Below are positions 1 through 64,000 of a stretch of 64,000 nucleotides of DNA, in pieces (positions within the stretch are counted from its first letter, which is position 1; the number at the start of each line of letters is the position of its first letter). The notes beneath the pieces are model-generated. The model was not told where the DNA came from. It did not search any database and was given only the letters and a program-made list of their open reading frames with translations. The stretch is from a virus. The DNA is taken from positions 1-64,000 of IMG/VR virus record IMGVR_UViG_3300027759_000007. One strand, given 5' to 3'. A program made the position numbers and the translations under genes.

Positions 1-198
1 GACATCGACGACATCCGCGCAACGGATGAGTTTCGTCACAAAGAATCGCTTGTCATTGAAACCGTGGACCACTGGAACTGCGGAGAAGTGGGTTTGGCAT
101 GGAGTGACACCCCTACCTATGCCGAACTAGCCGCCAACTACCTACGCCGCCAACACGGCTCGAACGAATGGAAACCCTGCACCAAGGAAGCAAAATGA
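1..198 (+). CDS. Partial hypothetical protein (C-terminal end)
   Basis: An open frame enters from the left edge and ends at TGA 196-198, giving 65 residues beginning DIDDIRATDEFRHKES. The TGA overlaps the ATG of the next gene (ATGA at 195-198), the coupling pattern used throughout this genome, which supports it as real. The product is acidic and polar, with no signal peptide or membrane segment. I do not recognise a family, and the N-terminus lies outside the window. Confidence 0.6.
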   Translation, partial: DIDDIRATDEFRHKESLVIETVDHWNCGEVGLAWSDTPTYAELAANYLRRQHGSNEWKPCTKEAK

Positions 199-428
199 AC
201 ACACCACAAATAAAAAACGGAGGCCCCGCATATCCCTGCGAAGTTCCACAACGAGCTAGCGATGGCACGCCAATGCCTGTTAAACTCGCTACAGGCATGA
301 CACTCCGCGACTGGTTCGCTGGAATGGCTCTCCAAGGAAACGCTACAAGAGACTATCGAGATATTCTTGCATCAGATTGTTACAAAATCGCAGACGCAAT
401 GATCGCAGCAAGGGAGGCAGCAAAATGA
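195..428 (+). CDS. Small phage protein with GMTLRDWFAGMALQG motif
   Basis: A 77-residue protein. I place the start at ATG 195, which overlaps the upstream stop, not at the longer in-frame ATG at 168. The product begins MNTPQIKNGGPAYP. It contains GMTLRDWFAGMALQG at about residues 36-50, a motif common in short hypothetical proteins of many tailed phages, and ends in a helical KIADAMIAAREAAK segment. Function is unknown. It is probably a soluble cytoplasmic early protein. Its stop overlaps the ATG at 425 that seems to be the ancestral start of the next gene. Confidence 0.75.
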   Translation: MNTPQIKNGGPAYPCEVPQRASDGTPMPVKLATGMTLRDWFAGMALQGNATRDYRDILASDCYKIADAMIAAREAAK

Positions 429-475
429 CCTAAGAACAAAAACGAATTAAGCTGGCCGAGGCTGGTGGGTGGAGA

Positions 476-739
476 GTGCATCCTAAAGATAGGTTTCTTG
501 TAATCCCTCCTAACTCACCACACAGCGTGCGACAGCTATCAAGTATCCCCGACTACTTCAACGACCTCAACGCGGTGCATGAGTTGGAAAAGTTGCTTAA
601 AGGCGGATTGCGAAACACTTATGATGCATGGCTTGGCATCATTGCAGAGCAGGAGCATTGTTTTATTTGGGAAACAACCGCAGCCCAACGCGCCGAAGCA
701 ATCGGCCTGACCCTCGGACTATGGGAGGCACGCAAATAA
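476..739 (+). CDS. Small phage protein, ancestral start interrupted by an in-frame TAA
   Basis: From GTG 476 the product is 87 residues. The reading frame is open further upstream to ATG 425, except for a TAA at 431-433: the sequence reads M-T-stop-EQKRIKLAEAGGWRV and then HPKDRF. A start of the type M-T-x-EQxRIxxAEAxGW is typical of a widespread family of small phage proteins, and ATG 425 sits in the usual ATGA overlap with the upstream stop. So the native start was most likely 425, and codon 3 (CAA to TAA) is now nonsense. Translation may re-initiate at GTG 476, which is preceded by a purine-rich stretch. Function is unknown. Confidence 0.65.
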   Translation: MHPKDRFLVIPPNSPHSVRQLSSIPDYFNDLNAVHELEKLLKGGLRNTYDAWLGIIAEQEHCFIWETTAAQRAEAIGLTLGLWEARK

Positions 740-746
740 CAAATCT

Positions 747-1073
747 ATGAATACACCAACCAACTCCGAGGCGTTGCCTCTCACGAATTGTTCGGCTTGC
801 CCGCATTGCGACGGGACTGGCGGGGTGGATAGCGGCGGCGTGACCCCGTGGGGCGCGGCAATAGATGTGCCGTGTCCGTTGTGTAAGGGTCAAGGATCTG
901 TAACTCCCGAAGACTGTCCAAACTGTGAAAACGTCGGATGGTATATGGTTCCAGACTCCGAAGGGCAACCGACGCAGGAGCAGTGCCAGTGGTGCTACAC
1001 GGTCGAAAACAGCGTCTTCAATTCTCTGCCGAATGAAAAGCTCTCCCATAAGGAGGGCGAAATAAAGCCATGA
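747..1073 (+). CDS. Cysteine-rich zinc-binding protein, DnaJ-type repeats
   Basis: A 108-residue protein with four CxxC knuckles: CPHCDGTGG (about 18-26), CPLCKGQG, CPNCENVGW and CQWCY. The first two resemble the CxxCxGxG repeats of the DnaJ cysteine-rich domain, so the protein probably binds two Zn ions. There is no J-domain, so a chaperone role is not implied. It may be a DNA- or protein-binding adaptor. Its stop overlaps the start of the next gene. It is one of several unrelated small CxxC proteins in this genome. Confidence 0.75.
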   Translation: MNTPTNSEALPLTNCSACPHCDGTGGVDSGGVTPWGAAIDVPCPLCKGQGSVTPEDCPNCENVGWYMVPDSEGQPTQEQCQWCYTVENSVFNSLPNEKLSHKEGEIKP

Positions 1074-1357
1074 CACCAACACCAACACCCGACTCATTGG
1101 GAGCAGCATCTTATTCGCCGTTCCCTTGGGATCCGGTACCCGAATGGATGTTTGGTAAATCCGTGGAAGCACGGAACGCCCTGCAAAACTGCGGGCGCGT
1201 GCATCCATACACCTGCGGAAATAACGACTGCCGCAAGACGACGAATCAAGCACCGCTTCGCGCCGTGGAAGATGGCTGGATCTGCGACCACTGTGGATAC
1301 ACGCAATCCAATACGGCGAACAGTGATTATAAACACCACCTTCCAACAAAACCATGA
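1070..1357 (+). CDS. Small putative zinc-ribbon protein
   Basis: A 95-residue protein starting MTPTPTPDSLGAAS. It has cysteine pairs CGNNDC (about residues 49-54) and CDHCG (about 73-77), consistent with one zinc ribbon. ATG 1070 lies inside the end of the upstream gene. The first codons (ATGACACCAACACCA) match the start of the next gene at 1354, so the two starts may derive from one copied initiation region. No family recognised. Confidence 0.65.
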   Translation: MTPTPTPDSLGAASYSPFPWDPVPEWMFGKSVEARNALQNCGRVHPYTCGNNDCRKTTNQAPLRAVEDGWICDHCGYTQSNTANSDYKHHLPTKP

Positions 1358-1734
1358 CACCAACACCACGAACAGATGCTCCAGAGCGGTTGAGTCCTAC
1401 CGATAGTTCTGATGTCGAGCTATCCCGCGTCTGGCAGCACATGGCGAGCACACACAATATCAACCTCACTTCTACTGAGGAATATGACATCAAAAGTGCC
1501 GCCCTTGATGATTACGACGCCGAGCGAATCAAGCAGGAAAATCGAATTATGCGATTGGAGGCCGATGCTGCGGGAGACCGCGCACGTTGTGATGCGGCCA
1601 AGAAAGAAAACGACGCATTGCACAAAGCTCTCGCCGAACTCAATGAGCGGCTGATTGACCGTCAGAAAACCCTGATGACAGCACTCGTTGAACTCCAAGA
1701 CGCTAAACGCCAGATCAGATATTTAACTGCCTAA
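1354..1734 (+). CDS. Coiled-coil phage protein, MTPTPRTDAPE family
   Basis: A 126-residue protein. The N-terminus MTPTPRTDA is followed from about residue 55 by a long charged heptad-rich helix (RIKQENRIMRLEADAAGDRARCDAAKKENDALHK and onward) predicted as a coiled coil. Short proteins of this layout (T-P-R-T-D-A start plus coiled coil) occur in many siphophage and podophage early regions without a known function. It starts in an ATG overlap with the preceding gene, behind an AAACC context and no Shine-Dalgarno sequence. Confidence 0.7.
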   Translation: MTPTPRTDAPERLSPTDSSDVELSRVWQHMASTHNINLTSTEEYDIKSAALDDYDAERIKQENRIMRLEADAAGDRARCDAAKKENDALHKALAELNERLIDRQKTLMTALVELQDAKRQIRYLTA

Positions 1735-1737
1735 ACC

Positions 1738-1929
1738 ATGAAACCTAACTATTACAAAATCATCGAAGACTGTATTGCTACAGGCACATCGCTGGGATAC
1801 GCACGAGCACACAAGCATGACGACACGCCCGAGCGTGTAGTGCTCGAAGAGAAAATCATCGCTGCCATCATGGAGCAGGTAAACGAGAACTTCGTTTTTG
1901 ATCACCCCTTCGAGACTTCGCAACTATGA
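1738..1929 (+). CDS. Small hypothetical phage protein
   Basis: A 63-residue acidic protein starting MKPNYYKIIEDCIATGTSLGYARAHKHDDTPE and ending in a helical segment with FVFDHPFE. The pattern EDCIxxGxxxGYxRAHKHxDxP resembles short hypothetical proteins found in many phages. It starts three bases after the upstream stop, behind AAACC. No function is assigned. It is the last gene before the Xre-type regulator and a possible promoter. Confidence 0.6.
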   Translation: MKPNYYKIIEDCIATGTSLGYARAHKHDDTPERVVLEEKIIAAIMEQVNENFVFDHPFETSQL

Positions 1930-1948
1930 AAGCTAGACGCGATAGGTG

Positions 1949-1977
1949 TTGACAACTGTGCAATAGGTTTCACATTT
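1949..1977 (+). promoter_or_regulatory. Possible sigma70-type promoter before the Xre regulator
   Basis: A perfect TTGACA at 1949-1954 is followed after 18 bp by CATTTT, a weak -10 with 3 of 6 matches. It lies in the only gap of the left operon, just upstream of the regulator at 1986. The good -35 and poor -10 suggest a regulated promoter, but this is inference. Confidence 0.35.
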
Positions 1978-1985
1978 TAGAAACC

Positions 1986-2198
1986 ATGCGAAATAAAGAA
2001 TCCATTGGCTCGCGACTGCGAGCGGCAAGAAACACACAAGGGTTGACACTCTCCGCTCTGAGCAAATCATCTTCGGTAGGCATTGGAACGATCTCTGAGA
2101 TTGAGAATCACACTTCCCGCATACCGACAGTTCGCACGCTACGCAAGTTAGCTAAAGCACTTGGCATAACGATCAACGATTTAGTAGGTTCCGAATAA
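1986..2198 (+). CDS. Xre/Cro-C1-type HTH transcriptional regulator
   Basis: A 70-residue single-domain protein. The helix-turn-helix reads LRAARNTQGLTLSALSKSS then VGIGTISEIENHTSRIPTVRTLRKLAKALGI at about residues 12-63, with the HTH_3 signature (Leu/Ala core, ISxIEN recognition helix, P-T-V-x-T-L-x-K-L-A-x-A-L). There is no extra peptidase or dimerisation domain, so it is Cro-like. It probably controls the early operon, possibly its own promoter just upstream. With no integrase seen, a lysogeny role is not supported. Confidence 0.85.
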   Translation: MRNKESIGSRLRAARNTQGLTLSALSKSSSVGIGTISEIENHTSRIPTVRTLRKLAKALGITINDLVGSE

Positions 2199-2219
2199 CT
2201 GGTTAGTTTATAACCCTAT

Positions 2220-4829
2220 ATGTCTGCCAAGTATCTTTTTGGTCGCTCTGTAAAGAGCAACCAGCTATCACCATCATCTGCCCGCACGTTCACTGAGCTG
2301 ATTAAAAAGCACATAGAACCTGCCTTTAAGCTCGCGATGACACGCGATGTTTATCAGAACTTACAAACGCGGGAGGAAAAACTCTCAGCCAAGGATGGAC
2401 ACTACCTCATTCCATGCACCATTGACTCCGAAGAGCCATCGCGTGCCGCCGAGCATCGCCCAGGACCGTGCAACCTTGTATTTATTGACATTGACGAGGC
2501 CAAGGATGCTCGAACGCTGATTTCTCGACCTGACAACATGGTGCGAGCACTAAGCGATTGGAACTTTGCCGCTTACACGACAGCGAGTTCGACGCCCGAG
2601 AAGCCACGTCTCCGCGTCGTGGTAGATGCAGACAGTATTCCAGCGGATAACTACGAGAAGGTGGTCCACTTTGTCGCGTCGAAGCTAGGCTTGCAGGAGG
2701 TCACAAGTGAGTCGCTCAAACCCAAGCAGCCGATGATCTTACCCAGCATCTTCTCAGATGATGACCCAGACACGCAGCACCCGCTTATTGTCTGCCAACT
2801 TACAGGCCGAGCGCTCACGGTTAGGGACATCGCTAGCTTCGATACAAAGATCGAAGTGGCAAAGGTGGTAGGCAAAGCCATCCATAAAGCTGAAGGCTGG
2901 CACGGGGAGAACGAAGATGATGGACTGCAATACTTGAGAGCGCCATTGTTAGGAATTACCGTCGATATGGCTCGGGAGGCTCTTAAATGCGTAGATCCCG
3001 ACAAGGACTACTTCACATGGCTCGACATGGCTTCGGCCCTCAAGCACCAGTGGGGGCACTCAGACCCAGATGCAGCTTTCCACCTGTTCGATCAATGGAG
3101 CATGGATGGAAAAGGTGGTAAATACCTTGGTGAAGATGACACGCTCGCCAAGTGGAATTCTTTGAAGCCAACACCTAAAGGTCGTTTGCCCGTAACCATT
3201 CGATCTCTAATCAAGCGAGCCACGGAAGCAGGATGGAACGCAGCTCCCGCCAAGGAGGCGTGTTTCAAAGCTGTGCAGGACTGGATCACATTAGAAGCCC
3301 GAACGATTCAAGACTTCTCGGTCACAGCATTAGAGCGTGTCGCTGCCCTGCCAGCACCTACAGCATCCGAGGAGTCCATGCTACTCGGAGCTATCTGTTC
3401 ACTACTCAAAGAAAGACACGGTGAGCGCGTAACCAAGACTGACTTGGCAAAAGACTTGAAGAAGTTGCGTGATCGTAGAGCTAGGGCCAAGGACGAGAAC
3501 CGTGAAAAAATACCAGCGTGGTCAATCGGTTGGTGTTACGTTACCAAAGACTGCTTGTTCTTTCGTCCGACCACCGGACAGCGCATCAATGCAGAAGCAC
3601 TCAACTCGGCATACAGTCGTGAGCTTCTTCCCACAAAGGATTGGTTGGAATCACAGGGTAAGGACGCCACGCCAGAGGAAGCAAGCAAGCCGATTATGTT
3701 CCCAGCAGACTACCTGCTCAACCATCAGAAGTGTCTGGTGTGCGATGGTTACATCTACGATCCGAGCAGCCCAAATGACGTGTACTCAGACGACGCTAAC
3801 GGATTCAGATCAGTGAATTACTACCAAAAATGCACCACCAAACCTGACTCTGACGCATCCGCTAGCGCGTCCCTTATGTGGATCAACCACCTGTCCAAAC
3901 TTATAAAAGAACCAGAGTACCGTCAGGTTCTCACGGACTACATCGCCTACATGGTGCAGTTCCCCGGTCGAAAAATCCGCTGGGCTATATTGATTCAAGG
4001 CGCTGAAGGCTGCGGCAAGTCTTATCTATCTAAAATACTCTCCACAGTTCTTGGTGAACCAAATGTCAAGATGATCAATAATGACATCCTGAGATCGACA
4101 TGGACCGACTGGGCTACAGGCTCACAGGTGGTAATTCTTTCGGAAATCCGCGTATCAGGGCAAAATAGGCATGACATTATGAATCGTCTCAAGGAGGCAA
4201 TTACCGATGATCGCATACCCATTAACCAGAAGGGCAAAGACAGCCGCACCGTGGTCAACGTGACCAATTACATCGGATTTACCAACTTTCCAGACGCATT
4301 GGCCGTAGGAGAAGGAAGTCGTAGATGGTTTGTCATTAAATCACCCTTGCAAACTCCTGAGCAGGTAAAAGCGCTTGGTGAAGACTATTTTGATGAGCTA
4401 TTTCAAGACCTATTGCAGAACCCTGGAGGCTACCGAGCCTTTTTTGAGACCTGGAACATCAGCAGCGATTTCTCCCCAGACGGTAGAGCACCCGAAACCA
4501 TCTATCTCAAAGAGATGATCGAGGACAGTGCCGACGTAGTTTCTGCATCCATCAAAGAGCTGATTCGCGAGAATGAGAATCCTTTGATCGCAGACGACCT
4601 TATTTCTCAGACGATTTTGAAGGAATATCTTGATACGAAAGAAACGTCACAGTATGTTACTCGAATCCTTCGAGAAAACCAATACAACTTGGTCTTTGGA
4701 AGGGCTGAGATAAACGGAATCAAACATCGGCTCTGGATCAAGTCAGGGTCGTTTGAAGGTCTTGAGCCTTCACAAATATACGAAATCGCGAGATCGCGGC
4801 ACAACCAAAATGAAGGAGACTGGATATGA
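2220..4829 (+). CDS. AEP-type primase / PriCT-2 / SF3-like helicase fusion
   Basis: An 869-residue replication protein. The N-terminal part contains FIDID (D90, D92) and later PRLRVVVD (about 127-134), matching an archaeo-eukaryotic primase/VirE-N-like catalytic core. Residues about 235-330 (REALKCVDPDKDYFTW, then MASALKHQWG) look like a PriCT-2 linker. The C-terminal half carries a Walker A GAEGCGKS (594-601), a Walker B-like region around VVILSEIR, and the DUF5906/P4-type helicase sequence ending GFTNFPDALAVGEGSRRWFV. It would prime and unwind DNA at phage forks with the family A polymerase at 8956. No Shine-Dalgarno; the start follows AACCCTAT. The domain order is normal for P4/NrS-1-like primase-helicases. 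Confidence 0.9.
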   Translation: MSAKYLFGRSVKSNQLSPSSARTFTELIKKHIEPAFKLAMTRDVYQNLQTREEKLSAKDGHYLIPCTIDSEEPSRAAEHRPGPCNLVFIDIDEAKDARTLISRPDNMVRALSDWNFAAYTTASSTPEKPRLRVVVDADSIPADNYEKVVHFVASKLGLQEVTSESLKPKQPMILPSIFSDDDPDTQHPLIVCQLTGRALTVRDIASFDTKIEVAKVVGKAIHKAEGWHGENEDDGLQYLRAPLLGITVDMAREALKCVDPDKDYFTWLDMASALKHQWGHSDPDAAFHLFDQWSMDGKGGKYLGEDDTLAKWNSLKPTPKGRLPVTIRSLIKRATEAGWNAAPAKEACFKAVQDWITLEARTIQDFSVTALERVAALPAPTASEESMLLGAICSLLKERHGERVTKTDLAKDLKKLRDRRARAKDENREKIPAWSIGWCYVTKDCLFFRPTTGQRINAEALNSAYSRELLPTKDWLESQGKDATPEEASKPIMFPADYLLNHQKCLVCDGYIYDPSSPNDVYSDDANGFRSVNYYQKCTTKPDSDASASASLMWINHLSKLIKEPEYRQVLTDYIAYMVQFPGRKIRWAILIQGAEGCGKSYLSKILSTVLGEPNVKMINNDILRSTWTDWATGSQVVILSEIRVSGQNRHDIMNRLKEAITDDRIPINQKGKDSRTVVNVTNYIGFTNFPDALAVGEGSRRWFVIKSPLQTPEQVKALGEDYFDELFQDLLQNPGGYRAFFETWNISSDFSPDGRAPETIYLKEMIEDSADVVSASIKELIRENENPLIADDLISQTILKEYLDTKETSQYVTRILRENQYNLVFGRAEINGIKHRLWIKSGSFEGLEPSQIYEIARSRHNQNEGDWI

Positions 4830-4987
4830 CAGAACTTAGACGCAGGCACATTCTTGCCGCCATCATAAGCAGTTTAATTTTTTTAAGCAGCTACTTTTTT
4901 GAAAATACACGATGGCTATTAGGCACAGGATGTTTCTGCATCGTTCTGATGCTGCTCATTTTTGCACCGCTTTTAACTGAAAACTAA
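4826..4987 (+). CDS. Small membrane protein with two predicted TM segments
   Basis: A 53-residue protein starting MTELRRRHILAAIISS. It has two hydrophobic segments, about residues 9-24 and 32-48 (WLLGTGCFCIVLMLLIFAP), after a basic N-terminus, which suggests an inner-membrane hairpin. Its ATG overlaps the primase stop (ATGA). Function is unknown. A position inside the replication operon argues against a late holin, but the topology would allow one. Confidence 0.6.
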   Translation: MTELRRRHILAAIISSLIFLSSYFFENTRWLLGTGCFCIVLMLLIFAPLLTEN

Positions 4988-4993
4988 CAGACT

Positions 4994-5758
4994 ATGAAAG
5001 CCATCGACTACACCCTACCCTTTTACAAGAAATGTCTATCCCAGCACATCTGGGACTGGCGGAGCCGCTTCGTCACGACTCACGTTGCCGCTCACCATGA
5101 GCACAACGAAGAGATGCTGAAGCAGGTCGCACATGAGCGCGGGGCCGAGTTCCTCGAAGCCTTCAACCAGCATACTACTCAACCCATTTTCCCGTTTGCT
5201 GGAATCCCAGCAACGGAAATCAAACCAAACCAAACACCCAATACCAACGCTACGATGAAACTCGAAATCAACATCCCCGACGAACTCTTCAACCCACTTG
5301 TGCAAGCCATTGACCGCCTCACGGCGGCTGTCGCGGCAGGTGGATTCACCCAGCCATCGTTCACCATCACGACCTCTGAGGGAGTCACAGGCACCACACC
5401 TGTCGGCAGCGTCGGTGAGACGACTCCTGAGCCTGAGCCTGAGAAGCCCAAAGCAGGTCGCCCGAAGAAGGAGAAAGTCACCACACCTGAGCCTACGCCA
5501 GTCGTTGAAACTGCCGCTGTCGAGGAAACACCTGCTGAAGAAGCCCCCGCCAAGGTCAAAGTGCCAACAGGCCCAGAACTTTCCGAGAAGGTCAAACCAC
5601 TCGCAGCTCACCCCGAGCTTCAGCAGGACTTGATTCGCTTCAAGGCCAACGAGTTAAAGATCAACGGCCCGATTCGCCTTGTCACCGACACAGAAGCTCT
5701 TGCAAAGTTTGACGCGAAAGTGACTGAGCTTCTCGCCAAGATCCCAGCCGAAGTTTAA
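4994..5758 (+). CDS. Hypothetical protein with AT-hook-like linker; possible two-gene fusion
   Basis: A 254-residue protein in three parts. Residues 1-75 are a charged helical region. From residue 88 (ATG 5256) the sequence MKLEINIPDELFNPLVQAIDRL looks like an independent protein start. A Pro/Glu/Thr-rich linker with AGRPKKEK (AT-hook-like) then leads to a C-terminal globular segment (ELSEKVKPLAAHPELQQDLIRFK). The DNA just before ATG 5256 is AACC-rich, like intergenic leaders elsewhere in this genome, so the frame may have arisen by loss of a stop between two genes. Function is unknown. DNA binding is plausible from the GRPKK element and the replication neighbourhood. Confidence 0.65.
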   Translation: MKAIDYTLPFYKKCLSQHIWDWRSRFVTTHVAAHHEHNEEMLKQVAHERGAEFLEAFNQHTTQPIFPFAGIPATEIKPNQTPNTNATMKLEINIPDELFNPLVQAIDRLTAAVAAGGFTQPSFTITTSEGVTGTTPVGSVGETTPEPEPEKPKAGRPKKEKVTTPEPTPVVETAAVEETPAEEAPAKVKVPTGPELSEKVKPLAAHPELQQDLIRFKANELKINGPIRLVTDTEALAKFDAKVTELLAKIPAEV

Positions 5759-5766
5759 CCCTACCT

Positions 5767-5801
5767 GTTAGCCTGAGAGGTCCGATCCCTCTTGGGCTAA
5801 C
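5767..5801 (+). promoter_or_regulatory. 14-bp hairpin in the leader of the exonuclease gene
   Basis: A perfect stem GTTAGCCTGAGAGG / CCTCTTGGGCTAAC, continuous over 14 pairs if the tandem G-U wobbles in the middle are counted, with a 7-nt loop TCCGATC. It ends 16 nt before the ATG at 5818 and has no T-tract, so it is not a standard terminator. It could be an mRNA processing site, a translational operator or a protein-binding site. Confidence 0.6.
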
Positions 5802-5817
5802 TCGATCAACTACTCTC

Positions 5818-7038
5818 ATGTCTAAACCCTCAAAAATTTCACTTGCGGCAAGTTCGTCGGGCTGTTGGTCGAAATGCACAGCCCAGCCCCATTACGTCTT
5901 AGCCAACGCGAAGCACATCCCGCCACAGGACACCCAGTTCTCCGTGGAAGGAACGAACGCGCACACAGTTGTTGAGTGTCTGTTCAAAGGTCTTCCGCTG
6001 CCTGCGTTCGCAACGCCAGAGATGACCAAGCACGCCACCAATTTCGTAGCTTACTGTTCGCAGTTTGAGAGCGACTGGGCTTACTCAGAGTTGAAGGTCG
6101 ATCTGTTCTACATGCCAGGGCGCAATGGTTACGTTGACTGGTGCTCCTTCGCTCCTGACGTGATCGACATTGCTGACTTCAAGTACGGTCAGGGTGTGTC
6201 CGTCTCAGCCAAGGAGAACCTTCAGATGTCCATCTATGCTCGTAGCGCCATCAAGCAGAAGAAAATCCCCGTTCGACCCGACACCAAGGTCCGATTACAC
6301 ATCGGACAGCCACGGGTCAGACAAGGTGAGCGCATCAGTGTGTGGGAGATCAATTACGCCGAGTTGGAGCAGTTCACCGATGACAACGTGGTAGGACCAT
6401 CACAGGTCATCCTCAACCGAACAGATGACCTCACCTTCCACTCAAGCGACAAGACCTGCCAGTTCTGTCCAGCCAAGACCTTCTGCGGGCTGAAGGGATA
6501 CGAGCCAGCGTTCGCCTACCAGGGCGCAATGAGAGCACAGGCAGTGACTAAAGGCACACCATTGGAAGACTTGACCAAAGGAGCTATCCCTGTCCTAAAA
6601 CCTGTAAGTGAGACATCTGATGACGTGATTGTGAGCATCATCACCCGTAAGTCAGAGATTGTCGCATGGCTCAACACCTTCGAGAAGTATGGACTTCAGA
6701 TGGCAGCGAGCGGCACAGCACTCCCTGGCACCAAGATCGTCACCAGTAAGGGTGGTCATCGGTCGTGGAGTGACCCGCTTGAAGCCAAGATCATGTTCCT
6801 TGAGCTTGTCGAGTCTGGCAAGATCACCAAAGACCAAATTATTGAGGAGAAGTTGCTCACGCCCAAGCAAGCCGAGGAGTTTGAGTTCGATTTCGAGAAG
6901 GACAGATGGAAGGAAGTCCAATCCCTTATCTTCAAGCCCAAAGGCAAGCCTGTGCTCGCGTCACTGGATGATCCACGCCCAGCTTACACAGGTGAGGCTG
7001 ACATCTCAGGACTCTTTGATGAGGAAGAAGAAATTTGA
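5818..7038 (+). CDS. DUF2800 family PD-(D/E)XK exonuclease (Cas4/RecB-like)
   Basis: A 406-residue protein. Nuclease core residues are visible in VIDIADFKYGQG (D120, K122), followed by a conserved QMSIYA helix. A cysteine cluster TCQFCPAKTFC (C214, C217, C223), with C20 in the N-terminal CWSKC, matches the four-cysteine Fe-S motif of Cas4/AddB-type nucleases. EGTNAHTVVE near residues 45-54 is the typical 'E-G-T-x-A-H' motif of DUF2800. In phages this family neighbours DUF2815 and family A polymerase genes, as here, which suggests a role in recombination or end processing during replication. It starts at ATG 5818 after the leader hairpin. Confidence 0.85.
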   Translation: MSKPSKISLAASSSGCWSKCTAQPHYVLANAKHIPPQDTQFSVEGTNAHTVVECLFKGLPLPAFATPEMTKHATNFVAYCSQFESDWAYSELKVDLFYMPGRNGYVDWCSFAPDVIDIADFKYGQGVSVSAKENLQMSIYARSAIKQKKIPVRPDTKVRLHIGQPRVRQGERISVWEINYAELEQFTDDNVVGPSQVILNRTDDLTFHSSDKTCQFCPAKTFCGLKGYEPAFAYQGAMRAQAVTKGTPLEDLTKGAIPVLKPVSETSDDVIVSIITRKSEIVAWLNTFEKYGLQMAASGTALPGTKIVTSKGGHRSWSDPLEAKIMFLELVESGKITKDQIIEEKLLTPKQAEEFEFDFEKDRWKEVQSLIFKPKGKPVLASLDDPRPAYTGEADISGLFDEEEEI

Positions 7039-7048
7039 AGATTCAGTA

Positions 7049-7077
7049 TTGACACTTCTGAAATCAGAAACTATGCT
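7049..7077 (+). promoter_or_regulatory. Sigma70-type promoter upstream of the DUF2815 gene
   Basis: TTGACA (7049-7054), a 17-bp spacer and TATGCT (7072-7077, 4 of 6 consensus), just after the exonuclease stop. It would drive the DUF2815, DUF6321-like, structured RNA and polymerase segment with a leader of about 185 nt. Spacing and -35 are ideal for a host housekeeping sigma factor. Confidence 0.6.
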
Positions 7078-7147
7078 TGACTCCTCGACTCCAAAAGTCC
7101 TTACCTACACCACCATGAAGTAATCTACCATACGCCAGCACGCGCAA

Positions 7148-7220
7148 GCAGGTTCACGGGAGCCGCTGGAGGAAGCAAACCGTTCTATGATCATACAACG
7201 AAGGAGACTGAGTAACCTGC
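7148..7220 (+). promoter_or_regulatory. Structured leader upstream of the DUF2815 gene
   Basis: A 7-bp closing stem GCAGGTT (7148-7154) / AACCTGC (7214-7220) encloses smaller pairings. These include ACGG/CCGT (7156-7159 with 7180-7183), which competes with CGTT/AACG (7181-7184 with 7197-7200), and the palindrome TATGATCATA. It lies in the 5' leader made by the promoter at 7049. No known riboswitch is recognised. A short structured leader or small RNA is possible. Confidence 0.35.
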
Positions 7221-7268
7221 CTGTAAGTGGCTGCTCAATTTGCTGCGAAACACAAAACCGATACCCCT

Positions 7269-7865
7269 ATGAGCACTAACACCACCCCCGGCGAAATCGC
7301 CCTCCGCAACGTCAAACTCACCTATGTCCACGTCGATAAGCCGTGGGCTAAACAGGGAGACCCTGAAGACAAGAAGAAGTTCGCCATCACTCCGGTCTTG
7401 CCGAAGAACCACCCACAGGTCGCCGCTTTGCAGGCTGCTGCAAATGCAGTCGCCGTCGCTAAGTGGGGTGACAAGCTCAACAAGTCTGTTTTCCCGACCT
7501 ACTGCATCCGTGACACCGACTTGCCTACAGAGGCGAAGCATCGTGCCAAGGACGGCTTTGGCCCAGGCGTGTTGTTCTTCAACGCATCCCGCAAACCTGC
7601 TGATGGACCTCCTGCCGTTCGTCACAAGTCAGTGGCGTCAGGCACCGTGCAACTTAACCCTGCCACCAACCCGAACGAGTATCCTTACTCAGGCTCACTC
7701 GGCAGCGTCGTGGTGAAGTTTTGGGCACAAGACAACATCCACGGGCAGAAGATCAACTGCGAGTTGGTCGCTGTTGCCAAGTCCGCAGAAGGCGAGAAGT
7801 TGTCTGGAGGAGGCACCGACACCGAAGCCGCAGCCGCCTCGATCATGGAAGAAGACGAGGTGTAA
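7269..7865 (+). CDS. DUF2815 family phage protein (possible ssDNA-binding)
   Basis: A 198-residue protein from ATG 7269. A GTG at 7227 would add 14 residues, but the ATG sits behind the genome's usual ACCCCT context. The start TTPGEIALRNVKLTYVHVDKPW, then DKKKFAITPVLPKNHPQ, the central GPGVLFFNASRK and the later GQKINCELVAVAKS all fit DUF2815. This OB-like family lies next to DUF2800 and family A DNA polymerase in many phages and is thought to act as a replication ssDNA-binding protein (family-level inference). The C-terminus is acidic (SIMEEDEV), as in many SSBs. Confidence 0.85.
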   Translation: MSTNTTPGEIALRNVKLTYVHVDKPWAKQGDPEDKKKFAITPVLPKNHPQVAALQAAANAVAVAKWGDKLNKSVFPTYCIRDTDLPTEAKHRAKDGFGPGVLFFNASRKPADGPPAVRHKSVASGTVQLNPATNPNEYPYSGSLGSVVVKFWAQDNIHGQKINCELVAVAKSAEGEKLSGGGTDTEAAAASIMEEDEV

Positions 7866-7954
7866 CCGATTGAGAAATTTAGGGGTGCGTATTCTCACTA
7901 ATCAAATGTGATCCCCGAGAAGGTGCAAAGCCTTCACTTACTTTTCACAATCTT

Positions 7955-8209
7955 ATGGCTAAAAAAGCATCATCCAAAAAACCAAACCTATCAGTCGGAC
8001 GTGGCGAGAAGTTGCCAGTATCCAAAGGTGCTGGACTCACTGCTAAAGGCCGCGCCAAGTATAACGCTGCTACAGGGTCAAACCTAAAGGCACCCGCCCC
8101 CAAGCCCAAGACCGAGGCAGACAAGGGCAGGAAGGCTAGCTTCTGCGCTCGCAGTTCCTCTTGGACTGGCGAGCGGGGCAAGGCAGCACGCAAACGCTGG
8201 GCTTGCTGA
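7955..8209 (+). CDS. Small basic DUF6321-like phage protein
   Basis: An 84-residue, very basic protein. It contains GAGLTAKGRAKYNAATGSNLKAPAPKPK (about 24-51), then KASFCARSSS and the terminal RKRWAC. This GxGLTxxGRxKYNxxTGSNLKAP ... SFCAR ... KRW.C arrangement is that of the DUF6321-like phage family, of unknown function. The basic charge suggests nucleic-acid contact. It directly precedes the structured non-coding RNA region. The leader (7866-7954) has short hairpins such as GAAGG/CCTTC at 7919-7935. Confidence 0.8.
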   Translation: MAKKASSKKPNLSVGRGEKLPVSKGAGLTAKGRAKYNAATGSNLKAPAPKPKTEADKGRKASFCARSSSWTGERGKAARKRWAC

Positions 8210-8430
8210 CACAATTTGTGAGCTAGGAAGGAACGCCTAGCAATTCAAGACTCCTACCTGTATGGCGTAGAGCAGGGTAAACCGAGCGGTAAAGTCCGTA
8301 TAACGCCAGCAATTTCCACGGTCCCTTGTGTTTTTCATATTCCGCAAGGTAGGTGTTCTCTCCCGAATCACCCGCACCAGCCAGTCCTGTGCGCCCAGTC
8401 GAAGCAGGTGGTTTCGTTTCCACCCTCTAA

Positions 8431-8484
8431 CCTGTTGTGAGTCGCAACAGGGCTTTGCAAAAGATTGGCCCGACTCACCTTTTT
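8431..8484 (+). promoter_or_regulatory. Pseudoknot or terminator/antiterminator element
   Basis: Hairpin CCTGTTG (8431-8437) / CAACAGG (8445-8451) has the 7-nt loop TGAGTCG, which is perfectly complementary to CGACTCA at 8471-8477. An H-type pseudoknot can form, closed by GGC/GCC. Alternatively GTGAGTCG (8437-8444) pairs with CGACTCAC (8471-8478), which is followed by CTTTTT, giving an intrinsic-terminator-like hairpin that excludes the first one. Confidence 0.5.
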
Positions 8485-8583
8485 GATAGTAGAGTCCAGC
8501 GTCGGGGTGCGAGAGCACCAGATCGAGCGATTAGTCATCGCAGTGCAGGCTTAGACTGAGCTTGCCCGCTGGACTCTACTATC
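8485..8583 (+). ncRNA. RNA module A: 17-bp stem closing a three-hairpin junction
   Basis: GATAGTAGAGTCCAGCG (8485-8501) pairs perfectly with 8567-8583. Inside are three hairpins: GGTGC-GAGA-GCACC (GNRA loop, 8506-8519), GCGAT-TAGTC-ATCGC (8527-8541), and GCAGGCT-TAGACTG-AGCTTGC (8545-8565, one G-U). The loops of hairpins 2 and 3 contain AGTC and GACT and could kiss. The layout is cloverleaf-like but it is not a tRNA. Confidence 0.6.
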
Positions 8584-8584
8584 T

Positions 8585-8700
8585 GAAGGTTGAATTGAGC
8601 GGACATGGAGAAGCATGGCGACTTCCTCAATCCAAGGTTAGCAGCAGGTTCGACTCCTGCCATGTCAGCGGGGACGCCCGCAACGCTCAATTCAGCCTTC
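8585..8700 (+). ncRNA. RNA module B: 17-bp stem enclosing a tRNA-like fold
   Basis: GAAGGTTGAATTGAGCG (8585-8601) pairs with 8684-8700, with one U-G wobble. Inside, GACATG/CATGTC (8602-8607 with 8661-8666) forms an acceptor-like stem, GAAG-8nt-CTTC (8610-8625) a D-like arm, and GCAGG-TTCGACT-CCTGC (8644-8660) a canonical T-arm. Only 17 nt remain where an anticodon arm plus variable loop needs about 22, with no good stem, and no CCA follows. A hairpin GCGGG-GACG-CCCGC (8668-8681) lies on the 3' side. It is therefore not a functional tRNA. It resembles the YrlA/Y RNA plan (end stem plus tRNA mimic). Confidence 0.55.
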
Positions 8701-8726
8701 CATAAAACTAATTTCTGAATAACCAA

Positions 8727-8951
8727 ATGAACTTTTCTAACATGCGTATATGGACAGGCCAAAAAGAACAAGATGGGTGTCGTTTGGAGGTAAGTGACCC
8801 GTGGTTCTACCGAACGGAATTTGAACTCATAGCCAAGCAGCATCGAGAAACTTCAATAGGAGCTAAGTTTGTAGCCTTCCCAGCTTTCAAAGATGGCTAC
8901 CTCCACAGCATGATGGTGTTCATGCTTCCTCCATACAATCACGCTGGATAA
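8727..8951 (+). CDS. Hypothetical protein, 74 residues
   Basis: A soluble 74-residue protein starting MNFSNMRIWTGQKEQDGCRLEVSD and ending MVFMLPPYNHAG. No family recognised and no membrane segment. It lies between the structured RNA and the polymerase. It starts after GAATAACCAA, nearly the same context as the polymerase start (GGATAACCAA), which argues for real translation. Confidence 0.6.
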   Translation: MNFSNMRIWTGQKEQDGCRLEVSDPWFYRTEFELIAKQHRETSIGAKFVAFPAFKDGYLHSMMVFMLPPYNHAG

Positions 8952-8955
8952 CCAA

Positions 8956-11091
8956 ATGCCTCTGACTCTCCATCTTGATTTCGAGACAAAAAGTAGGTGC
9001 GACCTGCCGAAACGAGGCGCGTACCGTTATGCAAACGACGCTTCGACATCTATCTTGTGCGTGGCGATTGCAGAAGGGAATGGCGAACCTGTGCTGTGGA
9101 ACACTTGGCAACGCCCCCATTTTTCCCCTGCTTGGAACTTGATTGAAGCAGCGTCAGACCCCAGCACCATCATCTACGCCCACAACGCGGGATTCGAGCG
9201 CTCAATCAGCGATGCTCTATGGACCAAGACCTTTGGACTGCCAGCACCCCACTACTCACAGTGGCGTTGCACCGCAGCAATGGGAAGGCGTGCGGCACTG
9301 CCAGCTAGTCTGGAAAAGCTGGCAGAGGCGCTCAAGCTCGGACATCAGAAAGACCCGAAGGGGAAGGCGCTCATTCGCAAGTTCTCGATCCCACAAACCG
9401 TGGGCAAGTTGAAAGGGCAGTTCATCAACCCCGAGGACGAGCCAGAGGCATTCAAGGAGTTCTGCCAGTACTGCATCCAAGATGTCAAAGTCGAGCAGGA
9501 GATTCACCGAGTCCTCAAAGACTTCGAGCTTTCTGGCATTCCGCTTGAGACGTTCATCCTCGACATGGAGATCAATGGTCGTGGCTTCCCCGTGAACCTC
9601 GACGCCCTGCACAAGGCTCTCAAAATTGTAGAGGAGGAGAGTGAAAGGCTCGGCGGAGAGTTTACCAAACTGACAGGATGCTCACCCAACCAGAATGCCG
9701 TGTTCCTCGCATGGCTCAAGGAACGTGGCTACGAGGGCGACAACCTGCGTGCTGAGACGTTGGAGGAGACACTGGAAGATGAAGACTTCGACCCAACAAC
9801 CGAGGTCGGACAGGCGCTCACCCTCAAGAAGCAAATCAGCTACGCCTCGCTCAAGAAGATCCCGTCAATGATCAACTGCGCTGGGCCTCACGACAACCGA
9901 GTTCGTGGAACACTCACTTTCCACGGTGCGGGACCGGGGCGATGGAGCGCGACACTGGTGCAGCCTCAGAACTTTAAGCGTCCGACCATTGATGAGACGG
10001 AAGCAGTCTATGACGCCATCTGCTCGGGCTGCGATGCGACGTGGCTGCGTGAGATATATGGATCACCCTTGGAGATGGTGTCATCAAGCATCAGACACTT
10101 TATCCACGACACCGAGAATGGCGACATGCTGGATGCTGACTACGCAGCTATCGAAGCTCGCGTCATCGCATGGCAGGCACAAGAGGAGTGGAGACTTGAG
10201 GTGTTTCGCACTCACGGCAAGATTTACGAAGCATCGGCTTCTCAGATGTTCAAAGTCCCTTTCACTGAGTTTGAGCAATACAAGAAGGAGCATGGTAAAG
10301 TCCACCCGCTGCGCCTGAAGGGGAAGGTGGCAGAGTTGGCCCTCGGCTATCGTGGAGGACCTGGGGCAATGGAGAAGATGGGTGCGCTCAAGCAAGGACT
10401 CACCAAGAAGGAGCTACCTGCCATCGTGAAAGCATGGCGCGAGGCTTCCCCGAGCATCGTCAAACTGTGGGATGAAACCGAAGCCGCAGCGGTGCAGGCT
10501 GTCAGAACACCTAACATCAAAATTCCATTCGGTGTGCGGTGTCACTTCATCAGCACTCGGACGGCGGGGATGAACTACCTTTTCATGGTACTGCCGAGCG
10601 GTCGCCGTATTGCTTACCCAGATCCTATGATTGAGAAGGTGCTTGTGTGGGGCGTGAAGAAGATCATCAAAGATGAGAACGACGGAGATGTGGAGGAGAT
10701 GAGCTGGTTCAAGATTCTCAACCCCACCACTGATCAGATTCTTCAGGTTAAAGAGAAGCACTCGAATGCCCGCACCAAGGACGGCTTGACAATCTTCAGC
10801 CAGCTACCCAAAACCGTCCATTGGGGGAGATCGCTGACTCACGGCGGGATTCTCGTTGAGAACTGTGTCCAGGGTATAGCCTTCGACTTCATGGCAGAAG
10901 GTGCCCTCAACGCCAGCAAAGCAGGCTACGAAATCTGTGCCCTCATCCACGATGAAGCCCTGTCAGCCTACCATCCTGAGCAGGGACAGACGCTTGAGGA
11001 GTTTGTCGCGCTTTTGACAAAACTTCCTGCATGGGCTGACGGAATGCCGTTGAAAGCAGAGGGTGATGTCGTTAAATTCTATAAAAAATGA
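8956..11091 (+). CDS. polA: Family A DNA polymerase with 3'-5' exonuclease domain
   Basis: A 711-residue phage replicative polymerase. The exonuclease domain begins LHLDFETKS (D8, E10), with HNAGFERS at about 74-81 and a later exo motif CQYCIQDVKVEQEI. Polymerase motif A is DADYAAIEARVIAWQ (from D393), motif B is LRLKGKVAELALGYRGG (about 452-468), and motif C is IHDEA (H665, D666, E667). There is no 5'-3' nuclease domain. The length matches the phage PolA type that accompanies DUF2815, VRR-NUC and SNF2 helicase genes, all present here. It probably replicates the genome with the primase-helicase at 2220. Its stop overlaps the next start. Confidence 0.95.
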   Translation: MPLTLHLDFETKSRCDLPKRGAYRYANDASTSILCVAIAEGNGEPVLWNTWQRPHFSPAWNLIEAASDPSTIIYAHNAGFERSISDALWTKTFGLPAPHYSQWRCTAAMGRRAALPASLEKLAEALKLGHQKDPKGKALIRKFSIPQTVGKLKGQFINPEDEPEAFKEFCQYCIQDVKVEQEIHRVLKDFELSGIPLETFILDMEINGRGFPVNLDALHKALKIVEEESERLGGEFTKLTGCSPNQNAVFLAWLKERGYEGDNLRAETLEETLEDEDFDPTTEVGQALTLKKQISYASLKKIPSMINCAGPHDNRVRGTLTFHGAGPGRWSATLVQPQNFKRPTIDETEAVYDAICSGCDATWLREIYGSPLEMVSSSIRHFIHDTENGDMLDADYAAIEARVIAWQAQEEWRLEVFRTHGKIYEASASQMFKVPFTEFEQYKKEHGKVHPLRLKGKVAELALGYRGGPGAMEKMGALKQGLTKKELPAIVKAWREASPSIVKLWDETEAAAVQAVRTPNIKIPFGVRCHFISTRTAGMNYLFMVLPSGRRIAYPDPMIEKVLVWGVKKIIKDENDGDVEEMSWFKILNPTTDQILQVKEKHSNARTKDGLTIFSQLPKTVHWGRSLTHGGILVENCVQGIAFDFMAEGALNASKAGYEICALIHDEALSAYHPEQGQTLEEFVALLTKLPAWADGMPLKAEGDVVKFYKK

Positions 11092-11402
11092 CCCACACCC
11101 TCAACACTTGGCCGAATATTTTCGACCGCATCAGGTCAGGCATCCAGCCGTTCGACATCCGAGCCAACCTTCGTTTCAGCGAGGGTGACACCATCATCCA
11201 CAAGGAGTTTGCTCCATGTGAGACGTGCCGGGGCACAGGCGAGGCAGGAAACATCGTTGACGCATGTCCTACTTGTGTGGGCAAGCGTGGCACCTACACA
11301 GGCAGGACACTCGAATCGACTGTGACCTGCGTGTCCTCCTTCAAACAATCCTTCAACACCGTAGTCCTCGGACTCGACATAACGAAAGACGAGAACCCAT
11401 GA
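11088..11402 (+). CDS. Small zinc-binding hypothetical protein
   Basis: A 104-residue protein. Two CxxC pairs, CETCRGTGEAG and CPTCVGKRG (about residues 43-68), form a DnaJ-like zinc knuckle flanked by beta-rich sequence. The N-terminal half (FDRIRSGIQPFDIRANLRFSEGDTIIHKEF) resembles phage proteins with a short DUF3850/ASCH-like fold ('I..G.K.FDIR.NDR.F..GD...L.EF'), so an RNA-binding ASCH-type fold fused to a zinc knuckle is plausible. It overlaps its neighbours by 4 nt at both ends. Confidence 0.65.
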   Translation: MTHTLNTWPNIFDRIRSGIQPFDIRANLRFSEGDTIIHKEFAPCETCRGTGEAGNIVDACPTCVGKRGTYTGRTLESTVTCVSSFKQSFNTVVLGLDITKDENP

Positions 11403-11587
11403 GCGACACAGGCAACTCCATTACCCCCACCGAAGCCGAGCACGACGAGCACTACGCTCACAAGTGCTGGGGCTGTGACAAGCCCTTCAAGCTGTGCGGA
11501 GAAAGGCCCGCAGGCGAGTGTAAAGATGGCGACCTGTGCCAAGACTGTATGGATGCTAGACAAAAACTAACCGACGAAGAACAATGA
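11399..11587 (+). CDS. Small cysteine-rich protein
   Basis: A 62-residue protein from ATG 11399, which overlaps the upstream stop (an upstream in-frame start at 11264 would overlap the neighbour extensively). Cysteines occur as CWGC, C-G-E, CKDGDLC and CQDC, so a single zinc site is likely. No family recognised. It ends in an ATG overlap with the VRR-NUC gene. Confidence 0.6.
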   Translation: MSDTGNSITPTEAEHDEHYAHKCWGCDKPFKLCGERPAGECKDGDLCQDCMDARQKLTDEEQ

Positions 11588-11898
11588 CACACGAACCACT
11601 CGAAAAAGAAATTGAAAAAAAGATCGGCGACTACGCCAAGAAGCATGGATGCCTCTATTGGAAGCTCACATCCCCCGCGAACCGTGCCGTGCCCGACCGC
11701 ATGATCTGCACCAATCGCGGGATCGTCGGGTTCCTTGAAGTCAAGCGTCGGGGGTGCAAGCCCACCGAACTGCAACTTGTCAAGATGAAGGAACTCAAAG
11801 ACCGAGGACATCAAGTGACATGGTGCGACAGCGTGGAGGCGGGCATTCGATTTGTGGATGACCTGCTGAACCCATACCCAACATGTGAGGAAATATGA
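11584..11898 (+). CDS. VRR-NUC domain nuclease
   Basis: A 104-residue stand-alone nuclease of the VRR-NUC family (PD-(D/E)XK fold). Motifs are PDRM (D38), GIVGFLEVKRRG (E52, K54) and the following KPTELQ (Q64), all in canonical order. Members act as structure-specific or Holliday-junction-type nucleases. The phage forms usually sit between the polymerase and an SNF2-type helicase, exactly as here, which suggests a role in replication or recombination intermediates. It overlaps both neighbours. Confidence 0.9.
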   Translation: MTHEPLEKEIEKKIGDYAKKHGCLYWKLTSPANRAVPDRMICTNRGIVGFLEVKRRGCKPTELQLVKMKELKDRGHQVTWCDSVEAGIRFVDDLLNPYPTCEEI

Positions 11899-13346
11899 AT
11901 TTCCCCTCCTCAGAGCCTCAAGACCTGCTCACTGACCACCTTCTTGCCCACCCCCATGCTCTTGGCTTTGTCGGGGTAGGAATCGGCAAGACAGCGGCAA
12001 CCTTAGCCGCCTTTGCACATCTGCGTAAGTCAGGAGAGTCGTGTGGTGCGTTGGTCCTCGCTCCTGTGCGGGTAGCCAACCTCACTTGGCCCCTGGAAGT
12101 GCAACGCTGGGATGACTTCAACTCGCTGCGTGTGGCTAACCTGCGACAGGAGAGCGGGAAGCGTGCGTTCCTGCAAGGCACGGCTGACATCTATGTCTGC
12201 AACTACGAGGCGATCCCGATGTTACTACGGCTAGTGGAGGCGAGGAAGAAGACGGGAAAGGGGCTACCCTATGACACGCTGATTATTGATGAGTCCACCA
12301 AGATCAAGAATCCATCAGCCAAGCGAGCCAACGCCTACCGCCGTGAAGTGCCCCATGCCAGCCACAAGCGCATCTGGGCGCTCACAGGAACGCCAGCACC
12401 CAACTCCCTGCTCGACCTCTTTGCACAAGCCCGCTTCGTGGATGGTGGTCAGCGTCTCGGCAGAGCCTTCGACCTGTTCAAGCAGACCTACTTCAAACAG
12501 TCGGGCTACCAAGGCTATCAGTGGAAAGAACTCCCAGGGTCGAAGAAAGCCATTGAGCAGCGCATCCATGACATCACGCTCACGCTCAGATCGAAAGACT
12601 GGCTCGACATACCAGACACCGTGGTTGAGGACGTGGACATCCACCTCCCACCCAAACTGATTGCAGACTACAAAGCATTCGAGAAGGAGCTAGTGCTCCA
12701 GATTCGACAAGACAAAGAGATCACAGCGACCAATGCTGCCGCTCTTGTCTCCAAGCTGCTTCAGTTCACCTCGGGCAGTCTCTACGACGAGGACAAAAAG
12801 TACCATGACATCCACGAACTAAAACTGGATGCTCTCGCCAAGATTGCCAAGGAGACCAAAAGCCCGATTCTGGTTGCCTACGCTTTCCAGCATGAATCTC
12901 ACCGCATCAGAGCAAGGTTTCCACAAGCTCGGTTCTTCAGTGACGCGAAGACACCCGAGGCTCAGAGAAAGCTCTTGGACGACTGGAACAGCGGGCGAAT
13001 TGAGATGCTGGTAGCTCACCCCAAGTCCATTGGTCACGGGTTGAACATGCAGGGTTATCCAGGTGTCGTGATCAACCTCATCGTTTGGTTTACCCTGACG
13101 TACAGCCGGGAGGACTATGAGCAGCTTATTGCTCGTCTTGTGCGTCGAGGTCAGGAGAACTTTGTCACAGTCTATCGCCTGATGGTCGAGAATACCGTGG
13201 ACTGGGCGGTAGCCACTGTGATCGAGGACAAGCGTGCGACCGAAGATCGGTTACTTACTGCTTTGCAGCTTTTGGAATCGTGCCGCGAGGTGCCTTTGAA
13301 GACGAAGAGAAATGACAGTAACTACTTGGAGGGAGAATGGATCTGA
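11895..13346 (+). CDS. SNF2-type SF2 helicase/ATPase
   Basis: A 483-residue protein. The Walker A is GVGIGKTAAT (about 27-36), motif II is LIIDESTKIKN (D132, E133), and motif III-like WALTGTPAPN follows. The C-terminal RecA-like lobe has HPKSIGHGLNMQG and the arginine-finger region EQLIARLVRRGQ (motif VI). This is the phage SNF2/DEAD-like ATPase that pairs with VRR-NUC and probably remodels or translocates on DNA. It contains one complete two-lobe helicase core and nothing extra. The next gene follows after 1 nt. Confidence 0.9.
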   Translation: MNFPSSEPQDLLTDHLLAHPHALGFVGVGIGKTAATLAAFAHLRKSGESCGALVLAPVRVANLTWPLEVQRWDDFNSLRVANLRQESGKRAFLQGTADIYVCNYEAIPMLLRLVEARKKTGKGLPYDTLIIDESTKIKNPSAKRANAYRREVPHASHKRIWALTGTPAPNSLLDLFAQARFVDGGQRLGRAFDLFKQTYFKQSGYQGYQWKELPGSKKAIEQRIHDITLTLRSKDWLDIPDTVVEDVDIHLPPKLIADYKAFEKELVLQIRQDKEITATNAAALVSKLLQFTSGSLYDEDKKYHDIHELKLDALAKIAKETKSPILVAYAFQHESHRIRARFPQARFFSDAKTPEAQRKLLDDWNSGRIEMLVAHPKSIGHGLNMQGYPGVVINLIVWFTLTYSREDYEQLIARLVRRGQENFVTVYRLMVENTVDWAVATVIEDKRATEDRLLTALQLLESCREVPLKTKRNDSNYLEGEWI

Positions 13347-13347
13347 C

Positions 13348-13632
13348 ATGCCTCAGAAACCGACCATCTGGGCACGCAACGCCCGTCTCCGACTGCTGAC
13401 CGCCCTCGGCGGATGTTGTGCTGAGTGCTTCGCTCTAACACACTTGGAGTTTGACTGTATCCTCCCACAAGGACACGTCCATCACACGCTAGGCACAGCC
13501 AAGCGGATGACGTTCTACCGCAGGCAACACACAGAGGGTAATCTGCAAATCCTGTGCAACCGATGCAATCGTCAGAAAGCGAAATTGGATGTTGTATATT
13601 TGAAACAAAAGCTAGAGACTGAACCATTCTGA
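13348..13632 (+). CDS. HNH endonuclease-type protein
   Basis: A 94-residue protein starting at ATG 13348 behind a GGAGGGAG Shine-Dalgarno, one of the few in this genome. CCAEC (about 21-25), the LEFDCILPQGHVHH segment and the C-terminal GNLQILCNRCNRQK provide the zinc knuckles and an HNH core (H..H..N, CxxC). In phages, HNH proteins next to terminase genes often help packaging nicking, and this one lies just before the large terminase. A free homing nuclease is the alternative. Confidence 0.75.
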   Translation: MPQKPTIWARNARLRLLTALGGCCAECFALTHLEFDCILPQGHVHHTLGTAKRMTFYRRQHTEGNLQILCNRCNRQKAKLDVVYLKQKLETEPF

Positions 13633-13655
13633 ATTATGAAGCACACCTCAAAAAG

Positions 13656-15581
13656 ATGGCGCTAATCGTCCCAACCACCAAGAAAGAGATCAACAAGCTA
13701 TACCGAGTCAAGTATGGGTTAAAATGGAACCCTCTTTGTGGCGCAAATGGTCAGCCCGTAGCACAGCGCCCAGATGTCTTCATCGAACAAGAATGCTTAC
13801 GCTTCTACGACATCCTCAAGAAGCAGCCGGGAAACTTGATGCTTACTTGGGAAGAACACTTCCAGAAGTTTGTTGAACTGATCTGGAATAATAAGGAGTG
13901 CAGTTACAAATTCTCTTGGAACCCTTTAGCCCTCAGAATGCTGAAGGAAGTCAGAAATCACCGCTTTCTTGGTGTCTCGGGACACGCTTCATCGGGGAAA
14001 TCGCAGTTTGGAGCTATATGGGCACTCGCTAACTTTCTCATTTCGCCAGAGGATACCCGAGTTCTTGTCACTTCTACGTCCCTTCAAGAGTCAAGACTGC
14101 GTATTTGGGGGACAATCGAGCGCTATTGGGGTGAAGCAGAAAAGTATTTTTCGCAAGTTTCAGCCTCGCTCAACTCACCGCCGTCTATGCCAGGGAAGTT
14201 GGTTACTTCGTCAGGTAAGATCACAGGATTCATCAACGGGAAAACAAACGACCTCGTAGGTATAGCTTTGATTGCAGGAGGTAAAGGCAACGATGGCGAT
14301 GCATCCACAAAAATTGGTTTCAAATCTCAAGGCAAACTGATCCTTGTTGCTGACGAACTTCCGCTATTGACTCACAAACTTTATGAATCTACGAGCAATT
14401 TGCTCTCGGTTGATGGTTTCCAGATGCTCGCTACAGGAAATTTTACTTCTGCGTTCGACCCATTCGGAATGTTTACTGAGCCAGAAGAAGGCTGGAGCAA
14501 TGTCACCGAGGACATGTATGCGTGGCGAACTAAAGTTGGTGGGTATTGCATTCGCTTCGATGGTGAACAATCTCCCAACGTCATCGCCAAGAAAGAGATT
14601 TACCCCGGTCTTCTGACAGAGAAAGGCTTGCAGGAAATTCGTGAACGTAACGGTGAAAAGTCTCCAGCGTTCTACCGGATGATTAAATCTTTCCCCTGCC
14701 CAACGGGTCAGGAGCACATGATCTACAGCGAGCCAGAACTGATCGGAAACTTTGCAGATCACATAGGCAATACACCTTGGCTCCGCAGACCAATCCCACT
14801 CGCGTTTCTCGACCCATCATTCTCGACAGGCGGGGATGCTGCCGCAGCCTCGTTCGGTCTGTTGGGTGATGCACAGGTCGCAGGCAAGACTGTCACCATA
14901 TTGGAGAAGGTCGCTACCATCGACCTGATGATGAAGGTGAACGCTCGGGCCAAGGATTATGACCGCAACGAGCAGCTCGCTGACCTGTTCATCACTGAAT
15001 GTAACCTGCGTGGTGTAGCAATCGAGGACCGAGGAGTCGATGCAACTGGTGGGGGAGATCCATTCGCTTCGTTGATGGCTATCAAGATGGGCAAAGGCTT
15101 TCAACTTGTCTCCTTTGGTGGTGCGGCTTCTGATGCGTCTGTCAGCAAGACAGATACACGTCCAGGCAAAGACCGATTCGTCAACAAAGTCTCAGAGCTT
15201 TGGTATGTCGGGAAAGAGTTTGTCCTATCAGGACAGATTCGCGGCCTTGATCCTGAGACGATTCTAGAACTCATCAACCGCACCTATAAGTCCATCGGTC
15301 GGCGCATCCAAGTCGAGCCAAAGGACAAGATGAAAGAGAGAACCAGCGGTCGAAGCCCCGACCGTGCGGACTCATGGGTAGGGTTGCTGGAGGTGGCAAG
15401 GCGCAGGCACAAGTTCATGGCAGCAGCCCGCGCAGCCATTCAACCTGCAAAGATTGAGACTCCTGACGACTGGTTCGCCCCACCCAAGGAAGAGAAGGGC
15501 AAGAAGTTCCGCGACTTCTTTGGCACCGACGTTGGATTTCACAATGAGGGAAATTTCGCTTGGGGCGAAGAACTTCATTGA
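13656..15581 (+). CDS. terL: Terminase large subunit
   Basis: A 641-residue packaging motor. The N-terminal ATPase has Walker A GHASSGKS (109-116) and Walker B LILVADELP (D233, E234). The RNase H-like nuclease is marked by LAFLDPSFSTGGD (D386), VAIEDRGVDATGGGDP, and the terminal DRADSWVG aspartate. The order and length are those of large podovirus/siphovirus terminases. It lies on the opposite strand and far from the small-terminase candidate at 58363, so packaging genes are split on this map. A mini-frame of nine codons (13636-13665) precedes and overlaps the start. Confidence 0.92.
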   Translation: MALIVPTTKKEINKLYRVKYGLKWNPLCGANGQPVAQRPDVFIEQECLRFYDILKKQPGNLMLTWEEHFQKFVELIWNNKECSYKFSWNPLALRMLKEVRNHRFLGVSGHASSGKSQFGAIWALANFLISPEDTRVLVTSTSLQESRLRIWGTIERYWGEAEKYFSQVSASLNSPPSMPGKLVTSSGKITGFINGKTNDLVGIALIAGGKGNDGDASTKIGFKSQGKLILVADELPLLTHKLYESTSNLLSVDGFQMLATGNFTSAFDPFGMFTEPEEGWSNVTEDMYAWRTKVGGYCIRFDGEQSPNVIAKKEIYPGLLTEKGLQEIRERNGEKSPAFYRMIKSFPCPTGQEHMIYSEPELIGNFADHIGNTPWLRRPIPLAFLDPSFSTGGDAAAASFGLLGDAQVAGKTVTILEKVATIDLMMKVNARAKDYDRNEQLADLFITECNLRGVAIEDRGVDATGGGDPFASLMAIKMGKGFQLVSFGGAASDASVSKTDTRPGKDRFVNKVSELWYVGKEFVLSGQIRGLDPETILELINRTYKSIGRRIQVEPKDKMKERTSGRSPDRADSWVGLLEVARRRHKFMAAARAAIQPAKIETPDDWFAPPKEEKGKKFRDFFGTDVGFHNEGNFAWGEELH

Positions 15582-15616
15582 CTCAAGACGTTGGCGGTTC
15601 TATTTTTAGAAACCCT

Positions 15617-15826
15617 ATGACCCAAGCAACTATTTTTCTTAACCAAGTGCGAGCACGCATCTCCGAACAAACCAACTGGTCGCGTATTGCTCGCTTCCCT
15701 TACTCATACAAGCACAAAGAACGCCAGAAACGGGTGTTCGTCATCACCCGCGAAGATAGACGATTTACCGTCGTCGCTGACAACTTTACTCAAGCCGATA
15801 ATCGCCTGACATCTCTCCTAGCATGA
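15617..15826 (+). CDS. Small hypothetical protein
   Basis: A 69-residue, basic, soluble protein from ATG 15617, which follows the recurrent TTTTAGAAACCCT context also seen before the regulator at 1986. Sequence such as RFPYSYKHKERQKRVFVITREDRRFTVVADNF suggests a small beta-rich fold. No family recognised. It overlaps the next ATG by 4 nt. Confidence 0.55.
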   Translation: MTQATIFLNQVRARISEQTNWSRIARFPYSYKHKERQKRVFVITREDRRFTVVADNFTQADNRLTSLLA

Positions 15827-16008
15827 GTGACTATTTGATTTTTGCCGCTGGCTTCCTAACCGCTTCATTGCTCTCGGCTGCGTACATCTTCCATCTTTGC
15901 AACCAGCACATCGCTGATCTCCACGATGTCAAAGAAGCTGGGCGCAAGCGTGGTTATGCTGAAGGCTACCAACGCAAAGCTCTGTCGGCTTATGCACCAA
16001 CCAACTGA
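15823..16008 (+). CDS. Small single-pass membrane protein
   Basis: A 61-residue protein. A hydrophobic segment YLIFAAGFLTASLLSAAYIFHL (about 4-25) at the N-terminus is followed by a charged cytosolic-type tail rich in K, R and E. It could be an inner-membrane anchor. No family recognised. It lies in the small gene run after the large terminase. Confidence 0.55.
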   Translation: MSDYLIFAAGFLTASLLSAAYIFHLCNQHIADLHDVKEAGRKRGYAEGYQRKALSAYAPTN

Positions 16009-16012
16009 ATCT

Positions 16013-16198
16013 ATGCCCACCAAAGATCAGTCCCTCGAACTCCTGAAAGTCGCTACCCTGGTTCTTCTTGTAGCTGCCTGCTTTGGGTTAGCTCAACAGC
16101 GTGAGAACCTAAAAGCCGAAGCTGTGAAACACGGAGCCGCCGAGTGGTTGGTAAACCCCGACACCGGAGACACGACCTTCACTTGGAAAGAGAAATAA
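16013..16198 (+). CDS. Small single-pass membrane protein
   Basis: A 61-residue protein from ATG 16013; longer in-frame starts would overlap the upstream gene heavily. A single TM helix LLKVATLVLLVAACFGLA (about 10-27) is followed by a soluble C-terminal region, QQRENLKAEAVKHGAAEWLVNPDTGDTTFTW. The AEWxVxxxTGxTxFxW ending resembles small phage proteins of unknown function with the same layout. Likely inner-membrane bound. Confidence 0.6.
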   Translation: MPTKDQSLELLKVATLVLLVAACFGLAQQRENLKAEAVKHGAAEWLVNPDTGDTTFTWKEK

Positions 16199-16202
16199 TT
16201 TT

Positions 16203-16742
16203 ATGACTGACCAAATCGCACTCGACTCCCACACCTCTGAATGCTCTCTCGCCAGAGGTGACTTTGCACCATTCCTGACAGGGAGCCTTATCCTAGAGAT
16301 GGGTGCAGGAGGTGACACGACTGTCCCTCACGCTCTCACCTTCGACATGCCGCAGCCCTACACCCGTGTCGGCGGGGTTCCTCAGATCCTCCGAGGTGAC
16401 TGCCGCAACCTCGGCATGTTCTGTGATGGAGTCATTGATGGCATTGCCAGTCATCACCTACTGGAGGACTGGACCTACAACGATTTAGTGCCCCTGCTGG
16501 CTGAGTGGCGTCGAGTGTTGAAGGTTGGCGGTGTCATCTGCACCAACTGTCCTAACCAGCAAACCTTCTTGGCCCACTGTGCTGCGACAGGCCAAGGAAC
16601 GAATGATGCCCACAAGGAGCCAGACTTCAGCATTGGCAACTTCGAGAGGTTGGTGTTGGCAAAGACTGGACCTTGGAAGACTGTGCTGCGTAAGCCAGTG
16701 GTGCCTCCGTATTCATGGTATCTTGTGATTGAAAAAGCATGA
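16203..16742 (+). CDS. SAM-dependent methyltransferase (type 11-like)
   Basis: A 179-residue class I methyltransferase. SLILEMGAGGDTTVPHA (about 29-45) is the motif I glycine loop, DGVIDGIASHHLLEDW the motif IV region, and LAEWRRVLKVGGVICTNCPNQ (about 98-118) the classic 'L.E..RVLKPGG' segment. It heads the sugar-modification cluster (16203-21069), so it may methylate a glycan or sugar nucleotide. Its stop overlaps the next gene. Confidence 0.8.
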   Translation: MTDQIALDSHTSECSLARGDFAPFLTGSLILEMGAGGDTTVPHALTFDMPQPYTRVGGVPQILRGDCRNLGMFCDGVIDGIASHHLLEDWTYNDLVPLLAEWRRVLKVGGVICTNCPNQQTFLAHCAATGQGTNDAHKEPDFSIGNFERLVLAKTGPWKTVLRKPVVPPYSWYLVIEKA

Positions 16743-17716
16743 AGCACCCAAAGATTTACATTCTGAGCGCCCACGCGAAAGGAGACATCGACGGCACGAC
16801 GATGCAGAACATCCTGTGCCATCTCCCCAATCGCACGACCGAGCTTGTCGAGGCAGACGCGGTTCTGGTGCCAGTGTCTCACTTTGAAGACTTCAAAATG
16901 AACCCGCTTCTCAGAAAAGTGAAGAAGCCTATCATTCTGATGGATTTCATGGAGTATTACTCAGGAACCTCTGAGAACGTGACTCACCTGTTTGGGTCGA
17001 GGCATCGCGAAGCATGGTACAACTGCCCTGGGGGCGCATGGGACGAGTTTCACCAGTGGTGCGTGGAGAACCCGCCCGTGCTGACCTTCAAGCGTGAACT
17101 CTACCAGTGTGACGCCTCAGACAAGGTGGTGCCTATTGAGTGGCCTTGCTACCTGCCCGCGTGGGAGATCGAGCCAAAGTCCAACTTCGATGCTCGCCCT
17201 TTTGAACTGTTCTTCAACTGGGGGATGAGCCACCACTCTCGCCCTGCGTTTGCTGCTCAGGCTTATCAACTAATGGCAGAAGGTAAGATCGACATCGTTT
17301 CCCACTTTGACTGCATCGACTCCAAAGCTAATGAGCCGCACCGCAAGTGGATCAGCATCCACTCCCCCCACACGCACCGCACCAACATCAACGAGATTGC
17401 TCGCAGACAGGCCCAGTCGAAGATGAGTCTTTCGCTGCCTGGGGCGGGTGTTAAGTGCTTCCGTAGTTGTGAGCATCTAGTCCACACAGTCCCTCTGAAG
17501 CTACAGGACAGCATGGCTTGGTCCTTCCCGTGGGAGCATGGAGAGAACTGCCTTCAACTACCGTGGTCTTCCAACATGGCTTTAGACGCTTACGACTACG
17601 CCAAGCACTTCGACCTTCACTCTATCTATGCGTCGGCTCAAGACCTTGCTGACAGATACCGAGTCCACCGCTACACTGCCGAATACATCATGCCCCGCAT
17701 CCGCCGAGTCCTATGA
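16739..17716 (+). CDS. Exostosin-like glycosyltransferase
   Basis: A 325-residue protein. The C-terminal half, HRTNINEIARRQAQSKMSLSLPGAGVKCFRSCEHLVHTVPLKL, fits the exostosin/GT47-like pattern 'S.F.L.P.G....R..E....G..P', and YRVHRYTAEYIMPRIRRVL follows. The N-terminal region (IYILSAHAKGDIDG) is Rossmann-like. It probably has a GT-B fold and transfers a sugar to a glycan or protein. It sits between two methyltransferases with 4-nt overlaps. Confidence 0.65.
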   Translation: MKHPKIYILSAHAKGDIDGTTMQNILCHLPNRTTELVEADAVLVPVSHFEDFKMNPLLRKVKKPIILMDFMEYYSGTSENVTHLFGSRHREAWYNCPGGAWDEFHQWCVENPPVLTFKRELYQCDASDKVVPIEWPCYLPAWEIEPKSNFDARPFELFFNWGMSHHSRPAFAAQAYQLMAEGKIDIVSHFDCIDSKANEPHRKWISIHSPHTHRTNINEIARRQAQSKMSLSLPGAGVKCFRSCEHLVHTVPLKLQDSMAWSFPWEHGENCLQLPWSSNMALDAYDYAKHFDLHSIYASAQDLADRYRVHRYTAEYIMPRIRRVL

Positions 17717-18318
17717 ATTTTGACCTTATCAAGAAGCACATCAACCCGAAGTCGATTTTAGACGTGGGAAGTAACGTCGGTCACTGGCACAACGAAGCCC
17801 GACTGCACTGGCTCAACGCCTACTTCTTCCTTATCGAAGGCAATCCAGCTTGTGCCGAGCAGCTAGCTATGACTGGAGCCAGTATGCGAATCGCCCTGCT
17901 GAGTGACACTGAGAAGGAGGTGACGTTCTTCACGCGCAATGATGCTCCGACCTGCACAGGGGCAAGCTACTACCGTGAAAACACTGAGTTCTACGATGAA
18001 AGCAAAGCAGTCCCTCACACCATGCTCACGCAACGCCTAGACGACGTGGTGGAGGGCCATACTTTTGAGCTTATCAAGATCGACACCCAAGGCAGTGAAC
18101 TGGACATCCTTCGCGGAGCGCCCAACACCCTCAACGCAGCTAGAGCCGTCATCATGGAGGTGAGTCTCACCAACTACAACGAGGGTGCGCCTCAGATGAG
18201 TGAGACGGTCATGTTCATGGAGGCCCACGGCTTCTACCTAGCCGAGAATCTTGGCGATATTGTCCACCCTGTTCAACGCAACGTCATCCAACGCGACTGT
18301 CTTTTCCTCCGCTTATGA
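17713..18318 (+). CDS. FkbM family methyltransferase
   Basis: A 201-residue methyltransferase. Motif I is SILDVGSNVGHW (about 14-25) and the FkbM signature is ELIKIDTQGSELDILRGA (about 117-134). RAVIMEVSLTNYNEGAP and MFMEAHGFYLAENL complete the family pattern. FkbM enzymes methylate O-positions of sugars or natural products. The genomic setting among glycosyltransferases suggests capping of a glycan chain. It overlaps both neighbours. Confidence 0.88.
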   Translation: MNFDLIKKHINPKSILDVGSNVGHWHNEARLHWLNAYFFLIEGNPACAEQLAMTGASMRIALLSDTEKEVTFFTRNDAPTCTGASYYRENTEFYDESKAVPHTMLTQRLDDVVEGHTFELIKIDTQGSELDILRGAPNTLNAARAVIMEVSLTNYNEGAPQMSETVMFMEAHGFYLAENLGDIVHPVQRNVIQRDCLFLRL

Positions 18319-19055
18319 GCCTTCAAATTGTTGCTGTCGCTAATGGCGAGCCAACTCACGACTACCTCAAGAGAGGCTGGGAAGCCTTTCTCAAATCATC
18401 GAGGCGTTATGGCTTCGAGCCGTTCGTTCTTGGGTGGGGTCAACCGTGGCAAGGGCTTGGTAGTAAGCCCAAGCTACTCAAGAAAGCCGTCGAGGACGGG
18501 CTTGTGAGTGCTGACCATCTGCTGTTCGTGGACGCTTTCGATGTCTGGTTCGGCTCCAACCCTGAGAACATCCTCAAGTTGTTCCTGATGCAGTCTGACT
18601 ATGACATCATCTGGAACGCCGAGAAGAACTGCTTTCCAAACGCGGACTGGGCCAAGGACCACCCTGCTACAAGTTCTCCGTTCAAGTTCTTCAACTCAGG
18701 GATGAGCATCGGCAGGATCGGAGCCTACCACACCATCTTTGAGCAGATGAAGGTGGATGAGTGGCCCAACGACTACCAACGCAAAGACAAGTCATGGGTG
18801 CATGTGAACGACCAGCATCACGTCATGGAGAAGTTTCTCTTTGGGCAGTGCTCGGAAGGAGAGCCAAAGATGGCTCTCGACTCGGGGTGCTTGATGTTCC
18901 AAACGCTCACAGGGGTTGAAGCGAACGAATTATCCATCAAGCATGGGCGTGTCTTAAACCTTTTCACAGAGACTTGCCCTGTCGCTTTTCACGCCAACGG
19001 CGGCAGCAAGACAGCCGGACTCATGGAACCAATTCTGCAAGCCTTCGATCTATGA
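18315..19055 (+). CDS. PLOD1-3-like / GT-A glycosyltransferase
   Basis: A 246-residue GT-A-type enzyme. The metal-binding DxD lies in HLLFVDAFDVWFGSNPE (about 73-89), KFFNSGMSIG (about 118-127) is the acceptor-pocket motif, and the start IVAVANGEPTHDYLKRGWEAFLKSSRRYG is the N-terminal strand and helix. This pattern (FVDA.DV.F ... NSG ... G) is that of the PLOD1-3-like glycosyltransferase domain. Transfer of a hexose onto a protein or glycan is likely; donor and acceptor are unknown. Confidence 0.78.
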   Translation: MSLQIVAVANGEPTHDYLKRGWEAFLKSSRRYGFEPFVLGWGQPWQGLGSKPKLLKKAVEDGLVSADHLLFVDAFDVWFGSNPENILKLFLMQSDYDIIWNAEKNCFPNADWAKDHPATSSPFKFFNSGMSIGRIGAYHTIFEQMKVDEWPNDYQRKDKSWVHVNDQHHVMEKFLFGQCSEGEPKMALDSGCLMFQTLTGVEANELSIKHGRVLNLFTETCPVAFHANGGSKTAGLMEPILQAFDL

Positions 19056-20047
19056 AATCAGCTGAACTGACCTTTGGACACTCGGGCGACTTTGGGGATG
19101 TAGTCTTTGCGCTTGCCCTCGTTGAGCGCAGTGGAGGAGGTCACATCCGACTCTACGACCGACCCTACACCAAGGCTATCAGTTCGAGGGCTGGCGTGAT
19201 TGTCCCCCTGCTAAAAGCACAGCCTTACGTCAAGTCAGTGCAGATAGCGGAGCCAGATGAGAGCACTATCGACCTCTCCAAGTTTCGGTCACACTACCAG
19301 CCCGACCGCACGCTCCTCATGTCGCAGTGTCTCTACGCTGCCAGAGCCTATCAGACACCAGTGGTGCGAGGTGCAGAGGCTTGGCTGACAGCAACACCAA
19401 GCAAAGCTACCAAAGGCCGAGTCGTTATCGCTCGCAGCCCACGCTACCACAATGACAAGTTCCCGTGGGAGCGCATTCTAGCCCATTATGGAGATGAGTG
19501 TATCTTCATCGGGTTGAAAGAGGAGCACGACTATTTTGCAGATTCGTTCGGGCCTGTAGCGTATTTGAAGACTGACAATCTGCTAGACGTTGCAGAAGCT
19601 ATCGCAGGCTCAGACCTGTTCATCGGAAACCAGAGCAGCCCGAACTCAGTAGCCGAAGGACTCAAGCACCCTCGCATCTTGGAAGTGAGCGAGAAGCAGT
19701 GTGATTGCATCTACCCGAACCACGGCGTCCTGTGCTACGATGGCTTTCTGAGTGAGCTACCCGCAGCAGGTGGTAAAGAGCGTGAAGTCTTTGAGAAGCC
19801 GCCCACATTCAAGAAGCTCGACCTCATCATCTGCCCGCCGAGAGGCTGGCGCTACCCTGGACTGCCTACAAGCACTCATGCGAACGTGCTAGTGCCTCAA
19901 GTAGCCAAGCACCTCAACATCTCGAAAGAGGAAGCCCTTCCGCTGATGTACGACTACAACTGTCAGATCAACCCTGAGTTCTTCAAAGACCCAGCATCCG
20001 AGGCAAAATACGCCCGAGTTCGGAAAGCCATCGCAAACGCACAATGA
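19052..20047 (+). CDS. GT9/heptosyltransferase-like glycosyltransferase
   Basis: A 331-residue protein from ATG 19052, which overlaps the upstream stop; an extended start at 18974 would lie wholly inside the previous gene. GHSGDFGDVVFALALV resembles the N-terminal G-x-x-GD loop of ADP-heptose and related GT-B enzymes. GRVVIARSPRYHNDKFPWERIL and AEAIAGSDLFIGNQSSPNSVAEGLKHPRILEV (about 190-220) match the GT9 'L...SD.FIG.....H.A.G' C-terminal motif. It is the fifth member of the sugar cluster. Confidence 0.72.
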   Translation: MKSAELTFGHSGDFGDVVFALALVERSGGGHIRLYDRPYTKAISSRAGVIVPLLKAQPYVKSVQIAEPDESTIDLSKFRSHYQPDRTLLMSQCLYAARAYQTPVVRGAEAWLTATPSKATKGRVVIARSPRYHNDKFPWERILAHYGDECIFIGLKEEHDYFADSFGPVAYLKTDNLLDVAEAIAGSDLFIGNQSSPNSVAEGLKHPRILEVSEKQCDCIYPNHGVLCYDGFLSELPAAGGKEREVFEKPPTFKKLDLIICPPRGWRYPGLPTSTHANVLVPQVAKHLNISKEEALPLMYDYNCQINPEFFKDPASEAKYARVRKAIANAQ

Positions 20048-21069
20048 AAATCATCATCCCCATTGGCCCCAAAGACGCCACCAACCTAAATCTCCTTGTC
20101 CGAACCATCGTTTCGCTCGGGGAGGTCAAACAGCCTATTCTGATTGTCACCGTCCCGTCGCTCCTGACCGAGGCAGCACAAGCACAGGAGAACCTGCTGA
20201 AGGTCTGTGAGCGAGTCGAGCTTGTGGACACAGGCGACGAGTTTGCAGACGGCTGGTTCATGGGAGCCAACCGCATGTTTCACTGGGTCGCGACTCACCT
20301 CCACATGCAGGAGAACAAGCATGGCTGGCTATGGATGGAGGCTGATTGCTGCCCCCTGCGTTCAGGTTGGTCAGATGCCCTTGAACAAGAGTATCGTGAC
20401 GCCAAGAAACCCTTCATGGGTTTTGTCCGTCCTCAGAAGCACAAAGACGAGAAGGGCATCATTTATTTCAAGGCAGGAGACAACATGCTGGCGGGAGTGG
20501 CCCTTTACTCACCTCAGATGCTTACAGATCAAGAGATGCTGCCACTGTTCAATAATTTGAACATATCGCAGAGGAATGCTCACCCCAAGTATCCGTGGGA
20601 CATCTACTTGCGATGGAGATTCTTCAAGCGGGGTGTCCATGAAACCGCGCTGATGCATGACAAATGGCAAACGCTCAATTACCGTCGTGAAGGAGGTCAA
20701 CTTGTCTGCGAGGCTGCTCCTGATGCCCCAATGGGTACGGCTACGGGCGGTGTGATCCCTAAAGCTGCTGTGCTTGTTCACGGGTGCAAGGATGGCACGC
20801 TGCAAGAGTTGGTCATCGCAGAGCACTCGAAGCCAATCGCTAAGGTTGCTGCCCCGAAGACAGTGACATTTATCGTCGGAAACAAGAGCGACATTACCAA
20901 GGTGGAAGAGGTCATCCACACCCTCCGCACCGAAGGCATCAAGCCACGGGTGGGCGACATCGCCAAGAGAGCTGGACTATCGGCTGCTGATACTAAACCG
21001 ATCCTCGACCAACTTGGTCATGTGATCGGCACCGCAGGATGGGTAACACTGAAGGAGGAAGAAGTATGA
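20044..21069 (+). CDS. Glycosyltransferase with C-terminal winged-helix-like domain
   Basis: A 341-residue protein. The N-terminal part (MKIIIPIGPKDATNLNLLVRTI) and the GWLWMEADCCPLRSGW metal-site region (about 94-109) indicate a GT-A-like glycosyltransferase, and DNMLAGVALYSP is an acceptor-side motif. From about residue 280, KVEEVIHTLRTEGIKPRVGDIAKRAGLSAADTKPILDQLGHV reads as a helix-turn-helix, an unusual fusion. The HTH could tether the enzyme to DNA or be a small-domain adaptor. It ends the sugar cluster. Confidence 0.6.
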   Translation: MKIIIPIGPKDATNLNLLVRTIVSLGEVKQPILIVTVPSLLTEAAQAQENLLKVCERVELVDTGDEFADGWFMGANRMFHWVATHLHMQENKHGWLWMEADCCPLRSGWSDALEQEYRDAKKPFMGFVRPQKHKDEKGIIYFKAGDNMLAGVALYSPQMLTDQEMLPLFNNLNISQRNAHPKYPWDIYLRWRFFKRGVHETALMHDKWQTLNYRREGGQLVCEAAPDAPMGTATGGVIPKAAVLVHGCKDGTLQELVIAEHSKPIAKVAAPKTVTFIVGNKSDITKVEEVIHTLRTEGIKPRVGDIAKRAGLSAADTKPILDQLGHVIGTAGWVTLKEEEV

Positions 21070-21299
21070 GCGAGGCTAACCCTATTTGTACGCCTATAAC
21101 TGGACCAAACCCTGTCTTCATACGCCTTTGCCGCTGGGGCTTAGATGGTAAGTTCGCTTGGGTGCGGGACGACGGCGAACTGATGAGCCGAATTTATGAC
21201 ACTAAGGAGGAAGCTCAGAAAGACGACACTGTTAAACTCACCGAGCAAGAGCGTGAGGACATCCGCAGCGGTCGAATAATCTCACCCATAAAAATCTAA
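21066..21299 (+). CDS. Small hypothetical protein
   Basis: A 77-residue soluble protein from ATG 21066, which overlaps the upstream stop (the in-frame ATG at 21039 lies inside that gene). The sequence WGLDGKFAWVRDDGELMSRIYDTKEEAQKDDTVKL has a small beta/helix pattern. No family recognised. It ends in a 1-nt overlap with the next gene. Confidence 0.55.
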   Translation: MSEANPICTPITGPNPVFIRLCRWGLDGKFAWVRDDGELMSRIYDTKEEAQKDDTVKLTEQEREDIRSGRIISPIKI

Positions 21300-21529
21300 T
21301 GCACCAATTCATCAAAAAGATTCAAGACGGAAACCCGATGCAGAAGTTTCGGGCCAAGATTCAAGCCGAGACGGCTAAAGCCATCGAGACAATTATCAAC
21401 GAAGCGGACGAGATTCCTGGCATCGGGAAGCTAATCGCCAAGATTGACATGGACGGCGAGAACGTGTCTCTGCAAATGGGGGTCAAGCGTCCTCAATCAT
21501 CCAGCACCCAGGAGCATACTCAGGGGTAG
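21299..21529 (+). CDS. Small hypothetical protein at the convergent junction
   Basis: A 76-residue protein starting MHQFIKKIQDGNPMQKFRAKIQAE, mostly helical, ending in a polar tail. Its last 47 nt overlap the end of the minus-strand gene at 21483, so the convergent operons overlap in coding sequence with no terminator hairpin between them. Function unknown. Confidence 0.55.
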   Translation: MHQFIKKIQDGNPMQKFRAKIQAETAKAIETIINEADEIPGIGKLIAKIDMDGENVSLQMGVKRPQSSSTQEHTQG

Positions 21530-22073
21530 CACCGATCTTCTCATCCACTTGCTTGAGCACCTCCATAGGCATCAGCGCCTTGGAGGTGATGTCACACCCA
21601 CACGCAAGGCAGGACCGACGAAACACTTCAGGAGCACGGTGAACACGGCGACGGCCCATCAGGGCTGTCAGCTCCTTGGCAAGCCATCCACACCCGCCAC
21701 AACTGATCTGACCATTCTTGGGGCAGGCAGCACAGATGTCGAGCCTCCGACGATGCTCTTCCTCACTGACCATCTCGCCATTCTTGCGAAACTCGTTCAT
21801 GGTAGTGATAAACCTTCTCACGTCGTCACCTGTGAACCAACGACGCTTTGAGCCGACCTCTTCCCACTCTAGCTTGGGGTTGTTGAGGATGACGGTCTCA
21901 TGGATCTCGTCCACCCACCCCGGCTCCAGCGGCAGCGAGCAAGCGTTACGGTGGTCCCTAATCTTCTTCAAGAACGCACTCCAGCTCCAGTCTGCTGACG
22001 TTACGCCTGTCTCGGGCTGTGTATAAGTCCACATGCCTCCTACGGGGTGATTGGTGTTGACGATGTGCCTCAT
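21483..22073 (-). CDS. Zinc-cluster hypothetical protein
   Basis: A 196-residue protein. A cysteine-rich stretch DICAACPKNGQISCGGCGW (about 112-130) and later RRSCLACGCDITSKALMP (about 151-168) give six or more Cys, likely binding one or two Zn. The N-terminus is a W-rich domain (GGMWTYTQPETG). The pattern RLDICAxCPxN ... CxxCGC resembles zinc proteins in other phages ('R...C..C.....G.C..CGC...K'). It is last in the minus-strand late operon, overlapping the giant gene by 4 nt. Confidence 0.65.
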   Translation of the reverse strand: MRHIVNTNHPVGGMWTYTQPETGVTSADWSWSAFLKKIRDHRNACSLPLEPGWVDEIHETVILNNPKLEWEEVGSKRRWFTGDDVRRFITTMNEFRKNGEMVSEEEHRRRLDICAACPKNGQISCGGCGWLAKELTALMGRRRVHRAPEVFRRSCLACGCDITSKALMPMEVLKQVDEKIGATPEYAPGCWMIEDA

Positions 22074-25000
22074 TTCTTTTGGTCGTTATAGGTCATTACG
22101 CCAGCTCCAAAGAGCATGAGCGTGGTAAGTGCTGCGCCTTTTGGCATTCCGTGAGCTTCCATCGTTTCTCTGGCTTCATCAAAGGACATAGGCACCGTCA
22201 TCTTGTATGCTATATCCATAGGTGTGACAGTCTCACCAATGACGTTCTCACCTGTGACAAGATCGACAACTCCGCCGAACGCAGGAGAGAACTTTGTCCG
22301 CATGAAGGTAGAACCAACGTCGAACACGTTGCTACCGCCATAGGGCACCTTGTCAGTCTTGGCGACTTCGCGGAACAAGTTGGGTAGGCGAAAGGTGTCA
22401 CGGATCGGAACGATCTTTCCTGACGCTGATTTCTTTTCACCTGCGATGATGCGGGAAACAAACACCGTGGCTTGGATCAAACCACCGAGAGGATCGACGC
22501 GAGTGTCTCCATAGCGAATCTTGAGGAAGTCACTGGAGCGAGGATCAAACTCAAGAGGCTTGTCCTCGTCGTCTTGTGCCATGCCTGCCAGTGCGTACAC
22601 GATGGCAGCGCCCATGATAAACTTAGCATACTCTTGGAGAACTAAGGCTTTCGTGCGTCCAGTTGCTTTGAAGATTGGCATCCCGCCGATGATCTGGAAT
22701 CGGCTCACAACCAGACGTGGAGCGAAGAAGATGGTGTTAAGACCAACCGCAGCCTGATTGAATGCTCCTTTGCCAAGGTCTCCACGTCCCGTAGCTACAT
22801 TGATGTAGCGTGCAATCGACTCCATCTCCTCACGGGTAGGTGTTGGGCCTTTCTGAAGTTGATTCAGCAAAGAGTCAAAGGTGTCCGCCCGCATATTGTT
22901 GAGGAACGCTAGGTAGGCACGCTGGGAGCCACGCACTAAACTGCCGATGAACAAACCCTTCACACCACCGGGAATCTTGTCAACCCAGCGAGACATGAAC
23001 GCCTCCTCCTGTGCAGACATCTTGGTTTGATCAGTCTCAGCAATGTAAAGCCCTGCCATCACATAGTTGCGCCAGTTGTCACGTTGCTTCAGACGTTTCA
23101 AAGAAGCCTTGGAAACATCATCAGACGTGAATGCCTTGAGCATTGGTCCGATGTTTCTGAAAGCGCGGATGGGGTTGCCAAGTCCGATGAACCCGCCCTG
23201 ACGGAGCACGGCGCTCAAATCCATACTGGTGAGAATAGCTCGGGAAGTGTTGAGAACCTGCCCGCCAGTGTCGAACATCCGTTGCAGTTTTGTCCGTGAG
23301 GCGAGATGAGCCTCAAAGACTTTCTTCGACCACTCGGCTTTAATGTTGTCGAGGTCGATCTCCAACTGCATCAGGGAGTCGTCATACACCTTAGCAACCT
23401 TGGGGCGTTTGCGGAAGTCGCTTTTAGCAATTCGGTCCTCGTAGCCTTGGATCACACGTTGAAGCTGCTTGCGGTCTGCTTTGATCTTCTCGGCAACTGG
23501 GTCTCTGGCAGCATCTTCTTTGACCTTACGGAGACGTTGCACCTCTTCGCGCAGCGAGTCCCGTTCAGCACGGAGGTTCTTGATCTTCGCGACTTCTGGC
23601 GTCTTTGAGGGGCGAGTCTTGGAAGCAAGGTCGCCTTCGTTGATTTGCTTGTTGAGGCTATCAATCGACTTCTCAAGACTGGCGACCGCAGCGTCAACCA
23701 ATTCGTCATCAGTTTTTTGCTTCTTCCTGAAGCCGAGGTCTTCTTTCAGTTGGTCACGCTGCTCACGGAGAGTTTCGACTCTGGCTTTAAGTCGGAATAA
23801 CTGCGGAGACATCTCAGGCTTTAAGCCTTCCTTGGGCGCAAAGTCCTGTTCACGAATCTGCTTCTCCAATGCGTCAATCTGACGAGTAAGGGAAGCCTGG
23901 GCATCCTCGTTTACCTGCTCCTGCGTGCGAACGGGTAGTCCTTCCTCCTTGATGCGGAGTTCTTTCAGTGTTTGGGAAAGGGCATCGCGTGCGTCCATCT
24001 TTACTTGAAGCTGCTCGGTGAGCGGCGTCTTGTTCTGAGTAGGTGCGAAGTCTTTTTCTTTGATCTTGCGCTCAAGCTCCGTGATCTGCTTGTTAAGGTC
24101 TTTGAGACGAGCGGTAATGCGCTCCTGTGCTGTCGGTGGACGTGGAGGGTCAATCTCGTCTAGCTGCTTCTGGAGAGCGTCACGCTGGGCTTTTAGCTTG
24201 TTAGCTTCATCGTCATACTCCACGTCTTTGCGTGGACGATCAGTGCGCTTGCGCTCTTTGATCTGCTTATCAAGGTCTTCGATGCTGTTCTTTAGACGGG
24301 ACTTTACTGCGTCCAAAGGCGTCTTGATATTCCTGCCACTAGGGGCTTGTGGAATGTCCAAGTCCTTCATCGTCTGGTTGAGCAGACGCAAGGCTTCACG
24401 TTCTTCAGGAGTCGTCTCATCACGCTGCAAGCCCGCACGCAATGGAGCAACGCCAGCACGGGCACGCTCTAACTTGTCGAATAGAAGCTCAAGACGACGC
24501 ATCTGGCGCAGCTTGACGGCAGCGGCTTCAGGATCGGGGAACTTCACCTTCCCATAACCTGAGAACATGTCGCGAAGCTGCTGCTCAGTGATGGAGGGAT
24601 CAAACTCGTTGACCTCCTCGGTGATAACACCGAACACCTCATCAAGCAGTTCCTTGGAGTCACGCTTCAAGCCTGCCTCACCTTGCTCGACAAGCCACTC
24701 TTTCACACGGTTGTAAACCCAGCGGTCAGAGAGGGACTCGCCTTGGGACTCTACCAGTTGTTCGGCGTAGGACTTGGTGGTGCCTTCTTCAGGTTTCTCA
24801 AACACCGACTGCTCAGCTTCGAGGAGAGCGTCAGCTTCTTTCTTGATTTGAGGGATATGCTTCTCAATACCAGGGCCAAAGTCGCCAATCATCTTGGCAG
24901 TCAGGTCAGCTAAAGACACCACGCCTTCCGCAATGTAGGAAGCCATGATGACGGCGTGATCGAAGAGGTCGGCAGGGTTGAGGCCCATGTTGAGATTTCC

Positions 25001-28000
25001 CCCACGTTGACGGATGCGCTTCCGAGCTTCCTCACGTTTTTCAACAAGGAAGTCCTTCATCGTTGTGCCCTTCTTGGCAGCGATGCGGGACTGAGCAATC
25101 AGGTCGTTGGCGGTCTTCTTGGTGAGCGCCATCGCCTCTTTGAAAGTCTCATCGAAGACACTCGTTAGCTCGGCTTCGGCACCTGCGGAGGCTTTGGTCT
25201 TGGCGATCTCTGCCTCGATTTTGGTGATCTTCGAGTGAGTGGCTTGGGCGTCAGCCTTTTCCTCTTTGGAGAGTTCTGCTTGCTTGGCTCCTTGAAGGCG
25301 CACGACCATGTTGGCGAGGCTAAAGTCCATCCAAGCTGACATTTTGCGGAAGTTGAGCGCACGACCACTGAAGGTGCCCATGACAGCACTCGCTTGCTGG
25401 ACATCTGCCAGGGCGTTAATGGCGTCAGAGACGCGCTGATTCGCCGACTCTAGCTCACTGGCAGAGGCTTTGGTCTGAGCCTCCACGGCTGCATTGTAGG
25501 AGTTGGTGCGGACGACGGCTTCACGCAGTAGGATAGGCACCTCCACGGGTGACACCTCGCGAGGACGTGAAAGCATCTCACTGACAAGCTCGGAACCTCT
25601 GTTCGGGTTCCGCTCCATCTCGACTCGGGCATCTTCCCACGCCTTTTCCCACTTGTAGGGGCCATCGAGCGGTGTCTCAAGCTGCGGCAGTCCGAGGATC
25701 TCAGCCACTTGGTTGAGTTGCTCGTTGACGATGCTGACTGGACCTTCAAGGGGTGTAGGTTCTGCTGCTGCTGCTGCTGCTGCTGCTGCGGGTGGCTTAG
25801 CAGGCGGCGGCGGTGGCGGCTCAGACGCCTTCGTCTCAGGTGCAGGTGGCTCCGCTTCCACTGGCGCAACTCCATCCATCCCATCAAAGGCATATTTCTC
25901 CCTGACTGCGTTGTAGATGTCTTGAAGGTTCTCCTGGATGCTCGGGCCAAGTTCGTCGATCATCTTCTTGGAGAAAGCAGCGAATGTGCGTGCTCCACGC
26001 TCCACGTAGTAAGCACCAATAACGACTGCATCAGCGAGCGCTGTGGGGTCGAGCAGCAGGTTCGTTGATCCGCCGAGACGGGTCTTGCTCTTGATGTCTT
26101 TGAGAGCCTTGGCGACTCGTTCCTCGGTAATGAGGGTGTTTTTGGATGCCTCGAACTTGGCCCGCCCTTTGGGCGTTTCCGGCAGGATGTAAACAATCCC
26201 ACCTGTCCCTGAGAACAGCGGGTCAATCACCTCATCAAAAAGTGAGTCAGGCACGTTCACACAACCTGATGAAATTCGATTATCTACAGGGGATTTTGAA
26301 CTCAATCGGTCAGAGCGATTCTGCGATGGAATACCCTGATAAACACGGTGGACTGCTAAAACACTGTCCTCTTTTTCGAGGAAATCGAGAGTCTTACCAT
26401 AGTTATATTCGTTGTTGGCATCAGGGTCGATAGTGGCTTCAAAACGCCCTGATGGTGTAACCTTCCCACCATTGAGCGTGTCCCCTTTGTCCATCCCGAA
26501 CAGTGCAGACTCACTACGCACCAAGACGCCCGAGCCATTAAACACATACATCTTGCCACCTGTTTTGTCACCGACCACGAAGGGGCGACCATTTGCATTG
26601 TTAGAATCGACCACCCAGTTAGCGGTAGAGACAACCATAGATGGAGCACGGGTGCCTTTGAAATCGGCTTTCTTCGTCAGCTTCATGCCGCCGATGCCTA
26701 CACGCTTACCTGCAACATCCCCGACAGGGAGCAGGCTGGCAGGAGGCATGTCTCCAAGTGATCGGTCCTTTGCGCTTACCGTTGAAAGCACAGGGTCAAA
26801 GGACTTTGTGACGGGCACGTCAACGTAAGTGGCTTGGGTGTTTCCTGTCTGCGAAGACACCGCGATGATTCCACCAAGCAGTAACGTCTTAACTTTTGAA
26901 GCCAGCTTCGCGAAGATTTTGGCGAGACGACTGGTAGCCGCCTTGGCTGTTACCAACCAGTCTGCATAGGCTTCTCGGAAAGACTTCTTCGCTTCTGCAT
27001 TCCACTCGGACTGGCCCAGGTCTTCTGCGGCTTCCTGCTTCTCTTGCGAGGTCAGAGAGGCGTCGATCTCTTGATCCACCTCTACCGTTGGTTCTGGAGC
27101 AGGATTCTCTGCCTTCACCCCACCATCAGGTCGGTAAACATAAAGCTCACCATCTGCGACGTAGCCTTCTGGGAGCGTGATGCCGTAGGTGTCAACGGCG
27201 GCTTGGGAGACTGGCTTCTGATCCACCAAGGCTTTATTCACCTCGCCATAGTGGTCGGATGCACCACGCTTTATGTCGGATTCTGTCGGGGTTGAAACTT
27301 TATCTAAACGTTCCTTGGTGTCTTTTATCGCAGCAGCTTTAGATTTGTAGTTCTGCCCACCTGAGAAGCCCCATGTCTGGCCTGTTTTCGCAAGCTCATA
27401 ATCCTGCTTGGCAAGTTCAATGACTTCTTGATGCCCAAGCTGACCACGCTCCTCTGGCGTCATCTGCTCAGGCTTCGACGTGTCACGCTGTCCGCTTGGA
27501 CTTGGCTCGGTGAGGGTGGTGGGTGACTCCTGCTTTTGTGAAGACAACCACTGCGCGTAGTCATGCTCGGCTTTGGTGACAATGAACCGAGCGCCGCTCT
27601 CTGTCTCTAGCGAGTACTCCGTCTTGTTGCCTGCTGCTTTCCGCTTGCGCTCGAACTCCGCCTGCTCACGGTTGTCCATGCGGTTTGACTGCCTGCCTGT
27701 CAGGTCTTTAATAGCAGGAACTTCCTCAGTCTTTGGAGCATAGCCGTCCTCCACCATCTCGCGGATAACTTTCTCACGTTGACCTGTGTAGTCTTTATTC
27801 TTTTCGGTGCTCCTGCGGGCGGTGCTCTCTTGTAGAGTCTTCTTCAACTTACCACGCTGCATGGCGGTGAGGTCGAGGTCATCCAAGTAGTCGTTGAGAG
27901 GCTTGTCCTTTGCCTCTTGCTCTGCTTTGGCAGCTTCAGCCTTGGCCTGCTGTTTATCGAAGAAAGCCTTGTTCTGCCTCTCCATGTCTTGCTGACGCAG

Positions 28001-31000
28001 CGACTCCTTGATAGCCTCTTCTTGAGAATCTACAATCTGATCTCCAAAGCCTCGTTTGTCGGATTGCTGAATGAGCCAACGGCTACCAGATTGGTAAACA
28101 CTGTACTTCCCTTCTTGTGGGACACCTTCAGCAGCACTTGACTTTCCCGTTTCTTCGGTGTTCTTCTGCACAGTAACGGCAGGGATCGACCCCTCTGCCG
28201 TGGTTGGCAACTGACTAGGACTGCCCTCCTGTGTTTGCGCGACTGGGGGGAGGGTTTCTTTTTGGGACTTTTCACGCTCGTAGATGCGCTGCGACATGCG
28301 TGCAATCTCTTCGCCTTTGCTGTTGTCGGACATCCCGCTCCATGAAGTGTCACCCTGCTCGGCAGCAATCGCTGAAAGCTCGGTCCTCCATTTTGCTCCT
28401 GCTGACTCCACTCGCGGTGTTATCTCTGCACTGATACGACGCATACCTGTGAGCATGGCAGCACTGTCGTCTTTGATTTTCTGTAGGTCATCGCGGAGGC
28501 TCACAAGCTCACTTTTGCTCATCTTAGCGAAGCTCTTGCCTCGCTCCTTCCACGTGTTGAAAAGATTGAAGTTGGACGGTTTCGGCCCAAGTATTTCTGC
28601 GATTATGTCGGCTTTAGTTTGACTCTTTGCCTTGGCTTCTGAGGGGGCTTGTGGGGCTACTTGCTCGACGTTCTCCACAGGTTTTGTTTCTTGGCGTTCT
28701 TCACCCACACGACGCAGCCACTCCATAGGGACGGTCATCTGTGTCTTACCTGTCCACACGACAGCTTTGCCTTCTAGCGGCCCACGGTAACTGACTTCAG
28801 TATCCGTGCCTGAGTAAGGTGAATACATGATGAGTTTGTCATCAGGGGAAAACTCTGTTTCTGGCGTCACGACAGTCCCTTTCTCGGCGACGGGTTGGGC
28901 TTGGGGAGGCGGGGCTTCCTCTTGGGTTGACTCGCTTCGCATATACTCAAAAAGTGCATCTGCACTTGGAAACTTACGAATCACGGTTCCTTTTTTGAAC
29001 TGCGGGTTGGCTTTCTCACCTTGAGGAACCCAAGTTGCTTCATCTGCGACAACCGTGAATCCCCCATCCTTTTGCTTCTCGTAGCGCACATACTGTCCAT
29101 CTGCGAAGAGAGAGCTTTCAGGAGCTGTGCGTGGGGCGCTACCTTTGAACTTTTCCAAGTCTGCTTGGAGATAGCCCATCCAGTCTTTTTTGGCCTGCTC
29201 CGGTGTGCGGTTCCGAGCTTCTCGCATCATCTCCGCGATGTCTGTGAACGCCCCAATAGCATCAGCTGTTCTGCGATCAAGTCCCGCATCAAGAGCCTCC
29301 TGACGACGCTGCATACCTGTTTTTGGTGCTTGGTTTTCCATCTCCAACCCTACCTCCGTTTCACCAGCGTCCGCAACTACATTTTCTGTTTGTGGAAACT
29401 TATCTTCGGTGATCGGAGGCGTTGGAGCCTCTTCACCTGCTGGTATTGGCTCGACGGGCGGGGCGGTTTCTTCGATGGCTGGTTCACTTGGGGGTGTGGG
29501 TGTTTCTTTCTGTACAGGCTGTGCCAGAGCGGCTAGGCTTCTTGCGATTGCCTCCTCAACTTTCTTTTCATAGTCCTTCGTGTTCTGCCCCCCTGCTTGC
29601 CTAGACAGCACAGCGTCACCCAAATCCTTCACCAGTTTGTTATGCGCGGCTAGAGCCGCAGGATCAGGAACTACAGGAGCAGGAGCAGGAGCAGGAGGAC
29701 GGGCAGGAGCAGGAGGACGGGCAGGAGCAGGAGCCAACTGCGCGTCTCGCATCGCCTTGAACCTCTCCAAAGCTGCGCTTGCTTGGCTATCGGCAATTGC
29801 TGCCGCAGTCGCAGGCAGGACATCCACGTTGGTCATCACTGTCTCAGCGGTGGCAGTCTCAAGACTCTTCGCCATCTCCTTTGTCTGCTCATTCAGGCGA
29901 CCGATAAAGGCGTCGTTCGATTCCCCTGGCTCCTGTGTCAGGTTGCGTACAGGACTCACCCGAACGTCTGCCGTCCCACGGCCACCCATTACGGTTGGCT
30001 TGGCTTCGACTTGCGTTGACGTGGCGGTCGGGCGTGCTGGATTGACGTAGCGCTCGACGGCTGACTCAAGACCTGATAGTCCTGCTTCAACAACGGTCGT
30101 CGGGATTGTCCCTTCGACAGTCTGAGCAATAGCCTCCTCTTCAGGAGTGGTAGGCACAGCCAAGTCTCGCGGACGCATGAGAGCACCAGCACCCGCCATC
30201 CCACCTTCGATCACACCGGAGCCGACAGCACCGAGAGCGCCTGCCTCTGCGATCTGAGCACCTGTAGCACGGGGGTCTTGGAGATACTCGGTGCCTGCTT
30301 CTTGACCACCTTCTTTCAGCATCCCTGCACCGACACCTCTGAGTGCAGAAGCGACTCCACCTGCGCGGGCGGCTTCGAGTGCTTTAGCACCTCGCAGCAT
30401 TGGGAGCGCGGCTGATGCCAAGTCGATAGGGCTTTCCTGCATGGAGAAAGAACGAGTAACCATCTCCTTGCCAAGTCCTTCTGGCATAGCTTTTAACGTG
30501 CGTTCGGCTTCGGGCTTCTGCGCTGCCCACCGACGAAGGCGGGTTTCATACTGTTGATCTGTCTCGGTGACACGATTCTTGAAAGCCTCCCAGCTTTGGG
30601 GATCTTTGGTAGCGACGTAATCAGCTAAGAACTGCCGAGCACCTGCTTCTTCAGGTATGTCTGAGTCAGCCCGTGCTGGGTTGCGGTCAGACTGCATGAA
30701 GGCTCCAAGTCTTTCTTGGTCGATGTCGCCCATCCGGTCAGCAGCTACGCCTGCTCTGGAGACACTGGATATGAGAGCGTCCACATACGCTTGGGTGTCG
30801 GGGTCATCAATGTCTTTGGAGTCATACTCGCCACTCAGCCACCGCTCAAAACCTTGAGGTGATGCGCCTGTGTCCAAATCTTCTCGAAGGCTTTCGAGGA
30901 GTGCATCTCGCTGCTCCTGTCGGTCGTTCGGATCAAGTTGCTTGATGCGTTGACCTGCGGTGTCCACAAGACCCTTCACCCCCTGCACAAGGCGAGTGCC

Positions 31001-31309
31001 TGACCCTGTGTTCGTCAAACCGAGTGCATCGGTGGCTGCAAACACTGCGGCTCCACCTGCTGCGGGAATGGATTTAACTGTCTCCTCAACAGCAGTGCCC
31101 ACAAACTTGCCCGCCTTAGAGAGCGAGCTTGGCTCGGACTTACCCCATAGGGAGTCCATCAACTGCTTGTGTGACTCTGCATCCAAGCCAGACTTGGCAT
31201 CAATGCCTACTTGCCGAATGAAGTCTCGGCGTGTGGATTCATCAGACCATGATGGGTGCGTGGTAAGGGCATCGACATCAACTTTAAGTTGGAGGGGATC
31301 GTAAGGCAT
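22070..31309 (-). CDS. Giant virion/polyvalent protein with L,D-transpeptidase domain
   Basis: A 3079-residue protein. The N-terminal region is helical with an amphipathic Ala/Gly-rich stretch, followed by Pro/Ala-rich linkers (about 500-600, and PPPPPPAKPP with an Ala-9 tract near 1840). Residues about 1520-1710 form an L,D-transpeptidase (YkuD)-type domain ending in ISSGCVNVP (catalytic Cys near 1683) with a conserved HRVYQG upstream; a hydrophobic segment lies just before it. Two homologous ~50-residue modules follow (GAYYVERGARTFAAFSKKMIDELGP and ASYIAEGVVSLADLTAKMIGDFGP). Residues about 2320-2630 are a repeated coiled coil, and the C-terminus resembles the LPD38 'large polyvalent protein' domain. 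It is probably packed in the capsid and ejected, with the transpeptidase-like domain acting on peptidoglycan, as the lytic domain of T7 gp16 does. Confidence 0.85.
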   Translation of the reverse strand: MPYDPLQLKVDVDALTTHPSWSDESTRRDFIRQVGIDAKSGLDAESHKQLMDSLWGKSEPSSLSKAGKFVGTAVEETVKSIPAAGGAAVFAATDALGLTNTGSGTRLVQGVKGLVDTAGQRIKQLDPNDRQEQRDALLESLREDLDTGASPQGFERWLSGEYDSKDIDDPDTQAYVDALISSVSRAGVAADRMGDIDQERLGAFMQSDRNPARADSDIPEEAGARQFLADYVATKDPQSWEAFKNRVTETDQQYETRLRRWAAQKPEAERTLKAMPEGLGKEMVTRSFSMQESPIDLASAALPMLRGAKALEAARAGGVASALRGVGAGMLKEGGQEAGTEYLQDPRATGAQIAEAGALGAVGSGVIEGGMAGAGALMRPRDLAVPTTPEEEAIAQTVEGTIPTTVVEAGLSGLESAVERYVNPARPTATSTQVEAKPTVMGGRGTADVRVSPVRNLTQEPGESNDAFIGRLNEQTKEMAKSLETATAETVMTNVDVLPATAAAIADSQASAALERFKAMRDAQLAPAPARPPAPARPPAPAPAPVVPDPAALAAHNKLVKDLGDAVLSRQAGGQNTKDYEKKVEEAIARSLAALAQPVQKETPTPPSEPAIEETAPPVEPIPAGEEAPTPPITEDKFPQTENVVADAGETEVGLEMENQAPKTGMQRRQEALDAGLDRRTADAIGAFTDIAEMMREARNRTPEQAKKDWMGYLQADLEKFKGSAPRTAPESSLFADGQYVRYEKQKDGGFTVVADEATWVPQGEKANPQFKKGTVIRKFPSADALFEYMRSESTQEEAPPPQAQPVAEKGTVVTPETEFSPDDKLIMYSPYSGTDTEVSYRGPLEGKAVVWTGKTQMTVPMEWLRRVGEERQETKPVENVEQVAPQAPSEAKAKSQTKADIIAEILGPKPSNFNLFNTWKERGKSFAKMSKSELVSLRDDLQKIKDDSAAMLTGMRRISAEITPRVESAGAKWRTELSAIAAEQGDTSWSGMSDNSKGEEIARMSQRIYEREKSQKETLPPVAQTQEGSPSQLPTTAEGSIPAVTVQKNTEETGKSSAAEGVPQEGKYSVYQSGSRWLIQQSDKRGFGDQIVDSQEEAIKESLRQQDMERQNKAFFDKQQAKAEAAKAEQEAKDKPLNDYLDDLDLTAMQRGKLKKTLQESTARRSTEKNKDYTGQREKVIREMVEDGYAPKTEEVPAIKDLTGRQSNRMDNREQAEFERKRKAAGNKTEYSLETESGARFIVTKAEHDYAQWLSSQKQESPTTLTEPSPSGQRDTSKPEQMTPEERGQLGHQEVIELAKQDYELAKTGQTWGFSGGQNYKSKAAAIKDTKERLDKVSTPTESDIKRGASDHYGEVNKALVDQKPVSQAAVDTYGITLPEGYVADGELYVYRPDGGVKAENPAPEPTVEVDQEIDASLTSQEKQEAAEDLGQSEWNAEAKKSFREAYADWLVTAKAATSRLAKIFAKLASKVKTLLLGGIIAVSSQTGNTQATYVDVPVTKSFDPVLSTVSAKDRSLGDMPPASLLPVGDVAGKRVGIGGMKLTKKADFKGTRAPSMVVSTANWVVDSNNANGRPFVVGDKTGGKMYVFNGSGVLVRSESALFGMDKGDTLNGGKVTPSGRFEATIDPDANNEYNYGKTLDFLEKEDSVLAVHRVYQGIPSQNRSDRLSSKSPVDNRISSGCVNVPDSLFDEVIDPLFSGTGGIVYILPETPKGRAKFEASKNTLITEERVAKALKDIKSKTRLGGSTNLLLDPTALADAVVIGAYYVERGARTFAAFSKKMIDELGPSIQENLQDIYNAVREKYAFDGMDGVAPVEAEPPAPETKASEPPPPPPAKPPAAAAAAAAAEPTPLEGPVSIVNEQLNQVAEILGLPQLETPLDGPYKWEKAWEDARVEMERNPNRGSELVSEMLSRPREVSPVEVPILLREAVVRTNSYNAAVEAQTKASASELESANQRVSDAINALADVQQASAVMGTFSGRALNFRKMSAWMDFSLANMVVRLQGAKQAELSKEEKADAQATHSKITKIEAEIAKTKASAGAEAELTSVFDETFKEAMALTKKTANDLIAQSRIAAKKGTTMKDFLVEKREEARKRIRQRGGNLNMGLNPADLFDHAVIMASYIAEGVVSLADLTAKMIGDFGPGIEKHIPQIKKEADALLEAEQSVFEKPEEGTTKSYAEQLVESQGESLSDRWVYNRVKEWLVEQGEAGLKRDSKELLDEVFGVITEEVNEFDPSITEQQLRDMFSGYGKVKFPDPEAAAVKLRQMRRLELLFDKLERARAGVAPLRAGLQRDETTPEEREALRLLNQTMKDLDIPQAPSGRNIKTPLDAVKSRLKNSIEDLDKQIKERKRTDRPRKDVEYDDEANKLKAQRDALQKQLDEIDPPRPPTAQERITARLKDLNKQITELERKIKEKDFAPTQNKTPLTEQLQVKMDARDALSQTLKELRIKEEGLPVRTQEQVNEDAQASLTRQIDALEKQIREQDFAPKEGLKPEMSPQLFRLKARVETLREQRDQLKEDLGFRKKQKTDDELVDAAVASLEKSIDSLNKQINEGDLASKTRPSKTPEVAKIKNLRAERDSLREEVQRLRKVKEDAARDPVAEKIKADRKQLQRVIQGYEDRIAKSDFRKRPKVAKVYDDSLMQLEIDLDNIKAEWSKKVFEAHLASRTKLQRMFDTGGQVLNTSRAILTSMDLSAVLRQGGFIGLGNPIRAFRNIGPMLKAFTSDDVSKASLKRLKQRDNWRNYVMAGLYIAETDQTKMSAQEEAFMSRWVDKIPGGVKGLFIGSLVRGSQRAYLAFLNNMRADTFDSLLNQLQKGPTPTREEMESIARYINVATGRGDLGKGAFNQAAVGLNTIFFAPRLVVSRFQIIGGMPIFKATGRTKALVLQEYAKFIMGAAIVYALAGMAQDDEDKPLEFDPRSSDFLKIRYGDTRVDPLGGLIQATVFVSRIIAGEKKSASGKIVPIRDTFRLPNLFREVAKTDKVPYGGSNVFDVGSTFMRTKFSPAFGGVVDLVTGENVIGETVTPMDIAYKMTVPMSFDEARETMEAHGMPKGAALTTLMLFGAGVMTYNDQKK

Positions 31310-31332
31310 CGGTCAGAATAGTCGCTGGTTAA

Positions 31333-32229
31333 TCAAGGCTGAACTGCCGTAGATTTAACAGGGATTTTCTGCATATCCAATGCTCTTTGCAAAAAAGCAC
31401 TCGGCTTTGGGGTCGCTACAGGCGCGACATCTTCAGGACGCATCGTGGAGAGCGTGTCATCTGTGACTTTCTGGAGACGCTGATTGTAGCTATCAAGTCG
31501 CGCTTTAAGAAGGGCTTTCTCCTCTTTTGTAGCAGCCACTTCATAGGCTTTCTCAGTGCGTTCGATGACTTTGGTCAAGAGGCCCATCTCCTTCTCGGCG
31601 GGGTTAGGAGGTGTGGAAGCCTTGGAACGAGACCGATCAAAAGAACGCCGAGCGGTTTCACGCTTCACCTCCACGGGGTCAAACGTTCCACTCTGCGTCC
31701 GATACATGTCGAACTGCTCCCTTGGCACCCCTGCCTCTGCAAGCTGCTGCATGAGCGGCTCGTTGAACTGATCGGTGCGGTAGGCTTCCCAAGCATCATT
31801 AGCGGTCATGCCTTCATCCAGCATCCGACGTTGGAAGTTCTGGAGAGCACGGGGATCTTTATCCTCCTGAATCTTGGTGTAGAAGTAAGTGCCTAGCTTC
31901 TGATCTGCGGGGGTAGCGGCTTGCTGGCGAAACTGCTGATAGTTTTGAACTAATCCCGCATTCCGACCACGGAAGATGTTTGGATTCTCGATGAGCGTCT
32001 GGTTGATCTGTTCATCAGACAAGTTTGGAGCTTGATTCAAGAGTTCATTCACCAGTTGATCCGCTTCCATCTGCCTCTGCTCTTGCTGGTAGGCTTCATC
32101 TTGCTGAAGCATCGCCCGAGCTTGTGGAGAGAACTGCGTGTTTTGCGAGCCTCCTGCTGGGGCTTTGAAGTAGCTGGTCAGAGGAATATTCCCGAAACCG
32201 AAAGTCTGTTCTGGTGTGAGGGCAGGCAT
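31333..32229 (-). CDS. Probable internal virion protein
   Basis: A 298-residue protein rich in Gln, Ala, Glu and Arg. It has long helices (ARAMLQQDEAYQQEQRQMEADQLVNELLNQ) and a charged coiled-coil C-terminal half. The Gln/Ala-rich helical character and the position between a connector candidate and the giant protein match the small ejection/core proteins of podoviruses. No motif identifies it further. Intact. Confidence 0.6.
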   Translation of the reverse strand: MPALTPEQTFGFGNIPLTSYFKAPAGGSQNTQFSPQARAMLQQDEAYQQEQRQMEADQLVNELLNQAPNLSDEQINQTLIENPNIFRGRNAGLVQNYQQFRQQAATPADQKLGTYFYTKIQEDKDPRALQNFQRRMLDEGMTANDAWEAYRTDQFNEPLMQQLAEAGVPREQFDMYRTQSGTFDPVEVKRETARRSFDRSRSKASTPPNPAEKEMGLLTKVIERTEKAYEVAATKEEKALLKARLDSYNQRLQKVTDDTLSTMRPEDVAPVATPKPSAFLQRALDMQKIPVKSTAVQP

Positions 32230-32232
32230 AAG

Positions 32233-33183
32233 TTATGCACCAATCTGGCTGGTTTTTCCCCACATCAAAGTGGAATCGACATTCAAGGTGATGCGACTTC
32301 CGCCACGGGCTGACTTGGCTTCTTGATTCAGGAAGTCGAGAGCACGGTCAAAAGCAGCCGATGCCTCTGTAATCTGCCCTGCGTTCTCAAAGGCCCGCAT
32401 CTTGAGTCCGTAGCGAAGGGCACTCAAACTGCCTGGAATCACCCAGTCGGTCTCATTGCGGAGAGGGATATAGCGTCGATTGCAGATGAGTTGCACAGCC
32501 TCCTCAAGTTCCCCTGTCTGATAGCGACGATAGCGAGGGACGGTCTCGCCTGGGTAGTAGGTGCTCAGAAGCGTCGGTGTAGCTCCATTGACCACACTCA
32601 AAGTCCAAGGTGCAACGATGGTTGAAGGTGCCTGCACACCGCTCACTACGGAGAACTGCTGCGTTGTCGTGACTGTTGGATTGACGAGAGTGACATTCAG
32701 GCCAAGCGACCCATCGGTTGAATACACATCGGCTCCATTCTGATCCAAACCGAACAGCCGCACGACTTTGCCTGCGTCAGAGGCACTCGAAACAGCCAGT
32801 CTCAGGGTGCCTGCTGTTGCGATGTCATACTGAGTCACGAAACCATCGCCTAGATCAATCAGCACACCTGACCACGCATCTGCGTCTGGAAGGATGCCTG
32901 GACCGCTTTCACTGAATTGGTAGAAAGGCGTAAAGACAGGCACCGGACGACGAAGATAGGACATCACCAGCACTGAGACATACCATCGTGGTAGTGAGAA
33001 GTAGTTCAGCCCGTTGACGGGGATCGTCACCAGTGGTGTCTGCCCCTTCCATTTGCCTGAGTTGATGAACCGCTCAACGACCTCGTTCAATGCTGGGATA
33101 AACAAAGCCGAATTGATGTCAGTGGCATCGACCTCTGTGTAGAGGGCGTTACGGCAGTCTGAGACGGTGATGCGGGTGTCCAT
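32233..33183 (-). CDS. Probable head-tail connector/adaptor protein
   Basis: A 316-residue protein. The N-terminal DTRITVSDCRNALYTEVDATDINSALFIPALNEVVERFINSGKWKG is a helical adaptor-like segment, the middle is beta-rich, and the C-terminus returns to helices (QLICNRRYIPLRNETDWVIPGSLSALRYGLKMRAFENAG), a pattern seen in 'tail tubular A / head-to-tail adaptor' proteins of short-tailed phages. Function is inferred from that layout and from its neighbours (internal virion proteins). It overlaps the upstream gene by 1 nt. Confidence 0.6.
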   Translation of the reverse strand: MDTRITVSDCRNALYTEVDATDINSALFIPALNEVVERFINSGKWKGQTPLVTIPVNGLNYFSLPRWYVSVLVMSYLRRPVPVFTPFYQFSESGPGILPDADAWSGVLIDLGDGFVTQYDIATAGTLRLAVSSASDAGKVVRLFGLDQNGADVYSTDGSLGLNVTLVNPTVTTTQQFSVVSGVQAPSTIVAPWTLSVVNGATPTLLSTYYPGETVPRYRRYQTGELEEAVQLICNRRYIPLRNETDWVIPGSLSALRYGLKMRAFENAGQITEASAAFDRALDFLNQEAKSARGGSRITLNVDSTLMWGKTSQIGA

Positions 33184-34085
33184 TAGGCTCGGGAAAGGGG
33201 TTTGCGCTTATCGGCAAGTTTGACATTAGCTAGCTTGACGCCTTTGAAGTTGTCGGTCTGCGGTTGGAACTTGTCAGTAGCTTGTCCCGTCCCAAGGTTT
33301 CCCTGCTTGTTGGCAAGACCCTGCATGACTTCGGAGAAGGGGCGACCATTGACCATGCCTTCTGAGCGTTTGGCTCCTGGGGTTGTTGGAGCAGGCCAAC
33401 CAGTGCCATACTGCCCTACAAGGTTTTTACCCCCGCCTTGTTCAGTTACCTGCATAGGCGACTGCTGCGTCTCCCTCAACAGCTTTAACCCCGCAGCCCT
33501 TTGTTCGAGATTTTGGCGATTTGCAGTGCTCGGATTAGGACCAGCTTGGGGCATGAGTCCGCTCCGCATAGGCACACGACCTTGAATTGGTCCTGCCATG
33601 ATATTGCCAAACTTGTTCATCTTCGATCCAGACGCGCTGTTGTCCTGATTGAACTTATCTCGAATGGTGTCGAAGGTGCCGTTCCGCTGAGACTGAGCAA
33701 TGCGCTGTTCACGGGTCTGAGCGAGCATCTGACCAAAACCTTCCACGCCACCTGCTGCGTTGCTGCCGCCGCCACCTGATGCGCTGCCGCCACGATTGAA
33801 GAAGCCCGGGTTAGCCGCATACATCGAACCCATCGGATTACCGAGCGTGGAGATACTCTTTGCCCCACGGGATAAGCCGTTCCGCTGTTCAGATGCAAGG
33901 CCCACCATCTGACCGTAGTCTTGGGTCGGAGTAAGTTGCCCGTCCTTAACTTTGAAACCGCTGGTTTCTAAGTTACGAGCCATTTCTTGAAACTCGTTTG
34001 GTTTTGTTTTGACTCCAACGATTTGCCGTCTTCCACTGGAGTTATAACCATTTGCGTCATACTTGGAGTTGTTTTGAGAAGCCAT
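33183..34085 (-). CDS. Gly/Asn/Gln-rich hypothetical virion protein
   Basis: A 300-residue low-complexity protein rich in Gly, Asn, Gln, Ser and Arg (for example GGSASGGGGSNAAGGVEGFGQ), with little predicted globular structure, ending in a basic tail. Its neighbours are structural genes, so a minor virion or assembly role is likely. No family recognised. The DNA carries no tandem repeat. Confidence 0.55.
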   Translation of the reverse strand: MASQNNSKYDANGYNSSGRRQIVGVKTKPNEFQEMARNLETSGFKVKDGQLTPTQDYGQMVGLASEQRNGLSRGAKSISTLGNPMGSMYAANPGFFNRGGSASGGGGSNAAGGVEGFGQMLAQTREQRIAQSQRNGTFDTIRDKFNQDNSASGSKMNKFGNIMAGPIQGRVPMRSGLMPQAGPNPSTANRQNLEQRAAGLKLLRETQQSPMQVTEQGGGKNLVGQYGTGWPAPTTPGAKRSEGMVNGRPFSEVMQGLANKQGNLGTGQATDKFQPQTDNFKGVKLANVKLADKRKPLSRA

Positions 34086-34144
34086 AATAGCCCTGATTTT
34101 ACTTGACGATGGGGGTTATGTCAAAGGTTGTTCGTTGCCTAGTT

Positions 34145-34831
34145 TTAGTCCACTCGTTGAATACTCTTCACGGTCAAAAAGAAACTCCCTTCAGACGGTG
34201 GCACAAAGTTTACCGTTTTCCCCGAAAAACCAACTCGAAAGTTATGGGACTCAACCAAGTTGACGTCCCCAACGCCAGTAGTCGTTCCTTTGAACACGTC
34301 TATTCCTACTCTTACTGGAAACCTAAAAATACGTTCTTCTTTTTTCTGCCAGCTATACGGTTCGTAACTGCTCTCTAGGTTATTTAGATCGTAGTAATTC
34401 CCGAAAAAACTGCTTGAGTTGGCAGGTATTGAGCTAGAACGAAAGGTTATGTTAGCAGATACATAGACAGTTTCTTTTGATAATCCATCGTCAAATACTA
34501 TTACGTTGTCATCAAGAAAAGCAAAAGGCAAAGCTAAAATAGTTGAATCTCTAGTCACATAAGCAATAGCTCGTTTGTATGTAAAGGTTTTAGTCCCCCC
34601 CGGAGATTGTGAACTTTCAGACCTAATTACTGTGTATGTGATGTCCGCCAACAAAACAAAATTCCAATCCTCATCCTCCTCTGCTGCCTCATCCGCAATA
34701 GGCACTTCAACGGCAATGCCCATGCCGTTGACGCTGGCACCGTTGCCTGCTGTCGGCTGGACTTGGGCAACTCGGGCAGCGATCTGCTCTTTTGCTGCGC
34801 CGTAGAGTTGCTGATATTGGTCGTAGGTCAT
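34145..34831 (-). CDS. Hypothetical structural protein, beta-rich
   Basis: A 228-residue protein starting MTYDQYQQLYGAAKEQIAARV, with a short helical N-terminus followed by a beta-rich globular body (DWNFVLLADITYTVIRSES). The codon pattern is more AT-rich than in flanking genes. No family recognised; a virion accessory role is inferred from the late-operon context. It overlaps the next gene upstream by 4 nt. Confidence 0.55.
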   Translation of the reverse strand: MTYDQYQQLYGAAKEQIAARVAQVQPTAGNGASVNGMGIAVEVPIADEAAEEDEDWNFVLLADITYTVIRSESSQSPGGTKTFTYKRAIAYVTRDSTILALPFAFLDDNVIVFDDGLSKETVYVSANITFRSSSIPANSSSFFGNYYDLNNLESSYEPYSWQKKEERIFRFPVRVGIDVFKGTTTGVGDVNLVESHNFRVGFSGKTVNFVPPSEGSFFLTVKSIQRVD

Positions 34832-35013
34832 GGTGTGACGGCAGTGCGGGTTGCCACTATCGTTGTCATCCCATGCGTTACAAGGGTGTCTTCGCTGTCG
34901 GCAGTATAGACCAACTCCGACATTGCTAGCGTGATCATCTGGTCAAGCTCAAACCACCAAGCATCCGCTTGTTGCTGGGGTTCCATCGCATCCCATGTAG
35001 TCTGTGGAATCAT
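34828..35013 (-). CDS. Small hypothetical protein
   Basis: A 61-residue acidic protein starting MIPQTTWDAMEPQQQADAWWFELDQMITLAMSEL. It is a helical N-terminal half with Trp residues, then a Thr/Val-rich tail. No family recognised. It is coupled by ATGA overlaps to both neighbours within the fibre-2 operon. Confidence 0.5.
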   Translation of the reverse strand: MIPQTTWDAMEPQQQADAWWFELDQMITLAMSELVYTADSEDTLVTHGMTTIVATRTAVTP

Positions 35014-35204
35014 TCAGCGGCAGATATGAGGGATTCTTGGGAGTTGTGGACGGTTGCACCATCGCCCGACATGAACCGAAACAGGTCAAACCTTTGGTCG
35101 ATGATTTCCTGAGAGCGAGACTGCGTAGCACTAAATTGTGCCTCTTCGCCCTTCTCACCGAGAAGGGTAGCTACCTTGTCCTCGGCTTCAGGGTCGGCGG
35201 TCAT
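35010..35204 (-). CDS. Small hypothetical protein
   Basis: A 64-residue polar helical protein (MTADPEAEDKVATLLGEKGEEAQFSA), with no membrane segment and no recognised family. It directly precedes and overlaps its neighbours by 4 nt, so it is expressed with the delta-60 fibre encoded at 35201-38395. A chaperone or capping role is only a guess. Confidence 0.5.
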   Translation of the reverse strand: MTADPEAEDKVATLLGEKGEEAQFSATQSRSQEIIDQRFDLFRFMSGDGATVHNSQESLISAAE

Positions 35205-38200
35205 GCAGCAGTGAAGGACGCGGAAATAGTTCCGACATTCACAAGGGCAGGAGATAGGTTTCCCCCTGTCGTTGGGATGGTGGTAATGTTGCTGACTGTG
35301 TTATAGATGACTGCGCGGAAGTGGTATTGTTGACCTGCGGTAAGTCCTGTCACAGTTTTGGTAACGATAGTAGCCGTAAACCCTGCTAGCGTTGAACTAC
35401 CGCTGTTGATCCAGTTAGTTGCTGATACCAACTTGTATTGGAAATAGGCAGTAGCGGCATCGTGATTGGCTTTGAAGGTGCCCGTAAAAGTAGCCGCACC
35501 CGCCACGATAGCTGTTGCTGGACTCACGGTAGCCGCTGTTGGCGCAGTGATAGCCGTGCCGTTTAAGGTCACATCATACGGGTTCTTGAGGCCCGGGTTG
35601 CTTGAAGTGATCCGCAGGAAGGCTGAACGGTAGCCAACGATGTTTGCCGCAGGCGCGAACTGCACTCCGAGTGCCGTGCTGCCTCCAGCAGAGATCGTTG
35701 TTGCGGGTGTGCTCACGATAATGAACTCGCCTGCAACACCACCGCCGACAGGCGACACAGCAGCGGAGACGCTGTTCAAATCCGCCCCGCCAATGTTAGA
35801 GAGCGTGACGGAGGTTGTGGTATTTGTGCCACCGAGGATAGGATTGAACTGGACGATGCCTCCTTCGGCAATCTCGTTAGCCCCTACTTGGAGGATCAAG
35901 TCGGGCGATGGAAGACCTGAGAAGGTTCTTTGCTCTTCGAGGATCGACACGCTGCCATTGCTGAGTCCGCCTTGGATGTAGGCGCGAGCGCGGATAGTCC
36001 CGCTGACGGGGAGACTTCCGAAAAAGAATCCGGGCAGAAGAGGTCCAGCAACGCTGGTTGCTATGATGCGCCAGCCGCCGCTAATGCGTGCGCCTTGGCC
36101 GAGTCGATTCCAAGAGACTCCGCTATCTTGGCTGAGATCAAACACGACTGTCTGGCATTCAGGAAGCGTGCCCCCGCGAACCCATGTGATCTCGGCTGGC
36201 CCAACCACAGTGAGGGAGCTATTGACAGGTCCAGCAATCACCCGAGCAAGAGATCTTGGAGAGCCTGCAAGGGTGTAGTTGCCACTCACTAACGCCCTCC
36301 CCTCGGGGGGTTGAGGTACGTTATTGATAGGGGGCATATCCACGCTTATGAGCGTAACCCCATAAACGGTGTTCCTAGCGTTGGCTCCGAAGGTGCTGTC
36401 TGCTGCCCCCAAAGTCGTGACACGGAACAACCTTTCGGTGGAAGTGAGTGAGCCACTGGTAGAACTGCCAACGATGATGTTACCATCTGTCTGCACCGCG
36501 ATGGACTGGGCAGCAGTCACGTTGTTGGTGAATGTCGCATCCAGTGCCCCGAGTGCTGTGAAGCGGTTCAAACCTGTCACGGCTCCTGCTGTGTATGGGC
36601 CTGACAACAGGACTTTCCCTGTCGCATCTACTGCCATGCTAGCAACCACGGCGCTACCCGATGTCAGTCCTGATGTGAAGGTTGCATCGGGAGAGCCGTC
36701 AGAGTTACGACGAGCAACCCCACGTCCTGAGATGGCATCCGTGAAGCTGCCTGAGACGAGAATCTTGTTGTCTGTCTGCACTGCGATGGAGCGGACCAAC
36801 CCGTAGAAGTGGGAGGTGAAGGTGCTGTCGATAGCCCCTGTTGAAGTGAGTCGAGCTAGGCCTATTCGGTTAAGCCCACCAAAAGTGAGGAATGTGCCCC
36901 CGACGAGGAGAGCACCATCAGGCTGAAGCGCAAAGCACCAGACTGAATCTCCTGAGACAAGCCCCATGCTGACGAAAGAAGTGTCCACGGAGCCATCAGC
37001 ATTGAGACGGGCGATGCCACGGCGAGCGACGCCGTTCACCGTCGCGAACTCACCGCCAATCATCACTTTGCCATCTGGCAGTTGAGCCACAGCTAGCACA
37101 CGTCCGTTGGCCCCGGCTCCTGCCTGTGACTGCACAACCGCAGAGTCATTGATGTAGGCGTAGCGCCCACGGCTGAGAGCGCTGACCGTCGTGAAGTCCC
37201 CGCCCACCCAACTAAGGTCAGTCGGGCTGCGCGAGACAGTGTTGACTGTGTTGTTCGCGATGGGTTGCCATGTGGTGTCGAGAGCGCCGGGACCGGGAGT
37301 GCCGACACCTGCAAGCGAAATGGTGAAGGCGGGCGTTGTTGGATCGTCGCTATTGATCGTAACTGTGTCCGTCTTAGAACCCTGAACAGTTGGGTTAAAA
37401 GCCAATGTGAAGGACGCTGCCCCACCGGGGAGTACTGGCGTAGTTGGTTGTGCGGGGATTGACCAATTTGTTCCCGTAGGAGTGCCTGTGGAGGTCAAAA
37501 CTGCCGAGGTTAGTGTTAGATCGTCTAGCCCGCGATTTACAATGTTCACAACCAAGTTACTTGCAACACCTGTCTGCGTGGAGCCGAAGTCTAGGGTGCC
37601 GACACCACTGGTGCGAACAATGCCTTCAACGGATACCTCGATAGCAGGATCAACGACAAAAGACACGATCTCTTCAATCATGCCTTCGCTATGTGAGTCC
37701 GATGGGAAGGCTCGGGCACGGATCGACCCTGTAACTAAGTCAGGCGTGATTGTGGCTTTCCAGCCTCCGTCAATGCGGGAAACTGTGATTCCCGTAGTGA
37801 CATAACCTGCACCTATATCTTTTTCAAAGGTGACACGTTGCGCTTCCTGAGTTGCTCCTGACCGAAGCCACTGGACTTCAGAGAGGCTTGACACGCTCAA
37901 GACGTTGGATGCAGGGTCATTGTAGAGCCTAGCTACACCATTGCGTGTCAATGCGCCTACTTGCGTCATAGCTCCGCCGACGAGTATTTTACCATCCTCT
38001 TGCAAGGCACAGGCATGGATGGCTCCGTTGGCGTTTGGGTTAAAAGCTGCTTCGAGCGTGTAGTCATTCTGGAGACGTGCGACACGGTTGCGGGTCGTTC
38101 CGTCAATCGTGGTGAAGTCTCCTCCCAAGATGATCTTGCCATTTACCTGCGTGACCAAAGTTCGGACTGTGGCTGAAGGGGTTGGCGTGCCCGTTATGAG

Positions 38201-38395
38201 TGTGCCATCAGCTTCAAAAAGAGCTAGCTTGGCTCTCATAGAACCACTCACCATGTTGAAACTGCCTCCTGCGATCACCTGCCCTGCGGCATCGAGATTG
38301 ACGCAGATGCCTTCAGCATCCAAGCCTGCACCGGGGTCGAAGCTAGTGTCTGTGGTCCCATTGGAGTTAAGTCGGGCGATGCGGTTAGGGATCAT
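35201..38395 (-). CDS. Delta-60 repeat tail fibre/spike-type protein
   Basis: A 1064-residue surface-type protein. Several blocks repeat the delta-60 pattern 'RIARLNSNGTTDTSFDPG ... GKIILGGDFTTIDGTTRNRVARL' (about 1-180, and again about 390-700, with LAVAQLPDGKVMIGGEFATVNG). Between and after them are choice-of-anchor-D/ASPM-SPD2-like Ig modules (LDFGSTQTGVASNLVVNIVNRGLDDLTL, and TTTSVTLSNIGGADLNS) and a fibronectin-III-like C-terminus. These families are typical of bacterial cell-surface proteins of Verrucomicrobiota and Planctomycetota. In this late operon the protein is most simply a receptor-binding fibre. No signal peptide. Confidence 0.7.
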   Translation of the reverse strand: MIPNRIARLNSNGTTDTSFDPGAGLDAEGICVNLDAAGQVIAGGSFNMVSGSMRAKLALFEADGTLITGTPTPSATVRTLVTQVNGKIILGGDFTTIDGTTRNRVARLQNDYTLEAAFNPNANGAIHACALQEDGKILVGGAMTQVGALTRNGVARLYNDPASNVLSVSSLSEVQWLRSGATQEAQRVTFEKDIGAGYVTTGITVSRIDGGWKATITPDLVTGSIRARAFPSDSHSEGMIEEIVSFVVDPAIEVSVEGIVRTSGVGTLDFGSTQTGVASNLVVNIVNRGLDDLTLTSAVLTSTGTPTGTNWSIPAQPTTPVLPGGAASFTLAFNPTVQGSKTDTVTINSDDPTTPAFTISLAGVGTPGPGALDTTWQPIANNTVNTVSRSPTDLSWVGGDFTTVSALSRGRYAYINDSAVVQSQAGAGANGRVLAVAQLPDGKVMIGGEFATVNGVARRGIARLNADGSVDTSFVSMGLVSGDSVWCFALQPDGALLVGGTFLTFGGLNRIGLARLTSTGAIDSTFTSHFYGLVRSIAVQTDNKILVSGSFTDAISGRGVARRNSDGSPDATFTSGLTSGSAVVASMAVDATGKVLLSGPYTAGAVTGLNRFTALGALDATFTNNVTAAQSIAVQTDGNIIVGSSTSGSLTSTERLFRVTTLGAADSTFGANARNTVYGVTLISVDMPPINNVPQPPEGRALVSGNYTLAGSPRSLARVIAGPVNSSLTVVGPAEITWVRGGTLPECQTVVFDLSQDSGVSWNRLGQGARISGGWRIIATSVAGPLLPGFFFGSLPVSGTIRARAYIQGGLSNGSVSILEEQRTFSGLPSPDLILQVGANEIAEGGIVQFNPILGGTNTTTSVTLSNIGGADLNSVSAAVSPVGGGVAGEFIIVSTPATTISAGGSTALGVQFAPAANIVGYRSAFLRITSSNPGLKNPYDVTLNGTAITAPTAATVSPATAIVAGAATFTGTFKANHDAATAYFQYKLVSATNWINSGSSTLAGFTATIVTKTVTGLTAGQQYHFRAVIYNTVSNITTIPTTGGNLSPALVNVGTISASFTAA

Positions 38396-39222
38396 GGTGA
38401 GAGTATAACCTCTTGAATCAGTTCGTCCAGCCTACTTTGAGGTATGGTAGTGAGCCAGTGTTGGGTCATTTGTTGCACCATTGGGTGCTCTAGCGTCTTG
38501 TAAAGGTGAAGCCAGCCTCGATAGTAGTTCTTGATGCGGGCATCGTTGCAGCTTGGGTACGAGCGTTTGGGCCAGCAGAAGCGGTGCATCCAGCCCATTG
38601 CAGGGTGACATAGAACCTGTCCTCTTTGCTTGCGAACCTTTTCAGCGAAGAACCACTCTTCGGCTCCGAACCCTTGGAAGTTAGGTAGATTGGTTGGAAA
38701 GTGCTCACGCCAGAAGGAGAAGCACCCCATGCCTTGCATGTGTATCTCAAAAGGCTCGGTGCCCTTAACCCCAACTTCGTCAGTCCCCCAAGTGCCAAAA
38801 TCCTGTCCTCGCCACACGGGATTCATGTGAGTCGAACGAGACTTCAGGCAGTTGTAAACGAGCGGACCTGTGAGTTGATTTCTTGACCCTTGGTTCGCCT
38901 CCCACCATTCCAAGAGTCTGTCGATGAAGCCAGTCTCTAACAGCACATGGCAGTCCAGCCCGAGAACAACATCCCCTGTGGCGTGTTTGAAAGCATCGTA
39001 TTTGACGAAGCTGCTTTGGCGATCTTCGACATGAATCCATCGGCTGTTCGGAACCGCTGAGAGAAAGTGTTTTGTAGCTTCCAAGTGGTCGCCTTTCGGG
39101 CTGTTGTCGAGCACCAAGAACTCTGTGTCCGCTGGTAGCTTGTGATGCATACGGAGCGACTGGACGGTGAAAAACACGCCGTCGTAGTCGTCGTAGCACG
39201 CCATTGAGATGGTGAGTTTCAC
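38392..39222 (-). CDS. GT2 family glycosyltransferase
   Basis: A 276-residue GT-A enzyme. MKLTISMACYDDYDGVFFTVQSLRMHH is the N-terminal 'P.YN' strand of GT2, LVLDNSPKGDHLEA is the nucleotide-sugar motif, and VVLGLDCHVLLETGFIDRL has the DxD-like DCH metal site (about 86-88). GFGAEEWFFAEKVRKQRG (about 184-201) supplies the C-terminal 'ED.' catalytic region. It lies between two fibre genes and is coupled to both neighbours by 4-nt overlaps, so it probably modifies fibre or receptor-side glycans. Confidence 0.82.
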   Translation of the reverse strand: MKLTISMACYDDYDGVFFTVQSLRMHHKLPADTEFLVLDNSPKGDHLEATKHFLSAVPNSRWIHVEDRQSSFVKYDAFKHATGDVVLGLDCHVLLETGFIDRLLEWWEANQGSRNQLTGPLVYNCLKSRSTHMNPVWRGQDFGTWGTDEVGVKGTEPFEIHMQGMGCFSFWREHFPTNLPNFQGFGAEEWFFAEKVRKQRGQVLCHPAMGWMHRFCWPKRSYPSCNDARIKNYYRGWLHLYKTLEHPMVQQMTQHWLTTIPQSRLDELIQEVILSP

Positions 39223-40490
39223 GGAAGTACGAGAGTGGTGTTGTATCCTGATTCAATCACGACATACCCTAGACCTTGGTAAAGTACCAGTGTGTGCTCC
39301 AGTTTTTCAACGGGTGTGTTTGAGTTAGATTCAAAAAATATCTTCTTTGGTAGCCAAGACCTATCACGCGCATTAGTAACAAAATCGCGGGCAAAACCAT
39401 CAAGGATGATAGTGTCGTGCCCTTCCGTATCAATCTTCAGGTAGCCCACACTGCCGATGTTGAACCGCTCGTACAGTTTGTCCAAGGTGGTCATGGGGAC
39501 TTGCTCACGCTGAATTCGCTCAAGAGGAAGCTGTTTCGAGTTCAAGTAGCCTTGAATGATCGGGTGGATGTCATCAATCCGTGTGCAGCCAGCCAGCCAC
39601 GTTGGAAGCTCGTACTTCAAGATGTCCTCCCTCGATACAAAGACAGCCTCGCAGAACCCCTCTTGGTCTGACACAGCCTCTACTAGTTTGATCACATTCG
39701 GGGGGCTTGGTAGAACGTCTAAGTACCGCCCCACTGGCTCAACAGACAGCCCTCTCGCCGTTTGGGGTGCCGAAGCTATTTGAGTGTCAAAATCACAAGT
39801 CCCAATTTCGATAAAATCAAAGTGCTCTCTTTCTTTCGGCCACTGCTTAAAAGGCAGAAGTCCTGTTGTAACGCCTGAAGCATTCAAAAGCTCACAGCCA
39901 AGGTTTGCGGCGTACTTTTCCGCTTGCTTGAACAGTCTGACCAATTCTTGTTCCCCAAGCCGAAGTGGGTCGGGTGTGCCGTGCCCATAGAAAAAATCAG
40001 GTTCAAAAGTTTTGAAGAATTCCTCCCCCCATTTAATTGCGTCTATGGGGTTAGCACCTCCGAAGAGATCGTGAGGAGTAGGTTGCTTGGCTTCCCTCCA
40101 TGTTTGAGTCTTAGCTTTATTGTAGTCGTGGTCAAAGCCGAGATGTAAAATCCGCTTCGGTTTGAAGGTGTCTAGTATCCAGAAAAGACCTTGGAAGTAC
40201 AGTGTGTACCCGATGTGATACTCTGGTCGCTCAAACTGCATACCCAACTGTTCACACATACGCCCGGGCGAGTCTTTGTATTCGTAGTAGCTGACTACCT
40301 TTGCCCCATGATCTTTCGGGAGGAAGCCAGACGCAGGAAAATCCCCTGAATGCACCCAGTAGTCTAAGGTATTTTTGTCGAAAACCTGCCAAGAGTTATT
40401 GACCGCGCATGTTACATCTACCGATGATAATATCTTAGATGCCTTTCTTGCGGATATGCCACTGCCTACATAGAGCACTACGTCAGTCAT
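39219..40490 (-). CDS. FkbM methyltransferase with N-terminal Rossmann-like domain
   Basis: A 423-residue fusion. The C-terminal half is FkbM: EHFDFIEIGTCDFDT (motif I region), RGLSVEPVGRYLD and GSVGYLKIDTEGHDTIILDGF (the FkbM 'KID.EG.E..VL.G' signature). The N-terminal ~210 residues (VVLYVGSGISARKASKIL, AVNNSWQVFDKNTLDYWVHSGDF, KRILHLGFDHDYN) look like a Rossmann/DUF115-type or GT42-like domain, possibly a sugar-transfer module. A bifunctional glycan modifier is therefore plausible. It lies directly after fibre 1. Confidence 0.75.
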   Translation of the reverse strand: MTDVVLYVGSGISARKASKILSSVDVTCAVNNSWQVFDKNTLDYWVHSGDFPASGFLPKDHGAKVVSYYEYKDSPGRMCEQLGMQFERPEYHIGYTLYFQGLFWILDTFKPKRILHLGFDHDYNKAKTQTWREAKQPTPHDLFGGANPIDAIKWGEEFFKTFEPDFFYGHGTPDPLRLGEQELVRLFKQAEKYAANLGCELLNASGVTTGLLPFKQWPKEREHFDFIEIGTCDFDTQIASAPQTARGLSVEPVGRYLDVLPSPPNVIKLVEAVSDQEGFCEAVFVSREDILKYELPTWLAGCTRIDDIHPIIQGYLNSKQLPLERIQREQVPMTTLDKLYERFNIGSVGYLKIDTEGHDTIILDGFARDFVTNARDRSWLPKKIFFESNSNTPVEKLEHTLVLYQGLGYVVIESGYNTTLVLP

Positions 40491-40493
40491 ATC

Positions 40494-43400
40494 TTATGGT
40501 GGGGCTGTTGTTGTCGTTGGAGGCGCTGTTGTTGTAGTCGTAGAGGTTGTCGTAGTTGGGGGCGCAGTCGTTGTAGTCGTAGAGGTTGTCGTAGTTGGCG
40601 GCGCAGTCGTTGTAGTCGTAGAGGTTGTCGTAGTTGGGGGCGCAGTCGTTGTAGTCGTAGAGGTTGTCGTAGTTGGCGGCGCTGTTGTAGTAGTCGTAGA
40701 GGTTGTCGTAGTTGGCGGCGCTGTTGTAGTAGTTGGAGGCGCTGTTGTAGTGGTCGTCGTCGTTGTTGTAGTGGTCGTAGTGGTCGTGTTGCTGGTATCC
40801 GACCAATCTCCGACAATGAACATGTCCCCGTCTTGGAGCATCTGGATGCCATTCACTCTGCCGGGGCTAGTGACTGAGCCAACTTCACTGGTAAACCCTG
40901 CGTCCAAGGTGCCATCAACATTCAACTGTGCGAGGTAAGGTTTAGCTCCACCGCCAATAGTGGTGAAGTCGCCACCTACCATGATCTCACCGTCTGAGCG
41001 CAAGCCCAAGCAGCGGACTACCCCATTAGCGTTGGGGTCGAAGGTAGCGTCAATCACACCAACTGAGTCGAGTCGGGCGATGCGGTTACGGGCAGAAACA
41101 TCGACACTGGTGAAGTCTCCGCCAATGATGATCTGCCCATCAGGCTGAACAAGCACGCAGCGGACGATGCCGTTAGCGCCGGGATCGGTGTCAAAGGTAG
41201 CGTCCACGGAGCCGTCTGTTGCATCCACTCGGGCGATGCGGTTGCACGTCACGCCATGAACCACAGTAAAGTCACCGACGATGATAGCCTTGCCATCTGG
41301 CTGATATGCGATGCCGTAAACGGTGCCGTTGGTATTGGCATCCCAATCTGGGTCAACCGCGCCGGGGGCTGTTGGGTTCTGACTCTCTCCGGTAAGGTTG
41401 ACGGTAAAGGGGTTCTCGTTCTCATCGCTGCTGCCAATCGTCAGGACCGCCGTGCGAGTATTTGAGATAGTAGAGTTCTCTTCAGGCGCAAACCGCACTG
41501 TAAAAGGAGTGAAGCCTGATGGGGCTAGTGTTGTTACCAATAGACCGGGGTCTACGATAGAGAAACTTGGGTTGTCCTGCGTGATGCTAGCCGTCAACAG
41601 TCGGAGAGTGTCGTTCCCAACATTTCGGATGTAGAACACTTCGTCAGACGCACTACCTGTGGTCACGGTTCCGTAATCAACTGTGCTACTACCATCAACC
41701 AGAATAATGTTGGTGGGAGCTTGGACCAACTCAACCTGAATCTCCGCAGCGACTCCAGTGCCCTGAACTTTCAAGATGTAGGTCGTGGCTGCGTTGGTGG
41801 TGATGATGATTGTGGCACGCTTCAAACCTGCTGAAGTCGGAGTAAAAAAAATGTTCCACGGGGTCGAAGCGGATGGGGACAAGGATACAGGTAAATCCCC
41901 AAGAGTGAAATCGTTGAAGGTCGTATCGCCGACAGAATACGCCGATTTCACAGCGGAGAAACCCGCCAGTGTCTCCAATCCTATGTTTGCCAGTGTGAGA
42001 GCTAAGGTCGATTGTACCGCTACTGATGTCTCTGGAGCCGTCGTCAAAGATGAAGGGTTACTATTGCTGATGATCTCCTGACCCTGATTTTCAATTAAAA
42101 GCTCTGGCTGGGGGTCTGTGAAGGCGATGCAAAGACGGCTAGTTTCCGAAAGGAGGGGGTTTGCAGCTTCACAAACGAGCTTGGCATAGTAAGCAACTCC
42201 GGGAGTGGCTCCCGTTATATCCGTAGTGGTCAAGGTTGGGGGAGCGTTGACCGCCAAATTCTGCGTGTGCGTGCCAATCGTCTTGGCGTTATAGTCACCC
42301 AAGAAGCCACTGCCAAAGTTTGGGTCAGTAGATACCGAAAGTTTTAGGGTTCCTGTCACCGTTTTTGCATTGACGGTTCCCGATAGCGTGAACCCACGCG
42401 CTGTTCCAGCAGTCTGAGTTAAGTCGATGTTCGTAGCCACACCCGCCGTGCTAGGTGCGTTGACATAAAACATGCGTGTCAGATAGCCACCTTGGTCGGG
42501 AGACACCGTGACACGGGCTAATACTGTTGCAGGCCAACGTGGCGGAGTTGTCGCAGGGTATTCTGCGTAGAACTGGGTATCTCGAATAAATAAATTCGAG
42601 TGCAGGCAGGCGGGGATACGGATGCTCAACTCAGACCCTTGGAAGACAATCTCTGTTTTCAGCATGGGTGTTTCCGAAGGAATCAAGGGGGATACTGCTA
42701 CCCAATTTGCAGAGTTAAAAGTCGAGCCAGATGTGTGAGCTACGGTGCATTTGTAGTAGGTTGGGGAACTCCCAACTACAAGAGTGATATATGCACCAAG
42801 GGCATAGACCGTAGAGGGTGCCCATACCGTGCCTGTATTCCAGCCCGAATCCCCATTGAACACGGGTTTTGCAAGGGTCCAGCGTTCAACCAAGGTGTAG
42901 TCGCAAGGTCCATCAAAAGCATCGGCTAGCCAGACAGGGAACCAAGAATATGTGCGGACTGGAGAGTACACATTGCTTGGATCGGAAAGTATTGCTTGGA
43001 TGTAGATGTAGTTGAGAACTCTCGGCCATGAGTAGTTGTCACGATAGAAGAGAGTCCTCGAAGCCACCCCAAGATTGGCGTTGCCCGCTAGTCCTGCGGC
43101 TTTTCTTGTCGTGGACGTGGACCAAAGTGAGTTACTCGGGTCAACAGTTTTGTAGCTTCCCGAAGGATCGACCACCGTGCCTAGTGTGCCAGCGGCTACT
43201 TTCTGGCTCACTGCCCCGCGAAGCTGGTTCGTGTCCAGATCGACGGAATACTGCGTCTGCGTATCCGTGATCTTCTCCCGACTCACTTGGACCGCTACAT
43301 AAAGGCTGTCGAGTTTTGGCTCGCCAATTTTCTGTTCCTGCGTTGCCGTGATAGCATACCCCGTTGTGTCAATCGGAGGATTTGGGGGAGCAGGATAAGT

Positions 43401-43763
43401 CGTCGCAGGGTTAGCAGGCAGCGCCACATAGTCTGCTCTCGGGATGATGAACGTCTGTGTGATAGACTTCCACTGCCCTGAATCGCTGATCTCGTAATTG
43501 TAAAGATTTTGCGTCTCTTGGTCAGCTACATACCAACGCTGGTAGTTACCTTGCTCGTCTGCCTGCGTCTGAAGGCAGAACTTGTGGTTCGGCCAAGACT
43601 TGAGCTTGGAGATGGTATCATGCGGTGTCCCGTAAACAGGGATTGAGTCGTTGGGCGACTGGACGACATTGAAATTCTCAACAACGAAAACATCCGTCGA
43701 TAGCGGAGTAAATGGAACCCGTTGAGCGGGCAGTAGCTTGGAGGCGGAATTTGCGAGTGCCAT
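40494..43763 (-). CDS. Delta-60 repeat tail fibre with mucin-like Thr/Pro tail
   Basis: A 1089-residue protein. The N-terminal ~400 residues are a distinct structural domain (RVPFTPLSTDVFVVENFNVVQSPN), then come anchor-D/Ig-like modules (TLALTNIGLETLAGF, VSTDPNFGSG) and delta-60 repeats (GIAYQPDGKAIIVGDFTVVHGVTCNRIARV, VLVQPDGQIIIGGDFTSVD). The last ~100 residues are almost only T, P, S and A: a poly-Thr run, then five copies of the 13-residue unit APPTTTTSTTTTT, ending TAPP. The tail resembles mucin-type O-glycosylation substrates, and glycosyltransferase genes lie immediately downstream. Probable receptor-binding fibre. The C-terminal repeats could vary in copy number. Confidence 0.7.
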   Translation of the reverse strand: MALANSASKLLPAQRVPFTPLSTDVFVVENFNVVQSPNDSIPVYGTPHDTISKLKSWPNHKFCLQTQADEQGNYQRWYVADQETQNLYNYEISDSGQWKSITQTFIIPRADYVALPANPATTYPAPPNPPIDTTGYAITATQEQKIGEPKLDSLYVAVQVSREKITDTQTQYSVDLDTNQLRGAVSQKVAAGTLGTVVDPSGSYKTVDPSNSLWSTSTTRKAAGLAGNANLGVASRTLFYRDNYSWPRVLNYIYIQAILSDPSNVYSPVRTYSWFPVWLADAFDGPCDYTLVERWTLAKPVFNGDSGWNTGTVWAPSTVYALGAYITLVVGSSPTYYKCTVAHTSGSTFNSANWVAVSPLIPSETPMLKTEIVFQGSELSIRIPACLHSNLFIRDTQFYAEYPATTPPRWPATVLARVTVSPDQGGYLTRMFYVNAPSTAGVATNIDLTQTAGTARGFTLSGTVNAKTVTGTLKLSVSTDPNFGSGFLGDYNAKTIGTHTQNLAVNAPPTLTTTDITGATPGVAYYAKLVCEAANPLLSETSRLCIAFTDPQPELLIENQGQEIISNSNPSSLTTAPETSVAVQSTLALTLANIGLETLAGFSAVKSAYSVGDTTFNDFTLGDLPVSLSPSASTPWNIFFTPTSAGLKRATIIITTNAATTYILKVQGTGVAAEIQVELVQAPTNIILVDGSSTVDYGTVTTGSASDEVFYIRNVGNDTLRLLTASITQDNPSFSIVDPGLLVTTLAPSGFTPFTVRFAPEENSTISNTRTAVLTIGSSDENENPFTVNLTGESQNPTAPGAVDPDWDANTNGTVYGIAYQPDGKAIIVGDFTVVHGVTCNRIARVDATDGSVDATFDTDPGANGIVRCVLVQPDGQIIIGGDFTSVDVSARNRIARLDSVGVIDATFDPNANGVVRCLGLRSDGEIMVGGDFTTIGGGAKPYLAQLNVDGTLDAGFTSEVGSVTSPGRVNGIQMLQDGDMFIVGDWSDTSNTTTTTTTTTTTTTTTAPPTTTTAPPTTTTSTTTTTAPPTTTTSTTTTTAPPTTTTSTTTTTAPPTTTTSTTTTTAPPTTTTSTTTTTAPPTTTTAPP
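40497..40795 (-). repeat. 39-nt tandem repeats encoding Thr/Pro tail
   Basis: Five in-frame 39-nt units plus partial units, each encoding APPTTTTSTTTTT, with a poly-Thr codon tract (mixed ACN codons) at the upstream end. Unit length is a multiple of three, so copy-number change would preserve the frame. Slipped-strand length variation is likely. Confidence 0.8.
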
Positions 43764-43785
43764 ATAGGGAGAACCTACTCTGTCT

Positions 43786-44313
43786 TCAGCGCACTAGCAA
43801 GTAATCCCGAACTTGGTGTTGCAGGGTCACGATGTCGCCTTCGTTGGCAAAGCTGTAGTCAATCAGATCGCGAGAGACCCCTGCTTCCGAAGCATGTTCC
43901 ATCTGAGGAGCACTGGCGCGAGTGATCTCTACAACAACTCCCCCCATGTTACGGACCAATTCGGCTTCATTGTCGAACCGAATATCGTCTATTACGATGC
44001 CCCGAATAATGTCGCTTTCGACATCGCCAAGCAGCGTCTCTAGCCGAGCACGTCCTGCACGAATCCAGATGTCACCACCAACCATGTTGCGACCCCAATC
44101 GGTTCCCAAGGTCTGATACACTTCGCGCAGAGTTTTCCCACACAACTCGGGCGGACGAGCTTCTTTGTCCGTGCAACTAGTGAGGCATCGCACCATTGCC
44201 TTCAATGGCTCGGCAAAGGACATTCGATCATATCCGATTGAGATAAAGGCGTTCGCTGCGGTGGTTTTCCCTGATTGAGCTAAACCTGTGAAGGCGATGA
44301 TTGGGTTTTTCAT
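43786..44313 (-). CDS. Deoxynucleoside monophosphate kinase-like P-loop protein
   Basis: A 175-residue kinase from ATG 44313 (an in-frame extension upstream would overlap the amidase). The Walker A is IIAFTGLAQSGKTTAANAF (P-loop at about 6-16), FAEPLKAMVRCL is the LID/substrate-side helix, and GTDWGRNMVGGDIWI plus RGIVIDDIRFDNEAE match phage dNMP kinases (T4 gp1/T5-like family, P-loop NTPase superfamily). It probably makes dNDPs for phage DNA synthesis. It is unusual to find it in the lysis/late block. Confidence 0.78.
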   Translation of the reverse strand: MKNPIIAFTGLAQSGKTTAANAFISIGYDRMSFAEPLKAMVRCLTSCTDKEARPPELCGKTLREVYQTLGTDWGRNMVGGDIWIRAGRARLETLLGDVESDIIRGIVIDDIRFDNEAELVRNMGGVVVEITRASAPQMEHASEAGVSRDLIDYSFANEGDIVTLQHQVRDYLLVR

Positions 44314-44324
44314 ATTTTTGATTA

Positions 44325-44882
44325 TCAAGCGAACTTTGCCGCAATCGCATCCGCCAGTGCTTTGCAAACTGCAAGGCGTGTCGTCGTTGAAAGCATCAAA
44401 GTGCGGTCTTCTTTATTGTCGATGAAGCCGAGTTCTACCAACCAACACTTGTCGAACTCCATGACGGCTAGAGATGTGTGCTGTGAATCCTTTTCAGTCT
44501 TCACGCCACGGTCTTTAGTCCCCATAGCCTTCACGATGGCGGTATTCAATACTTTGGCAAAAGCTCGGTCATCCTCGCCACGGAAGAAAGTCTCCGTGCC
44601 TCTGGCGTTGCCATCTGCGGCATTGCAGTGGAGTGAGATCATGCACACGGCATTGTAGGCTTTAGCGATGTCATCTCTGCGAGACACAGGGCAAGGGTCT
44701 TTGTCATCGACTCGGGTTCGCACAACCTTGAAACCTCGGGCTACCAACTCTAGGCGCAGCACGTTGGCATAATCCATCACGATGGCGGCTTCTGTGTAGC
44801 CGTTGCTTTCAGCCCCCGAGTCATAGACGAGAGCTTTTCGGTTAGCCATCCCGTGTCCAGGGTCTAGGCAGATGATTTTCAT
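44325..44882 (-). CDS. N-acetylmuramoyl-L-alanine amidase (Amidase_3) endolysin
   Basis: A 185-residue single-domain endolysin. The zinc-ligand motifs of Amidase_3 are present: DPGHG (first His), ESNGYTEA (Glu), ISLHCNAADG (second His) and LVELGFIDNKED (catalytic Glu). There is no signal peptide, so a holin is needed for export to the periplasm. It cleaves the amide between MurNAc and L-Ala. It overlaps the small membrane gene at 44879-45022 by ATGA, consistent with a lysis cassette. Confidence 0.9.
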   Translation of the reverse strand: MKIICLDPGHGMANRKALVYDSGAESNGYTEAAIVMDYANVLRLELVARGFKVVRTRVDDKDPCPVSRRDDIAKAYNAVCMISLHCNAADGNARGTETFFRGEDDRAFAKVLNTAIVKAMGTKDRGVKTEKDSQHTSLAVMEFDKCWLVELGFIDNKEDRTLMLSTTTRLAVCKALADAIAAKFA

Positions 44883-45022
44883 CGGTTCTTTTTGTTCTCC
44901 AAATCTTGTTTCCTCTCCTGTTCCGCCGCTAGGTCACAGCTTACAAAGAGAGCGATTACCGTGAGTGCTCCAAAAGACACTAGGGCAAACGTGATACCAC
45001 AAAAGATGCCGATAAAGTCCAT
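44879..45022 (-). CDS. Small membrane protein, holin-like candidate
   Basis: A 47-residue protein with one hydrophobic segment (FIGIFCGITFALVSFGALTVIALFVSC, about 3-29) then a charged tail ending NKKNR. It sits directly upstream of the endolysin with an ATGA overlap and starts immediately after the upstream stop. One TM helix with a basic C-terminus fits a class III-like holin or a regulator. It is one of three small membrane genes in the lysis region. Confidence 0.6.
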   Translation of the reverse strand: MDFIGIFCGITFALVSFGALTVIALFVSCDLAAEQERKQDLENKKNR

Positions 45023-46006
45023 TTAGTAAACCCTCCCCTGAATGATCTTGTGATTGGTAACCTCGTAGTTGCCGTCTGGCTGGGTTTCAACCCACACAAA
45101 TCCATGATTCCAGCGATTCACGATGGCGTAATCGGGCGACAAATCGCAGAGGCAACCAGTGCTCCAACACGACGAGAGCTTTTTGTTAAGACCTGTGCTT
45201 TCGGTGTGCTCGCTTGTTCTGTGCCAGTGCCCACAGATGAGGGATTCTTGCACCCGCATCCAAATGCCGCGAGCAGGATTGACTGGTGACGACATGCCCT
45301 GCGGCAATTCGTGCCCATGATAAATTGGCAGGTTGCCTAACCGAATGAGTGTAAGTGATGGGACAAGCTCAATGTTGAGTTCGTCAAACTTGAGCAACAC
45401 GGGAAGCTCGAAATCCGAAACGCCGAGGAGCACTGGAGCATTCTTAACCAAGAACATTTCCATGCGTGCCTCATGGTTGCCAATTTTGTAGAGGATTCTG
45501 GCTTTGGGAAACTGAGCGCGGAGGTGGAAGAGGAACTGACGGATTGCATCAAGCTCGTCGGAGAGCGATCTGCGCGGGTCTTTATCGTGTCGGGATACAC
45601 CATAAAAATCACCTATGTCTCCGTTGAGGATAACCACATCGGGCTTCTTTTTCTTACCGTGTGCGATGGCAGCGGCAACGGCGACCTCATCGTGGTAGGG
45701 GATGTGAATGTCTGACAAGATCAGCACCTTCAATGCACCATCGAGAACGATTGGCTTGCGTGAGGTCGCCTGTGTCTTCGGCATGATATTCTTCTGCCAG
45801 CCGAGCGGCTTAAAATCACTTTTGTTCGAGATGTGTGTTTTGTGACGATCCCCCTTTGCTCCCCGAACATGTCTGACTGTGTTTCGAGCATTTTCCAATG
45901 ACGGAAACACCTTTGGCTTTTCCTTAAACATCACACGGGCAATCGTGCGGTTTTCCACGTCTGGGAAACGTGCGATGAATTCTCTGGCGATTTCGGTTTT
46001 GGTCAT
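45023..46006 (-). CDS. Calcineurin-like metallophosphoesterase
   Basis: A 327-residue enzyme from ATG 46006 (a TTG at 46048 would add 14 residues). An HTH-like N-terminus (TKTEIAREFIARFPDVENRTIARVMF) precedes the phosphoesterase core: LSDIHIPYHD (D.H), LNGDIGDFYG (GD), KIGNHEARMEM (GNHE) and LICGHWHRT (GH.H). All five metal-binding motifs are intact, so it is probably active on nucleic acid, nucleotides or phosphoproteins. Phage members often accompany lysis or late genes; the target is unknown. Confidence 0.8.
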   Translation of the reverse strand: MTKTEIAREFIARFPDVENRTIARVMFKEKPKVFPSLENARNTVRHVRGAKGDRHKTHISNKSDFKPLGWQKNIMPKTQATSRKPIVLDGALKVLILSDIHIPYHDEVAVAAAIAHGKKKKPDVVILNGDIGDFYGVSRHDKDPRRSLSDELDAIRQFLFHLRAQFPKARILYKIGNHEARMEMFLVKNAPVLLGVSDFELPVLLKFDELNIELVPSLTLIRLGNLPIYHGHELPQGMSSPVNPARGIWMRVQESLICGHWHRTSEHTESTGLNKKLSSCWSTGCLCDLSPDYAIVNRWNHGFVWVETQPDGNYEVTNHKIIQGRVY

Positions 46007-46014
46007 GCGGTTTG

Positions 46015-46269
46015 TTAGCTGTCGGTTTTTCGGTAGCCTTGTTTCCAAAGCGCGTGGCCCATAAGGCGGCCAGCGCGTAGAACTTTTTCTTCAGTCCAAT
46101 CAGGCGCGATGTGATGGATGATTTCGTGACAGACAATTTCAATACGCTTTTTGCCTTTTAGGCGTGAGTCGATTTCAATCGTGCCGTCACTCCAGCAAAG
46201 GCCATGCGCGCCGTGTTTGCCGAGCTTGCGTTCTGTTATGGTCGGCGGCTTCGGCATGGGTAAGATCAC
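46015..46269 (-). CDS. Small HExxH zinc metallopeptidase-like protein
   Basis: An 84-residue protein. CHEIIHHIAPDWTEEKVLRAG carries the HExxH zinc motif, typical of the SprT/ImmA-type minimal metalloprotease fold. Start: GTG 46269 (GTGA overlap with the upstream stop) or ATG 46257. It lies directly downstream of the spanins. A role in maturation of virion proteins or in host takeover is possible; substrates are unknown. Confidence 0.7.
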   Translation of the reverse strand: MILPMPKPPTITERKLGKHGAHGLCWSDGTIEIDSRLKGKKRIEIVCHEIIHHIAPDWTEEKVLRAGRLMGHALWKQGYRKTDS

Positions 46270-46514
46270 TGCGCCCTGCCAATGGTTAGGGCGCGGGTAA
46301 ATGCTGCCTGTGAATAGAGTTTCTCACCTGTGGCTTTCCATCGACCTTCCGCAAACTGATACTCGACACCTTCAAGACTTGTCATTGAGGTCGGTGTGTA
46401 AAGTGCCGACAAGTTTAGAGAGGACTCTGCGCTCGCGGTCGAGTGACTCGATTTGCAAGAGAGCAGACTCAGTAGCGCCAACACTAAGCCGAAGTATTTC
46501 ACGATCAATTTCAT
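46266..46514 (-). CDS. Outer-membrane spanin lipoprotein (Rz1-like)
   Basis: An 82-residue protein with a basic N-terminus, a hydrophobic signal MKLIVKYFGLVLALLSLLSC and a lipobox LLSC (C20), so it is a probable secreted lipoprotein. The mature part is Ser/Thr-rich. It starts inside, and in a different frame from, the i-spanin gene at 46372-46596, which is the classic embedded/overlapping Rz/Rz1 arrangement. With the i-spanin it would fuse the inner and outer membranes at lysis, implying a Gram-negative host. Confidence 0.8.
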   Translation of the reverse strand: MKLIVKYFGLVLALLSLLSCKSSHSTASAESSLNLSALYTPTSMTSLEGVEYQFAEGRWKATGEKLYSQAAFTRALTIGRAQ

Positions 46515-46596
46515 GGAGTCGTTGAAAGGGTTTCGAGGCATTTACCGCTAGCCAGACCCGCAAGGCCAACTGGAGCAGGTCAAGGAAGGAAAACAT
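46372..46596 (-). CDS. Inner-membrane spanin (Rz-like)
   Basis: A 74-residue protein with an N-terminal TM segment (FLDLLQLALRVWLAV, about 4-18), then a charged coiled coil (LHEIDREILRLSVGATESALLQIESLDRERRVLSKL) that would extend into the periplasm. This topology (N-in, one TM, coiled coil) is that of Rz-type i-spanins, though it is short. It overlaps the o-spanin gene out of frame by 143 nt. Located in the lysis cassette after two small membrane genes and a tRNA-like element. Confidence 0.75.
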   Translation of the reverse strand: MFSFLDLLQLALRVWLAVNASKPFQRLHEIDREILRLSVGATESALLQIESLDRERRVLSKLVGTLHTDLNDKS

Positions 46597-46601
46597 AAAA
46601 A

Positions 46602-46666
46602 TGGCGCAGGGTCGGGACTTGCACCCAACTGTAGGCTACGGTTTATCAGGTCGCTCCTTACCCTGC
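46602..46666 (-). other. tRNA-like element with encoded CCA
   Basis: On the minus strand, GCAGGGT (46660-46666) pairs perfectly with ACCCTGC (46606-46612), followed by G and an encoded CCA (46605-46602). TTGGG-TGCAAGT-CCCGA (46612-46628) is a T-arm-like hairpin whose loop departs from TTCRANY (G at position 55). An anticodon-like arm AACCG/CAGTT with loop TAGCCTA (nominal GCC) has one mismatch and lacks U33, and there is no normal D-arm or variable loop. Total length is only about 65 nt. It is either a degenerate tRNA-Gly-like gene or a tRNA mimic. Confidence 0.35.
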
Positions 46667-46672
46667 ATTTTG

Positions 46673-46843
46673 TTATTTGCGACTGAACTTGCCGATGAAA
46701 TCAGCAAATGCCTTGATCGCCTTTTCTGGCTGTTCGCCGGGGATGAAGGCAAAAAGAACAACGAGCGATGTGCAGACGCCAGAGAGAGCGCCGAGCAGGG
46801 AGAGCCAGTCGGTAGAGAGTAGGAGTGGTAGTAAGTCTTTCAT
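46673..46843 (-). CDS. Small membrane protein, holin candidate
   Basis: A 56-residue protein with one TM segment (WLSLLGALSGVCTSLVVLFAFIP, about 13-35), preceded by a Leu-rich amphipathic start (MKDLLPLLLSTD) and followed by a basic C-terminus (KAIKAFADFIGKFSRK). The layout and position in the lysis region fit a holin or antiholin. Coupled to the upstream gene by TAATG. Confidence 0.62.
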   Translation of the reverse strand: MKDLLPLLLSTDWLSLLGALSGVCTSLVVLFAFIPGEQPEKAIKAFADFIGKFSRK

Positions 46844-47007
46844 TATTTGCGGAGGTTACGGATTGCACTGATACAGCCAAGGATACCAGCAAGGGTTCCA
46901 ACTGCAAGTGAGGAAAGTTTGAGCCACATCTCCATATCAGCATGGGTAGCTAACGAACTGATGAGAGCTACAATGGAGCCGATAAATGGTGTGGTGTGGT
47001 CGTTCAT
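46843..47007 (-). CDS. Small two-TM protein, class II holin candidate
   Basis: A 54-residue protein with two hydrophobic segments, PFIGSIVALISSLA (about 7-20) and LKLSSLAVGTLAGILGCISAI (about 29-49), then a basic end NLRK: N-in/C-in as in class II holins. It lies upstream of spanins and endolysin. It is the best holin candidate of the small membrane genes. Confidence 0.65.
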   Translation of the reverse strand: MNDHTTPFIGSIVALISSLATHADMEMWLKLSSLAVGTLAGILGCISAIRNLRK

Positions 47008-47168
47008 GGTTCAGATTCGCAAAAGTTATCGTCAGGGATGAGTTCCAGCACTTTTGCTTTTACGACTTCAGCAGTGGCATCGATGACCAGCTTATTCCGA
47101 GTCTCAGCAGCAGCCCCAAAAGCTTCACAGAGTTTTAGGATATTGTTTCGGAGTTGTTCTGGATTCAT
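47004..47168 (-). CDS. Small hypothetical protein
   Basis: A 54-residue helical, acidic protein starting MNPEQLRNNILKLCEAFGAAAETRNKL. No membrane segment or family. It overlaps its neighbours (ATGA at both ends) between the tail proteins and the holin candidate. Confidence 0.55.
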   Translation of the reverse strand: MNPEQLRNNILKLCEAFGAAAETRNKLVIDATAEVVKAKVLELIPDDNFCESEP

Positions 47169-47428
47169 GGGTTTAGTTGGGTTTCAAGTTGTGAGATCAG
47201 TGCTTGACGCTCTTCGTATGGGAGTGCAGCAGCTGCGTTGCCAATACGTTGCACCGCACGCTCATAAGCAGTAGCTACATACCCATCAACAGCAAACATG
47301 AGGACGTGGGTTAAATAGCTATCGTCTGTAAAAGCTGTCGAACCTGCTGGGAGTGCTGCATTTTCACCAGCAATAACTCCAGCTAGTGCGTCAGCTTGCT
47401 CTTGGGTGAAGGTAAGGTTTAGAGTCAT
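47165..47428 (-). CDS. Small helical hypothetical protein
   Basis: An 87-residue protein starting MTLNLTFTQEQADALAGVIAGENAALPAGS, with helices throughout and an acidic end. The 'LTFTQEQADAL' opening resembles short proteins that neighbour phage tail genes. Function unknown; perhaps a tail accessory. Confidence 0.55.
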   Translation of the reverse strand: MTLNLTFTQEQADALAGVIAGENAALPAGSTAFTDDSYLTHVLMFAVDGYVATAYERAVQRIGNAAAALPYEERQALISQLETQLNP

Positions 47429-48189
47429 AGATTTGAAAGAAGTACTTTATACTGAGTTCCGTTTACTTTGATGAGTGCTGTGTGGGTGCAGGCTATCACA
47501 CCAGCAGCCGCAGTTTGCCCCATGATATTGATCCGTCCTGTTGTGCCTGCTGGTGTGATGTTGATGTCCACATTAGCTGCTCCTGTTCCAGCACGTTCAG
47601 CAGCTATACTAACTAGTGTGCCAGTGCAATGTATAGAAGCACGAACGTAATTGCTCGCATTGTTGTAGAAACCATAGATGTGGAATCGGTTTGTTACCGT
47701 TCCTGCATTGGTGTCTCCACGAATAGCTAATGTGTTGGCTTGACTGTCTCTACGAAGCTGAGTGTCTGCCCATCCGATTGGGTAAGAATTAGGCCAAACA
47801 CTTTGTTCGGTTATTAAAATACCCCCAGTTGCAGGCGTGTAATACGCTACATTTTCTGGGACTTGGCTAGTGTTTAATTCGAGGCCAGCAGATTTGCCTG
47901 CATCGCTGTTTCCAATCGTAATTTGGGATCCAGAGAGACTGGCATAATACTCATTTTGACCAACCAATACATAGTTAGGCTGAATAGCAGTCCCACTAGT
48001 GTCATTTTGTATGCTAAGTTGAGAATTTGTAAGACTTGAGTTTCCTCCTAAATTTAAAATATTGTAGTTTAAATTTAAGTTGCCAGTCAAAGTGCCCCCA
48101 GCGAGTGGAAGAACTCCAAGATTGGTTCTTGCCGCTGCATTGTCTGCGGATCGAAGAAAAGTATCAATGTTGGCGGAGACGTTTGGCAT
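47425..48189 (-). CDS. Tail fibre-type protein with shared N-terminal anchor
   Basis: A 254-residue protein. The first 26 residues, beginning MPNVSANIDTFL, are identical to those of the protein at 48459-49259. They are followed by TLTGNLNLNYNILNLGGNSSLTNS, a typical phage fibre/collar beta segment, a receptor-type body, and a C-terminal module rich in short beta strands. The shared N-terminus is probably the virion attachment part, with different bodies giving different receptor specificity. It starts at ATG 48189 behind AAACGTCTCC. Confidence 0.7.
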   Translation of the reverse strand: MPNVSANIDTFLRSADNAAARTNLGVLPLAGGTLTGNLNLNYNILNLGGNSSLTNSQLSIQNDTSGTAIQPNYVLVGQNEYYASLSGSQITIGNSDAGKSAGLELNTSQVPENVAYYTPATGGILITEQSVWPNSYPIGWADTQLRRDSQANTLAIRGDTNAGTVTNRFHIYGFYNNASNYVRASIHCTGTLVSIAAERAGTGAANVDINITPAGTTGRINIMGQTAAAGVIACTHTALIKVNGTQYKVLLSNL

Positions 48190-48203
48190 AAAAGGTCAAG
48201 TCC
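48112..48203 (-). repeat. Duplicated N-terminal module of tail proteins, copy 1
   Basis: About 85 nt covering the 26-codon anchor and upstream leader of the gene at 47425-48189. It is nearly identical (about 3 differences) to the same region of the paralogue at 49180-49274. The repeat extends past the ATG into the leader, so it is a DNA duplication or exchange junction and not just protein similarity. Confidence 0.75.
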
Positions 48204-48218
48204 GTTGGTTTTGTATAG

Positions 48219-48455
48219 TTAAGAAAGGATTTCTGCTTTGCGGTTGGCTGTCAGGATTCCTTCGGCTGTGAGGATGTCTAACCCCTGTGAAAGCTCTACT
48301 GAATCGTCACGGATACGATCCGCTCCAAGTCCGATCATGCGCCAATAAGCCACTTGCGGATTTGTGGATAGTCCGATGGCAATTACCTCCGATTGGGTGA
48401 GCTTCGTTTGCAGAAAGTCCTTTGGTGTCATGCACCATTTAAGTTGGATATTCAT
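48219..48455 (-). CDS. Small hypothetical tail-associated protein
   Basis: A 78-residue protein starting MNIQLKWCMTPKDFLQTKLTQSEV, mostly helical. It lies between the two homologous tail genes and could be a chaperone or accessory of the downstream fibre. No family recognised. Confidence 0.5.
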   Translation of the reverse strand: MNIQLKWCMTPKDFLQTKLTQSEVIAIGLSTNPQVAYWRMIGLGADRIRDDSVELSQGLDILTAEGILTANRKAEILS

Positions 48456-48458
48456 AAA

Positions 48459-49259
48459 TTAGTAAACTGCGTTTCCTCCTATATCGACGGTTGGTGTGAA
48501 TCCAGTGTAGGAACATCTGCCAATAAATGTACCACTGGTGTTTGCTGCTATCGAGCCACCCGCAGGGCGAAGGTCACAGTTATCAGCAGAAAATTGGTTG
48601 GCAGTGCCACCACCCCCACTTCCGGCGTTAGCCTGTGCCGATAGCACCAGACAGCCCCTTCCATTTATCGTGATGGTTCCAGCATATCCCCCGAAGCCGG
48701 GACTTTCAAAACCAAAGCCATCGCCACCAGTACTGTCTATGTGGTTAATTTTACAGTCACCAGTTACTATCATATCGCCCCCATTTCCGCCATTAAGACC
48801 ATTAACCTCTAGTGGATCGCTTCCTGTGCCTCCTTTTGCATATGCAGTTAAAGCGCATTGGTTTGCTTCTATGGTAAGACTGGGTGAATTTGTGGCTTGC
48901 ACCGAATTCACGTTTGCTGGAGTAACTGAAACCGTGAGGTCTGTTGCGTAGTTCCCACGTCCCGAAACATTCTTCAAACTTGAACTAATAGGTCGGTTGC
49001 TGACGGTTACATTAAATGTCCCAACTCCAAACTGGATTACAAAGCTCACTCCTACCGCATGGCCCGCAGCCTCGGCGGCTGTGCCTGTGGCGTAGGGCAA
49101 CGCAGGATTACCCACGGCTCCAGTGCTATCGTTGCCCATTGTCTCGACGTAATAGACCTTGGGGGTCGAGATTACCCCAGATACACCCAGATTAGTTCTT
49201 GCCGCTGCATTGTCTGCGGATCGAAGAAAAGTATCAATATTGGCGGAGACGTTTGGCAT
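48459..49259 (-). CDS. Tail fibre/spike-type protein, beta-helix-like
   Basis: A 266-residue protein. The N-terminal 26-residue anchor is shared with the gene at 47425. The body is Gly/Asn/Thr-rich with beta-helix-like repeats (GGTGSDPLEVNGLNGGNGGDMIVTGDCKINHID and GFGGYAGTITINGRGCLVL), like pectin-lyase/parallel beta-helix tailspikes. No catalytic residues can be assigned. Likely a receptor-binding alternative to the 254-residue protein. Confidence 0.7.
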   Translation of the reverse strand: MPNVSANIDTFLRSADNAAARTNLGVSGVISTPKVYYVETMGNDSTGAVGNPALPYATGTAAEAAGHAVGVSFVIQFGVGTFNVTVSNRPISSSLKNVSGRGNYATDLTVSVTPANVNSVQATNSPSLTIEANQCALTAYAKGGTGSDPLEVNGLNGGNGGDMIVTGDCKINHIDSTGGDGFGFESPGFGGYAGTITINGRGCLVLSAQANAGSGGGGTANQFSADNCDLRPAGGSIAANTSGTFIGRCSYTGFTPTVDIGGNAVY

Positions 49260-49274
49260 AAAAGGTCAAGTTAA
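49186..49274 (-). repeat. Duplicated N-terminal module of tail proteins, copy 2
   Basis: Counterpart of the module at 48112-48203: same 26-codon anchor and the same leader (GGCATAAAAGGTCAAGT on the + strand). Sequence diverges abruptly outside the module. Confidence 0.75.
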
Positions 49275-49489
49275 GGAGTTGCGTAGTAATCGCTGCCATC
49301 GGGTGTGCGATAGTCGGCGCTGCCATCTGGAGTGAGGTAAGCGTCACCGGGAAAGCCGCCGCCGCCCAAAGCACAGGCGATCAATATCTGTTGGAGGAGC
49401 GTTTGTTGAGTCGTCGCGATATTGCTCGTCTCTATGACGACTAGCGTTTCATTAACTTTTTCACTTGAGGCAAAGGGGGAAGCACTCAT
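49271..49489 (-). CDS. Small structural protein, paralogue of the next gene
   Basis: A 72-residue protein starting MSASPFASSEKVNETLVVIE, with TTQQTLLQQILIACA near its middle. It aligns with the 80-residue protein at 49486-49728 (MNAYPFASDAKIQETLTIIG; TTEQTLLQQILVLAA): same YPFAS/SPFAS start and TLLQQIL segment. It ends in a Gly/Tyr/Asp/Pro repeat (TPDGSADYRTPDGSDYYATP). Function unknown; probably a small virion protein. Confidence 0.6.
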   Translation of the reverse strand: MSASPFASSEKVNETLVVIETSNIATTQQTLLQQILIACALGGGGFPGDAYLTPDGSADYRTPDGSDYYATP

Positions 49490-49728
49490 GCAGTAGCAGC
49501 GAGTACGAGGATTTGTTGAAGAAGTGTTTGCTCAGTTGTAGCGAGAGGCGACCCGCCGAGAGCGGTGATAGTGTTCTGCATCGGGTCTCCCCCGACTGCA
49601 TTACGATTTGCCAAAGCCATAGCGATCTGCTGATAGAGCTTCTGATTGGTCGTGCCTACATACGGCTCACCGATGATGGTCAGGGTTTCCTGAATCTTGG
49701 CGTCTGATGCAAAAGGGTAGGCGTTCAT
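49486..49728 (-). CDS. Small structural protein following the major capsid gene
   Basis: An 80-residue protein. The first half contains TTNQKLYQQIAMALANRNAVGG and the second TTEQTLLQQILVLAATA, so TT(N/E)QxLxQQI appears twice within one chain and again in the paralogue at 49271. An internal duplication followed by gene duplication is likely. Position just after the capsid gene suggests a decoration or minor virion role. Confidence 0.6.
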   Translation of the reverse strand: MNAYPFASDAKIQETLTIIGEPYVGTTNQKLYQQIAMALANRNAVGGDPMQNTITALGGSPLATTEQTLLQQILVLAATA

Positions 49729-49748
49729 GGCGTGTAGTTCTTAGGAGA

Positions 49749-49778
49749 AGCCTCCCAGAGTTGTCGCTCTGGGAGGCT
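49749..49778 (-). terminator. Intrinsic terminator-like hairpin after the major capsid gene
   Basis: A perfect 12-bp stem AGCCTCCCAGAG / CTCTGGGAGGCT with a 6-nt loop, 24 nt beyond the capsid stop. On the minus strand it is followed by TCTCCT, so the T-tract is weak. It may partially reduce readthrough and set the high capsid-to-tail ratio, or protect the capsid mRNA 3' end. Confidence 0.6.
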
Positions 49779-49801
49779 CAAGACTATCTAGTTGGCTTAC
49801 C

Positions 49802-50974
49802 TTAGTAGGTGCAACCAGAACCAGTGATCTGCGGGCAGCGCTTCCAGATGATAACGTAGCCGTACTGCACCTTGATAGGCTTGTAGGCGGCGTAGAGCTG
49901 GGAAGCCCAGTAGCCCATGTTCTTCATCAGGTTGATGGAACCGTCAAGATTCACATCTGGATTGCGCCAGATGACCTGTCCGTTGTAGTTGTATCCACCA
50001 AAGCTGGTGTCGCCACCAACTGAGGACACTGCTTTTGGCACCAAACGATGCACAACGTCCTGATGCCAGACGAAGGCGGCTTCGTAGCCAGCACTCACAT
50101 AAGCAGGATTCAACACCAGCTTGGTGCCGATGGTGGCAGCAGCAGTGGTGTAGAATGGCACCTCGACGTAAGCACCATTAACGAAGTTGTAACGAGGCAT
50201 CTTGTTGTCGATGATGTGCATGTAGCCACCGTAGGCGCTATCCACATTCCAGTTCTTGAGCAGCGCAGCATCTTCACCCTTGCCCATTTCAGCAAAGCGG
50301 AAGTCTTCGCGAGTGCTAGCATCGCCTTTGACGATGGTGCGATGACCTTCGCTGGATGTGATTAGAGGAAGCTGTGGAGCTGCGTTTTTGAACGCATAGG
50401 CTTCTTCACCACCGCCGTCTTGGATGATCTGAGTGTACAGAGTGTCCAGGAGGTTTTGGTTGATCTGGAAGTCAGCTTCGGCGGCTGGCAACGTCGAGCC
50501 GCTGCTGCTGGTGAGCGAGGAGTCGAAGATGATCTTGTGACCCGCGTTCGTAATGAACTGGGCCTTGTCGCGATCTTCCCAGAGATCCACAATGGTCTGG
50601 ATGAACTGGCTGCGCTTGTTGGCAACCTGACTCTTGAAGTCGTAGGAACTCCAAGCATCGTCCAAACAGATGGTGTCTGAGGTTTCCACGCGCTTGTAGG
50701 CACTCCAAGTCAGGAGGTCAATAGCGGAGCTAGTGGTTCCTGGGGAAGGCGCACAGTTGTTGCCATCACCTTCTTCAGGCTGGACAGCGACCCAACCCGA
50801 ACCACCTGTGCGCTGCGAGCGCTGAGTGACTGGAGTGGAGAAGTTGAAACCCATGCCCTGTGGGAGCACGTCTTTCTTGATGAGGGCGGATACACGTCCA
50901 CGGACGCGCATAATATTGTAAACATCACCTTGGATTCGGGATGCGTCGGCGACGAACATTGGTTCGATATTCAT
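49802..50974 (-). CDS. Major capsid protein
   Basis: A 390-residue protein. The N-terminal MNIEPMFVADASRIQGDVYNIMRVRGRVSALIKKD and the central WEDRDKAQFITNAGHKIIFDS resemble HK97-type phage capsid proteins without a cleaved leader. The C-terminal half is beta-rich (KVQYGYVIIWKRC). Support comes from gene order: portal, 119-residue protein, scaffold, terminator, then this gene with a long leader of its own and strong flanking hairpins, as expected for the most expressed late gene. Specific family not confirmed. Confidence 0.75.
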   Translation of the reverse strand: MNIEPMFVADASRIQGDVYNIMRVRGRVSALIKKDVLPQGMGFNFSTPVTQRSQRTGGSGWVAVQPEEGDGNNCAPSPGTTSSAIDLLTWSAYKRVETSDTICLDDAWSSYDFKSQVANKRSQFIQTIVDLWEDRDKAQFITNAGHKIIFDSSLTSSSGSTLPAAEADFQINQNLLDTLYTQIIQDGGGEEAYAFKNAAPQLPLITSSEGHRTIVKGDASTREDFRFAEMGKGEDAALLKNWNVDSAYGGYMHIIDNKMPRYNFVNGAYVEVPFYTTAAATIGTKLVLNPAYVSAGYEAAFVWHQDVVHRLVPKAVSSVGGDTSFGGYNYNGQVIWRNPDVNLDGSINLMKNMGYWASQLYAAYKPIKVQYGYVIIWKRCPQITGSGCTY

Positions 50975-51205
50975 AGTAGGGGAGGGGGTCTTTGGGTTTG
51001 GTTGTCCCCCTGTGCCTCAAGCTCATGCCGATAGCAGTCAGGAGACGGTTGTCTCTTGCACTGGCATCGGGGGAGCTACCCCAACTATGTGATTTAAGCT
51101 CTGTCGCCTTTGATCATTGAGCGAGCTACCTCAATCCGCAAAGACACGGTTTTTAAGCTCGCTATGACTCTCTGATAATTTCGGTAGAAAGTCAATAGGG
51201 AAAGT
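50975..51205 (-). promoter_or_regulatory. Structured leader of the major capsid mRNA
   Basis: The region contains no gene. Two related hairpins occur in tandem on the minus strand: GAGCT...AGCTC (51073-51101) and GCGAGCT...AGCTCGC (51121-51162), each enclosing TTAAA on one side and a GGTAGCTC end on the other. Downstream are ATGCC/GGCAT with an inner GAGAC-AACC-GTCTC hairpin, and GGGGG/CCCCC just before the start. No Shine-Dalgarno precedes ATG 50974 (context CCCCTCCCCTACT). A clear promoter is not visible. Confidence 0.5.
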
Positions 51206-51244
51206 GTAAAAAGAAAAACCCGCCTCCCTTTCGAGAGACGGGTT
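51206..51244 (-). terminator. Rho-independent terminator after the scaffold gene
   Basis: Minus-strand stem AACCCGTCTC / GAGGCGGGTT (one T-G pair) with an 8-nt loop, directly followed by TTTTTCTTTTT. This is a textbook intrinsic terminator 70 nt after the scaffold stop. It separates the portal-scaffold unit from the capsid unit, so the capsid gene needs its own promoter or relies on partial readthrough. Confidence 0.85.
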
Positions 51245-51313
51245 ATTTTGAGGGTCATTGCAGTCTAAGCCTATTCCGTGTGCTGGCCTCATTAAAGACG
51301 CGCCCTTCTCAAA

Positions 51314-52534
51314 TTATCGAATCCCCATCGCTGCCAGTCCATCTAGCAACGACTTGCCTCCATCTGGACCTGTGCGAGGTGCTGGTCCTTGACGATTGGC
51401 TTCGCCTGGGCCTGCGCTTGCGCCTGAGCGACTCTTGGCGAGCTTCTCAAGACTGGCGTTCTTTTGAATAAGACCATTTAGCGTCTGAATGAGGTATGGC
51501 ATCGCGGCAGCAACCTGTGCTTGATAAGCTGCGAGCATCGGCTTCTCGGAGGGGTTAGCCAGTGCTGCTTTCTTCATGGCTTCACCGACCTTGGGGTCAT
51601 CGAATAACCCTGGGATCTTCTTCAGATTGGCTTCTAGTTTGCTGTAAATTTCTGTCGAAGCGGCTTTCAACTCGGCTTGTTGCTTCTCGGACATGCGGGC
51701 CTGCTCAATCTGCTTCTGCCCTTGGAGGGACTTCTGAATTTCGGCAGCGTTCGCCTTCAACTCATTCATCTTGGGCACCACGTTCTTGTGGAACTCGTTG
51801 GTGGCTGTGATTGCCATCTGAATCGCGTCTTCTCCGACCTCGTTCTCAGAGGCGAGCAAGGCTTTGCGAATGGCACCCGCCCGTTGGAAGGGGTTGGCGA
51901 TGTCAAGTGATTCGTATAGCGCAGTCGCTTCCACACCTGCATACTCAGCCACTTGGTCAAGCGTGTTCCTGATTTCACTCATCGGGGCAATCACTTCCGC
52001 CTGATACTCTGGAGTCTCTTCAATAGCGTAGGCTGATCGAAAGTTACGGAGTTCTGCAAGCTCAGTCTCTACTTCTGGAGCGAGTTTAGGTTCCGCCTTC
52101 TCCAGTTCGATAATCTTGGCTTTTAGAGACTCAACTTCTGGCTTAAGTTTGTCCAATTCTGTCGCTTTGGCTTTGAGTTCGCCCCACTTCGCTGTTTGAG
52201 CTTCGTTCTTGAACGTCGGTTCTGGCACAACCTCTTCCTTCTTGGCTTCAAGCTCCTTTTTCTCTTCTTCAGTCTTGATCTCAGCTTCCCACGGATTGTC
52301 GAAGTCTTTGAGTGCCTCAGTCGGTTTGTCCACATCAGGCGCTAGATTGGCTTCAACCACCTCTGCTTTAACCTCGGCAACGGGTGCCTCAACGACGGGT
52401 GCCGCTGACTGACCTTTGTTGGAGTGGAACTGCGAGATAGCTGAGTCCAGCCCATCCATCAGTGACCGTCCTCCATCAGGTGTGGGGACGGAAGGTGCTA
52501 AGTTGGTGGATTCGATGTTAGTTGTGTCAATCAT
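51314..52534 (-). CDS. Capsid scaffolding protein
   Basis: A 406-residue, acidic, Glu/Lys/Ala-rich, helical protein with long coiled-coil segments (WGELKAKATELDKLKPEVESLKAKIIELEKAEP and similar), Gln-rich helices, and short Pro/Thr linkers, located directly upstream of the capsid gene: the usual features of a scaffold. The two ends carry matching motifs, PDGGRSLMDGLDSA (about 19-32) and PDGGKSLLDGLAAMG near the C-terminus, probably capsid-binding patches. A protease is not seen. Confidence 0.78.
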   Translation of the reverse strand: MIDTTNIESTNLAPSVPTPDGGRSLMDGLDSAISQFHSNKGQSAAPVVEAPVAEVKAEVVEANLAPDVDKPTEALKDFDNPWEAEIKTEEEKKELEAKKEEVVPEPTFKNEAQTAKWGELKAKATELDKLKPEVESLKAKIIELEKAEPKLAPEVETELAELRNFRSAYAIEETPEYQAEVIAPMSEIRNTLDQVAEYAGVEATALYESLDIANPFQRAGAIRKALLASENEVGEDAIQMAITATNEFHKNVVPKMNELKANAAEIQKSLQGQKQIEQARMSEKQQAELKAASTEIYSKLEANLKKIPGLFDDPKVGEAMKKAALANPSEKPMLAAYQAQVAAAMPYLIQTLNGLIQKNASLEKLAKSRSGASAGPGEANRQGPAPRTGPDGGKSLLDGLAAMGIR

Positions 52535-52890
52535 GGGTTTTTAGAGATAGGTAGGGGGATTGGTTGGAAGTCAGCAGCAATGTGATCAAACTCATCAGGG
52601 TCTTCGGTCAAGGCTTCATTTGCGTTGAATCGACGTGCCAACCGCTTCAGTCGATCAAGGATAGCATTGGCTCCTTGGAGGAAGTGATAGTAATGCGCGA
52701 GATTAGTGTCGGGGTGCAGCCCTGGAACTTGGTCAGGCAGACTATTTCTCGGGCGAGATTCGTCACTGAGGATGCTGAGAGCCTGCTTCATTGAGGTCAG
52801 AGCAAGGGCTTCCTGCAACTGGGTGACAAGTTCCGCTGACTTGCGGAAGTGCATTTCGGCATCCGACGTGGGGAGAGTTGTAGTGGTCAT
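52531..52890 (-). CDS. Hypothetical protein between portal and scaffold
   Basis: A 119-residue helical protein starting MTTTTLPTSDAEMHFRKSAELVTQLQEALALTSM. It overlaps the scaffold start by 4 nt. No family recognised. The position suggests an assembly cofactor or a minor head protein. Confidence 0.55.
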   Translation of the reverse strand: MTTTTLPTSDAEMHFRKSAELVTQLQEALALTSMKQALSILSDESRPRNSLPDQVPGLHPDTNLAHYYHFLQGANAILDRLKRLARRFNANEALTEDPDEFDHIAADFQPIPLPISKNP

Positions 52891-52935
52891 ACCGTGGTAA
52901 TTTCAGATTATGGAAGACTTTCCATTTATCGTCAA

Positions 52936-55467
52936 CTACTTCTTGTTCGTTTGCACAGGTTTGTTAGAGCCTTTGACCTTGAGGCTGGTCTCCACGTCCT
53001 TCACTGCCATGTTCTGCCTTGCCTGCGCGGCGTCGAGGTAGGTGCGGGTGCGGATGGCTTCTGTCTCAGCAAGGGTCTTGGCAGTGGTCGCCTGCTCCTT
53101 GGCTGTAGCTGCTCTCGCGGCTGCGTCGGCGTTGGCAATAACAAGACCTGCTGGCACACCCCCATAGAGATCGCCCTCGGCTTGACCGCTTGCTTCAAGC
53201 TCACGTTGCGATTCGGCATCAAGGTGCTTGCGGCTGTTCTTGATGAACTCACCAAGCTGCTGAAGGTTCTCTTTGAACTGTGGCTTAGCTGGGTTCATGT
53301 CGGAGAGCATCGGCATGTGCTCCTCATTACAGTGCAGCCACACAGGCTCCATCTTGTCGATAGTATCGCGGAGGAGATCACCGCCGTCTGTTCCCGGCTT
53401 GAGTGCTTTGATCTGCTCGCCAAAGCCTTCGTTGATGGCGTTGAGGAACTCAGTGTGCTTCTCAAGGTGGACGAAGTGGTCTTGGTTCGGCTCGAAGGCT
53501 GGTGGTTGACCCAGCGACATAAGACTGTTCTCCATCTGTGCAACTTGGGCATCGACAGGAGGACGTAGCCCTGGCTCATCGGGAACGAGTTGATTGGCGA
53601 TCTGGAACCCTGCGTATGACGCGGCAGTCAGTCGGTTGAGGTAGCGTTGACCTTCTGGATCAAGCTGACCGCCAAGGCTTTGATTCAAAGCTGTGACTAC
53701 TGAACGGCGTTCGGAAGCGCTGCCTTTGCCGATACCTGAGTTGACTTCCATCGCGTCAAAATCGACGTTTTGCAGAATGTCGATGACTTGCTGTACATCA
53801 GTTACGCCGAGTGGTTGCAAGCGAGTGAGCAGCCAGTTATACAGCTTGTGGACTTCCCTGCCGCCTGGATCAGACGTAAGGTAGTCTTCACGGCAAACTC
53901 GTTTGAGTGTGGTGCAAAGAAGTTTTTCCCACGCAGCCATAAACATGCTAAAGGAAGATGCCTGTAAACTGCCCTGCATCTCTGTCTCTGTCTGTACTTG
54001 CGTAGCGGTCTTGCGCGTCCGGTCAGTCTGAGCCGACAAGACTGGAGCAGACGAAGCAGCACGGGCTTGAACAAGTCCGTTGATGACTTGAAGAGCTGGG
54101 GACAGGTTGCTGTTTACATCGGGGTGATTGACTTGTTGGAAGTTCAATCCCGAAGCCATCATCATGTACGGCCCCATCGGTGTGAACATCTTCTCCACAT
54201 TCAAATCCTCATTGTCTGTGGATATATGCGGAGTAGCTGCAAACATCGCATTGTCCAGCAGCTTGTTGATCATCTTGTTCTGACCTGTAGTGGACGAGAA
54301 CATCTTGTAGCCTAGACCACGAATAGAGTGGAAGTTTCCTGTGGTGCCGACGTTTTCGATGAAGGCTGTGATCAATTCACTGATGTCTGTGAATTTACCC
54401 TCGCATTTATATAAGAACTCACCCTGTCCATCGAACCTTGAGACGTAGTGACTGACTGTGCCATCCAGCTCGCGGATGTAGCCGTGAATTACTCGAACTG
54501 TGTTGGCTGTGATGCCAAAGCTAATGTCGTTACCCTTCCAAGCGCGACTAACGGCTTCTGGGTCATTAACATCGAGTCCTTTTGATCCGCTGGTTTCCTT
54601 GATAGCTTCAAGCACAGCCGCTTTGTTCCAGTACCTCTTGTAGCCTTCTTCTGGAGATTGCGCGGTTGCTGGCTTCTCCATGACGGCATCATCTTCGGTC
54701 ATCTCGACCTCAGTGAACTCGCCCATCTCTGGCTGCTCAACTTCTTCCATCTCATCTTCCATCTGGAAGGCTTCTTGATATGACTCTTCCCCTTCATCCT
54801 CTGATCTGATCTTAGACATCAGCTCATCGGGGCGCATATAGTCTTGGCAGGTAATGACATCAAGGTAGTTGACATCGGCGGGTGTATCGCGTGGAAACTT
54901 GAGATCATCCAGTCCTTTGACAATCCACTGCCAGTTATAAGGGTCGTTATGCAGAGGAAGCCCCACACCTTCAGAGACATAGAGGTTCACCAGTTGGCAC
55001 CACCTCGGGCGAAAGCTCGGCCACTTGATCAGCATTCGCGTGAACCCTTCTGCAAGGATTGGTTCAACAATGCTACGCATCTTCACGTCCAAGAAGTCTT
55101 GCTTCAACGGGGTCGAGATGAAGGTGTCCAGTGTTTCGAGCAAACGCCAGTACGGCATCATGGCTTCTTCAAGCACTTGACCGAGGCTACCCCAGTTGAT
55201 GTTTGCTGTGCCGCCTAACCCACGACGAACGAGACTACCTTGATCTTTCGGGGCATCGCCTCCTGCTGCTGCTTGCACAAGCGCTCGTTTCTGACTTGAG
55301 TATAAGTCTTCGTTGAAAAGCGTAACGTGCATCGTCGCTAGTTCAGCTGCCGACTTGAGCCGACCGCGCATGATGAGCTTCTGTTCTGGCGTTACCACTG
55401 ACGGTACGGCATCAGTGGCTAGAGCATCAGTTAGCGGGGCAGCATTGACTTGGGCGACGGCGGGCAT
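52936..55467 (-). CDS. Portal protein
   Basis: An 843-residue protein. LVRRGLGGTANINWGSLGQVLEEAMMPYWRLLETLDTF is the region near the portal clip/stem, and MIEHISTDNEDLNVEKMFTPMGPYMMMASGLNFQQVNHPDV-like sequence (about 420-460) lies near the crown helices. The last ~100 residues are Ala/Thr/Gln-rich coiled coil (AARAATAKEQATTAKTLAETEAIRTRT). Length and helical C-terminus match large podovirus portals (T7-like and larger). It forms the dodecameric DNA channel and is followed by scaffold and capsid genes in the expected order. Confidence 0.8.
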   Translation of the reverse strand: MPAVAQVNAAPLTDALATDAVPSVVTPEQKLIMRGRLKSAAELATMHVTLFNEDLYSSQKRALVQAAAGGDAPKDQGSLVRRGLGGTANINWGSLGQVLEEAMMPYWRLLETLDTFISTPLKQDFLDVKMRSIVEPILAEGFTRMLIKWPSFRPRWCQLVNLYVSEGVGLPLHNDPYNWQWIVKGLDDLKFPRDTPADVNYLDVITCQDYMRPDELMSKIRSEDEGEESYQEAFQMEDEMEEVEQPEMGEFTEVEMTEDDAVMEKPATAQSPEEGYKRYWNKAAVLEAIKETSGSKGLDVNDPEAVSRAWKGNDISFGITANTVRVIHGYIRELDGTVSHYVSRFDGQGEFLYKCEGKFTDISELITAFIENVGTTGNFHSIRGLGYKMFSSTTGQNKMINKLLDNAMFAATPHISTDNEDLNVEKMFTPMGPYMMMASGLNFQQVNHPDVNSNLSPALQVINGLVQARAASSAPVLSAQTDRTRKTATQVQTETEMQGSLQASSFSMFMAAWEKLLCTTLKRVCREDYLTSDPGGREVHKLYNWLLTRLQPLGVTDVQQVIDILQNVDFDAMEVNSGIGKGSASERRSVVTALNQSLGGQLDPEGQRYLNRLTAASYAGFQIANQLVPDEPGLRPPVDAQVAQMENSLMSLGQPPAFEPNQDHFVHLEKHTEFLNAINEGFGEQIKALKPGTDGGDLLRDTIDKMEPVWLHCNEEHMPMLSDMNPAKPQFKENLQQLGEFIKNSRKHLDAESQRELEASGQAEGDLYGGVPAGLVIANADAAARAATAKEQATTAKTLAETEAIRTRTYLDAAQARQNMAVKDVETSLKVKGSNKPVQTNKK

Positions 55468-55513
55468 ATTAAAAGAGTCTCAGGGGAAAGTAGGCAGGCG
55501 TCAAGTGCATAGA

Positions 55514-55654
55514 TTATAGCTTGGCGTGGATTAGTGGCTTGCACTTAGCTGGGCACTTCTTCATTAGACCAGTTCCAGCGTTGATGAGAATGTGACCTTT
55601 ATTCAGGCAAAGGTGGCACACGGGTTTTGGGATTGACGGGGTATCTTGGTTCAT
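55514..55654 (-). CDS. Tiny zinc-knuckle protein
   Basis: A 46-residue protein. CHLC (about 13-16) and CPAKC (about 34-38) are spaced by 17 residues, giving a CxxC...CxxxC zinc knuckle similar in size to Mu Com-type proteins. Starts at ATG 55654, overlapping the upstream stop. It may regulate translation or bind nucleic acid; unproven. Confidence 0.6.
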   Translation of the reverse strand: MNQDTPSIPKPVCHLCLNKGHILINAGTGLMKKCPAKCKPLIHAKL

Positions 55655-56259
55655 ACTTCAATTTGCTGGGGTTCTCCAATTTGACACTCTGCTGTGTATA
55701 GGTATTCGAGAGACTCGAAGCGTGGTAGGCTCTCACACGGTTTGGCAAACGCAGTGTCCACACTGAGCACACGATTGTTTGGCACGGCTGCGAACCAGCC
55801 CTCCTCCACTTGCAGGACGTGGAGCTGTTTATGCTGCTCGAAACAGTCTGCCAAGGCGTTTCCCTCAAAGTCGATGGTGAACAAATATCTGGCTGGCAGG
55901 CGTTCTGGGTAGCCGTCAGCCTGTCTCACGTTGAGGAGCAGTGCGTTGCCTCTCTTCCATAAAGCAAACTCATGCACGGTGAACGTCGATGAGAACGTGT
56001 CCCACGGTTGAATCAACTCGGCATCCGGTAGTGGGCATGGTTTCCAGCACAGCGCTTGAATAGGTAGGCAGAACATCGCCCCAGCTATCTCTGGTTCATC
56101 GAAACGAACTTGAAACTGGAGGCTTGCTGCTTCCTGGCATCGGATGCCTAGAATGTGGGCTTTGAGGTAGCTGTTGTGTCCGCGTTGGTGGTTCTGGGTG
56201 AACTCTGCACGGACTAGGCAGCGAACGATTGAGGGAGTGTCGGCGAGAATGAAAGACAT
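55651..56259 (-). CDS. Hypothetical protein near the portal gene
   Basis: A 202-residue protein starting MSFILADTPSIVRCLVRAEFTQNHQ. Mixed alpha/beta with many aromatic residues (SYLKAHILGIRCQEAASLQFQVRFDEPEIAGAMFCLP and later EQHKQLHVLQVEEGWFAAVPN). It resembles no family I can name. It is coupled to the zinc-knuckle gene; no membrane segments. Confidence 0.55.
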   Translation of the reverse strand: MSFILADTPSIVRCLVRAEFTQNHQRGHNSYLKAHILGIRCQEAASLQFQVRFDEPEIAGAMFCLPIQALCWKPCPLPDAELIQPWDTFSSTFTVHEFALWKRGNALLLNVRQADGYPERLPARYLFTIDFEGNALADCFEQHKQLHVLQVEEGWFAAVPNNRVLSVDTAFAKPCESLPRFESLEYLYTAECQIGEPQQIEV

Positions 56260-56277
56260 AGCGTTGTGGTTCTGAGG

Positions 56278-56532
56278 TCATACCCAGTCAGGGTTAAGTG
56301 GTTTTGGTTTTGTGCGAGTCGGTTTAGGTTGTCCCCTCCGCCCCTTGCTCAGCTCGTCCCGAAGGCACCCGCACGATGTCGAGCGGAGCTGTTGCAAGGT
56401 GTCAGCTCTGACAACGCGGATGGAACCACACGAACACTGGCACACCCAATGTGTGCGTCTGGACGGCGACTGCTTGATGACAGTCAGGCGTCCAAAGACT
56501 TTGTGGGTGAGGTTGTCTGGGTGGCGGGGCAT
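56278..56532 (-). CDS. Zinc-ribbon DNA-binding protein, homing-endonuclease-associated type
   Basis: An 84-residue protein. The pattern LTHKVFGRLTVIKQSPSRRTHWVCQCSCGSIRVVRADTLQQLRSTSCGCL (CxC...CGC) is the short zinc module that accompanies or flanks HNH/AP2-type homing endonucleases in phages, with a basic C-terminus (RRGQPKPTRTKPKPLN). It lies in the same block as the HNH protein at 56824, whose N-terminus uses the same module. Possibly an orphan copy of that DNA-binding domain. Confidence 0.7.
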   Translation of the reverse strand: MPRHPDNLTHKVFGRLTVIKQSPSRRTHWVCQCSCGSIRVVRADTLQQLRSTSCGCLRDELSKGRRGQPKPTRTKPKPLNPDWV

Positions 56533-56541
56533 CGCGATTAG

Positions 56542-56727
56542 TCACTCTCCCTCACCGTTGGTTGCGTCCTCTTGGCTGGCTCGTTCGGCCTCACGGCAAA
56601 GCATGAACGTCTGGATGTGCAGCACTCCCACCATGTTGGTATAGGTCAGGTCGTACTCGCACCTGTAGCGCATGATCAGGGATTCGAGGTCGTTGGCGAA
56701 GTGTCGGGCTTGGTCGCGTTGATCCAT
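56542..56727 (-). CDS. Small phage protein, DQRDQARHFANDL family
   Basis: A 61-residue protein from ATG 56727 (an upstream in-frame ATG at 56766 adds a 13-residue non-conserved stretch). MDQRDQARHFANDLESLIMRYRCEYDLTYTNMVGVLHIQTF is a well-known phage pattern in which a helical protein of unknown function covers RxxxEFDLTYxxVVGxLxxQ. Function unknown. Confidence 0.65.
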   Translation of the reverse strand: MDQRDQARHFANDLESLIMRYRCEYDLTYTNMVGVLHIQTFMLCREAERASQEDATNGEGE

Positions 56728-56823
56728 GTGTGGGGGAAGTTTAGACGGGCTGGAGTGGGGAAGCAAGTTGTGTTTTCATTTGTGGGTGAAATATTTTGGA
56801 GTGATTTTTGTTGAGACGGGTTT

Positions 56824-57930
56824 TCATATCCAGTCCTCGGTCTCGGGAGGGGGTGGTGGGTTATGCTTCGGCAGCGGGGTCTTGTAGAGCTGGAGATTCC
56901 TGAGCTTGGTGGCGGGAACGATGGCCGTGCCGTTGTCTCTGTCTCTGCACAACCACATGGCGGGGGCTGTCCTATGCAGTCTGCCTGTGTAGCACAGCAC
57001 CTCCCACTCGCCTCTGTGCTGCCCTGTGTAATCAATAAAGCTGGTGTAGCCCTCGACGTGCTTGGGGGCATTCGTGATGTCACCATCCATCATCTCCCTC
57101 GTCACCTTGATTGCCTCCTCCAAGGTTGGCATGGTGTTGTAGAGGTGAAACAGGAGGGACTTGGCAAGGTTGAGGTGTTCGGCGAGGATGCGAAGTCTGA
57201 GAGTTTGGCCTCGATAAGTGACCTCGGGATTATTGCCTCTGTTCTCTGCCTGCGTGAATCGGGATGCCCACCTGACATTACCTGGGCAATAACCTAAATT
57301 GTTCTCGATCCTGTCCACCGAGTAGTCTTTCGAGGGGCGGGGGCCGATGTGGTTGGCAAAAGCTAGGAAATCGTGCTTCCAAAGGGGGTCAACCGTGATG
57401 CCTCTTGCCCCGTAGCGTTGGTAGGCAGGGTGCTTCTGGTTGTAGCAGCGAGTCTTCATACTGGTCCAGATGGCGTAGAGCGGGTTCGTGGCGTCGTGGA
57501 GGAGGTGGGATTCTAAGTCGTGATACTTGGTGGCTCTGGCACCTACCTGTTCACCCCGTAGGCACCCGCAGGACTGTGAGTAGCCCGCTACCAGTTGGCC
57601 GATTGTTACTTGCTTGATCGTGCCGCAGTCGCACTGGGCTACGGCTTTGTATTTGGGTAGGTGCGACAGTATTGTCCAGCGTCCGTGCTTCTCTCCAATG
57701 CGATTCTGCATACGAGGGTTGGTCGGGTGGGCGGGTTTACCACACATACCACATGACGTGGACTGCCCCCGTATTAAGGCGGTGTAGAATACCTTTTGGT
57801 TCTCATTCCCGCAGGAGCAGCGACAGTGCCACCGTGAGACTTTGGAGCGGGTGGTGGGGGTTTTAGTCTGTGATAGGACTGTCCAGTTGCCGAAGACTTG
57901 TCCTGTGAGGTTGTTGAATGAGCGGGCCAT
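56824..57930 (-). CDS. HNH homing-type endonuclease with zinc modules
   Basis: A 368-residue protein. Two N-terminal zinc modules (GNWTVL...WHCRCSCGNENQKVFYTALIRGQSTSCGMCG, and GRWTILSHLPKYKAVAQCDCGTIKQVTIGQLVAGYSQSCGCL) are followed by LYAIWTSMKTRCYNQKHPAYQRYGARGI and the HNH core DYSVDRIENNLGYCPGNVRWASRFTQAENRGN (D.I.N...N..W). A C-terminal DNA-binding extension and a Pro-rich tail follow. This layout is a free-standing phage homing endonuclease with an AP2-like relative. A promoter of its own and an isolated setting suggest it is mobile. Confidence 0.8.
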   Translation of the reverse strand: MARSFNNLTGQVFGNWTVLSQTKTPTTRSKVSRWHCRCSCGNENQKVFYTALIRGQSTSCGMCGKPAHPTNPRMQNRIGEKHGRWTILSHLPKYKAVAQCDCGTIKQVTIGQLVAGYSQSCGCLRGEQVGARATKYHDLESHLLHDATNPLYAIWTSMKTRCYNQKHPAYQRYGARGITVDPLWKHDFLAFANHIGPRPSKDYSVDRIENNLGYCPGNVRWASRFTQAENRGNNPEVTYRGQTLRLRILAEHLNLAKSLLFHLYNTMPTLEEAIKVTREMMDGDITNAPKHVEGYTSFIDYTGQHRGEWEVLCYTGRLHRTAPAMWLCRDRDNGTAIVPATKLRNLQLYKTPLPKHNPPPPPETEDWI

Positions 57931-57935
57931 TGGGT

Positions 57936-57964
57936 AGTATGGCGTCGGGAGTTATGGATGTCAA
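57936..57964 (-). promoter_or_regulatory. Promoter of the HNH gene, probably leaderless
   Basis: On the minus strand, TTGACA (57964-57959), 17-bp spacer, CATACT (57941-57936; 4 of 6), then only 5 nt before ATG 57930. The predicted +1 falls on or next to the start codon, so the mRNA would be leaderless. It sits in the 432-nt intergenic gap. Confidence 0.55.
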
Positions 57965-58302
57965 GTGGTCGGGGTGTCTTTTGTGCAAAATTGATATATT
58001 TGAGGTAAAATTTTTTATACCCTCCCACCGCTACCCCGTGCGTGCGCTGGGCTGGTGCCGGGTGCCGGGCGTGGTCTCCTACTGCACGCACGCACACCGC
58101 ACGCCCTACACACCGCACCGCCTGCGCCCTCGCTGCCTGCGCTCGACTGTCTGCGCCCCGGTGTTAGTGCGTCAGAGTCTCCGCGCTATATATTGCAGGT
58201 ACGCATTAGTACGGTAGTCTGTAGTTTATGCAGTCAGTAGATGAAGTGACAAGCTGTAATGCGTTTAGTTCCAACAGTTTACAGCGTCAACGGGTAACAA
58301 TG
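57965..58302. other. GC-rich intergenic stretch with inverted repeats
   Basis: No gene seen. 58021-58165 has markedly higher GC than the flanks, with alternating GTGC/GCAC runs: GTGCGTGC (58038-58045) is the inverse of GCACGCAC (58084-58091, and again 58088-58095). GGTGCCGG occurs twice (58054 onward). An AT-rich box (CTATATATT, about 58186) lies downstream and AT-rich bases follow 57990. Possible packaging or origin site, or simply a foreign segment tied to the homing gene. Confidence 0.4.
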
Positions 58303-58330
58303 AAAAAAGGCTACCTGTCACCGAGTAGCC
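58303..58330 (-). terminator. Rho-independent terminator after the small-terminase candidate
   Basis: Minus-strand stem GGCTAC / GTAGCC with a 10-nt loop, followed by TTTTTT. It starts 32 nt after the stop at 58363. This closes the unit of the two genes at 58363-59461 before the intergenic stretch. Confidence 0.8.
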
Positions 58331-58362
58331 CTAAATCCTGCCATTATTGAGACTGGAACGCC

Positions 58363-58914
58363 TCAAATCCAGTCATCTTGTGCCTCTTGCGACACGATCT
58401 CAGCCTCGACAGTGACACTGGGAGCCGGGGAAGCTCCGCCACCTGCCCAGAGATTGACCTGGACGACGTTTGTTTTGTCATCCTGTCCTGTTGATTTTCT
58501 CATCATTTCCATTGCCGTTTTTGCCTCGCTCCATGATGTCGGAATAGGGATCATCCCTTGATCAATAGCGACTTTTAACGCGTTGTACGTAAAATTGGCT
58601 AGCAACTCTGGGTTGAGGTTTGCGATCTCTGCGAGGGAAAGAGGGGCTGTTTTGCTCTCCTGAAAGGTTATTTTGGCCCCTGCTAGTGGCAAATCTTTGA
58701 CTCTATCATGCGCCACTCTCCAGGCTGGGTCATTGTGGCGGCGCTGTCGTATAGTAGAGGTAGGAACACCATATTTATCTCCCAGGTCTTTATCAGTCGC
58801 ACCCTTCAAGCTCTCAGCCATGAGTCGCGCCCACTCAGTATTTGAAAGAGATTTATATATTAAACTATCACCCTCCTCTCTGGGTTTCCGCTTTGTGTCG
58901 CTCTCAGCTTCCAT
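58363..58914 (-). CDS. Putative terminase small subunit (HTH)
   Basis: A 183-residue protein from ATG 58914, preceded by a strong AAGGAGGAG Shine-Dalgarno; a longer frame to 58944 exists but lacks one. The N-terminal helix-turn-helix is LMAESLKGATDKDLGDKYGVPTSTIRQRRHNDPAW (about 31-65), followed by helices and an acidic C-terminus (EAEIVSQEAQDDWI). Small terminases of this length have this HTH-plus-helices layout. The large subunit lies at 13656 on the other strand. Another DNA-binding regulator is possible. Confidence 0.6.
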   Translation of the reverse strand: MEAESDTKRKPREEGDSLIYKSLSNTEWARLMAESLKGATDKDLGDKYGVPTSTIRQRRHNDPAWRVAHDRVKDLPLAGAKITFQESKTAPLSLAEIANLNPELLANFTYNALKVAIDQGMIPIPTSWSEAKTAMEMMRKSTGQDDKTNVVQVNLWAGGGASPAPSVTVEAEIVSQEAQDDWI

Positions 58915-58918
58915 AATC

Positions 58919-59461
58919 TCAAATCTCCTCCTTATTCGCTCCATTGTCTATCGGAAAACTCGACAATTCAGCCTCTAACACCCTTTGAGCCTCCACAAGA
59001 TCAGCCTCCACCTCAGGCAGTAAGCGCACACTAGCCGCTAGCTGTGCGGCACCTTGCAGGCTCTCAGGCTCTCTCTCTAGCGTTTCCCGCGCTCCCTCGA
59101 TACGGTCTTTATGCATTGCAACTTTAGCCCGCAACCGCTCCACCATCAGCGCGGCCGCGCTTTTAATCATTGGCGCGGCAGCAGGCAACCCGGCAGCAGG
59201 CAACCCGGCAGCAGGCAACCCGGCAGCAGGCACCTCTACCACAGGCAGCACGCTAGCAGGCACCTCTACCACAGGCAGCACGCTAGCAGGCAGCAAAGGC
59301 GCAATCTCTCCATGCTCTGTCTCGTACCATGTGATGAAAAGCTCCACGCCTTTTGAGAGCATCCACCGCCAAGGGCGTTGCTCCCTCACTTTGATCATGT
59401 GCAGCTTAGCCCACAGGGTAGAATCTAAATCCCAGGGAGGCATTCTCGTATTCGTTTTCAT
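58919..59461 (-). CDS. Hypothetical protein with Pro/Ala tandem repeats
   Basis: A 180-residue protein from ATG 59461. The first ~55 residues (MKTNTRMPPWDLDSTLWAKLHMIKVREQRPWRWML) may form a small domain. Then a linker of LPVVEVPAS and LPAAG repeats (about 60-95) leads to a helical charged C-terminal half with a coiled coil. The repeats come from tandem DNA repeats at 59177-59286. It is first in the minus-strand operon, opposite the AT-rich dyad. Confidence 0.6.
   Translation of the reverse strand: MKTNTRMPPWDLDSTLWAKLHMIKVREQRPWRWMLSKGVELFITWYETEHGEIAPLLPASVLPVVEVPASVLPVVEVPAAGLPAAGLPAAGLPAAAPMIKSAAALMVERLRAKVAMHKDRIEGARETLEREPESLQGAAQLAASVRLLPEVEADLVEAQRVLEAELSSFPIDNGANKEEI
59177..59286 (-). 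repeat. Tandem repeats inside the coding region
   Basis: Three exact copies of the 15-mer GGCAGCAGGCAACCC (59177-59221) adjoin two exact copies of a 30-mer beginning CAGGCACCTCTACC (59227-59286). Both unit lengths are multiples of three, so length variants keep the frame. They encode LPAAG and ASVLPVVEVP-type linkers. Confidence 0.85.
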
Positions 59462-59880
59462 AGAGTGATATTTTATATCTAAATATATACCCCGTAAACG
59501 TAAAAAGAGACAGCGACACAAACGACAAAAAGACAGCCGCTCTCCGGTCTCAAAGCAAAACAAAAACGAAATCTATATTCTAGGACAATCTATATATAAA
59601 GTCATAGATTGGCTATCCTAGAATATAGATTTCAAAGATTTCGGGTCAACGAGATGCACACTCAAGGTATTTTGTCGGAGGAATAAAACCCCTTTTAAGG
59701 GTTAAAATAGTTCACTTGAACACTAAAACGACACCAAATGGTAGGACTTTCGCAAATATGAGAAAATAAAATTGGTAGAAGTGGAAATATATACATATAT
59801 CTATTGCCAAAGGTAAAAAAGAACCGAGAGTAGTGGTCCCAAGTGGGGACTTCGGAAAAAATCAAAAACAAAATCAGACT
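59462..59880. other. Divergent AT-rich intergenic control region
   Basis: No gene seen. It separates the minus-strand late operon from the + strand early genes and is clearly AT-rich. Besides the dyad at 59568-59633 it has TATATATTTAGATATAAAATATC-like sequence just upstream of the minus-strand start, an AACCC/GGGTT hairpin near 59687, and GTCCC/GGGAC (59837-59850). It probably holds the divergent promoters and may hold an origin. Confidence 0.5.
59568..59633. promoter_or_regulatory. Long AT-rich inverted repeat (18 bp arms)
   Basis: GAAATCTATATTCTAGGA (59568-59585) and its perfect complement (59616-59633) flank a second inner inverted repeat CAATCTA/TAGATTG (59586-59592 with 59605-59611). 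The element is centred in the divergent region. As DNA it could be a cruciform, an operator for a dimeric repressor, or an origin element. Confidence 0.7.
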
Positions 59881-60345
59881 ATGAAAACACGCTACCAAAT
59901 CACACAAGCCTTTAACTCTATCTCTGGACTGCTTCAACCGCTTTGCACTGCGCTGGAAGTAGCGAACCGCTCGGACAGTGAAGAAAAGCAAATCTCCCAC
60001 GGTGAAAATGGAAACCTCCCAGAGTGGGCAGGTACCGTTTTTAATCCACTTATAGTCATCATTGACCAACTGATCCGGGACAAGTTCGGCATCTCGGTAC
60101 GCGATGGTATTAATTGGGGCGGTAGCGGTTCTTTTTATCAAGACATTCAGGAAGCAGTGATTTCGGCACTTGTGCCAACTCTGAACAATGACGCCGAAGA
60201 CATCAGGCACACACCAACGGGTAAAATCGCCAAGTTAAAAGGTGTCTGGCACTCTGTAAACGCCGACTCAAACAATGGAGAGTACGAAGTGCGGTACGCC
60301 TTGCCCGCTTCAGAACTCAAAGCTGCAAACGTAGAAAACGACTAA
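59881..60345 (+). CDS. Hypothetical early protein
   Basis: A 154-residue protein from ATG 59881; an upstream in-frame start at 59833 lies in the hairpin-bearing leader and is less likely. Start context AAATCAGACTATGAAAAC recurs at 60866. Mixed alpha/beta sequence with no signal peptide (MKTRYQITQAFNSISGLLQPLC). No family recognised. First gene of the right-hand early block. Confidence 0.6.
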   Translation: MKTRYQITQAFNSISGLLQPLCTALEVANRSDSEEKQISHGENGNLPEWAGTVFNPLIVIIDQLIRDKFGISVRDGINWGGSGSFYQDIQEAVISALVPTLNNDAEDIRHTPTGKIAKLKGVWHSVNADSNNGEYEVRYALPASELKAANVEND

Positions 60346-60383
60346 ACAACCCTGCCAACAATAACCCGCCACCGAATAAAAAT

Positions 60384-60638
60384 ATGATCAAAGTACACAC
60401 CTCCCCGCAACCGTTCACCGTTCGCAAGATGACCACTGGAGAGCGCGTCATCGTTTTAGACTCTGGTTCAACCATCCCCGCTGACATCGCTGGCCTCTGC
60501 ACGGGTCGGGATTTGTGGCTGTCACAGATCGAGTGCAAATGTCGTGACTGTGGTGAAAAGTTCCCCCTTTCCCGCCTAAATGGTGGCGGGCAATGGTGCG
60601 ACGAGTGCCAGACAAAAGGCATCGAATCTGAAGAATAA
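60384..60638 (+). CDS. Small zinc-ribbon protein
   Basis: An 84-residue protein. ECKCRDCGEKFPLSRLNGGGQWCDECQTKG has two CxxC pairs (about 51-75), a compact zinc ribbon. The N-terminal part (KVHTSPQPFTVRKMTTGERVIVLDSGSTIP) is beta-rich. One of several independent zinc-ribbon proteins in this genome; may act on transcription or DNA. Confidence 0.65.
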   Translation: MIKVHTSPQPFTVRKMTTGERVIVLDSGSTIPADIAGLCTGRDLWLSQIECKCRDCGEKFPLSRLNGGGQWCDECQTKGIESEE

Positions 60639-60713
60639 TTTTTCCAAGTCCCTCAGTTTCAACTTTCCATATTAAATTAGTAGATAAACCAGGTACACAA
60701 CTCACCACACAAT

Positions 60714-60839
60714 ATGAAAAATACGTTATCAGACATTCTCGAAATCTTCGACCTTGTTTTCTTCCTTCTCGTGGCCGCGCTCCCTGTAGCACTGGCCGCG
60801 CTGATTCTGTATGCCATGTACCAACAGCCCACACTGTAA
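60714..60839 (+). CDS. Tiny single-pass membrane protein
   Basis: A 41-residue protein, MKNTLSDILEIFDLV followed by FFLLVAALPVALAALILYAM (about 16-35): an acidic N-terminus, then one TM helix. No family recognised. It starts at ATG 60714 after CACACAAT. Possibly an early inner-membrane protein. Confidence 0.55.
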   Translation: MKNTLSDILEIFDLVFFLLVAALPVALAALILYAMYQQPTL

Positions 60840-60865
60840 ACCCAAACCCCCCAGAAAATCAGACT

Positions 60866-61429
60866 ATGAAAACAAAGCTCACACTCCCCGAAGCAGTCGA
60901 CGCGCTAGCTATCACTGCCACATTCTCAGAACCTCGCGGAGATATCCGAAAAGAAGATGGAAAAGACGGCTGGCAATGTATCACCTATGGAGTCACACTC
61001 TCGAAGAATGAAAAACCTTTCTGGAGTGGTCCGTACTCTATTGGAACAGGACACATCAAGCCAGGCATGGTGAGAAAAGCACCTCACCTAGCCACAAGCA
61101 CAGAGTGCCATCTTTTTGATGCTTGGCAGAAAAAGCCAAACGCTAACTACACCGAGAAAGAGGCTTTTGTTTCTATGCTTGGGCAGGTAGCCAAAGCGAT
61201 AAACCACAAGCCACAAATTGCAGACGTGACGCATTCACTTTTGATGGATGGAAGCCCGTACTTCGATTCAGAAAGCTTTGAAGAATGGGCTTCCAATTTT
61301 GGCTATGATACAGATTCGCGCAAAGCGGAAAAGATGTATCAGGAATGCATGGAGACAGGGCGCAAACTCAACCGAGCTTTCACAGCTAAAGAACTCGAAA
61401 CACTGCGCGAAGCTGCCCAGGACTACTAA
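60866..61429 (+). CDS. Hypothetical early protein
   Basis: A 187-residue soluble protein starting MKTKLTLPEAVDALAITATFSEPRGD, with mixed alpha/beta sequence (GWQCITYGVTLSKNEKPFWSGPYSIGTGHIKPG). Similar proteins occur next to early genes in many phages and plasmids, with unknown function. The start context is the same 19-mer seen before 59881. Confidence 0.6.
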   Translation: MKTKLTLPEAVDALAITATFSEPRGDIRKEDGKDGWQCITYGVTLSKNEKPFWSGPYSIGTGHIKPGMVRKAPHLATSTECHLFDAWQKKPNANYTEKEAFVSMLGQVAKAINHKPQIADVTHSLLMDGSPYFDSESFEEWASNFGYDTDSRKAEKMYQECMETGRKLNRAFTAKELETLREAAQDY

Positions 61430-61471
61430 ATCACCCCGACAACCAAACACCACAAAAGAACACACCAGATT

Positions 61472-61960
61472 ATGAGCAAAAAATACTTAGACACACGCGA
61501 CCTTTACAAACGCAAATGCGAACTGGAAGACTTGAAAAACAATATCGAGTCATGCGAGGAGTATCTAAAGGAAGCAGAAGGCGTAGCGGCAGCACTGGAA
61601 GAAACGCCAGACGATGAAGCAACCGAAACGAGTAGAGAGCTAGCGGCTGAAGCTGTGGAAGATGCCCAGAGCGCTTTAGATTCAGCATTGGAAGATTTCG
61701 GCGATGACGAGAAAAGCGAACTCGCTGAGCTTGAGGAACTGGAAAGCGAAATCTCAGAGTTTCGGCACGGCGAAACGATGGTGCCAGAGTCGGAGTTTGA
61801 AGACTACGCTTGTGAGCTTGCCTATGATCTGGGGGTAATGCCAAAAGACCGCCCTTGGCCTCTTAACTGTATCGACTGGAAAGAAGCGTCGGACGAACTG
61901 AAAAGCGACTATTCAGAACTGACGTACCAAGGGGAAATGTACCTCGTTCGCTCCTGCTAA
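61472..61960 (+). CDS. Acidic coiled-coil early protein
   Basis: A 162-residue, very acidic protein. The first ~110 residues are a charged coiled coil (KRKCELEDLKNNIESCEEYLKEAEGVAAALEE), and the C-terminal ~60 (YACELAYDLGVMPKDRPWPLNCIDWKEASDELKSDYSELTYQGEMYLVRS) match a widespread phage/plasmid domain (E.YA..LAED.G ... WP...IDW..AA..L..DY..V...G..Y..R) with unknown function, often near antirestriction genes. Confidence 0.7.
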   Translation: MSKKYLDTRDLYKRKCELEDLKNNIESCEEYLKEAEGVAAALEETPDDEATETSRELAAEAVEDAQSALDSALEDFGDDEKSELAELEELESEISEFRHGETMVPESEFEDYACELAYDLGVMPKDRPWPLNCIDWKEASDELKSDYSELTYQGEMYLVRSC

Positions 61961-61964
61961 TCGC

Positions 61965-62010
61965 TTCCCGTTCTACCCTTTCCAGCGTGTGCCTGGAGAG
62001 GGTAGCGGGG
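61965..62010 (+). promoter_or_regulatory. Long hairpin after the 162-residue gene
   Basis: CTACCCTTTCCA / TGGAGAGGGTAG (one U-G) with a 9-nt loop, extended by TCCCG / CGGGG outside a two-base bulge. There is no T-run afterwards, so it is a processing or stability element more than a terminator. Confidence 0.55.
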
Positions 62011-62062
62011 AGGCGAACACGCCACCGAGAAACAAAAACACCTAGCTATAGAACCCAAGACC

Positions 62063-62554
62063 ATGAAAAACACTATTCAAAATATCCCGACAGAATTCGC
62101 GCAACGCCTTTCAAGCCTGAAAGTTAAAACCGCCTTGTTCACATCATCCGAAGGAAGGCAGTACTTGTACCTGTCTGGCGAATGGAGCAAACACCAGGAG
62201 AAACGAGACCAATACCCGAACGCTAAAATTCTGTCTGGCTTGCTTGGTTCAAGTGGATCAAGCTGGAGCGAAAAAGCGTACGCATTCTGTGTGGCGGACT
62301 GCTTTGACCCATGCATGTACATCCAGTTCGGTTCAAGCTGGGAAGATGCGTACGAGAGCTACTGCGACAATGACGAGCAACTGATAATCCCGGAGTCTGA
62401 CTATGCAGATTATGGCATCACTAAAGATGCAGATGGTAACTGGAACAGCTACGAGTACACAGGCTCGTACACTTCAGACGGTGCGTTGATTGACACAGAC
62501 AATGTACAAGCGGTCAGTTCACAAAGTTTAAAACTTGTCGAAATCACTTTCTAA
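62063..62554 (+). CDS. Hypothetical early protein
   Basis: A 163-residue soluble protein starting MKNTIQNIPTEFAQRLSSLKVKTALFTSSEGRQYLYLSGEW, with Trp/Tyr-rich beta segments and an acidic middle. It starts after a diverged copy of the shared leader (CTAGCTATAGAACCCAAGACC). No family recognised. Confidence 0.55.
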   Translation: MKNTIQNIPTEFAQRLSSLKVKTALFTSSEGRQYLYLSGEWSKHQEKRDQYPNAKILSGLLGSSGSSWSEKAYAFCVADCFDPCMYIQFGSSWEDAYESYCDNDEQLIIPESDYADYGITKDADGNWNSYEYTGSYTSDGALIDTDNVQAVSSQSLKLVEITF

Positions 62555-62575
62555 ACTCAAAACAGAAAAAAAGCT

Positions 62576-63019
62576 ATGAAATCAAAACACCCTCAAACCG
62601 AACTACAAGCCAAACTTGCAACCGTCGCACCGTTTATCAGAATCAGGACAATATGGAGCCGAGACCCCGACTGTTCGAGAGACTGGCGTGAACTGTCTCA
62701 GCCAGGAAACTGCTTCGATGGCGAAAAGCGTGCAGACTGGACCCCTTGGCAGTCGGAAGTTGAAGCGCTGGTAATCGTGGATTTTGAGCAGGTAAAAGGG
62801 AGCGCCTACTTGGGTGCAACGTGGGAGCGCAAAGGCGACAAGCCGCACGTTTCAAACCCTGAAATTGGCGGATATGAGAATCAAATGACGGTCGAAGCAT
62901 TGGAAGAACTGATGCGCGCAGTAAGTCCAGAGCTAGTCACTAGCCTCAATATTCGCGAAGCTATCGCCGAGTGCGAAAGGCTAGCGACTGAAAGCTACGC
63001 CTTAGATATTGGCGCATAA
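62576..63019 (+). CDS. Hypothetical early protein
   Basis: A 147-residue protein starting MKSKHPQTELQAKLATVAPFIRIRTIWSRDPD. It has a compact W-rich middle (WTPWQSEVEALVIVDFEQVKGSAYLGATWER), a pattern that can occur in small alpha/beta host-takeover proteins, and an acidic helical end. No family recognised. Confidence 0.55.
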   Translation: MKSKHPQTELQAKLATVAPFIRIRTIWSRDPDCSRDWRELSQPGNCFDGEKRADWTPWQSEVEALVIVDFEQVKGSAYLGATWERKGDKPHVSNPEIGGYENQMTVEALEELMRAVSPELVTSLNIREAIAECERLATESYALDIGA

Positions 63020-63033
63020 CCAAGCACAGAAAA

Positions 63034-63052
63034 CCCCTAGCTATAAACGACC
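63034..63052 (+). repeat. Start-associated leader, copy 1
   Basis: CCCCTAGCTATAAACGACC ends directly at ATG 63053. Identical 19-mers precede the next two genes. No Shine-Dalgarno is present. Confidence 0.75.
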
Positions 63053-63253
63053 ATGACAATTCTACACACCATTACTTGTACCAAGTTCCTGCCAGCATTT
63101 AACGCCTGCGAAACATTCACGCGCTATCTAACACGCAACCGCATTCTCACGGAAAAAGGCATTGAGCGTCTATTTTCCAAAGGATGCCCCGAATACGAGG
63201 CAAGCAAAGGAGTGTGCGTAACTCGCGTTGAAACGGCTATCTACATCCGCTAA
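63053..63253 (+). CDS. Small hypothetical early protein
   Basis: A 66-residue basic protein starting MTILHTITCTKFLPAFNACETFTRYLTRNRILTEKGIERLF. No family recognised. Its leader (63034-63052) is the repeated start-associated sequence, so its expression is likely linked to the following small genes by a shared signal. Confidence 0.55.
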   Translation: MTILHTITCTKFLPAFNACETFTRYLTRNRILTEKGIERLFSKGCPEYEASKGVCVTRVETAIYIR

Positions 63254-63267
63254 TCCATCACAGAAAA

Positions 63268-63286
63268 CCCCTAGCTATAAACGACC
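63268..63286 (+). repeat. Start-associated leader, copy 2
   Basis: The same 19-mer as copy 1, ending directly at ATG 63287. The 33-nt intergenic space is filled by this motif and a CACAGAAAA stretch also shared with copy 1. Confidence 0.75.
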
Positions 63287-63637
63287 ATGTACCAGAAAAA
63301 CTTTATCGCTCAAATGAGCAAATGCCTCAAACTGCATTCAATCCCTGTAACCTTGAAACGCACTCGCGGTGGGTACAAAGCTCTGATGCCTTCAAAGATC
63401 ACACGAGATGGGGGCGCTGAAACCTTGTCTAGCATCAATATCGCCCCCGGTTCCTTCCGAACAAAGATCGACCTCAAGATTGCACTTTGCCAGCGTTTTG
63501 AAGCGGAAGTCTTCAACCACTGCGACACAGTGTACATTCGTCCGCGTCTCGCCATGAAGTCGCCACGATGGGCGGGCAATCGGTATGCCGCACTTCCTGA
63601 ATTGGCCCGCTATGCAAAGCAAGCTGGCCTCATCTAA
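63287..63637 (+). CDS. Hypothetical early protein
   Basis: A 116-residue basic protein starting MYQKNFIAQMSKCLKLHSIPVTLKRTRGGYKALMPSK, followed by a small globular domain. No membrane segment, no family recognised. Uses leader copy 2. Confidence 0.55.
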   Translation: MYQKNFIAQMSKCLKLHSIPVTLKRTRGGYKALMPSKITRDGGAETLSSINIAPGSFRTKIDLKIALCQRFEAEVFNHCDTVYIRPRLAMKSPRWAGNRYAALPELARYAKQAGLI

Positions 63638-63659
63638 AACCATCACCCCGAACACAAAA

Positions 63660-63678
63660 CCCCTAGCTATAAACGACC
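63660..63678 (+). repeat. Start-associated leader, copy 3
   Basis: The same 19-mer, ending at ATG 63679. A further diverged copy (CCTAGCTATGAGCGACTC) begins at 63961. Confidence 0.75.
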
Positions 63679-63912
63679 ATGAAACCCGACACACGAAAAA
63701 TATACATCACAACCGCATTCACACCTATGGACAGAGTAACAGACAGACGCGCAGAGTATCACCTCCGCCACTTTCAAGCCTTGACGCAGGAGCAGACTGA
63801 AGAGAAGGCTTATTACCCAGGTTCACTCCTGCCCTTGGCGCTCTCCGCGCTCCTAATATGGGGAGCCATTGCCGCTGCCGTTTGGTTCCTTGTCCACACT
63901 TGGAGCGCGTAA
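63679..63912 (+). CDS. Small membrane protein
   Basis: A 77-residue protein. A soluble basic N-terminal half (TDRRAEYHLRHFQALTQEQTEEKAYY) is followed by one TM helix (LLPLALSALLIWGAIAAAVWFLV, about 51-73). Probably an inner-membrane protein with a cytoplasmic domain. No family recognised. Uses leader copy 3. Confidence 0.6.
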   Translation: MKPDTRKIYITTAFTPMDRVTDRRAEYHLRHFQALTQEQTEEKAYYPGSLLPLALSALLIWGAIAAAVWFLVHTWSA

Positions 63913-63967
63913 CCGACTCAACCAAGAACCTATTCAAACGAACAGTTAGCAACGTAAACGCCTAGCT

Positions 63968-64000
63968 ATGAGCGACTCAAGCGCAACCATTGCGCCCATT
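63968..64000 (+). CDS. Possible start of a further gene, truncated by the window
   Basis: ATG 63968 opens 11 codons (MSDSSATIAPI) to the window edge. It falls inside a diverged copy of the start-associated leader, where TATAAACGACC has become TATGAGCGACT, so the true start could lie beyond the window. Tentative. Confidence 0.3.
   Translation, partial: MSDSSATIAPI

Follow-up and report, generated by a model that had tools for sequence, protein, structure and literature searches.

A candidate structured RNA with a tRNA-like domain beside the DNA polymerase gene of a phage

Described phage RNAs and the locus

To our knowledge, phages have yielded only a small number of large structured RNAs, and the functions of GOLLD and ROOL have not been established. 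GOLLD and ROOL are phage-encoded large ornate RNAs, and the linkers of GOLLD sometimes carry phage tRNAs (PMC12286853). The put RNA of phage HK022 is a promoter-proximal RNA of about 70 nt with two stem-loops, the bulged stems of which bind the zinc-binding domain of RNA polymerase (PMC9378689). In phage PhiTE, pseudo-ToxI, a non-coding RNA made of a short tandem repeat, is a possible molecular mimic (PMC3475682).

The locus described here lies in the 65,144-base virus record IMGVR_UViG_3300027759_000007, of which a stretch of 64,000 nt (the window) was analysed. Rightward genes for a DUF5906/PriCT-2 primase-helicase-like protein, a DUF2800 protein, an Enc34-type single-stranded DNA-binding protein (SSB) and a DUF6321 protein are followed by a gap, after which a 74-amino acid ORF, a family A DNA polymerase, an SNF2 helicase and a terminase continue in the same direction. 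The terminase has no tblastn match among 50,697 phage records, so this phage is far from the described ones. The features of the region are as follows.

7955–8209, + strand: small basic DUF6321 protein of 84 amino acids, the upstream flanking gene (Pfam PF19846, E = 3.7e-16)
8210–8430, + strand: non-coding 5' part with weak local hairpins (for example 8222–8241, 8324–8349, 8373–8393 and 8407–8424); no coding signal, z = -1.3 over 8215–8430
8431–8477, + strand: putative H-type pseudoknot, seen as complementarity; S1 8431–8437/8445–8451 and S2 8438–8444/8471–8477, 7+7 pairs, all Watson-Crick
8480–8484, + strand: run of five T directly 3' of the pseudoknot, a possible weak intrinsic terminator tail judged from the sequence and the fold of the segment
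8485–8583, + strand: domain 1, with a perfect 17-bp closing helix, a four-way junction and three inner hairpins (8502–8526 with a GAGA loop, 8527–8541 and 8545–8565); pairing probabilities 0.77–1.00, z = -7.6 for 8484–8584
8584, + strand: single base, predicted to be unpaired, separating domains 1 and 2
8585–8700, + strand: domain 2, with a 17-bp closing helix (one G-U pair) and a three-way junction from which the tRNA-like fold and hairpin 8668–8681 branch; closing helix probability 0.99, z = -5.3 for 8584–8702
8602–8666, + strand: tRNA-like fold in which a proper anticodon arm is missing; acceptor 8602–8607/8661–8666, D-stem 8610–8613/8622–8625, T-arm 8644–8660 (motif statistics, relaxed ARAGORN, tRNA-Sec model and a covariance-model match)
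8727–8951, + strand: 74-amino acid ORF downstream of the gap, without a Pfam or PHROG match
8956–11091, + strand: family A DNA polymerase, the downstream flanking gene (Pfam PF00476; tblastn identity of 34–36% to phage DNA polymerases)

Like GOLLD and ROOL, the element is a non-coding, multi-helix RNA with a predicted pseudoknot in a phage genome and has a tRNA-related part inside it. Unlike them, it has no Rfam match, measures about 270 nt as opposed to several hundred to more than 800 nt (several hundred nucleotides of conserved ornate structure are, together with a homo-oligomeric cage, the mark of these families), and has no tRNA array, its tRNA-like part being degenerate and enclosed in a helix. 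None of 4227 Rfam families matches within the window, and a permissive Rfam search of 8100–8800 gives no GOLLD, ROOL, OLE, HEARO or tmRNA up to E = 5. The Infernal comparison proposed in the initial annotation thus agrees with its own remark that the visible motifs do not identify GOLLD or ROOL; judged by these models, the element is none of the five. The resemblance holds in the loose sense of an ornate, phage-borne RNA only. The proximity to tRNAs that had been drawn from GOLLD and ROOL, for which it is usual though not universal, fails in the literal sense, as ARAGORN at default settings finds no intact tRNA within the window, while a degenerate tRNA-like domain is present within the element itself.

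With HK022 put, the element shares a pair of adjacent stem-loops placed in the early operon of a phage; it differs in being 216 nt long (8485–8700), with multi-branched domains, and in lying deep in the operon, with no promoter above chance in 7800–9100. The put RNAs are located downstream of an early promoter. With tRNA-like structures and the tRNA-like domain of tmRNA it has in common an acceptor-like helix stacked on a T-arm with a UUCGANU loop, and a GG-containing D-loop, but it lacks a free 3' end, CCA and a tag reading frame, and matches neither tmRNA nor tRNA at gathering score. Like pseudo-ToxI of PhiTE it may be a phage non-coding RNA acting as a molecular mimic, although it contains no repeats.

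Folding of the gap

An unannotated structured RNA of about 480 nt (8222–8700) had been proposed here, in a gap without a convincing gene. The gap (8210–8726) is indeed non-coding, every ORF inside it being negative on hexamer usage; its - strand ORFs, searched as pseudo-proteins, matched the same virus only. Strong structure on the + strand also stands, over about 270 nt (8431–8700) instead of 480, the first 200 nt or so falling away. The fold of 8210–8725 has an energy of -196 kcal/mol, with z = -6.5 on the + strand and -4.0 on the - strand. Segment tests place all the excess folding energy in 8484–8702: the two domains together (8485–8700) reach z = -8.8, with none of 300 shuffled sequences equally stable, while 8215–8430 is no better than shuffled sequence and 8215–8360 gives z = -0.9. 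In this 5' part small hairpins alone stand out, such as 8324–8349. The stretch 8424–8723 has the best z (-8.6) among all gaps longer than 200 nt in this genome and two relatives, matched solely by a window at the end of the relative G005, which is a tandem repeat. Since values of about -6 over 300 nt also occur in apparently coding windows of other phages, z by itself is not proof; the 270-nt stretch is probably a genuine RNA element.

The two longest stems are, as first described, 17 bp each, and they adjoin each other. The helix 8485–8501/8567–8583 contains 17 Watson-Crick pairs and the helix 8585–8601/8684–8700 contains 16 Watson-Crick pairs and one G-U pair, both with a pairing probability of 0.99. 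With wobble pairs allowed, helices of 17–18 pairs are reached only occasionally in shuffled 64-kb sequences. In total, twelve helices comprise 91 pairs, of which 87 are Watson-Crick and four G-U, with no mismatches. All four wobble pairs are G-U in the + sense and would be A-C on the - strand, in line with the original assignment of the stems to the + strand; this weakly favours a + strand RNA over a - strand RNA or a DNA cruciform, as this would arise about once in 16 by chance if the strands were equal.

The pseudoknot of the initial annotation is confirmed as complementarity. Its Watson-Crick-only motif occurs once in the window, compared with 0.2 on average in a shuffled 64-kb sequence, both strands counted, and only this form is significant: with G-U pairs allowed, 70 are found against about 54. 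Taken by itself, the segment with the pseudoknot folds no more stably than expected (z = -1.4). Two folds compete in 8431–8486, the alternative being a terminator-like hairpin formed by S2 and GGGC/GCCC and followed by CUUUUUG, which the segment prefers when the pseudoknot is left out.

The tRNA-like part of domain 2

Within domain 2, residues 8602–8666 can form an acceptor-like helix of 6 bp, a D-stem of 4 bp whose 8-nt loop contains GG and, directly adjoining the acceptor, a 5-bp T-stem with the loop UUCGACU, whereas the anticodon arm is shrunk to an 18-nt strand. The features by which tRNA-like structures are broadly recognised (an acceptor-like helix, an adjoining T-arm with a TTCRANY loop and a D-arm with GG) are all present, and the arrangement occurs once in the window, as against 0.02 occurrences in a shuffled sequence of 64 kb (both strands). 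A complete cloverleaf with an anticodon arm, recognised by ARAGORN or Rfam, is not found at 8602–8666: ARAGORN at lowered stringency reports a tRNA-???, and the best score within the tRNA clan of Rfam is 17 bits for the tRNA-Sec model, the gathering score of which is 47. The acceptor ends are buried in a helix and there is no CCA. The cloverleaf-like form lies 1.1 kcal/mol above the minimum free energy, and the part by itself is not thermodynamically special (z = 0.1).

Run against 398 genomes from a single phylum, a covariance model built from this sequence alone (R1) matched just once, to a genuine bacterial tRNA-Met(CAT) with E = 1.4e-4 per genome, which aligns precisely to the 8602–8666 part; being the best match among very many tRNAs, it is no reliable pointer to a parent tRNA. 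On the predicted fold, 8602–8666 is tRNA-like, yet not a tRNA, and the whole is best classed as an unassigned structured RNA candidate with a tRNA-like domain. The T-loop UUCGACU (8649–8655) is exactly complementary to AGUCGAA upstream (8397–8403), which would happen by chance in about 3% of cases; a long-range contact between the two is possible.

Relatives, genomic setting and possible roles

Homologues were sought at the DNA level among phages and plasmids, by two pseudo-protein scans, by one loop-pattern scan each of viral contigs and genome contigs, and with covariance models against 50 virus records and 743 bacterial genomes. In these viral, phage, plasmid and bacterial collections the sole copy stands on an identical contig from this virus (IMGVR_UViG_3300009183_004770), which contributes no covariation; the reach of the searches is limited, as a single-sequence model and exact-pattern scans miss diverged homologues. 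Several leads were discarded. Two BLASTN leads (H2 and H57), with E near 1, fall in long genes annotated as protein-coding, and the loop-pattern matches in the viral and genome collections are unrelated. The three matches of a further covariance model (R2) are at chance level for about 743 genomes, and two of them (L159 and L160) fall within reading frames, the one in L159 being a leucyl-tRNA synthetase by sequence. High-z windows beside DUF6321 in other contigs (L019–L024 and L036) have a long open frame and are apparently coding, and a non-coding-looking stretch of 578 nt after DUF6321 in L003 is not structured above chance (z = -1.2). GANTC enrichment is not notable. Being an orphan, the element illustrates how family-based annotation overlooks lineage-specific structured RNAs in phage cargo sites.

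Searches with neighbouring genes (DNA polymerase, SSB, DUF6321, TerL and a two-sequence polymerase profile) led to related phages, all without the RNA; a TerL profile found no relative among genome contigs. Two IMG/VR relatives, G005 (65.8 kb; also L105) and L106, have a polymerase 59% identical to that of our phage, and G005 is collinear across most of the genome, with a terminase identity of 63%. Between DUF6321 and the polymerase, G005 carries a pair of small ORFs, of which one has a PEP-CTERM motif, and L106 a methyltransferase-like gene and a TET-associated glycosyltransferase (TAGT) gene, while in a further contig (L085) the DUF6321 gene directly abuts the polymerase. The element therefore occupies an accessory location and, from these comparisons, looks lineage-specific, at a variable cargo position; the variability speaks for an accessory role and against one in core regulation. 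As an orphan of one virus, it could be a recent or decaying insertion.

At least 596 IMG/VR stretches contain relatives of the DUF6321 protein itself; in the best 80 the identity is about 70–94%, and many of these lie in otherwise differing phages, a distribution that suggests frequent horizontal transfer of this small protein. Elsewhere in the genome, 59568–59633 forms an AT-rich, near-perfect hairpin of 66 nt with 18 uninterrupted outer pairs, located in the non-coding stretch from which leftward and rightward genes diverge, a candidate promoter or origin region.

The reading we tentatively prefer, without giving it even odds, is a lineage-specific RNA element of about 270 nt, carried as cargo of the early operon and acting in trans or releasing itself as a tRNA mimic. 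Its intact helices and the preference for one strand point to action as RNA, and a tRNA elbow suggests contact with tRNA-binding proteins; tRNA mimicry is the likeliest mechanism. What we infer of transcription, autonomy, binding partner and purpose is this: the element would be transcribed rightward together with the early (replication) operon, and domain 2 would display the elbow, formed by the D-loop/T-loop contact, on a rigid 17-bp stem. The transcript, whole or excised from the operon mRNA, would be a stable mimic bound by host tRNA-handling proteins such as T-arm modification enzymes or RNase P, or by tRNA-targeting defence nucleases. It might titrate such proteins, or use their cleavage to free itself or the downstream polymerase mRNA. 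Such a compact element with an inner tRNA mimic would open the role of these RNAs to concrete tests, by way of T-arm modification, RNase P cleavage or defence nucleases. A bolder version, a new class of phage non-coding RNA that is exchanged between phages as cargo beside replication genes and whose tRNA elbow, lacking an anticodon and held on a rigid stem, captures or diverts tRNA-handling host or defence proteins, we consider unlikely.

A cis-acting element of the early mRNA is possible, if somewhat doubtful. It could work by put-like antitermination, the two adjacent stem-loops acting on RNA polymerase as it passes, as an attenuator formed by the pseudoknot or terminator-like hairpin and the U5, or as an RNase III or RNase P cut freeing the polymerase message. 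Two stem-loop domains one base apart in a same-strand early operon recall put RNAs, themselves pairs of stem-loops from the early operons of phages (PMC9378689), and the competing folds of 8431–8486, one of them running into CUUUUUG, suit an attenuator; the U-run, however, is just five long, and the size and depth in the operon are not those of put RNAs near early promoters. Relatives that have retained the flanking genes lack the element at this position, so it is dispensable for expression of the polymerase. Degeneration of a captured tRNA gene, or of a GOLLD/ROOL-like RNA along with its tRNA, into a functionless remnant would account for the missing anticodon stem, the rejection by ARAGORN at normal stringency and the lack of relatives; but decay should break helices, and with both 17-bp helices intact and not one mismatch in the 91 pairs, we regard this as quite unlikely.

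We rate as very improbable that the function resides in the DNA, with cruciform-forming inverted repeats acting as a replication origin or protein-binding site in the replication module. Long inverted repeats do lie beside the SSB and DNA polymerase genes, and the fold of the - strand is stable too (z = -7.4). Yet the four wobble pairs all favour a + strand RNA, a cruciform needs no inner hairpins, pseudoknot or tRNA-like loop sequences, no iterons were found, and the AT-rich divergent intergenic region with hairpin 59568–59633 is a better origin candidate. Scarcely credible is an attachment site, with the tRNA-like part as an attP core that has its match in a tRNA gene of the host: the T-arm and the 3' strand of the acceptor resemble a tRNA 3' end, but the 5' strand of the acceptor and the D-arm are present as well, and no identical 3' tRNA segment occurs in phages or plasmids. 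Neither a tyrosine nor a serine recombinase was found in the record, in searches that detected their positive controls, which makes such a site unlikely.

The polymerase frames of two other contigs, L086 (4014–6461, 815 amino acids) and L087 (2403–5426, 1007 amino acids), contain inserted segments that look like inteins. Tandem repeats of GGTGAGCTGGTGGTCCAGTGAGCT-type units are present at both contig ends of G005 (L099 14586–14846 and L096 1–140), suggesting a circular or terminally repeated genome. In the window, 16203–21069 and 38392–40490 contain a cluster of glycosyltransferase-, FkbM- and other methyltransferase-like genes, in which the glycosyltransferase at 38392–39222 is 92% identical in G005 and neighbouring genes about 45–70%.
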